28,161 bases of DNA from a virus, in the IMG/VR virus record IMGVR_UViG_3300035698_004409, positions 1 to 28,161 of that record; one strand, written 5' to 3'. How positions within the stretch are numbered: the first letter of the stretch is position 1; each line of letters opens with the position of its first letter. The notes beneath the pieces were generated by a model, which saw nothing but the letters and a program-made list of their open reading frames with translations, searched no databases and was not told the DNA's origin. A program made the translations under genes and the position numbers. Shown piece by piece: positions 1 through 28,161 of this stretch.

Positions 1-1
1 G

Positions 2-145
2 AGGCGCAAAAAAACAACGCAGACCATGACCAGTATCGACATTCGCCGCGATCTCGCTGCTATCGGCTGGACATCTCAAAATAAAGGCATGAATGGCTGG
101 CAAGACTTTTGTCCTGAGTGTACAGCGAAGAGAGGGAAGGTATGA
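2..145 (+). CDS. Small Cys-containing hypothetical protein, 5' end outside the window
   Basis: The frame is open to the left window edge and stops at 143-145, giving at least 47 residues. An internal ATG at 26 has no ribosome binding site at a useful distance, so the real start is probably upstream. The C-terminal half is rich in Trp and Gly and holds a Cys-Pro-Glu-Cys pair, which could be half of a zinc site. The stop overlaps the next start as ATGA (142-145), an arrangement of translational coupling that supports this frame being real. I do not recognise the family; small proteins of this look are common among phage early genes. Confidence 0.5.
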   Translation, partial: RRKKTTQTMTSIDIRRDLAAIGWTSQNKGMNGWQDFCPECTAKRGKV

Positions 146-369
146 CTGACTGGCAAGAGAAGTATGGCAACAAGATCGTGCAGGGTGACTGCCTCGAGCT
201 CATGGCTGAACTGCCGGACAAGTGCGTCGATTTGGTTAAGACAAACCGCCGCTTCATCGGCATGGAATTATCAGAGGAATACTGCGACATAGCTAATAAA
301 CGCATAGAATACGAGCGGTCGCAAGGTGACTTATTCTTTGATAAGAACAGAGGTGTCGATGACGCCTAA
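142..369 (+). pseudogene. DNA methyltransferase remnant with the catalytic core deleted
   Basis: The 75-residue frame joins the two ends of an N4/N6-type DNA methyltransferase. Residues ~10-33 (IVQGDCLELMAELPDKCVDL) match the usual N-terminal motif that precedes the catalytic DPPY box, and residues ~37-56 (RRFIGMELSEEYCDIANKRI) match the C-terminal motif that follows the FxGxG SAM-binding box. Both DPPY and FxGxG are absent and the joint at about residue 34-36 is in frame, so an estimated 150-200 residues are missing compared with the family. The start has a GAGGGAAGG-like ribosome binding site and an ATGA overlap with the upstream gene; the end overlaps the primase gene start. Methylation activity is not expected. 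It could be a phage deletion, an assembly artefact, or a retained short protein. Confidence 0.75.
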
Positions 370-2833
370 CATACTTTCGAGCCTTAAAAATGTCAAGAAA
401 AACGGCACAGGATGGACCGCTCTATGTCCTGCTCACGAAGACAAGACATCATCGCTCTCTGTTACGATAGGCAGCGACGGGAAAACTCTCTTGTACTGTC
501 ATGCAGGCTGCTCATTCGATGATATCACCGCAGCTCTCGGCATCAAGGTGACTGATCTATTCAACGACGAGAAACCTGCAAAAAAGAAGATCGTGGCAAC
601 GTATGATTATGAAGACATCGACGATAATCTCGTTTATCAGGTCGTGAGATTCGAGCCGAAAGACTTTCGACAACGACGACCTGACGGAAAAGGTGGCTGG
701 ATATGGAAACTTGCAGGGGTCGAGCCTGTTTTGTTTCGACTGGCATCATTAATGAAAGCCATTTCAAACGGGCGTACAGTTTTTATTGTCGAGGGAGAAA
801 AAGACGTGCTGAATCTCGAAAAGCTCGGCTTCAGCGCAACGACGAACTCTGGCGGCGTTAAAAAGTGGCGTGACTCATTCACTCTGCAGCTCGCAAGTTC
901 ACGAGTCGTTCTCATTCCTGACAACGACGTCCCCGGCAAGACTCACATGGCTACTGTCGCGGACAAACTGAGTCGGACTGCACAGCACGTCAGAGTTCTT
1001 CATCTCACGGGCCTCGCGACGAAGCAAGACGTTTCAAACTGGATTGAAACAGGTGGCACAAAGCAAGCCTTGATAGATCTCGTGAAACACTGTCCTGAGT
1101 GGGTACCGGGGCAGCAGCCAGAAGATATCGAAGAGCCTGTCGAGGTACAGACGCCGTTCGACGATGTCGATCTCAGAGACGATGACGATAAGCCGATCAA
1201 ATCAGAGTCACCGAACAAATTACCTTTTCGTCTTCTCGGATATGACGAAACATTTTATTATTATTATTCGTATATCTCGAAGAAAATCGAACGGCTCACG
1301 GGTCCGAATCATCAACGCGGCTCTCTACTCATGCTTGCTCCGATCTCAAAATGGGAGCGCACATTTCCGGGCGGCGGCGATAAAGGTACGAACTGGGTCG
1401 CGGCTGCTAATTATCTGATTCAAACGTCGCACAAGGTCGGTTACTTCAATGACTCACGGCTCAGGGGGTCAGGAGTGTGGCGAGACGACACGAATCCTAT
1501 TCAAGAGGACATCGTGCAGCATCTCGGTAATAAGCTCGTAATCAAGAACAAGAAAGTCGAAATTGAGAAGTATGATTCTCACTACATATACACTGTCGGT
1601 AACGGTATCAAATACGAGAACATCACGCCTGCCGCGACAGCAGACGCACACAAGCTGCTCGAAATTTGCAAGCTCATGAGTTGGGAGAAGTCGATCTCGG
1701 GTCCATTGCTCGCCGGTTGGTGTGTGATTGCTCCGATATGTGGCGCTCTGTCCTGGCGACCTCATATCTGGATCACGGGCGCATCAGGCACGGGCAAGAC
1801 TTGGGTCATCGACAACGTCGTCAAGCCTACGCTCGGCCCGATGCTGCTTTTCGTGCAATCGAACTCGACCGAGGCAGGGATCAGGCAGTCTCTCGGGATC
1901 AACGCTTTTCCAGTGCTTTTCGATGAAGCTGAGGGGGAAGATATTCAGTCACAGAAACGCATTCAGTCGATCATTGAACTCATGCGACAAGCCAGTTCAG
2001 AGACCGGCGCTCCGATCATTAAAGGCTCAACGTCAGGACAGGCCATGTCGTTTCGAGTGCGCTCATGCTTCGCAATGTCGAGCATCGGCGTCAATATCAA
2101 CATGAAGGCTGATGCGTCCCGTATCACGGTCCTGTCGCTCGTCAAGTGTCATCCTCATGATGTCGTTGAACGCTTCGAAGAGATCAAGGCAAAAGTCTAT
2201 TCAACCATATCGGCGGAATATACGTCTGCGATACGGTCACGGACGCTTTCGTTGATACCCACAATACTTTCGAATGCAGCGATTTTTGGGCGCGTCATTG
2301 CCGAGAAGTTTCATGATACGCGGGTCGGCGATCAATTCGGCGCTTTGCTTGCTGGCGCATACTCATTATCGAGCAGTAAAACAATCGACAGCGAGACAGC
2401 CGTCGAATGGGTCGAGAAGCAAGACTGGGAAGCTCAGTCAAGTATTGAAGACCTGCCTGACGAATACAAATGTCTCAATGAGATATTGCAGCATGTGCTC
2501 GTATACACTGTCGATAATAATCGGATCGAGGCGTCTGTCGTTGAGCTGCTATCAGAGACTGATATGTCCTCAGTCGCGAGATTCGCGCTCATGAGGATCG
2601 GGATCAAGACAGTCGATTCAGAAACGAGCAATCTGAATGACAGGACGTTGATTGTGTCTGACTCTCACAAGCATATCAAGCGGATACTGAAGGACACGCC
2701 CTGGGTGAATAATTTCGGGCGCATGATGAAGCGGATCGACAACTCAGAAGTGAAGAAGTCGGAGCGATTTTTTGACAAGACGTATCGCGCAACAGCAATC
2801 CCATTTCGCGCTATATTCACAGGAGGCGAATAA
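359..2833 (+). CDS. Phage primase-helicase (zinc finger, TOPRIM, P-loop ATPase)
   Basis: A protein of 824 residues that probably primes and unwinds DNA at the phage fork. Residues 23-51 hold a CHC2-like zinc site (C23, H26, C47, C51) within text typical of phage primases (CPAHEDKTSS, CHAGC). A TOPRIM nucleotidyl-transfer domain follows, with EGEKD at 145-149 and PDND at 187-190. The C-terminal half has a Walker A motif GASGTGKT at 474-481 and a Walker B-like LFDEAE with D522/E523, resembling DUF927-type phage helicase modules. The middle is acidic and includes a Tyr run from a short TAT repeat. I chose ATG 359 because AGAGGTG precedes it and it overlaps the upstream stop; an in-frame ATG at 326 is the alternative. 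No separate helicase or polymerase gene is visible in the window. Confidence 0.88.
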   Translation: MTPNILSSLKNVKKNGTGWTALCPAHEDKTSSLSVTIGSDGKTLLYCHAGCSFDDITAALGIKVTDLFNDEKPAKKKIVATYDYEDIDDNLVYQVVRFEPKDFRQRRPDGKGGWIWKLAGVEPVLFRLASLMKAISNGRTVFIVEGEKDVLNLEKLGFSATTNSGGVKKWRDSFTLQLASSRVVLIPDNDVPGKTHMATVADKLSRTAQHVRVLHLTGLATKQDVSNWIETGGTKQALIDLVKHCPEWVPGQQPEDIEEPVEVQTPFDDVDLRDDDDKPIKSESPNKLPFRLLGYDETFYYYYSYISKKIERLTGPNHQRGSLLMLAPISKWERTFPGGGDKGTNWVAAANYLIQTSHKVGYFNDSRLRGSGVWRDDTNPIQEDIVQHLGNKLVIKNKKVEIEKYDSHYIYTVGNGIKYENITPAATADAHKLLEICKLMSWEKSISGPLLAGWCVIAPICGALSWRPHIWITGASGTGKTWVIDNVVKPTLGPMLLFVQSNSTEAGIRQSLGINAFPVLFDEAEGEDIQSQKRIQSIIELMRQASSETGAPIIKGSTSGQAMSFRVRSCFAMSSIGVNINMKADASRITVLSLVKCHPHDVVERFEEIKAKVYSTISAEYTSAIRSRTLSLIPTILSNAAIFGRVIAEKFHDTRVGDQFGALLAGAYSLSSSKTIDSETAVEWVEKQDWEAQSSIEDLPDEYKCLNEILQHVLVYTVDNNRIEASVVELLSETDMSSVARFALMRIGIKTVDSETSNLNDRTLIVSDSHKHIKRILKDTPWVNNFGRMMKRIDNSEVKKSERFFDKTYRATAIPFRAIFTGGE

Positions 2834-2941
2834 TGCCACATTCAGGCAAAGAAAGAACTCGTTGACCAAGCCAAAAACGACCCGAAGGCAAAGCATGGAA
2901 AGGAGAAAGACGATGGCACGCCTGATAACCTTACTATTTGA
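2833..2941 (+). pseudogene. Possible frame-disrupted small gene after the primase
   Basis: An ATG overlaps the primase stop (TAATG, 2831-2835) behind an AGGAGG ribosome binding site at 2821-2826, but its frame ends after 10 codons. The primase frame itself, past its stop, stays open to 2941 and reads as a natural-looking hydrophilic tail (KELVDQAKNDPKAKHG...). A single-base shift between the two frames near 2845-2855 would give one protein of about 37 residues. This may be a decayed small gene, a recoding event or a sequencing error; coding cannot be shown from so short a stretch. Confidence 0.25.
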
Positions 2942-3005
2942 CCTACTCAACTACACATGGAAGAAGTTCTGGGGCTTCATAAACTGGCTGTTACACAGAG
3001 ACTAA
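2913..3005 (+). CDS. 30-residue hydrophobic/aromatic micropeptide
   Basis: A 30-residue peptide rich in Leu, Trp and Phe (MARLITLLFDLLNYTWKKFW and onward) that looks like an amphipathic or membrane-associating helix. The ATG is preceded by an exact AAGGAG at 2900-2905 with a 7-base spacer, which is the main evidence for expression. It heads a run of very small genes between the primase and the non-coding region. Function is unknown; short membrane peptides in phages often target host membrane proteins, but nothing here shows that. Confidence 0.5.
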   Translation: MARLITLLFDLLNYTWKKFWGFINWLLHRD

Positions 3006-3015
3006 GAGGGAGATC

Positions 3016-3084
3016 ATGTTTGAAATACCCACTATCGTAATAGTACTTATAATCCTAAATCGCGTGGAGGTTGATGAACCATGA
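3016..3084 (+). CDS. 22-residue hydrophobic micropeptide
   Basis: The ATG sits 3 bases after a GAGGGAG element (3006-3012). The peptide has one strongly hydrophobic stretch (IPTIVIVLIIL) followed by a charged tail, as in a minimal single-pass membrane peptide. Its stop overlaps the next start as ATGA (3081-3084), suggesting coupled translation. The gene is too short for a homology claim. Confidence 0.4.
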   Translation: MFEIPTIVIVLIILNRVEVDEP

Positions 3085-3167
3085 CTGAAGAACTTATCAA
3101 GCACTATGTTGTCACGGCATGCTGGATCGCGCTGTCAATTTGCAAAATATCGCAGAAAATGTCTTAA
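3081..3167 (+). CDS. 28-residue membrane-type micropeptide
   Basis: This 28-residue peptide starts inside the previous stop (ATGA) with GGAGG about 11 bases upstream. Its centre (YVVTACWIALSICKI) is hydrophobic with two Cys, flanked by polar ends, consistent with a single membrane helix. Coupling to its neighbour is the best support. Function unknown. Confidence 0.4.
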   Translation: MTEELIKHYVVTACWIALSICKISQKMS

Positions 3168-3191
3168 AAACACATAACCAAGAAAACGACT

Positions 3192-3368
3192 ATGACGCAA
3201 TACGTAGAGCAGCATCGATCCGCGAAACTCACTGAGAAAGACGTCAAAATGATCAGAGAACTTCATCGCGAAGGTGTCCGAAATGTCGATCTCGCCCGAG
3301 TGTTTCATGTGTCGCGAGTCAATATTTCGAATATTATTCGTCGTGTGGCATGGCGGCGAGTCAAATAA
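3192..3368 (+). CDS. Small helix-turn-helix DNA-binding protein
   Basis: A 58-residue basic protein whose sequence is close to the resolvase/Hin-like HTH pattern seen in many small phage regulators: KLTEKDVKMIRELHREGV leads into helix 2 (VDLARVFHV) and recognition helix 3 (SRVNISNIIRRVAWRRV). It is short enough to be only the DNA-binding domain. No strong ribosome binding site precedes the ATG (only AAGAAA-like purines), so expression may be low or coupled to the run upstream. It lies immediately before the gene-free heptamer array at 3457-3778, making it a natural candidate for binding those sites, which is inference only. Confidence 0.75.
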   Translation: MTQYVEQHRSAKLTEKDVKMIRELHREGVRNVDLARVFHVSRVNISNIIRRVAWRRVK

Positions 3369-3456
3369 ATAACCTAATAGCGAAAGTGCTATATTTTATG
3401 TTTTTCGCTCCAGAGACCGTCGAAAACATGCCTTTTATGCCTGTTTTGCACACACT

Positions 3457-3778
3457 GCCTACACTCTGCCTACAAGTTTGCCTACAATCATGTATATGTA
3501 GCGCAACACGTTATGGGCGCTGTAGGCGCTGTAGGCGGATTTTCGCGAAAATAGAGACACTTACTATGATATTTTATATCCGTTATTATCATCAAGAATT
3601 ACAGTGGCTCTCGCTATGTAAGTATAATGTTAAAAACTGCCTACAACTAACAATCTATTTAAGTAAATATATATATATAATAGACTTAGACTGTAGGCAA
3701 ACCTGTAGGCAAGCTGTAGGCAACGTGTGCAAAATGTTCGTAACTGTCAATATATTATAGTGTTATGTGTTGCCTACA
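3457..3778 (+). repeat. Ten-copy GCCTACA/TGTAGGC heptamer array, origin or operator candidate
   Basis: Exact GCCTACA copies begin at 3457, 3468, 3480, 3639 and 3772; exact reverse-complement copies begin at 3521, 3530, 3692, 3704 and 3715. Eight of ten extend to TGCCTACA. A forward trio spaced 11 and 12 bp (3457-3486) mirrors a reverse trio spaced 12 and 11 bp (3692-3721), close to one helical turn, so a protein could bind one DNA face. Between them lies an AT-rich stretch with a TA run at about 3668-3680. The whole stretch 3369-3935 has no convincing gene. Phased iterons beside an AT-rich tract are typical of replication origins; an operator cluster or packaging signal before the terminase is also possible. 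Confidence 0.8.
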
Positions 3779-3810
3779 AGATATTAGGCAAATATTATAA
3801 TTGACAGTTA
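3741..3810. repeat. 11-bp perfect inverted repeat
   Basis: TAACTGTCAAT at 3741-3751 is exactly complementary to ATTGACAGTTA at 3800-3810, with 48 bases between that include the last heptamer copy (3772-3778). The right arm contains a TTGACA hexamer. The arms could bind a dimeric regulator or form a cruciform beside the array. Confidence 0.6.
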
Positions 3811-3828
3811 AGGGAATTAATGTATTTT
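3801..3828 (+). promoter_or_regulatory. Sigma70-like promoter candidate before the terminase genes
   Basis: A consensus -35 hexamer TTGACA (3801-3806) is followed after 16 bases by TATTTT (3823-3828), a weak -10 box in AT-rich DNA. It lies about 110 bases before the small terminase start and would drive the packaging and structural genes. The -10 match is imperfect, so this is moderate to weak evidence. Confidence 0.4.
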
Positions 3829-3857
3829 TAATATATCGTTTAACCCGATGGCGCATA

Positions 3858-3896
3858 GTTGAGAGATTACAGGCCTCGTCTCCTTGGTCTCTCAAC
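3858..3896 (+). other. Hairpin in the leader of the small terminase gene
   Basis: GTTGAGAGA (3858-3866) pairs exactly with TCTCTCAAC (3888-3896), leaving a 21-base loop that contains an AGGCCT palindrome. No T-run follows, so it is not an intrinsic terminator. It may be a 5' leader structure or part of a DNA packaging site, which often lies just before the small terminase gene. Confidence 0.5.
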
Positions 3897-3935
3897 AGCG
3901 TCACATATACAAAAAGATTCTCAGGGAAATAGAAT

Positions 3936-4430
3936 GTGCGAAAAGCAAAGAAGAAAAGAGCAGGAAGACCGAATCATTACGACACTCTCGTTGAGCCACG
4001 GCTTGAAGAAATTGGATGGTGGGCAAGAGAAGGTCTCTGCGATGAAGAGATATGGACAAGACTCGGGATTAGCAAGCGTTCGCTATATAAATATAAAGCG
4101 CAATATTCGCAATTCAAACACGCCTTAAAGACGAATAAAGCCGTTGCTAACTATCGAATGGTTGACTCACTATATAAACTCGGAATGGGATTTACTGTCA
4201 CGGATGTAACGCAAGAGTATGAATATACTGAGGTTGAGAATGCACCAAGAAAGAAGAAGCTCGTTTCATCGAAGCGCACTCGCAAGCACATTCTACCGAG
4301 CGTCGCGGCTATCGTCGTATATCTCAAGAACTGTGCTGGCTGGCATAATTCTGATCGCGGCACTATCGACAACGATACAGGCAAGCTCGACGATCTTATC
4401 TCAGCCATTAAGAACACGAAGCGAGACTGA
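3936..4430 (+). CDS. terS: Small terminase subunit
   Basis: This 164-residue protein would recognise phage DNA and recruit the large terminase for packaging. A basic N-terminus (RKAKKKRAGR) is followed by a helix-turn-helix around residues 35-56 (DEEIWTRLGISKRSLYKYKA), the usual DNA-binding part of small terminases. The C-terminal part (residues ~118-140, with ILPSVAAIVVYLKNCAGWHN) resembles the conserved 'P-x-x-x-A-x-x-x-W/Y-L-K-N-R' segment of the family. The start is GTG 3936 with AGGGA at 3923-3927; an ATG two bases upstream is in another frame. The gene ends one base before the large subunit start, as expected for a terS-terL pair. Confidence 0.8.
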   Translation: MRKAKKKRAGRPNHYDTLVEPRLEEIGWWAREGLCDEEIWTRLGISKRSLYKYKAQYSQFKHALKTNKAVANYRMVDSLYKLGMGFTVTDVTQEYEYTEVENAPRKKKLVSSKRTRKHILPSVAAIVVYLKNCAGWHNSDRGTIDNDTGKLDDLISAIKNTKRD

Positions 4431-4431
4431 T

Positions 4432-5733
4432 ATGGAATGGCAGACCTTCGGGCGCAAAGCCATCGCATTCATCGACACGCCTATCAAGGACGACGCGAGG
4501 ATCACAGTTCTTGAAGGTTCAGTCCGATCAGGCAAGACGATTGCTGTTCTCCCGAAGTGGCTCACATATATCAAAGAGGGACCGCCAGGGCTGCTTGCTA
4601 TCACAGGTAAGAGCAAAGGCACAATATTCGATAATGTTCTTCGTGATATGTTTGACACGGTCGGAAAAAGGAACTACAGCTACAATCGACAATCAGGCGA
4701 CTTGGTCGTGTTCGGTCGAGAGATGAAAGTCATCGGCGCGAAGGACGAAGGGTCCGAAGAGTATCTACGTGGCAAGACGCTCGCAGGCGCTCTGTGTGAC
4801 GAGTTGACGACTATGCCTGAGTCTTTCTTCTTGCAGCTCTTGAATCGCCTCAGTGTCGAAGGATCGAAGTTGTATGGCACGACGAATCCTGATTCCCCGT
4901 ATCACTATCTCTTTCTTGATTACATCACAGACATCGACAAGCTGAAGTCTGGCATGGTCAAGGCTCTACACTTTGAGCTGGATGACAATCCATCGCTATC
5001 AGAAGAGTACAAGACATTTATCAGGGGCGCATACTCAGGCTTGTGGTATCAGCGAAACATTCTTGGTCTGTGGGTCCTTGCAGAAGGCGCGATATACGAC
5101 ATGTTCAGCGAGGATCGACACGTCGTCACGAGAGATCAGCTTCCGAAGGTATTTGACAAGAACTTGATCGGCATCGATTACGGCACTGCGAATCCGACAG
5201 TATTCATGAAATCAGGCATCACGAATCACAAAAACAGACCGCCTACGTTTTGGCATAGAGAGGAATACTATCACGACAGCAAGAAGACCGGTCACAGCAA
5301 GACGACATCTCAGTATAAGCGTGATCTGGTTGAGTTCATGGGAGGCAGATACGACAAGAGAAAACAGCTCATTCAGCAACCTGATCCATATAAGATATAT
5401 GTCGATCCATCTGCGCTGCCACTAATCACTGAGCTGCGGTCGACGTCGTGCGGGATATCTCTCACGAAGTACGTACGCAAGGGCCGGAACGAAGTGTCTG
5501 CCGGGATCAACTCAGTCGCGACGCTCATGTCACTCGGCAGGTATAAAATATGCAAAGAGACGTGCCCGAATTGCGTGAAAGAAACGACTGCGTACCTTTG
5601 GGACCCGAAGAAACAGAAAATTGGCGAGGACTCACCGATTAAATCTCATGATCACACGAAAGACGCTGAACGATATGAAATACATTCAGAGCTACCTGCG
5701 ACCAAGGTGCTGATGTCATACGCAGCAAATTAA
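4432..5733 (+). CDS. terL: Large terminase subunit, PBSX-type
   Basis: A packaging motor of 433 residues with ATPase and nuclease domains. The Walker A region EGSVRSGKT (28-36) is characteristic of the PBSX-type terminases; the acidic pair CDELTTMPE (D123, E124) fits Walker B plus the catalytic Glu. The nuclease half has IGIDYGTANP (D249), VDPSA (D325) and SHDHTKDAERY (D407, H408, D411), positioned like the metal-binding acids of the RNase H-like fold. ATG 4432 gives the family-typical start; the longer upstream frame merely overlaps the small subunit. The ribosome binding site is weak, so coupling to the small subunit is likely. The packaging mode (cos or headful) cannot be decided. Confidence 0.92.
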   Translation: MEWQTFGRKAIAFIDTPIKDDARITVLEGSVRSGKTIAVLPKWLTYIKEGPPGLLAITGKSKGTIFDNVLRDMFDTVGKRNYSYNRQSGDLVVFGREMKVIGAKDEGSEEYLRGKTLAGALCDELTTMPESFFLQLLNRLSVEGSKLYGTTNPDSPYHYLFLDYITDIDKLKSGMVKALHFELDDNPSLSEEYKTFIRGAYSGLWYQRNILGLWVLAEGAIYDMFSEDRHVVTRDQLPKVFDKNLIGIDYGTANPTVFMKSGITNHKNRPPTFWHREEYYHDSKKTGHSKTTSQYKRDLVEFMGGRYDKRKQLIQQPDPYKIYVDPSALPLITELRSTSCGISLTKYVRKGRNEVSAGINSVATLMSLGRYKICKETCPNCVKETTAYLWDPKKQKIGEDSPIKSHDHTKDAERYEIHSELPATKVLMSYAAN

Positions 5734-5745
5734 AGAGGAAATCTA

Positions 5746-7299
5746 ATGCCAGATAAGAAGCCGAAAGAGCCTGTCGAGTTCAAGGTCGTCTCGAACGCAG
5801 GCGGTAGAGTCAATCCGACATTCGAAGAGAAACAGGATCTCTGGAACTTTCTTCTCGCGTCATGGCGTGGCGGCCTTGGGCAGTCAGGTAAATTCACAAT
5901 GACAGAGACTCTCGCGAAAGAGCTGGGTGTCTCGGGTTATTACCCGGGGCTATTCAAATTCAAGCGCGAGGCTGCGGCTGACTACGTGAACAGAGTCGCT
6001 ATGTCGCCGTATACGCCGCTTGCTCGCATGATCGTCGATGAGTATGTCAAGTATGTCACGAAAGACGGCCCGGTTCGCACAAAGGCAGAGAAGTTCGATG
6101 ATCTGATCAATAATGCAGATAGAGAAGGCCGCTCGATGGATCGGTTTGTTCGGGATGCACTGTCTCTCTCAATGGTCATGGGCGAAATCGCTATCCTCGT
6201 TGATCAGCCGACAGCAGAAGAAGAAGTTGTCTCCCAAGCAGACGCGAAAGCCAAAGACCTCAGAGCATACGCGAGTATAATCCTGCCACAGAACATCGTC
6301 GACTGGTCGCTCAATTCGAAAGGCAAGTATGAATGGTTGATCATTGAGACAACGAATCTCGTAAGTAGCATCGATGATGACGAAGCTCAGACTATTAAGA
6401 CTCGCACATACTGGGATAATGAAGTATGGCAGCGATATCAAGAAGATGATAGTAATGACGCACAAGCGAAAGGTGAAGCAGAATGGAAGTTGGTCGCGAG
6501 TGGTAAGCATCCGTGTAAAGAGACGCCGGTCATGCGTATCGTGACGAACGACATCGATCAGAATGCACTCACGCCTGAATCGTGGTTTTTCGATCTCGCC
6601 GATCTCAACAGGGCATACTATAATATTGACAGTCTCGATTTCGCGAATCTGTTTTATGCGACGTTTGGAATCTTAATTCTGCCATCAGAGGGCGGCGACG
6701 ATAACGAGGCGACTGTTCTCTCACACGCTCACGCACTCACTGAGAATGTAGATACGAATGGCATCACTCGATACGTGCAGACGACAGGCGCAGAGGGTGA
6801 ATCGTTCGACCGCAAACTTGAAGCTCTGATTATTCGGTTGTACATGACGGCAGGCTTGCAGTATCAGACAGGCAAGGCAGTGCCTCAGAGCGGCATCAGT
6901 AAGGCATGGGACTTCCAGCGCGTCAATCAGTTTCTCGCGGGGCTTGCGAAGATCGCCGGATCTATCGAAGAGGGTATGTCGACTATCGCTGCATGCTGGG
7001 ACGTTCTCGGCAATGAAGGATACGAGGCCGCATATCCGAAGAACTTCTCGGCAACAGAACTCGCAGAGACAATCGAGGCAGTGCTTGGTATACAGACAAT
7101 CGGCTTCTCATCAGAGACAGGCCGCAAAGAGATATTGAAGCACATCTACAAAGAGACGCTCCCTGATGTGTCGCAAAATATCATGGACATCATATTCGAA
7201 GAGATTGACGAGTCAGAAGAGCCAGTCGTGGAAGCGTTCAACGACGGCAGGCCTGATGACGATGACGATAATAACAACGACGGAACTCCCGTCGATTAA
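5746..7299 (+). CDS. Portal protein
   Basis: Identified as the portal by position directly after the large terminase, length (517 residues) and sequence style: residues ~85-115 (YVNRVAMSPYTPLARMIVDE) and a region around 135-200 with MGEIAILVDQP and LPQNIVDWSL read like SPP1 gp6/DUF4055-type portals. It would form the dodecameric ring through which DNA enters and to which the neck binds. The C-terminus ends in an Asp/Asn-rich tail (DGRPDDDDDNNND). AGAGGA at 5734-5739 precedes the ATG. The stop overlaps an ATG at 7299 as TAATG. Its last codons share a 17-bp direct repeat with the scaffold gene. Confidence 0.85.
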   Translation: MPDKKPKEPVEFKVVSNAGGRVNPTFEEKQDLWNFLLASWRGGLGQSGKFTMTETLAKELGVSGYYPGLFKFKREAAADYVNRVAMSPYTPLARMIVDEYVKYVTKDGPVRTKAEKFDDLINNADREGRSMDRFVRDALSLSMVMGEIAILVDQPTAEEEVVSQADAKAKDLRAYASIILPQNIVDWSLNSKGKYEWLIIETTNLVSSIDDDEAQTIKTRTYWDNEVWQRYQEDDSNDAQAKGEAEWKLVASGKHPCKETPVMRIVTNDIDQNALTPESWFFDLADLNRAYYNIDSLDFANLFYATFGILILPSEGGDDNEATVLSHAHALTENVDTNGITRYVQTTGAEGESFDRKLEALIIRLYMTAGLQYQTGKAVPQSGISKAWDFQRVNQFLAGLAKIAGSIEEGMSTIAACWDVLGNEGYEAAYPKNFSATELAETIEAVLGIQTIGFSSETGRKEILKHIYKETLPDVSQNIMDIIFEEIDESEEPVVEAFNDGRPDDDDDNNNDGTPVD

Positions 7300-7358
7300 T
7301 GTATCATTCGCTGGCATCGAGCGACATCGATGCGTACCTCTCACCGGAAGGATATCCG

Positions 7359-8090
7359 ATGGCACTCCCAATAACAGAAGCCGAGTTGAAAGTGATCACA
7401 GACACAGCAGTCGCAGACGCCACGAAGGGCCTGAGAGCCGATCTCGGAGCAGAGCGCGACAAGCGCAAAGAGACCGACAAATTGCTAAAAGAGATCACTG
7501 ACACGCTCGACAAAGAGATGAAAGAGAAACAGAAACTCGCGGATGACAAGGACAAGGACGAGTTGCTATCGAAGGGCAAGTATGAAGAGCTGCTCGAAAA
7601 AGAGAAAGCTGCATACGAAGCCAAGCTCACAGAGCTGACAGGTGGTAACGACGCGCTGACATCCAGAGTCGAGAAACTCATGATCGACACGAAAATCCTA
7701 TCTCTTTCTGATGTGGCTGTCAATCCTGATCAGGCAGTCGCTCTGATCAAGAACGCATATAAGTTCAGTATCGATGGCGATGACGTCAAGGTCACGAAGA
7801 ACGACGGAACTCCCGTTCTCACTGACAAGGGCGGCGCTCAAACTGTCGAGGGAGTGTTCGAATCATTCATGGGAGAAAACTTACATCTCATGAAGCCGGG
7901 GACAACGCTTGGAGGCTCAGGCACGAAACTCGGAAAACATACGATAAATCAAGGCGCAGGCGACATTGATGCGCAGATCACGAAGGCACGCAAAGAGGGC
8001 CGCGGCATGGATGTCATCAGACTGAAAAGAACGAAGATGTCCCGGCAAGGGCCTCACGCTCAACTTGATAAGGAAACAACTGGAGGTTAA
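7359..8090 (+). CDS. Capsid scaffolding protein
   Basis: A 243-residue highly charged protein. Residues ~20-100 form an uninterrupted heptad-like Lys/Glu/Asp coiled coil (DLGAERDKRKETDKLLKEIT and onward), followed by a more globular C-terminal part. This composition, plus the position between portal and major capsid genes, is what phage scaffolds show; scaffolds guide procapsid assembly and are then lost or cleaved. I chose ATG 7359 because GGAAGGA lies at 7346-7352. An alternative ATG at 7299, overlapping the portal stop, adds 20 residues but has no ribosome binding site. No protease motif is obvious within it. Confidence 0.75.
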   Translation: MALPITEAELKVITDTAVADATKGLRADLGAERDKRKETDKLLKEITDTLDKEMKEKQKLADDKDKDELLSKGKYEELLEKEKAAYEAKLTELTGGNDALTSRVEKLMIDTKILSLSDVAVNPDQAVALIKNAYKFSIDGDDVKVTKNDGTPVLTDKGGAQTVEGVFESFMGENLHLMKPGTTLGGSGTKLGKHTINQGAGDIDAQITKARKEGRGMDVIRLKRTKMSRQGPHAQLDKETTGG

Positions 8091-8092
8091 TC

Positions 8093-9046
8093 ATGGCTTC
8101 ATCTGACACGGGCACATATTGGGAGAATTTAGGATATATCGGCGAGCTGTTCTCAGCGTCTCCGAAAGAAACACCCTTTCTCTCAATGATCGGCTCACTC
8201 ACGAGCGGCGGAAAGAAAACAGACAGCTTTGAGTTTCCTGTCGCGAATCAGTATTCGCTCACAGCAGCAGCCCAGACGACCACTGTCGAGGATGACATCG
8301 ATGTAGCTCCGTCGTTCAATGACAAGGGTCTCGCGCAGTACAAGAACGTCTGTGAGATCCATTATCACGGCGTGAAGGCTTCATACGCTGCACTGGCAAC
8401 AGGCGGTCGCATTAGTGGCGTCGCAACCGCAGGCGAAGCGATGACAATCGACGACCTTCTTGATCACAAGATCATGATGGAAATCGCTGAAATCGGTCGC
8501 AATGTGGAATGGGCCATGCTTCAGGGCACATACGCGATATCGACAGACTCCGACGAAGCGAATCAGATGCGCGGTCTAATTGCTGCTGCTGCTGCTGCAT
8601 CGAACACAATCGCTGCTGGCGATGCTGATCTCACGACATCGATGATCCGCGAGCTACTAAGAACGATGTACGCTGCTGGCGCACGCTTCCAAGATCCCGT
8701 GTTCATCGTCAACGCTTACCAGAAACAGATGCTCACTCAGATGTATGGATTCGCGCCTACAGACAGAAAAGTCGGTGGCGTTGCAATCGATCAGATTCTC
8801 GTCGATCTCGCGGGCACAGTCGGAATCCTGCTCGATCCTCACCAGCCGACGACAACACTGACACTCGCTGACGCTGCGGTATGCTCGCCTGTGTTCCAGC
8901 AGGTACCGGGTCATGACCCCGGAATCTTCTATGAACCGCTTGCGCGTGACTCCGCATCTGTCAAGGGTATGCTCTATGGCCACATTGGTCTGGATCATGG
9001 CCCGTACTTCGCTCACGGCACAATCACTGGCCTCAACGACGAGTAG
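8093..9046 (+). CDS. Major capsid protein, SU10/DUF5309-like
   Basis: The 317-residue protein begins with an N-terminal segment (ENLGYIGELFSASPKETPFL) followed by a strand-rich region and a long helix with 'EIGRNVEWAMLQG', then 'RGLIAAAAAASN'. This order (ETPFLSMIG, later ..E.A.L.G......RGL) matches the SU10-type major capsid family (HK97 fold, DUF5309). Position after the scaffold agrees. TGGAGG at 8081-8086 gives strong initiation, as expected for the most abundant virion protein. A GCT run at 8582-8596 encodes poly-Ala in a probable surface loop. The gene is followed by a short gap and then accessory genes. Confidence 0.85.
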   Translation: MASSDTGTYWENLGYIGELFSASPKETPFLSMIGSLTSGGKKTDSFEFPVANQYSLTAAAQTTTVEDDIDVAPSFNDKGLAQYKNVCEIHYHGVKASYAALATGGRISGVATAGEAMTIDDLLDHKIMMEIAEIGRNVEWAMLQGTYAISTDSDEANQMRGLIAAAAAASNTIAAGDADLTTSMIRELLRTMYAAGARFQDPVFIVNAYQKQMLTQMYGFAPTDRKVGGVAIDQILVDLAGTVGILLDPHQPTTTLTLADAAVCSPVFQQVPGHDPGIFYEPLARDSASVKGMLYGHIGLDHGPYFAHGTITGLNDE

Positions 9047-9097
9047 GCGAACCACTCGCTCGCTTGTTGTTCTCACGCGTTAATGGAGGTTAGTATC

Positions 9098-9892
9098 ATG
9101 TATAAGTTTCTCGCAAGAATGTTCATTCTTTTCGTCCTCGTGGTGTGCTTCGTTGCGCCGCATGTGAGCGCGGAAGTATGGACGCCGCTCGGACGGGGTA
9201 TCCCGCCTGAGACACGCAATATCATCAAAGAGTCTCGCGGGGTGATTGATCAGAGTGACTTCGCGACCTATATCGATGATTTCTACCGACTAAACACGTC
9301 GAACCTCGACACTACATCAGTGCGAGGCCTCGGTGGCGCCGTTGCTGCCATTGTCGATTCTGGCGACGCTCCTGGTATACTGAAAATATCGTTGCGTGCC
9401 ATCAAGGGATCGGCGATGAATATCAAGACCGTCAATAGTGGCTGGCGACTTAATGGCGCGGCAAGGGCTGACAGTGCGACTGTCCAGCTCGAATACGCTG
9501 TACGGTTCAAAACAACTGATGTATCCCAGATGGGTATAATTGGAGGCTTCCATATCAATGGGACAAATGGCACAGACACGGGCGATAAAATAACGTTTGT
9601 GACTCATGACGAATCGGCGATCCTGTATGGGCTTGAGCAGAAAACATCGGTCGGTACTGCCGACTCGTTGTCTCTGGGCACGCTTGTCGATGACACATGG
9701 TACAATCTGCGGCTGTGCTGGAACGGTTCATCTGTGGCTTGGTACGTTAATGACGTGTACAAGGGGCGGACATCCACATCAGCCAATCAGCCTCGCGGCA
9801 TCAACCTCAGGCCATTGTTTGAGGTGACTGCTGGAGATTCATCGACACAATACACGTATCTTGATTACTTATTTGCGAGACAGCGGCGCTGA
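9098..9892 (+). CDS. Secreted lectin-like (LamG/ConA-fold) protein in the head gene cluster
   Basis: The predicted 264-residue protein starts with a textbook Sec signal peptide: a positive start, a hydrophobic core (FILFVLVVCFVA) and an A-x-A-like site after HVSA at residue 25. The mature part is beta-rich with the closing segment DTWYNLRLCWNGSSVAWYVN, typical of LamG/concanavalin-like jelly-roll domains that bind sugars. ATG 9098 is preferred because GGAGG at 9085-9089 is well spaced; the upstream in-frame ATG 9083 lies within that element. The gene sits between the major capsid and neck genes, a spot for decoration or head-fibre genes, yet the signal peptide implies export. It may be a moron protein for the cell surface or a virion protein of unusual routing. 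Confidence 0.65.
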   Translation: MYKFLARMFILFVLVVCFVAPHVSAEVWTPLGRGIPPETRNIIKESRGVIDQSDFATYIDDFYRLNTSNLDTTSVRGLGGAVAAIVDSGDAPGILKISLRAIKGSAMNIKTVNSGWRLNGAARADSATVQLEYAVRFKTTDVSQMGIIGGFHINGTNGTDTGDKITFVTHDESAILYGLEQKTSVGTADSLSLGTLVDDTWYNLRLCWNGSSVAWYVNDVYKGRTSTSANQPRGINLRPLFEVTAGDSSTQYTYLDYLFARQRR

Positions 9893-9916
9893 CCGGACGC
9901 TTGCTGTCATTCCCGG

Positions 9917-9947
9917 CGGCTGAGATACGTCAAGGCGGTCTCAGCCG
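9917..9947 (+). other. Intergenic hairpin between the lectin-like gene and the next gene
   Basis: CGGCTGAGA (9917-9925) pairs exactly with TCTCAGCCG (9939-9947) around a 13-base loop. The bases after it (TTAAGTAAAA) hold no T-run, so it is not a standard intrinsic terminator; it may be an attenuator or an mRNA 3' end stabiliser. The rest of the 9893-9979 gap shows only the downstream ribosome binding site AAGGA at 9966-9970. Confidence 0.6.
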
Positions 9948-9979
9948 TTAAGTAAAAACTCGAACAAGGATCGACTGAA

Positions 9980-10339
9980 ATGTCAGAATACACATCACAG
10001 AAATTCACCTGCATTCCGAATCTCGGACCCGAAGGCGGCGGCGTCGTCTGGGCGCCGAAGACAGGAAACGTTATCGCTCGTTTCGACAAGAACGGCGAAT
10101 GTGTTGTCACCGATGAAGCGAAGGCAAAACAGCTCGTCGCGCTTGGTTACAAGGTCGTCGGAGAAGGCGAAGAGACCATCGAAGGCCTCATGAAGCTGAA
10201 CAAGAAAGACTTGACTGTGATTGCTGTCAAACGTGACATCGAGGTGCCGAAAGCAGCAACGAAAGATTACATCGCACAGGCCATCGTTGACAACAACGAT
10301 CAGGACTCCGATCCTGACGACGATCCTGACTACGAATAA
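9980..10339 (+). CDS. Head-region protein with a LEM/SAP-like C-terminal helix pair
   Basis: A protein of 119 residues. Residues ~1-60 are a small beta-rich unit ending in 'VTDEAKAKQLVALGYKVV', a pattern seen in short phage head/neck proteins. Residues ~66-102 (LMKLNKKDLTVIAVKRDIEV...TKDYIAQAIV) look like a HeH/LEM or Rho-N-like helix-extended loop-helix, often nucleic-acid or protein binding. The tail is Asp-rich (NNDQDSDPDDDPDYE). AAGGA precedes the ATG by 9 bases. Its order after the capsid gene is common for such proteins in siphophages. No specific role is shown. Confidence 0.55.
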   Translation: MSEYTSQKFTCIPNLGPEGGGVVWAPKTGNVIARFDKNGECVVTDEAKAKQLVALGYKVVGEGEETIEGLMKLNKKDLTVIAVKRDIEVPKAATKDYIAQAIVDNNDQDSDPDDDPDYE

Positions 10340-10372
10340 ACGCAGCTCTCGAAGTCTGAGGAGAATGATCAG

Positions 10373-10876
10373 ATGAAACGAATAAATATATTTATTATGA
10401 TTGCAGTTCTCGGGCTTCTTCTGTTCGTGGCGTCTGCGTTCGCAGCGGCGCCGCAAGTGAGTTCGTGGACTGAGTCAACAGAACGCATGGCTGACGGGTA
10501 TCGCATCACGACGTGGACATGGACGGCAGATTCGACCGGATATGTCCCGAACAGGACGTCATCGCGCAAGATCAAGGGCGTTCTGTTTCAAGCACTCACT
10601 ATGCCTGACTCGTCATTAGTCCCTGCGGTCGAGGACTCAAGCGGTCGATATCCATCCGCGAATTATGACATCACTATCGAGAGCGCAGACAGCCTCGATG
10701 TCATGGGTGCCACGCTCGCGAATCGAAGCGCCACGCTCACAGAGTGGACGCCACCGAAGTCTCCGGACGGCACGGAGTGGACGTTTTTCGTCAACTCGAA
10801 AATGAATGTCAAGCTCACAAATAACATCATCCCGAACGCTCGTGGCGTGATCAAGCTGTTCTGGTGGGAGAAATAA
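10373..10876 (+). CDS. Signal-peptide-bearing virion structural-like protein
   Basis: A 167-residue protein with an N-terminal signal sequence (MKRINIFIMIAVLGLLLFVA, probable cleavage after AFA around residues 24-26). The mature part (TTWTWTADSTGYVPN, ANYDITIESADSLDVMGATLAN) follows a pattern I associate with small beta-sandwich structural proteins in siphophage head clusters, which usually read 'NYDITLTDEDGVDVLGGAL-AN' and have no signal peptide. A GAGGAG element is spaced well before ATG 10373. This is the second exported protein in the head-neck region. Whether it joins the virion or goes to the envelope is unknown. Confidence 0.6.
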   Translation: MKRINIFIMIAVLGLLLFVASAFAAAPQVSSWTESTERMADGYRITTWTWTADSTGYVPNRTSSRKIKGVLFQALTMPDSSLVPAVEDSSGRYPSANYDITIESADSLDVMGATLANRSATLTEWTPPKSPDGTEWTFFVNSKMNVKLTNNIIPNARGVIKLFWWEK

Positions 10877-10878
10877 TT

Positions 10879-10938
10879 ATGAAAAATAGAGCTGCAATAT
10901 TTGCGACTCTGTTCTTTCTCGTGTATGTAACGGAGTAA
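10879..10938 (+). CDS. 19-residue signal-like micropeptide
   Basis: ATG 10879, two bases after the previous stop and 4-5 bases after GGGAG, opens a 19-codon frame: MKNRAAIFATLFFLVYVTE. It has a basic start and hydrophobic core like a signal peptide, but nothing follows. Its end carries the CGGAG used by the next gene (ATG 10941), so translating it could couple that gene. It may be a true micropeptide or the stub of a lost exported gene. Confidence 0.35.
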   Translation: MKNRAAIFATLFFLVYVTE

Positions 10939-10940
10939 TC

Positions 10941-11435
10941 ATGGCACTTGAAATAATCGCAACCGCAGGCGCGAGCGATGCTAACTCATATGTGACGCTT
11001 GCAGAAGCAGAGGCCATCGCGTTTGGATATCTCAACAGAGCAACATGGATCGCTGCGAGTGACGCTGACAAGAACGCATCGTTCGTTATGGCGACTCGCA
11101 ATATCGACTCCCTGTCTCTCGCAGGCACACCTATCGGGCAACAGGGCGACGAATCATCGACAAGCTATCAGCCACTACATTTCCCAACGACTGACACGAA
11201 AACGTACATCCCTGACGACGTGAAGACCGCGACGACAGTGCAAGCGATGTACCTGATCAGGAGCGGCGAAGAGTCGCAGGCAGTGAGAGACATCATTGAC
11301 TCAGGCGTCGAAGAGCAGGACACAGGTCGTTTCAAGTCAGTTTACAACAAGGGCTGGGCTACGACTGTTACCCAGGAAGCACAGCAAGCACTTTCGAAGT
11401 GGAAGCAGAGAACAGTTAATTTGGAGTTTGGTTAA
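10941..11435 (+). CDS. Head-tail adaptor-like protein (DnaT-like/gp6-type)
   Basis: A 164-residue protein beginning DANSYVTLAEAEAIAFGYL, followed by 'W.AASDADKNASFVMATRNID' - the pattern of the family annotated as 'DnaT-like ssDNA-binding' in phages, which in structural clusters sits at the connector-adaptor position. It would attach below the portal and link it to the neck. Mostly helical with a central polar loop. CGGAG lies 5 bases before the ATG. The next gene starts directly at the following base. The single-strand DNA-binding name of the family is doubtful here; the neck role comes from position. Confidence 0.7.
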   Translation: MALEIIATAGASDANSYVTLAEAEAIAFGYLNRATWIAASDADKNASFVMATRNIDSLSLAGTPIGQQGDESSTSYQPLHFPTTDTKTYIPDDVKTATTVQAMYLIRSGEESQAVRDIIDSGVEEQDTGRFKSVYNKGWATTVTQEAQQALSKWKQRTVNLEFG

Positions 11436-12386
11436 TTGGCTGATCCGATTAAAAATGTCCCTGGTCGATCTGAGATCGTCGATATATATGCGAAGACTCT
11501 CGCTCGTTTGAATGGCGTTATCGCCGGTGAAGATTTCACGAAAGTCGCAAAGGCGCGAGCTGCTGCGAAGATCATTGAGATCAACAAGCACATTAACCAT
11601 TTGCGAAAGCAACAGTCAGCATGGGCGAAGGTATTCATTCCAGAGGCGTACAAGAACGGCGCACTGCAAGACATACCTATAATCAAAAAGGTACGTGGAA
11701 ACGCAGCAAACGTGTCATACGGCACATTACACCGCAGCGCCGCAACAGTCGCAGTCGAAGGCGCGATTCAGGATTTCAGCGTGGTGGCTGACTCGCTCGA
11801 TAGGACATACGTTGGATATGTCCGTCGGGCGCAGTATCAGGGCAACAAACAGAGGATCGCCGAAGAGATCGCAGGCGGCATCGTCGAAGGGGCCTCACGC
11901 CAGACAACGAGCGTCAGAATACTCGAAGAGCTGAAACGAAAAGCGAACAAGGGTCTGATCGTGGTCGGCAAGGTGACCATGAACGCGAACGACTACGCTG
12001 ACATGCTCGCGAGAACACTGTCAAGGGCAGCACGCACAGAAGGCGTCCTGAACACACTCAACGCGAACGATGTCGATCTCGTAATATACAACGACACGGG
12101 CGCGGTCGATTTCTGCGTTCAGTACGAGAATCAAATATTCTCGATCTCAGGCAATAGCGGCAAGTATCCGATGCTCGTTGAACGACCGCCGCTGCATCCG
12201 AATTGCACACACTCGATCTCAGCGTTCTTTGAAGAGTTCTCGTCACCAGCAGAGATCAAGCGCGGCACTGAGTACGACAAGAGAGACGTCGGAAAAACAT
12301 CGGCAGAGATGAACAAAAAATATCCGATCACGAAAGACGATACAAGGACCCGGACGAAGAAAACACAGAAAGCGAAGGCGGCATAA
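11436..12386 (+). CDS. Minor head protein, Mu gpF-like
   Basis: A 316-residue protein with the C-terminal signature of phage Mu F-like/minor capsid proteins: ARTEGVLNTLNANDVDLVIY, then 'VDFCVQYENQIFSI' and PPLHPNCTHSI (H254-C257), the Cys/His pattern normally written 'C..C....G..F.......PP.HPNC.C'. The N-terminal two thirds are long helices. Minor head proteins of this family bind the portal inside the capsid and help procapsid assembly. Start is TTG 11436, directly after the previous stop, with GGAG at 11423-11426; no better ATG exists near the start. The basic tail (TRTKKTQKAKAA) could contact DNA. The following gene overlaps by TAATG. Confidence 0.75.
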   Translation: MADPIKNVPGRSEIVDIYAKTLARLNGVIAGEDFTKVAKARAAAKIIEINKHINHLRKQQSAWAKVFIPEAYKNGALQDIPIIKKVRGNAANVSYGTLHRSAATVAVEGAIQDFSVVADSLDRTYVGYVRRAQYQGNKQRIAEEIAGGIVEGASRQTTSVRILEELKRKANKGLIVVGKVTMNANDYADMLARTLSRAARTEGVLNTLNANDVDLVIYNDTGAVDFCVQYENQIFSISGNSGKYPMLVERPPLHPNCTHSISAFFEEFSSPAEIKRGTEYDKRDVGKTSAEMNKKYPITKDDTRTRTKKTQKAKAA

Positions 12387-12790
12387 TGAAAAACAAACGG
12401 ATTAAATACATAGACAGAACAGTGCTCATAACGGGTATGCATATAGGATTGTGCGTTAATGAGAAGCAATTCAAGAATGAATTGAACCGGCTAAAAATAA
12501 AAGACAATATTGATTATTGCAAGGTGGTCGACGGCGCAACTACTCATTTTTTCCAAATAAAAAAAGAAGATAAGAACATCGCCATTGTCTGCATGAATGT
12601 CAGCAAGAAATCAAGTCTCATTGAATCTCATGCGCTGATTGTCCATGAATTATATCATATATGGAAGTACGTATTGAAAGACCTTGACGAACGAAATCCA
12701 GGTGAGGAAATGGAGTGCTATGGACTACAGAATCTATTCCTAAGCCTCGCCGATGCATATGACAAAATGACAAAGAAGGCCACAAAATGA
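12386..12790 (+). CDS. HExxH metallopeptidase-like protein in the neck region
   Basis: A 134-residue protein with a clear zinc-peptidase motif: ALIVHELYHIWKYV, HELYH at 87-91, and acids E107/E108/E110 in GEEMECYGLQNLF about 17-20 residues later that could be the third zinc ligand. This is the layout of small ImmA/SprT-like or phage-specific zincins. The gene overlaps the minor head gene (TAATG) and the next gene (ATGA), so it is embedded in the structural operon. Its DNA is visibly richer in AAA/ATA codons than the neighbours, suggesting separate origin. A role in maturation cleavage of head or neck proteins is possible; activity on a host target is equally possible. Confidence 0.65.
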   Translation: MKNKRIKYIDRTVLITGMHIGLCVNEKQFKNELNRLKIKDNIDYCKVVDGATTHFFQIKKEDKNIAIVCMNVSKKSSLIESHALIVHELYHIWKYVLKDLDERNPGEEMECYGLQNLFLSLADAYDKMTKKATK

Positions 12791-13113
12791 GCATCCTATT
12801 CCTAATGAAACAGAGCTGTGATATCTACACGACAACGATTCAGGGCGATGGCGATGACGGCTGGCCTGCGACTCCGTCGTATTCGTCGGTTAAGTGCCGC
12901 AAAGAAGAGACGCGCAAACAGAAGCAGAAGCCAGACGGCAAGACGGTCATGACTGAGGCTGTGTTTTTTCTCCCGCCAGCGACCGTCATCGGCGTCGGTG
13001 ACAAGGTCGTCATTGATTCGGAAAACTATATCGTCGTCGATTCGCAGCCGATCCGAGTCGTCACAAAAGTCACTCACGTCGAGGCTGATTGCACGAGGCT
13101 GTCTGATGAGTGA
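12787..13113 (+). CDS. Head closure (stopper)-like protein
   Basis: A 108-residue beta-rich protein placed where phages encode the head-tail stopper. The N-terminus 'CDIYTTTIQGDGDDGW' and the middle 'VFFLPPATVIGVGDKVVIDSENYIVVDSQPI' fit the SPP1 gp16-like pattern, in which a 'GD.I...G..Y.V' segment shapes a small barrel. It would close the connector after packaging and bind the tail. The ATG overlaps the previous stop as ATGA; an in-frame ATG at 12805 is the alternative start. Its end overlaps the next gene by eight bases. Confidence 0.65.
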   Translation: MSILFLMKQSCDIYTTTIQGDGDDGWPATPSYSSVKCRKEETRKQKQKPDGKTVMTEAVFFLPPATVIGVGDKVVIDSENYIVVDSQPIRVVTKVTHVEADCTRLSDE

Positions 13114-13651
13114 AGCATTCAAAGTCACGGGCCTGAGCGCGGCGCGTAAAGATATTCAAGCTCAATTCAAAAATAGACACATCGGCATCGTTTGTGTTGC
13201 GAAGAGGATTCAACTTGACTTGGATCGCAAAACAAAAGCGAACGCGCCGGTCAGAGAAGGAACGCTCATTGATTCGATCTCGGGATTCGTGAGAGACAGG
13301 GGCGTCGGGCACGGCGTCTTAATCGATCAGTCAGCAGGTGACACTGAATACGCTCGCAGAATGCACGAATCGCACTATCAAGCGAGACCACGATCAGACA
13401 TGGTCCAAAAGACATCAAAGAGGACTGGCAAAAAGTACTGGACATACAGAAAGTCGATGATGATCAAGGGCACAAGAACGAAAACAGTCGGCGGCGTCAA
13501 GGTTTCGAGAGACATAGTTCTTCATAGGAACGGCTTTTGGATCGATGGCTCAGGCAACAAACATGGGCGAAAATACTTGCATCGTGCAATAAATAAGAAC
13601 AAATTAAAGTATATAAGGGCGTTAAAAGTCGAGGCGGAGAAACGTACATGA
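13106..13651 (+). CDS. HK97 gp10-like neck/tail completion protein
   Basis: A basic protein of 181 residues with the family's hallmark near residues 46-60: KTKANAPVREGTLIDSISG (the 'K..APV..G.L..SI' pattern of HK97 gp10-type proteins). These act at the head-tail joint or tail end. Residues ~90-150 are an insertion-like, Lys/Arg/Tyr-rich stretch (RTGKKYWTYRKSMMIKGTRT) making it longer than the usual ~110-150 residues. ATG 13106 with GAGG seven or so bases upstream is preferred over the longer frame inside the previous gene. The stop overlaps the next start as ATGA (13648-13651). Confidence 0.7.
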   Translation: MSEAFKVTGLSAARKDIQAQFKNRHIGIVCVAKRIQLDLDRKTKANAPVREGTLIDSISGFVRDRGVGHGVLIDQSAGDTEYARRMHESHYQARPRSDMVQKTSKRTGKKYWTYRKSMMIKGTRTKTVGGVKVSRDIVLHRNGFWIDGSGNKHGRKYLHRAINKNKLKYIRALKVEAEKRT

Positions 13652-14268
13652 GAGCTGATAGAGTTCGATACTTCATAATGGCGGCGCTGGGCCTTAGTCT
13701 CACTGATGTATACTATGGCAACCAGCCTGCTAAAATTGACGACTGCGTGACCGTATACTCAGAGGACGACGAGATGTCTGTCCACTCAGGCGTCATCATA
13801 TCAAGCTATCAGGCAGTCATCAGGAATAAAATCTACACGACAGCCGAGTCCCTCGCCCGTTCGCTATATGACGCAGTTCATGGCATCCATAACAGAGAAG
13901 CATACAACGCTATATATCTCACGTCGTCCATGAGCGCAGTGACGGACCCGGTCTCATTCGCTCCTGATGACGGCGCCGGCAGCACGACAGCAGCACTGTT
14001 CACCGTTGGCGATTACATCCTGATAGATGATGAAGTCTTGAAGGTAACTATCGTGTCATCTCCGAACGTGACTGTATCGAGAGCACAGCTCGGCACGACG
14101 ATTGCAGCTCACGATAATAACGATCAAGTGCATAATATATCCGAGAATCCGATCCCGGGCGAGACGACTGACTTCTCACGAGCGACGACGGGCGTCATGG
14201 GTCTCGGCACAGACAGCAAGCAGCGCAAAGAGTTTTCTTTGAACTGGAATGTCACTGTAAAACCATAG
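13648..14268 (+). CDS. Tail terminator/minor capsid-like protein with an inserted beta domain
   Basis: The ends of this 206-residue protein match the small tail-terminator/minor-capsid fold: residues ~30-92 ('DDCVTVYSEDDEMSVHSG', 'YTTAESLARSLYDAVHGI') and ~183-206 ('GLGTDSKQRKEFSLNWNVTV'). Between them, residues ~93-165 carry an extra unit (SFAPDDGAGSTTAALFTVGD, YILIDDEVLKVTIVSSPNVTVSR, LGTTIAAHDNND) that reads like the small 'GD-I-ID-E.-V..V......V.RG..GT.A..H' beta domain found free-standing or fused in phage surface proteins. The insert would be displayed at the neck. The start overlaps the previous gene (ATGA). Confidence 0.65.
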   Translation: MRADRVRYFIMAALGLSLTDVYYGNQPAKIDDCVTVYSEDDEMSVHSGVIISSYQAVIRNKIYTTAESLARSLYDAVHGIHNREAYNAIYLTSSMSAVTDPVSFAPDDGAGSTTAALFTVGDYILIDDEVLKVTIVSSPNVTVSRAQLGTTIAAHDNNDQVHNISENPIPGETTDFSRATTGVMGLGTDSKQRKEFSLNWNVTVKP

Positions 14269-14276
14269 AGGCGATC

Positions 14277-14696
14277 ATGGCTGACACGACCACAGAAAAC
14301 ATACTCGACGCTCTGCTCGCGATCACATACTCAGCAACAGCGCACACGAAAGAGCGTATATTTCAGCTTCATGATCTTCAATTCAAGGACTTCACAAACT
14401 ATCCTCTCATAGTTGTCGAGTCAGGCGACGAGCAGATCGAGGGCCTCGCAAATAGAATGGCGACGTCGATCTTCACGCCTGCGGTCCACTTCATAATCGA
14501 AGCAGCAGCAGCAGACACAATCGAAACATGGCGCGAGTCGATACGAAACGCGATCATGGGATCCGCTACTCTTTGGGCATACGTTCACGAGCTGCTGATC
14601 ACTGAGATCGCAGTCGAAGAGTCAGAGGACAAGAAGCTCGAACACATGACGTTTAAATTGTCAGCTAAATTTGACAGAGCATACACAGTCGCATAA
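14277..14696 (+). CDS. Tail terminator-like protein
   Basis: A 139-residue protein with an N-terminal helix, a central strand 'YPLIVVESGDEQIEG', and a C-terminal strand pair (KKLEHMTFKLSAKFDRA). This alpha-beta pattern and the position directly before the tail tube gene fit a tail terminator, which caps the tube and joins it to the neck. AGAGG at 14267-14271 precedes ATG 14277. The preceding gene also has terminator-like features, so one of the two could have another neck role. Confidence 0.55.
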   Translation: MADTTTENILDALLAITYSATAHTKERIFQLHDLQFKDFTNYPLIVVESGDEQIEGLANRMATSIFTPAVHFIIEAAAADTIETWRESIRNAIMGSATLWAYVHELLITEIAVEESEDKKLEHMTFKLSAKFDRAYTVA

Positions 14697-14708
14697 AAGG
14701 AGCAGGTC

Positions 14709-15683
14709 ATGTCTAACGCAAAAGGATTTGACGCAACCGGGGAGATCGTGCCAGAGACTACATACGGCACGCTCGCAACAGGTACCGAAGAGCAGCTAAG
14801 GCTCGTATCAGAGACATTGACTCACGACATTGAGCCTCTCATGAACGAAGCGAAAGACGGCGCAGGAGCAGCAAGGAAAGCGTCAACGAAGGATCTCGAA
14901 CAAGGCGGGGGCACTGTCGTCTGTGAGTTTGACTATGACAACGCGCATCAACTGCTGTTCGGTGGTATGGGTGGTTACGCAGCAGGTCCCCCGAAGGTCT
15001 ACTCGCTCACCGAAGAACTGACGAAAATATACTCGATTGTCATCGATAGAACGATCAAGCGGTTTCAGTTCACAGGCGGCATGATCGAAGAGTTAAGAAT
15101 CATCGGTGACGCACAGACCTCGAAAATCCACATCGAGACTGACTGGGTATTCAACGGAGTCACGCAGTCAGTGGTCTTCATGGCTGATCCGGGTCTCGTG
15201 AGTTCTGGCGTCGCTCTCATGTCACAGATGACGTTCAGGATCGGCGACACTGGCGATGCACTCGCAGCAGGAGACGCGCTCGCGATCTCGTCGTTCGTGC
15301 TTGCGATCAAGAACAACCTGAAGATAGACTTTGCATCAGGCGACACAGGCATGATCCAACCGATCCGTGACACACAGCGCGAAGTGACTCTCGGTATCGT
15401 CGCGCCACGCTACAACAGCGAGGCAGAAATCACGGCGATAATGACTGCTGCAACAGGCCACACGATCATGCAGGCTGACCTGACATGGAACGGCCCTGGG
15501 ACGGATGCAATCACGATCCTGCTCCCTGAGATGCACACGTCGAAAGTTCCCGATCCGCAGGTCGCAGGATTCAACGCACTCGCGTTCGCTGCCGATTTCA
15601 ACTGCTATAAGAACATAAACAACCAGACTTACATGGCAAGTGCCGCGAACGTCGAGGCACTCGTCACTGTTGCAAACGCATAA
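14709..15683 (+). CDS. Major tail tube protein
   Basis: A 324-residue beta-rich protein between the terminator-like gene and the tail chaperone pair, the standard position of the tail tube gene. The sequence has tube-like features: an N-terminal 'GEIVPETTYGT', a central 'IYSIVIDRTIKRFQFTGGMIEELRI' and many alternating strands. It would polymerise around the tape measure. An AAAGGAG ribosome binding site lies 6-7 bases before the ATG, in line with high expression. At 324 residues it is longer than minimal tube proteins, so an extra domain may decorate the tail. Identity rests on position and style more than on a diagnostic motif. Confidence 0.7.
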   Translation: MSNAKGFDATGEIVPETTYGTLATGTEEQLRLVSETLTHDIEPLMNEAKDGAGAARKASTKDLEQGGGTVVCEFDYDNAHQLLFGGMGGYAAGPPKVYSLTEELTKIYSIVIDRTIKRFQFTGGMIEELRIIGDAQTSKIHIETDWVFNGVTQSVVFMADPGLVSSGVALMSQMTFRIGDTGDALAAGDALAISSFVLAIKNNLKIDFASGDTGMIQPIRDTQREVTLGIVAPRYNSEAEITAIMTAATGHTIMQADLTWNGPGTDAITILLPEMHTSKVPDPQVAGFNALAFAADFNCYKNINNQTYMASAANVEALVTVANA

Positions 15684-15716
15684 ACGAATCACACACACCA
15701 CGCTGAGGATACCACG

Positions 15717-16130
15717 ATGAATTTCAAGAAAAAACAGGCTGAAAAACACACAATCGAGAAGGACGGCACGAAGTTCTTTTTCGAAGTCAACGCAGCAAAG
15801 AGAAAAAAAGCACGGATCGAAATGTATCTCACTCAACAGGACGACTCGGCGACAATGATGGTTGAACTCTTCCGAAGTGCGCTTGTCGGCTGGGAGAATC
15901 TGATTGACGACGATACTGGCTTGAAGATCCCGTTCTCGATTGCTGTTCGTGACTCTCTCGTCGATGATAGCGAAGTGTTTGACGAGATCGACGTGTTTGA
16001 TATTGTGATACCGGCAGTCGAAGTCGAACCTGACAAGATTACCGACAAGACCGAACCGGATGGCAAGACTGAGGACACAGCAAAAAAAGCGGCAGGCTCT
16101 CGGAAGAAGAAGGACGCCCCAGGGAGCTGA
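15717..16130 (+). CDS. Tail assembly chaperone, G-type (upstream frame)
   Basis: The 137-residue protein lies between tail tube and tape measure, the position of the lambda G-type chaperone that binds and folds the tape measure. It begins 'KHTIEKDGTKFFFEVNAAKRKKARIEM', ends with an acidic then Lys-rich tail, and carries the frameshift site near its 3' end (A7 at 16082-16088). Ribosomes that do not slip finish at 16130; those that slip add the downstream frame. GAGGA lies 10 or so bases before ATG 15717. Confidence 0.75.
   Translation: MNFKKKQAEKHTIEKDGTKFFFEVNAAKRKKARIEMYLTQQDDSATMMVELFRSALVGWENLIDDDTGLKIPFSIAVRDSLVDDSEVFDEIDVFDIVIPAVEVEPDKITDKTEPDGKTEDTAKKAAGSRKKKDAPGS
16082..16127 (+). promoter_or_regulatory. 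Programmed -1 frameshift site: A7 slippery heptamer plus hairpin
   Basis: In the G frame the codons read GCA AAA AAA GCG, so 16082-16088 is a perfect A AAA AAA slippery heptamer. Seven bases downstream, GCTCTC (16096-16101) can pair with GGGAGC (16122-16127; one G-U pair), at the usual spacing for a stimulatory stem. The -1 frame has no stop from the slip point to 16468. This is the geometry of the conserved G/GT frameshift of long-tailed phages. Confidence 0.75.
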
Positions 16131-16468
16131 TCAACATAGACAAATGCGTCACTGAAGCGATTATGATGAGTTGGCGGCCTAACAAATGCATGAACTGCGC
16201 GTATTATCCTGAGTGCCAGCAGCCGACAGGCGTATGCATCGAAACACAGCGTATGCCAACGCCTCACTGGAACTTTGAGTTCACGATGGCTGTCGAGATA
16301 TATTTCAAAACGATTCAGCTCTCAGGATGCGATTTCAACGGAATACCACAACTCACGATGCTCGAATTTGTTATGGAGCATACTGAGTGCGAGCTCGACG
16401 ACGACGAAATGTTCATTTACTTGATTCTCGAACTACATCACGGAATGATCTCAACTCGTAATATGTAA
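16088..16468 (+). CDS. Tail assembly chaperone, T part reached by -1 frameshift (Cys-rich)
   Basis: This frame contributes 126 residues to a predicted 250-residue GT fusion (15717-16088, then 16088-16468). It begins SGRLSEEEGRPRELINIDKC after the slip, needs no start of its own, and ends 11 bases before the tape measure start. Residues just after an ATG at 16163 hold a Cys cluster (KCMNCAYYPEC, then CIE) that could bind zinc, which is unusual in known T domains. The C-terminal part is acidic and helical (MEHTECELDDDEMFIYLILE). An independent start at 16163 is conceivable but lacks a ribosome binding site, so I favour the fusion. It would bridge the tape measure and tube subunits. Confidence 0.7.
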   Translation, partial: SGRLSEEEGRPRELINIDKCVTEAIMMSWRPNKCMNCAYYPECQQPTGVCIETQRMPTPHWNFEFTMAVEIYFKTIQLSGCDFNGIPQLTMLEFVMEHTECELDDDEMFIYLILELHHGMISTRNM

Positions 16469-16479
16469 CGAGGCGAAGC

Positions 16480-18612
16480 ATGGCTATCAGAATACAGATC
16501 GACGTCGATGAACGTGGCGCAGTCACAGGCATCAAGAAGATCGACACAGAGCTGAACAAGTTCGATAAACAGACAAAGAAATCGAACAAGTCTCTCGCAA
16601 AGACGAATGTTCTTCTAAAGCAGATGAAAACGGTACTCCCTGCACTTACGGCAGGCTACGCAGCATACAAGGGCTTGCAGATAGCAAGATATACTCTGGA
16701 AGTTGCCGGAAGCTTTGAAGTCCTTCAAATATCCCTCGACACAATCACAAAAGGCAGAGGCCCAGAGACGTTTGAGAAGCTCAATAAGTGGGCCTTGAAA
16801 ATGCCGGTGTCTACTCAGGGCGCGATTAAATCATTCCAGATGATGTCCGCAATGGGGCTGAAACCGGCCATCAAAGACATGACAACCCTCGTGGACACCG
16901 CGTCGGCACTCGGCGGAAGAGCTGACACATTGGACGGCATCGCTCGCGCCCTCGGTCAAATGTTTACAAAGGGCAAAGCAACAGCCGAGGAACTTCGGCA
17001 ACTTGCCGAGCGCGGCGTTCCTGCTTATGAGATACTAAAAGAAGAACTCAAACTTACAGGCGAGGAAGTCGGCAACATCGGCGATCTCGCTATTGACGGA
17101 CAGAAAGCCGTTGACGCACTGCTCACTGGAATGAATAAGCGTTTTGCAGGACAGGCCGAAAAGATTCGCGGCACATATCAGGGCATTAATACCGAGATAA
17201 AGTCAAATTGGAAAGAGTGGATACGGCTTGTCATGGACACCGGGCCGTTCGAGGGCGTCAAGGGCGCACTGAAAGAAATACGCGATCTTACTGATGATAT
17301 GGTAAAGAGACAGGAGAAAGTCGCAGAAAGAGTCAAGGCAGCACGAAGCCTCGAAAAAAAAGGCATCGATCCAGAAAAAAGGGCACTCGGCCTGTTCAGT
17401 CAAGCGCCCCCCGGCGAAACTGGTGTGAAGTTCAGGAGCGCTCCGGCACGCAGCGTTCTCGCTGAACTCACTCGCGGTGATATATTGAACCTCTTCAAGA
17501 AGGACTCACCGAGGCCATTTTCAAATAGGCAATTGGACTTTGAAATAGCATTACAGGAAGGGGCAAAAAAAGCTAAGGAAATGTCAGAAGCATCGGCAGG
17601 CACAGCAGGCAAGATACAGAATACCGGCCTTATGCTCGAACTGTTAAATAATGACTTAGCGGAATACAGAAGAAACCTCGCCATATTTGACGTAGGACGG
17701 CTCAAGGGGTTGCCTCAATTTGAAACAAAAGACCTGCCATTTATCGGGACAAAAGAGTCGCCTGCCCTCGTTGGCGAGGCCAAAAGACAGAAACTAAGAC
17801 AGCAAGAACAAGAAAGGCCTTTGTTTGGCAGAGAGAAAGGCCTTCTGAGCGACGAACGCGAGCAGGCCGGGCCCACACCAGAAGACATCAAAAAGCAGCA
17901 AGACAAGATCCTCGCTCTCAGAACAGAAATGGCGAGTCAGTCGCTCATACTCGCAAGCGACAGATACGCTGCCGAGATCGAGCTGCTTCAGTCTCGTTTC
18001 CAGACAGAGTTCGGCCTTCTGAAAGAGAATAACGAGCTGCGTCTGACGGCTGAACAGAAGCTCGCTCAGGACATCGACATAATTCACGCGAGACAAACAG
18101 AGGAAATGGAAAATAGACTCATGTCGTTCGTTTCGACGTGGGGCAGCATGTTCGATCAGCTCGTTGGAAAGTCGAGATCATCGTTCAGTGATATAGCGTC
18201 GAACTTCAAGGACATGGCGGCGGTCATGGCGCAAAGGGCATTGCTTGCAGGTATCGGAAATGCAGCATTCGGATTTACGGCAGGCGGTTTCGGCGGTGGC
18301 GCATTGAGTTTCTTGAAGAGTTCGTTTGGGTTTCGCGATGGTGGGTATACTGGCGACGGATCATCGAGCGACTATGCTGGACCAGCTCATAAGCGCGAGT
18401 TTTATTTTCCATCTGATGTCGTTGACAATTACGGCTCTCCGTTCTTCGACAAGCTGCTCAGTGTTATGAAAGAAGGCGGCGGAGGCGGCAATCTCGAAGT
18501 GAATAATAACTTCACAAGCACAGATCGAAGCGAGATGGCAATGATGGACGACACAGCTCTCGCAGAACGCATGTCACGAGTCATTAGCGATAGAAAGATT
18601 CAGGTGCTTTAA
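16480..18612 (+). CDS. Tail tape measure protein
   Basis: A 710-residue protein that sets tail length and passes through the tube. The N-terminal region is coiled and Lys-rich; residues ~75-190 match the TIGR02675-type tape-measure N-terminal domain ('RGPETFEKLNKWALKMPVST', 'GKATAEELRQLAERGVPAYE'). Then come long charged helices (~residues 250-560), and a Gly-rich hydrophobic stretch near the end (GFTAGGFGGGALSFLKSSFG) before a 'FRDGGYTG...AHKREFYFPSDVV' tail that recurs in tape measures. At about 1.5 angstrom per residue the tail would be on the order of 100 nm, an estimate. GAGG precedes ATG 16480 by six bases. The stop overlaps the next start (TAATG). Confidence 0.9.
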   Translation: MAIRIQIDVDERGAVTGIKKIDTELNKFDKQTKKSNKSLAKTNVLLKQMKTVLPALTAGYAAYKGLQIARYTLEVAGSFEVLQISLDTITKGRGPETFEKLNKWALKMPVSTQGAIKSFQMMSAMGLKPAIKDMTTLVDTASALGGRADTLDGIARALGQMFTKGKATAEELRQLAERGVPAYEILKEELKLTGEEVGNIGDLAIDGQKAVDALLTGMNKRFAGQAEKIRGTYQGINTEIKSNWKEWIRLVMDTGPFEGVKGALKEIRDLTDDMVKRQEKVAERVKAARSLEKKGIDPEKRALGLFSQAPPGETGVKFRSAPARSVLAELTRGDILNLFKKDSPRPFSNRQLDFEIALQEGAKKAKEMSEASAGTAGKIQNTGLMLELLNNDLAEYRRNLAIFDVGRLKGLPQFETKDLPFIGTKESPALVGEAKRQKLRQQEQERPLFGREKGLLSDEREQAGPTPEDIKKQQDKILALRTEMASQSLILASDRYAAEIELLQSRFQTEFGLLKENNELRLTAEQKLAQDIDIIHARQTEEMENRLMSFVSTWGSMFDQLVGKSRSSFSDIASNFKDMAAVMAQRALLAGIGNAAFGFTAGGFGGGALSFLKSSFGFRDGGYTGDGSSSDYAGPAHKREFYFPSDVVDNYGSPFFDKLLSVMKEGGGGGNLEVNNNFTSTDRSEMAMMDDTALAERMSRVISDRKIQVL

Positions 18613-19013
18613 TGGCGAATCCAAAATGGAGATATCCGACAGTCGCGGCGGCCACATCGACTCTCGAATTTACCTACGGCGACTTTATGAGCGACGGCGA
18701 GTCAGTCATCGGAAACGTTCTTACTGATGAAACGCAGTCAGGCGAGATCATGCAGACGTCTCTCGGCGATGACAAGACAGAGCACACGTTCACATGCCTC
18801 GTGCCGACGACAGATCCAGCGAGCGGCGATCTCGTGTATGTCGGAAGTCTCAAAACGTTCATCTCGACCACAATCGGCTGGGCAGCTCGGACATTTTACT
18901 ATACAGACTCATTCGGCGTGTCATACGCAGTCAAGCTACTCTCGACCTCGGTCACGCCATCGAAGCGACACGTCAACTACAATCGGTATACATTCAAGTT
19001 CAGAGAGGTCTAA
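18612..19013 (+). CDS. Small distal tail protein
   Basis: A 133-residue beta-rich protein directly after the tape measure, where distal tail proteins lie. No catalytic motif is visible. The sequence alternates short strands (TLEFTYGDFMSDG, EHTFTCLVPTTDPASG, RHVNYNRYTFKFREV). Start overlaps the tape measure stop (TAATG), indicating coupled translation. It would sit at the tube end and hold the hub. Assignment is by position, size and secondary-structure style. Confidence 0.5.
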   Translation: MANPKWRYPTVAAATSTLEFTYGDFMSDGESVIGNVLTDETQSGEIMQTSLGDDKTEHTFTCLVPTTDPASGDLVYVGSLKTFISTTIGWAARTFYYTDSFGVSYAVKLLSTSVTPSKRHVNYNRYTFKFREV

Positions 19014-19015
19014 TA

Positions 19016-21892
19016 TTGCGCGATCTCACGGCATTATCGAACATATATCCGACACATCTCAACACTGGCATCACGCCGAAAACAGTCGTGTACATCCCTG
19101 ACTTGTCTCTTGAGTTTACGTCAACACTCAAAAGTACCGGGACGATCCTGAGAACAGCGAAGCCGTTCGGCGGATTCGAGCAAGCGCCGACACTGAGTCT
19201 ATCGAATCTCGAACTCGGTGAAGAAGTCACGCTCACGACGGAAACGACTATCGAGGGATATGACGACCATGTCACTTTGCGCGGCATTGGGCAGGCTGCA
19301 AGTGTCGGAATGATCTTAGACGACTATGAGGATGTTCGAGACGCCACAACGGGCGCTCTCACTGATGCGACGATGACAGTCGGGCAGCAATACAACGCAG
19401 CGACAATGACTCGCACGGTCGTTCGCGGATATTTACAATTTAAGATCCCCGCGCTCACGACATGCGAGGAAGCGACTCTCTATCTTCCCGGACTGCGAAA
19501 ATACTCTCTGACTGACTTCGAGATCGTCGTTGTCCTCGGAGACTGGACAAGCCTCACAACGGGATTGTTCAATGATTTTACAGGGTGGGACACATCGGGC
19601 GATTACACGGGCAACGTGGGCTTTGCGCAGCTCAACGAGACGTTCTCGACGAGCGAGTTCTTTGAATATGACTCGACGCTCGCTGACGATGATCAGTATG
19701 TCTATATCAGGATCAACAGGGCTGGCAGAACAGCAATCGAGGCAGCGCAGGGCGGCGTGATCAGGATCATGCTCCTGTCGAAAAACGATGTCACATCGAC
19801 AGCACCTACAGGCAACGAGTTCGTGATCTTCACAGCGCCAGACACGACGCTCAGGCTCAGATATGACACAGAGAAGCTCGACAATAAAGAAGTAAAAGTA
19901 TATCGCTATTATGGGACACGACCAGACGAATACACTGACATGCTTGAAATATTCAGAGGCCGCATTCAGAGTCATCGGCTCACGAACGCCACGCTTGACA
20001 TATCGATCAGGAAAGACGAACGCGATCTCGACATCGTGCTACCGCAGACGGTACTAACTGTAGAAGATTATCCATATTTACCGGAAGAACACAAAGGCGC
20101 ACGGTTGCCGATAGTTTATGGTGACTTCCAGTCGGCTGTCAGCCTATCACCGAACTTCGGGTCAATGCTAAACGAAACCGACATCAATAATAGATATGGC
20201 GGCGGCGCGCTCATGAAAGGGTATGTGACAAGAGACAATGGGGCAAGCAGGGAAGTTGTTGTCGCTTATCATGCCATGAAAAGCATTGACTTTTATCCTG
20301 CAGTGTGGGAGGTTAATTCTGGAAACTTTACTCCGATAACCGGAGATGTGTCTTTGGCTGGCACTGGCAAATATGACATTGACGTTGGTGATGCCTACAA
20401 TTGGCCCTATCGTGCCACTGCGAGCATATCAGACGACGAAACACTGATCGCGGCGCTACAACCAATTAAAATAAAAACAGCGATATCATACACAGAGTTC
20501 GGCAACATCACGAACCCAGATTATGCAATAAACGGCGATGCTTTGGACTGGTCAACACTAAACGTCCCAATATCTCCTTTTACGCTTAACTTAATAGAAT
20601 ATAATTTTGACCAATCGTGGGGCGTCACTGACGTAAAAACTCTTGTATATATCACAATAGAAACCGAATCAGATAGCTACGTTACTGATGCGCTTAGGGT
20701 TCAAATTCTGTATTGGAACGACAAGAACGAGGCTGAGGGTGAAGCTGATTATTATATCAACGCTGACGGTCAATCAGTCCTGTTTCTTCCGCAGCTTGAT
20801 ATCTACGCAACCGAGGACATACCAACTATAGACGCAGTAAAAATAACAGTAACAATATCTCTGGATGACAGCGCAAGTGATCCGGTAAATTATCGAAATG
20901 TGTGCGCCTCGCGTGGATATTCGTTAGATACGCAGAACACTTATTACATGAGAGGTCAAGGCCGCGCTGACGATGGAACGATCACCGGCGTCGCTGATAC
21001 ACTAATCGAGAATCCGTCTCACGTCATCGAATCGCTTGCAAGGGACGAAATGGGCCTTGTCGATGCAAACCTCGACCTCGTCGATTTGGACGCGGCAGCG
21101 GTCACTCTTGCTGCCTACAAGCTGGCATTCCAGATATTAGATGAATCGCGAGGACTTAGACTGCTTGACAAAATAGGACAACAGTGCAAAAGCAGCATAT
21201 TTCGTGATGAATACGACCGGCTGACGATGCAGGTATGGGATGAAACGGTTGGCTTTGCCGTATCAGGCACTGACATCCCTGACGATCTCGATATATTTCA
21301 AGGTAGCGGGAAAGAGTCTGATGGACAGGTTACAACGAATCCGATACTACGGAACTCAATCTCACTCGATCAAGTGCCGATCAGAGACGTTTATAACTCA
21401 TTCAAAATACACTATAACAAGAACAACGCAACAGGCGGATTCAGGGATGTCATAACAATCAACAACGGATCAGGCGTTGCGGCAGCAGTCGAAACGAATC
21501 TCGTGACCGCAGATGAAGCCTACATGGAACGCGATCAAGATATTGACGGGCTGAAAGCGATCACGGCAAAGAGCTACAATGACACAGAATCGATCACGAA
21601 CGATCTCGTATTCAGAGCTGATCATATTACGGATCGAGCAACAGCGGTTAAGCTCACTCAGCATCTTGTCGAAGCATACGCACCGAGACGCTTTCTCGTA
21701 CAGCTCACGACGAAAGAGAACGCCATCGACCGCGAGTTCGGCGATATCATAAATGTCAGATGGTCACGCATCAATGAGAAGTTTGGCACGCCTACAGCAT
21801 ACAGAAAAAAATGGGCCATATATAGCATCAGACACGAAACAGGATCGGGCGACATGACATTCCGCGCAATCGAAGCGAAAGTCGAGAGGTAA
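19016..21892 (+). CDS. Tail hub/baseplate-like protein with inserted surface domains
   Basis: A 958-residue tail-tip protein. Residues ~285-375 contain hub-like text ('VKVYRYYGTRPDEYTDMLEIF', 'RGRIQSHRLTNATLDISIRK', 'ARLPIVYGDF') as in siphophage tail proteins whose strands form a ring; residues ~650-958 continue the hub (AAYKLAFQILDESRGLRLLD, RRFLVQLTTKENAIDREFGD). Two inserts interrupt it: ~100-285, a beta domain with 'GYLQFKIP' and 'LFNDFTGWDTSGDYTG' resembling DNRLRE-type domains, and ~400-645, whose DNA is AT-richer. I start it at TTG 19016, three bases after the previous stop, with GAGAGG upstream; the longer frame reaching back to 18794 only overlaps the previous gene. It likely forms the tip and carries host-binding inserts. 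Confidence 0.7.
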   Translation: MRDLTALSNIYPTHLNTGITPKTVVYIPDLSLEFTSTLKSTGTILRTAKPFGGFEQAPTLSLSNLELGEEVTLTTETTIEGYDDHVTLRGIGQAASVGMILDDYEDVRDATTGALTDATMTVGQQYNAATMTRTVVRGYLQFKIPALTTCEEATLYLPGLRKYSLTDFEIVVVLGDWTSLTTGLFNDFTGWDTSGDYTGNVGFAQLNETFSTSEFFEYDSTLADDDQYVYIRINRAGRTAIEAAQGGVIRIMLLSKNDVTSTAPTGNEFVIFTAPDTTLRLRYDTEKLDNKEVKVYRYYGTRPDEYTDMLEIFRGRIQSHRLTNATLDISIRKDERDLDIVLPQTVLTVEDYPYLPEEHKGARLPIVYGDFQSAVSLSPNFGSMLNETDINNRYGGGALMKGYVTRDNGASREVVVAYHAMKSIDFYPAVWEVNSGNFTPITGDVSLAGTGKYDIDVGDAYNWPYRATASISDDETLIAALQPIKIKTAISYTEFGNITNPDYAINGDALDWSTLNVPISPFTLNLIEYNFDQSWGVTDVKTLVYITIETESDSYVTDALRVQILYWNDKNEAEGEADYYINADGQSVLFLPQLDIYATEDIPTIDAVKITVTISLDDSASDPVNYRNVCASRGYSLDTQNTYYMRGQGRADDGTITGVADTLIENPSHVIESLARDEMGLVDANLDLVDLDAAAVTLAAYKLAFQILDESRGLRLLDKIGQQCKSSIFRDEYDRLTMQVWDETVGFAVSGTDIPDDLDIFQGSGKESDGQVTTNPILRNSISLDQVPIRDVYNSFKIHYNKNNATGGFRDVITINNGSGVAAAVETNLVTADEAYMERDQDIDGLKAITAKSYNDTESITNDLVFRADHITDRATAVKLTQHLVEAYAPRRFLVQLTTKENAIDREFGDIINVRWSRINEKFGTPTAYRKKWAIYSIRHETGSGDMTFRAIEAKVER

Positions 21893-21895
21893 AAA

Positions 21896-23098
21896 ATGAC
21901 GAAGCAATCTGGACATATAGGCGGCGGAAGCCCGTCTGCATCGATCACGCTTGTCGCGAATGTGCCGGGGGTACCGACGTTCGTGTCAAATGCTCTGACG
22001 TCGATCACATTCTCTGTCGCAGAGAACTCGAACGCGAGTATCGTGACGTATGCGCTATTTTTCATCACCGCCGATCAATATATTGATGCTACAGGCACAG
22101 CGGCAGGAGCAACCGGTGAAGGCGGCGGCGGCGAAGTATGGCAGACAGCAGCGGCGTGGGATCTGACGGGTGTCGAAGTCGGCAGCTTGACGACCATGAC
22201 TGAATACACGTTCAAGGCGAAAGCGAAGAGCGAAGCAGACGTCGAGACAGCGTTCTCAGCAGACTCGGCTGTCATGAACGCGCTTCTCGCACTCGACCCG
22301 GGCACGACATCAGACAATTACGAGAGAGAACTGACGGGCGGCAATACGCGCATCACAGGAACGCCGACATGGAAAACGAACGCGCTGAACCTGCTCGCGA
22401 ACTCAACTGTCGAGAATCTATATTATGGCGATATCATATTCACGTATCTCTTACAGAACGAAGCGGATGACGTCAGCTCGATCAGCGTCGAATACTCTGA
22501 GGACTATGACCCGACGACAGAACTCGGCACATGGGCAGCAGCGACAGAGGGATCAGGCGGATCAGGATCGACCGGACTATCGACTGACGAAACAGGGATC
22601 AGCCATGACTATTCTTTTGACTCTTATGAGAGCTGTGGATACTCTGAACATGACACAGTCATATACATCAGAATCACAGCGAAAGACGTCGCCGACGACG
22701 CAACGTCGCCGAAAGTCATCGGGCCATTTGGCGTCAATAACAGGCCTGCAAAATTGGCATGGACTGCCGAGGACGAAAAGACATGGGGCAAGCTGAAAAA
22801 GCCTGTATTCATATCTGCGCTTGAAAGTCTGCGAGTAGGTGTCAGGGGATTTCCTGAAATCAGATATTACAGAGAAGAAGACGGCGCAGGCAGCGAAACA
22901 AAGCGGGCTGGATATGAAAGCATCGCTGACTGGCAGTACGAGACATCAACGGGCGTCTGGGTGATCCTGACAGTCGCAGGCATCCTATCTGAGTACTGTG
23001 ACGGCATAAACAGAGTGAAGTACACTCCGCCTGCTGACCTCGCGGTCGGTAATTATATATTGCAAGGTGAGCTGTGGGAGGATAGAGAACGTGGGTAA
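21896..23098 (+). CDS. FnIII-containing tail tip protein
   Basis: A 400-residue protein next to the hub. It is Gly/Ser/Thr-rich with repeated beta-sandwich signatures ('NVPGVPTFVSNALTSITFSV', 'LTTMTEYTFKAKAKSEADVE', 'SVEYSEDYDPTTELGTW') consistent with fibronectin type III-like modules common in tail tip and fibre proteins. The C-terminal third ('GVNNRPAKLAWTAEDEKTWG', then a compact unit to the end) could be a receptor-facing domain. GAGAGG at 21884-21889 and ATG 21896 give a clear start just after the hub stop. The last six bases overlap the start of a micropeptide gene. A host receptor cannot be named. Confidence 0.65.
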   Translation: MTKQSGHIGGGSPSASITLVANVPGVPTFVSNALTSITFSVAENSNASIVTYALFFITADQYIDATGTAAGATGEGGGGEVWQTAAAWDLTGVEVGSLTTMTEYTFKAKAKSEADVETAFSADSAVMNALLALDPGTTSDNYERELTGGNTRITGTPTWKTNALNLLANSTVENLYYGDIIFTYLLQNEADDVSSISVEYSEDYDPTTELGTWAAATEGSGGSGSTGLSTDETGISHDYSFDSYESCGYSEHDTVIYIRITAKDVADDATSPKVIGPFGVNNRPAKLAWTAEDEKTWGKLKKPVFISALESLRVGVRGFPEIRYYREEDGAGSETKRAGYESIADWQYETSTGVWVILTVAGILSEYCDGINRVKYTPPADLAVGNYILQGELWEDRERG

Positions 23099-23189
23099 AC
23101 ATATACCGCTCTGGACGGTTATTCTCGTTGATATAGGACTTGTTCTGATGTTACTCGTTTTGTGGCACATACAGGGGATCGTGATATGA
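23091..23189 (+). CDS. 32-residue single-pass membrane peptide between tail-tip genes
   Basis: GTG 23091 follows a strong GGGAGG (23076-23081) with a 9-base spacer and overlaps the previous stop (taa 23096-23098). The peptide (MGKHIPLWTVILVDIGLVLM then LLVLWHIQGIVI) is a single hydrophobic helix with little else. Its stop overlaps the next start as ATGA (23186-23189), so three genes are coupled. Being sandwiched before a signal-bearing surface protein suggests the pair may work together in the membrane. Family unknown. Confidence 0.6.
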   Translation: MGKHIPLWTVILVDIGLVLMLLVLWHIQGIVI

Positions 23190-26100
23190 AAAATACAGGC
23201 ATTAAAAAGTTGTTTGCGGCTGCCATGTTGACCGGGATTGTTACTGCCGTTGTGGTCATGAATCCGGGTGAGAACTTATCGATATTAGATGATACTACCG
23301 TTGAAATGGTTAAGGCCGGTAGAACGCAAAGCGCGGGACGGCATGAGCGCCGTGGCAAAAGTAAAGGCTATGAAGTTAAGTCTCTAAGGAGCAAAAACAG
23401 CTATACTTTGGTGGTTGATGACACCACACTGACAACGATTATCAGTAATAATTACATGCACTACAAAGACAATGATGGACTTTTCAAAAAAATCGACCTC
23501 ACCGTTTATGATGTTGCCGATACTGCAATGACACGCGGAGACCGGAAACATGAAAAGTTTGTTGACGCTGGCAATTACCGTGCCACATGGTTTGATGGTA
23601 AGGATCATGATTATACGTTTTATTGGAGCGATAGCACATATGCGAAGTACGAAGCGTTGTTTGATACCGATGCGGTTTCGGTCGAAACAGAGTATAAAAC
23701 CAACGGAGTCAAGCAGACGATTAAAACAGCCGATACGACGGTAAAAGAACTGCGGTGGTTAATTGAGGCCAACACCGGATACCGGATTGAAAACGGGGCT
23801 ATTATATACGATGGCGATGAATGTAAAGTGAGTGCGCCGTGGGGTAAGGATGCGGACGGTTCTATCTTTGATATTGTGGTAAGCATCGAAGGTGACACGC
23901 TGGTTTATAATTTTGAGCCTGAATCATATCCGATCATTATTGATCCAACGACAATGATAGGCTTCCCTTATGTGGCTTCTTGGTACGGTTATGATGCGTC
24001 CACTTATTTAACGGGGAGAAATGCAACGACTGGTCATCCGGTATCCGGTATCATCGGGCAATGGGGTGCAGGTCCCCCCTTTATGAACGGCAGAGTGTTC
24101 TATATGCTTGATACAAGCGGTCTACCTGACAACGCAATGGTTACCGCTGCCTTATTATATTTGGGGAATTGCATAACAGACGATGATGATACTGTATTTA
24201 ATTTACATGTTTTGAATGGTACAATGAACGCCCCAAATGCTTCGAGCTGGTTTAATGATTTCACTATGTGGCAATCAAGTGGTGACTACACGAGCTTTAT
24301 CACTGACCTCGTAACACCAACGGCATCATCAACATGGGCTGTTAATGATAGTGTGAAGTTTAACCTCAATGCTGCTGGGTTGTCTGCAATATCACTGACC
24401 GATAGCACTAAATATGTTGCCTTGTCAAGTCGCGATATAACTGCAACGGCGAACTCAGGCAAGGAATATTTAACTGTGGCCGGTAATACATCCTTACAGG
24501 TGACTTATACTCTGCTTAGTCCTTTTCCTCCTAATGATTTCGCACTTGACAATACTGGAATCGCTGGCTCTGAGAGTTTGGCGTTTTCGTTCACGCGGAC
24601 GTACTCGACAGATGTCACCTCCGTGGTGATAAAAGATAGTGACAGTACCCTTATTGCAACACTCACCACATCGCAAGTATCGGGTTTTGTTGGTGGTCTT
24701 GATGCGGGGACTTTATATAATTTGCATGTGAAAGTAGATTCTGTCGGATACGCTGCTTATTCAAATGTCGCTACCGGAACGACAAAACCGAACGCCCCGA
24801 CAATATCAATTCCTCATGTGTTCGCTGATAGCGTCAGGGTCGTTCTTGGCGTGAACAGTAACACCGCCAATATTGATTATGCAGTTAGGATCGAACTTGA
24901 CGATGGCACACGTGCGTTCTGGACAGCCGCAGGGGATACAGGCGCGGTTGCCTGGCAAACGCTTGTCGAGTGGGGGGACACGCTTCATATCGACAAATAT
25001 ATTGATGCAGCTGATGTCGCATATATTGAGGTGCAAGCTGCCGCGATAGGGGGCATTGCGCCATTTAGCGATTATGAAATAGTTGGATTCACGGCATGGG
25101 ACCCGGAGGTGACGTTTCCTATTACAACAATATCGTCATGGTCAACAAACCCCGATCTGATTAATAATTATCTTGCGGCCAGATCGGAGACGGTAGCGGA
25201 TAGTTTAAATGCCAATCAATCAGGCTCAGGAAGTTTAGGACATAATACAGGGTTTTATATCGGCAGGCTTGCGAACGAGTTCAAAATACCAAGCGTCAAC
25301 GCGATAAAAAGCGGGTATTTTACCATTGACATAACAGCCGATAACACGACAACCGATTTCAATATATTGACTCGTGAGGGTACGTGGGACAGGTCGGACG
25401 CGAAGATCAACGCATACTACAAATGGCACGGCTGGGCAGCGGGTGACGCGGCTTATACAGGCGCGGCCATGACCACTCCATTATCGACATCGGGCGTCGG
25501 CACCGGTACGCAGAACATTGTTATAAATGCGAATGGCTTGGCTGCTCTCAATGCGGCAAGAGCGGCGAGCGACACGCTAAATGTCATGATGATAAGTGAC
25601 CAGGACAGCGCTGCATCAGCACCAACGGACTCGGAATTGATTGCTGTCCTGTTGTCATCAATATCGGTAACGATTCTGTATGATTCGACTGAAGTAGCCG
25701 CGTCGAGTTTTGCAATGACACCTGTTGCTTCCGATTCGATAGATGTGAGTTGGACGCACAATCTTGCGACCAATATCGGCTTCCGCGTTGTCGATGCTGT
25801 CACAGGGTTGATTGTCGCCGGAATCGATACAACAGCGCAGGGAGCGACATCTCTGGGGATTGGTGGCCTGACGCCGAATACCTTGTATTCGTGGAAGATT
25901 GAAACGGTCGGCGGTACGCATGATGGCGATATCAGTTCAACGCTTGCCTCGTACACGTATGCGGTGCCGACCATCGCGCCGACACTCTCGTCTTCAAGTT
26001 CAACAACAGTCAAGGTTGTAATCGACACAACCGGCACGGGAAATCCATCGTATACGAAATATTTAACCATGTTCATCACAACCGCAGGTGACACGCTGAT

Positions 26101-26293
26101 TGCGGACGCGGCAGGCGATTCACTCAGAGACATCGACCCGGTATTCGTCAGCGCTGATTCATTGAACGCTGATATCGATGATACGTGGGCGTGGGTCACA
26201 TGGCTCGCTCACGGCGGCACGTCAGGCACGACATACACAGCAGAGCCGGGACTTACGCAAAATGTGAAAATATTCGAGAAATCGGGACCTTAA
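23186..26293 (+). CDS. Signal-bearing multidomain surface/tail fibre-like protein
   Basis: A 1035-residue protein. The start MKNTGIKKLFAAAMLTGIVT reads as a signal peptide or anchor. A region to ~250 ends in YPIIIDPT (248-255), a motif I associate with secreted DNRLRE-type surface proteins. A domain at ~255-445 with 'SSWFNDFTMWQSSGDYTS' resembles one in the hub gene; a related unit recurs at ~640-835 (EFKIPSVNAIKSGYFTIDI). FnIII-like modules lie at ~445-640 and ~835-1035 ('IDVSWTHNLATNIGFRVV', 'LTPNTLYSWKIETVGG'). ATG 23186 has AGGGGA before it; an in-frame ATG at 23162 lies in the micropeptide. The first two thirds prefer T-ending codons, unlike the neighbours. It may be a receptor-binding fibre or a protein placed on the host surface. 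Confidence 0.65.
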   Translation: MKNTGIKKLFAAAMLTGIVTAVVVMNPGENLSILDDTTVEMVKAGRTQSAGRHERRGKSKGYEVKSLRSKNSYTLVVDDTTLTTIISNNYMHYKDNDGLFKKIDLTVYDVADTAMTRGDRKHEKFVDAGNYRATWFDGKDHDYTFYWSDSTYAKYEALFDTDAVSVETEYKTNGVKQTIKTADTTVKELRWLIEANTGYRIENGAIIYDGDECKVSAPWGKDADGSIFDIVVSIEGDTLVYNFEPESYPIIIDPTTMIGFPYVASWYGYDASTYLTGRNATTGHPVSGIIGQWGAGPPFMNGRVFYMLDTSGLPDNAMVTAALLYLGNCITDDDDTVFNLHVLNGTMNAPNASSWFNDFTMWQSSGDYTSFITDLVTPTASSTWAVNDSVKFNLNAAGLSAISLTDSTKYVALSSRDITATANSGKEYLTVAGNTSLQVTYTLLSPFPPNDFALDNTGIAGSESLAFSFTRTYSTDVTSVVIKDSDSTLIATLTTSQVSGFVGGLDAGTLYNLHVKVDSVGYAAYSNVATGTTKPNAPTISIPHVFADSVRVVLGVNSNTANIDYAVRIELDDGTRAFWTAAGDTGAVAWQTLVEWGDTLHIDKYIDAADVAYIEVQAAAIGGIAPFSDYEIVGFTAWDPEVTFPITTISSWSTNPDLINNYLAARSETVADSLNANQSGSGSLGHNTGFYIGRLANEFKIPSVNAIKSGYFTIDITADNTTTDFNILTREGTWDRSDAKINAYYKWHGWAAGDAAYTGAAMTTPLSTSGVGTGTQNIVINANGLAALNAARAASDTLNVMMISDQDSAASAPTDSELIAVLLSSISVTILYDSTEVAASSFAMTPVASDSIDVSWTHNLATNIGFRVVDAVTGLIVAGIDTTAQGATSLGIGGLTPNTLYSWKIETVGGTHDGDISSTLASYTYAVPTIAPTLSSSSSTTVKVVIDTTGTGNPSYTKYLTMFITTAGDTLIADAAGDSLRDIDPVFVSADSLNADIDDTWAWVTWLAHGGTSGTTYTAEPGLTQNVKIFEKSGP

Positions 26294-26311
26294 TGTGGAG
26301 GGGTGGGTGGA

Positions 26312-26524
26312 ATGTCAGACAAAGAAAGCTTGCCGGAAGAGTATACTAACCGCGAACTGTATCTAATGATGAAGGGGTTGAGGGACGACATCAAAAAACT
26401 TTCAGAGTTATACACTCGCGTTAGTAGTCTCGAGCGATGGCGTTCATTTACCTTAGGAGCCGTATCAATTATTACAATTGTGATACTTCCAATTACGTGG
26501 GTAGTAGTAAGAAATATGCAATAA
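26312..26524 (+). CDS. Coiled-coil plus C-terminal TM protein, XhlA-like holin partner candidate
   Basis: A 70-residue protein. Residues ~10-42 are charged and helical (MMKGLRDDIKKLSELYTRVS), followed by 'SLERWRSFTLGAVSIITIVILPITWVVV', one transmembrane helix at the C-terminus. This layout is that of XhlA/hemolysin-type proteins found in phage lysis clusters, where they cooperate with a holin. GGAGG at 26297-26301 precedes ATG 26312 by 10 bases; a GTG at 26303 is an in-frame alternative. It opens the probable lysis module. Confidence 0.6.
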   Translation: MSDKESLPEEYTNRELYLMMKGLRDDIKKLSELYTRVSSLERWRSFTLGAVSIITIVILPITWVVVRNMQ

Positions 26525-26542
26525 AGGTGGAGAGGACACGCA

Positions 26543-26956
26543 ATGATACTGAGACCGGTACTTGAAATCATCAGGGTCGAAGAAGACTATGACAACGGGA
26601 CGTTCGGTATTTTGAGAATCAACAAACAAGTGGTATGCTGGACACTCGAAGAGAATGACGAACTGAACGCATCGAACGTGTCATCGATCCCAGCACAGCA
26701 GTATGAGTGTCTGAGATATTCAAGCGGCAAATACCACGACACGTTTCAGATCATGGATGTGCCGAACAGATCGCTCATACTGTTTCATGCCGGCAATACA
26801 GACGACGATACTGCTGGCTGTGTGCTGCTTGGAACGTCCATAGGTGAGCTACGCGGCGACAGGGCTGTTCTCGGCTCATGTGATGCGTTCACGGACTTCG
26901 TATCGATACTGAGACCGTTCGAAAAGCTGTCACTGACAATCAGAGAGGAATACTAA
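26543..26956 (+). CDS. DUF5675-like protein, lysis-enzyme candidate
   Basis: A 137-residue protein with the DUF5675 pattern: an N-terminal 'GTFGILRINKQVVCWTLEEN', a middle 'IPAQQYECLRYSSGKYHDTF', and the strongly conserved 'ILFHAGNTDDDTAGCVLLG' holding H82, N85 and C93. The His/Cys pair recalls an L,D-transpeptidase-like active site, and the family sits in phage lysis regions, so a peptidoglycan role is plausible but not shown. GGAGAGGA lies before ATG 26543; the stop overlaps the next start (TAATG). No other endolysin (amidase, lysozyme, CHAP) is visible in the window. Confidence 0.7.
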   Translation: MILRPVLEIIRVEEDYDNGTFGILRINKQVVCWTLEENDELNASNVSSIPAQQYECLRYSSGKYHDTFQIMDVPNRSLILFHAGNTDDDTAGCVLLGTSIGELRGDRAVLGSCDAFTDFVSILRPFEKLSLTIREEY

Positions 26957-27471
26957 TGAAAAAACAATATCTCGCGAACTGGTATCTCTTGATTGTGACG
27001 CTTGTCTTCGGGCTGCTTCGCGGCATCGAGCAAGGAATTGTCATGAGCATGATCAACGATCCGATGAACCTCGGGATCGCTGGTGCGAGGGGCCATGTCG
27101 CATTCGACAAATATCACGCGATAAATGGATCAGTCGTGATACTCGCAATTGTTCTCGCATATACACTGATCAGGACACGGCCTCGGCTCATGCTGCTCTT
27201 CGGCCTCTGGCTTATCCTGTGGGAGTCGTTCGAGGTAGGATACTCGTACTCGCGAAGTGGGATCGCGATTCAAGGTTATGAGCATATAAATTATTTCGAT
27301 CTAATTTCTATATATCTCAACAACTGGCAGACGTGGCTGATCCACGCCGTCAGAGTCACCACTAGCACAATATTATTCATCGGAGGATGCAGTGAAACGA
27401 ATTATTTTGGCATTTTGCGCTATCGTCGTCATGATGATTATTGCGACGGCGGCATTCGCAGGCCCGATTGA
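26956..27471 (+). CDS. Four-TM membrane protein of the lysis region
   Basis: A 171-residue protein with about four hydrophobic helices: residues ~8-30 (NWYLLIVTLVFGLLRGI), ~57-72 (GSVVILAIVLAYTLI), ~76-95 (PRLMLLFGLWLILW) and ~128-145 (LIHAVRVTTSTILFIGG). The start overlaps the previous stop (TAATG) behind GAGAGGA. The C-terminal ~27 residues overlap the next gene by 80 bases in another frame and look like incidental coding, so the natural end may be shorter or the frame may be disturbed there. A holin or membrane accessory role is inferred from position; I do not recognise the family. Confidence 0.55.
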   Translation: MKKQYLANWYLLIVTLVFGLLRGIEQGIVMSMINDPMNLGIAGARGHVAFDKYHAINGSVVILAIVLAYTLIRTRPRLMLLFGLWLILWESFEVGYSYSRSGIAIQGYEHINYFDLISIYLNNWQTWLIHAVRVTTSTILFIGGCSETNYFGILRYRRHDDYCDGGIRRPD

Positions 27472-27769
27472 TTTTATCAAGGACAAGATCGGCGGGGGCG
27501 TCGTATGGGGTCTTGTCTCTGTTGCAATGAGTATTGCAGGCGCATTCATTGGCAAGGGCGTCTATGATATGAAAAAAGCGAAGACGGCGCTCAGAGAGAT
27601 CGCTGAAGTTCATGAAAAGTACAAACACGCCATCGATCCAAAAAGCAAAGGTGGAAAAACGATCACTCAGGACGAATGGGGCGAGATCGGCAAGGAATCT
27701 GTCGAGGCAATCGTGGCGCTAATAGGCGCACTTCCGATGAAATGGACGAAGAAACTCGGCATAAAATAG
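27392..27769 (+). CDS. Signal-bearing small membrane protein, holin candidate
   Basis: Predicted to be 125 residues: a Sec signal (MKRIILAFCAIVVMMIIATA then AFA|GPID, residues 1-23), a second hydrophobic helix (GGGVVWGLVSVAMSIAGAFI, ~33-52), then a charged domain with 'KKAKTALREIAEVHEKYKHA' and a C-terminal amphipathic end. Two hydrophobic helices and a charged tail at the end of the late operon fit a class II-type holin or a lysis accessory protein. The start is GTG 27392 with GGAGGA at 27382-27387. The gene overlaps its predecessor by 80 bases and is followed by a strong terminator, so it closes the late transcript. Confidence 0.6.
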   Translation: MKRIILAFCAIVVMMIIATAAFAGPIDFIKDKIGGGVVWGLVSVAMSIAGAFIGKGVYDMKKAKTALREIAEVHEKYKHAIDPKSKGGKTITQDEWGEIGKESVEAIVALIGALPMKWTKKLGIK

Positions 27770-27793
27770 GGCCTGTAAAGTACAATATACACG

Positions 27794-27826
27794 AAAAGCG
27801 AGATATACACTGTCTCGCTTTTTTTT
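27794..27826 (+). terminator. Strong intrinsic terminator closing the late operon
   Basis: AAAAGCGAGA (27794-27803) pairs exactly with TCTCGCTTTT (27813-27822) around a 9-base loop, and an eight-T run (27819-27826) follows the GC part. It lies 25 bases after the last late gene and separates it from the pentapeptide gene. The A-run on the left makes it possibly active in both directions. Confidence 0.9.
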
Positions 27827-27850
27827 GTTTATAAACGACTTACAGGTATA

Positions 27851-27900
27851 ATGCAAATAATGCATAAAATGCTTGATTTTATCATATAATATATTATAAT
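27851..27900 (+). promoter_or_regulatory. Promoter candidate with overlapping inverted repeats
   Basis: TTGATT (27873-27878) and TATAAT (27895-27900) are separated by 16 bases, 46 bases before the pentapeptide start. Just upstream, ATGCA(N5)TGCAT at 27851-27865 overlaps GCAT(AAA)ATGC at 27862-27872, two small palindromes that could bind a regulator. A second TATAAT (27847-27852) with a poor -35 lies nearby. The region after the terminator thus seems to start its own transcript. Confidence 0.5.
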
Positions 27901-27945
27901 GTAATAGGCAAGAAGAGATAAACCACAACAAGGAGACACGGCGAA

Positions 27946-28161
27946 ATGAGAGAACTAACTGAATCCGAAAAGACAGTAATTAATGATCATGCAAATTGGA
28001 TTAAAGACAGAAGTGGCTTCCGTGCCAACCTGAGGGGTTCCAACTTGACTGATGCCAACTTGAGGGGTTACGACTTGACTGATGCCGACTTGAGGAATGC
28101 CTACTTGACTGGTGCCGACTTGACTGATGCCAACTTGAGGAATGCCTACTTGACTGATGCC
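27946..28161 (+). CDS. Pentapeptide-repeat protein, 3' end outside the window
   Basis: After a 25-residue lead ([20 protein letters not shown]...) the frame enters pentapeptide repeats of the A(D/N)Lxx type: nine units are visible ([45 protein letters not shown]) before the window edge. The DNA shows a matching 15-bp period. Such repeats fold into a right-handed beta helix; known members mimic DNA and protect or inhibit gyrase (Qnr, MfpA), but most have no known role. AGGAG precedes ATG 27946. It stands beyond the late terminator with its own promoter-like sequence, like a moron gene. The length and any partner domain cannot be seen. Confidence 0.85.

Follow-up and report, generated by a model that had tools for sequence, protein, structure and literature searches.

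What does a dense, symmetric cluster of short repeats do in a tailed phage, in the DNA that separates the primase-helicase gene from the terminase genes? The cluster was found in the window, by which we mean the whole stretch of 28,161 nucleotides that was analysed. An earlier note, made from the letters alone, had described ten exact heptamers in gene-free, AT-rich DNA, and had offered a replication origin, a regulatory switch or a packaging site as explanations.

The heptamer array and its gene neighbourhood

We counted the heptamer GCCTACA and found ten exact copies within 322 bp (3457-3778), the same number as in the earlier note. They start at 3457, 3468, 3480, 3639 and 3772 on the plus strand and at 3521, 3530, 3692, 3704 and 3715 on the minus strand. 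Written in order, with the larger gaps in brackets, the array reads + + + (41) - - (109) + (53) - - - (57) +. The whole window contains 15 copies, compared with 1.5 expected from shuffled sequences. Only five scattered copies, all on the plus strand, lie outside the array, so the heptamer is not equally frequent elsewhere, and no second cluster was found elsewhere in the window, which is a genome fragment. In 30 first-order Markov simulations the best heptamer reached 4 copies per 322 bp, and unrelated heptamers of the window itself reached at most 5.

The outer trios mirror each other with spacings of 11, 12 and 12, 11, exactly as had been noted before. Both are taken in by a 46-nt inverted repeat with 85% complementarity, which reaches past the heptamers into TTTTGCACAC (at 3444) on one side and GTGTGCAAAA on the other (Table 1). 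The centre of the inner copies at 3530 (minus) and 3639 (plus) falls at 3587.5, within 2 bp of the dyad centre of this repeat. The core has an AT content of 0.70 and the stretch 3646-3691 one of 0.83, compared with 0.51 in the whole window, which bears out the AT-rich core of the earlier note. Its description of the region as gene-free is reasonable, yet one ORF of 136 aa (3350-3760), which has no PHROG match, spans the array. Each outer end of the inverted repeat also carries one GTGTGCA (3447-3453 and 3725-3731), the iteron of the sister phage L084; these copies may represent a remnant of a former iteron or an additional site, or they may be due to chance.

Genes are arranged in the order primase-helicase, small ORFs, 58-aa HTH gene, array, small (TerS) and large (TerL) terminase subunits, portal, major capsid and tape measure. 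The large terminase, major capsid and tape-measure proteins were recognised with Pfam and the portal with PHROG. The array starts 624 bp behind the primase-helicase gene, with small ORFs intervening. The primase-helicase consists of an N-terminal CHC2 zinc ribbon with a TOPRIM domain (weak Pfam matches to Zn_ribbon_DnaG and Toprim), a RecA/AAA-like helicase core and a C-terminal domain of about 150 aa (residues about 685-835). Its best INPHARED matches are only about 30-38% identical, and the large terminase did not lead to any close relatives.

Rfam and tRNA scans were empty, and no DnaA boxes (TTATNCACA) were found within the window. The GC skew is flat with no change at the array; as almost all genes lie on the same strand, this result is uninformative. 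Two further ORFs were noted at the ends of the record. The ORF at 118-369 resembles two DNA methyltransferase ends joined with the middle missing (IVQGDCLELMAELPDKCVDLV is soon followed by RRFIGMELSEEYCDIANKRI), and by inspection looks like a deletion remnant; similar pieces occur at several places in the relative L083. The ORF at 27947-28161 runs off the end of the record, contains repeats such as GATGCCNACTTGAC, and was read by inspection as a pentapeptide-repeat protein.

Table 1. Features of the array and of the genes around it (window coordinates)
Feature	Position	Strand	Remarks
Source DNA			IMG/VR record, 28-kb linear fragment of a tailed-phage genome
Primase-helicase gene	326..2833	+	PHROG 35358 DNA primase, E 1e-110
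58-aa HTH protein gene	3192..3368	+	PHROG 517 HTH; between primase and array
Left arm of 46-nt inverted repeat	3444..3489	+	dyad centre ~3589
Outer left GCCTACA trio	3457..3486	+	spacing 11, 12; points inward
Inner left GCCTACA pair	3521..3536	-	9 bp apart; points away from core
AT-rich core	3537..3638		~70% AT; between the two iteron sets
Inner right GCCTACA	3639..3645	+	109 bp from inner left pair; points away from core
83% AT stretch with (TA)n run	3646..3691		separates inner from outer right iterons
Right arm of inverted repeat	3689..3734	-	outer end GTGTGCAAAA mirrors TTTTGCACAC
Outer right GCCTACA trio	3692..3721	-	spacing 12, 11; points inward
Lone outer GCCTACA	3772..3778	+	from the heptamer count
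Terminase small subunit gene	3936..4430	+	PHROG 309
Terminase large subunit gene	4432..5730	+	Pfam Terminase_6N, E 5e-11; PHROG 10250 and 2

Arrays behind the primase-helicase gene in relatives

We aligned the window primase-helicase with seven INPHARED relatives and used this alignment to collect 80 IMG/VR loci. In a strict count on dereplicated loci, a cluster was defined as one heptamer present five or more times within 800 bp. Behind the gene, 17 of 54 loci have such a cluster, compared with 1 of 48 upstream stretches and 8 of 373 from elsewhere. A more tolerant score allowed one mismatch and expressed clustering in the 420 bp behind the gene as z against shuffled sequence; for the window itself, the stretch scored was placed on the array. 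Clusters with z>3 were found downstream in 26 of 58 lineages, upstream in 1 of 53 and in 2 of 56 control stretches. About half of the lineages have no significant cluster in the 420 bp behind the primase. The array stands 1.7-3.9 kb further on from the primase gene in L083, L085, L119 and L127, and on the other side of the gene in L066.

In most loci with an array behind the gene, it begins 2-50 bp past the primase stop codon. Cultured phages are among them: Bdellovibrio phage phi1422 has 11 copies of GGTAACA, the first of them 10 bp behind the primase, and the array heptamers of Pararheinheimera phage KLER1-1 and Acinetobacter phage Acjo_20 are GCTTACA and TGTAACA, respectively. Conservation of the heptamer in relatives, which the earlier note had asked about, is found only in part: the heptamer itself varies, and the array, its place and its geometry are kept. 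Judged by these sequence comparisons, the presence of an array is linked to the primase-helicase gene and not to any one type of terminase.

These comparisons bear on the two other functions considered in the earlier note. The first is a transcriptional operator, at which a repressor or activator such as the 58-aa HTH protein would switch from the early genes to the late terminase and structural operon. The array lies between an early gene and the late operon, and a promoter-like TTGACA-16-TATTTT lies at 3801-3828, but the region contains six such elements against a shuffled mean of 4.3. However, in relatives the array sits behind the primase regardless of its neighbour, be it a lambda-type terminase (PHROG 15), a PHROG 2 terminase or none that was recognised close by. 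A set of ten sites that extends over 322 bp and has an AT-rich core between them would also be unusual for an operator. No homologue of the HTH gene was found among the 87 primase loci; the gene is not conserved with the arrays, so its product is an unlikely general reader of them, and the partner proposed in the earlier note is not borne out. We therefore regard an operator bound by this protein as disfavoured, and an operator in general as improbable. The two functions are not exclusive, and an origin here may also control the promoter-like site at 3801.

A packaging site (pac or cos), to which the small terminase subunit would bind, is less probable still. The array stands directly upstream of TerS and TerL in the window, and a terminase also follows the arrays of several relatives. 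But the arrays track the primase: the terminase families differ among array loci (PHROG 10250/2, 3717 and 15) while the primase family is constant, and in phi1422 the 4.7 kb behind the array contain no annotated terminase. Because of these differences, and because the equivalent repeats of phage P4 are annotated as ori and crr, we disfavour packaging.

The candidate initiator and known origins

The P4 record served as a positive control. It annotates 'ori type 1 repeats' in both ori and crr, and crr lies directly behind the gene of the alpha primase. The blind scan used for the relatives, run on the DNA behind alpha, returned GTGAACA in seven copies, which is the core of the type 1 repeats. 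Both GTGAACA and GCCTACA fit GNNNACA, and both occur in the two orientations behind a primase gene. The same pattern is found behind the primase-helicase of relatives (GGTAACA, GCTGACA, GTCAACA, GTTTACA). P4 differs from the window in that it is a satellite, in that its ori is annotated on the other side of the alpha gene, some 2 kb away from it, and in that crr is a 120-bp direct repeat, whereas the window has a single dyad-symmetric array. P4 needs both ori and crr.

Among the explanations in the earlier note, the primase-linked comparison and the P4 control thus favour the replication origin over the switch and the packaging site. We consider it very probable that the array is the origin of replication of this tailed phage, and that it works like those of P4 and the SaPIs. 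GCCTACA would be the iteron, and the primase-helicase of the phage itself would read it, probably by means of the C-terminal domain. Two iteron sets flank the AT-rich core with dyad symmetry, and one helicase ring would assemble on each set. The core would then melt, and the two rings would load on opposite strands and depart in opposite directions, while the zinc-ribbon/TOPRIM half would lay the primers. Replication would be bidirectional.

To examine the candidate initiator, residues 261-835 of the primase-helicase were modelled with AlphaFold2 (pLDDT 89) and compared by Foldseek. The best match was SCCmec Cch (5dgk), followed by the primase-helicases of phage NrS-1 and SaPI5 (7ola) and by poxvirus D5/E5. 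The matches to 5dgk, 7ola and 8xj8 have E below 1e-6 and TM-scores of 0.3-0.5, which indicate similarity at the level of the fold; no sequence match for the protein was found in the PDB. By the fold of the model, the candidate initiator is predicted to be a self-loading helicase of the Cch/Rep/D5 type, and SCCmec Cch and the SaPI5 primase-helicase are relatives of iteron-binding initiators. The C-terminal domain is conserved and compact (pLDDT 93 in the model), and is probably the part that reads the iteron. Compared alone with the PDB, it gave no significant match to a known DNA-binding fold; its best weak match, a relaxosome accessory protein with oriT DNA (prob 0.5), was not accepted.

In PICIs, the origin directly follows the 3' end of the initiator gene, and two iteron sets around an AT-rich region are always present (PMC6092414). 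The window shares the two sets of short iterons (3457-3536 and 3639-3778) around an AT-rich region. Its array lies 3' of the presumed initiator gene, at a distance of 624 bp and with small ORFs between. The initiator of PICIs and SaPIs is a self-loading helicase (PMC6092414, PMC7581432). The SCCmec Cch and SaPI5 proteins are, moreover, among the best fold matches of the window protein. However, the window comes from a tailed phage, which encodes terminase, portal, capsid and tape-measure proteins itself, and not from a satellite; the primase-helicase falls in another sequence family, and the iterons differ. An origin in the window would extend to whole phages an organisation described as confined to satellite islands (PMC6092414).

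SV40 and papillomavirus origins offer an analogy, as they also have clustered short sites where two helicase rings assemble. The initiators there are SF3 helicases, and the comparison of initiators was drawn in PMC7581432. In contrast to the N-terminal origin-binding domain used by the viral initiators, the window protein has an N-terminal TOPRIM primase and a separate C-terminal domain. Iteron plasmids of the Rep_3 type likewise have clustered iterons at the origin, but Rep_3 proteins are not helicases. In a Hymenobacter contig (L195:6768-7297), iterons of the octamer TGCCTACA with a spacing of about 22 bp adjoin a Rep_3 plasmid initiator gene; these repeats are direct, lie on one side and lack the mirrored layout.

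Plasmid iteron arrays also serve partition and copy control, and in two related phages genes for ParB-like nucleases are found close to the primase. A parS-like partition site, or a plasmid-style incompatibility site of a plasmid-prophage, could be imagined on these grounds. However, the window proteins examined included no recognisable ParA or ParB, and it is the initiator gene, not par genes, that the arrays accompany, so we give this reading slightly less weight than packaging.

Changing heptamers and a recurring layout

The heptamers of the arrays include GCCTACA, GGTAACA, GCTGACA, GTCAACA, GTTTGCA, GTCTGCA and GTGTGCA, further GCATACA, GTTTACA, GTTGACA, GGTTACA, CGTTACA and CGTGACA, and others. 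Most of them end in (A/G)CA. When array heptamers were chosen without bias, a CA ending on one strand was found in 12.5 of 17, compared with 4.7 of 47 control clusters.

The layout recurs as well. The widest gap of the array has a minus copy on its left and a plus copy on its right in 13 of 24 arrays (about 1/4 expected by chance), and 11 of these 13 gaps measure 78-109 bp. In the 24 arrays compared, the core is usually AT-richer than the genome. A tight pair of minus copies, 8-9 bp apart, often stands left of the core in relatives, and L117, L119, L127 and L156 have an opposite copy about 50-60 bp further on. This sequence evidence for a common layout is strong but not exact, because TGTAACA is nearly a palindrome, which leaves its orientation ambiguous, and because the arrays are not entirely independent of one another.

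The heptamer changes even between close relatives. The nearest ones (L083-L085, primase 46% identical) have other heptamers, and a terminase gene still follows the array: in L084, the GTGTGCA array is followed by a homologous TerS, and in L083 and L085 the terminase behind the TGTAACA arrays belongs to a different family. Among primases that share 84% or more identity over their last 575 aa, the iteron is GTTTGCA, GTATGCA or GCATACA. Since near-identical primases are found with three iterons, all iteron copies of an array must have changed together. These loci (L101/L125/L105/L102/L100/L114, L130 and L103/L104) form a natural specificity-switch set, and such near-identical initiators with different iterons are natural pairs for learning how an initiator reads DNA. 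In one close group, residues M789-D790 versus E789-N790 track base 3 of the iteron (T versus A); the correlation fails in other lineages, so these residues are a lead only.

We lean, with little more than even confidence, towards a general origin plan shared by tailed phages whose primase-helicase belongs to this family; under it, every iteron copy would switch specificity along with the initiator. The plan would comprise an inner pair of minus copies, an AT-rich core of about 80-110 bp, an inner plus copy and outer sets. Such a recurring plan with changing iterons in full phages was not described in the open-access papers found. If it is true, origin words diversify quickly, phages of this kind are mutually non-interfering replicons, and the origin code of a phage can be read from its sequence. 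For many tailed phages with their own primase-helicase, we offer a simple rule for finding the origin: behind the primase-helicase gene, look for a heptamer that ends in (A/G)CA and whose copies, on both strands, cluster around an AT-rich core.

A chance or selfish (MITE-like) inverted repeat without a phage role is the least credible explanation, because position and plan outlive the sequence: the 46-nt inverted repeat with its 199-bp interior superficially resembles a small inverted-repeat element, and TGCCTACA arrays are found in Prevotella intergenic DNA, but in relatives an array of similar geometry, made of another heptamer, is kept behind the same gene, a mobile repeat would retain its sequence and lose its position, and no target-site duplication was seen by eye.

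The case for an origin rests on the primase-linked comparison and not on the octamer TGCCTACA. We rejected the 54 contigs with three TGCCTACA copies as proof of a widespread element, since a composition-matched control octamer gives 52, mostly inside ORFs. No ORF of 100 aa lies across the copies in 29 of 54 contigs for TGCCTACA, compared with 6 of 52 for ACCTGCAT and 1 of 13 for the reversed octamer, and opposite-strand copies occur in 13 of 54, 1 of 52 and 1 of 13, respectively. The finding of primase-helicase profiles at 18 of the 54 loci was not relied on; the count is biased, as the profiles were partly built from loci found with TGCCTACA. A full-text literature search for the octamer gave only unrelated matches among the matches listed.

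In unrelated IMG/VR contigs, TGCCTACA arrays are also found next to a D5-type helicase and to primase-helicases of two other types; several of these arrays lie between primase and terminase. Arrays of mixed orientation are also found between chromosomal housekeeping genes of Prevotella, and the octamer alone therefore does not prove an origin. Specifically, TGCCTACA arrays in both orientations were seen in Prevotella and other bacterial contigs (L169, L176, L188, L204, L206, L225 and L228), many with a spacing of 9-11 bp and opposite sets about 40-60 bp apart; those of L188 and L225 have housekeeping neighbours (epimerase, greA). The reversed control octamer matched TTGAACATCCG-type arrays in L070, L078, L080 and L081, which contain TGAACA, a P4-like ending, and may be further iteron arrays.
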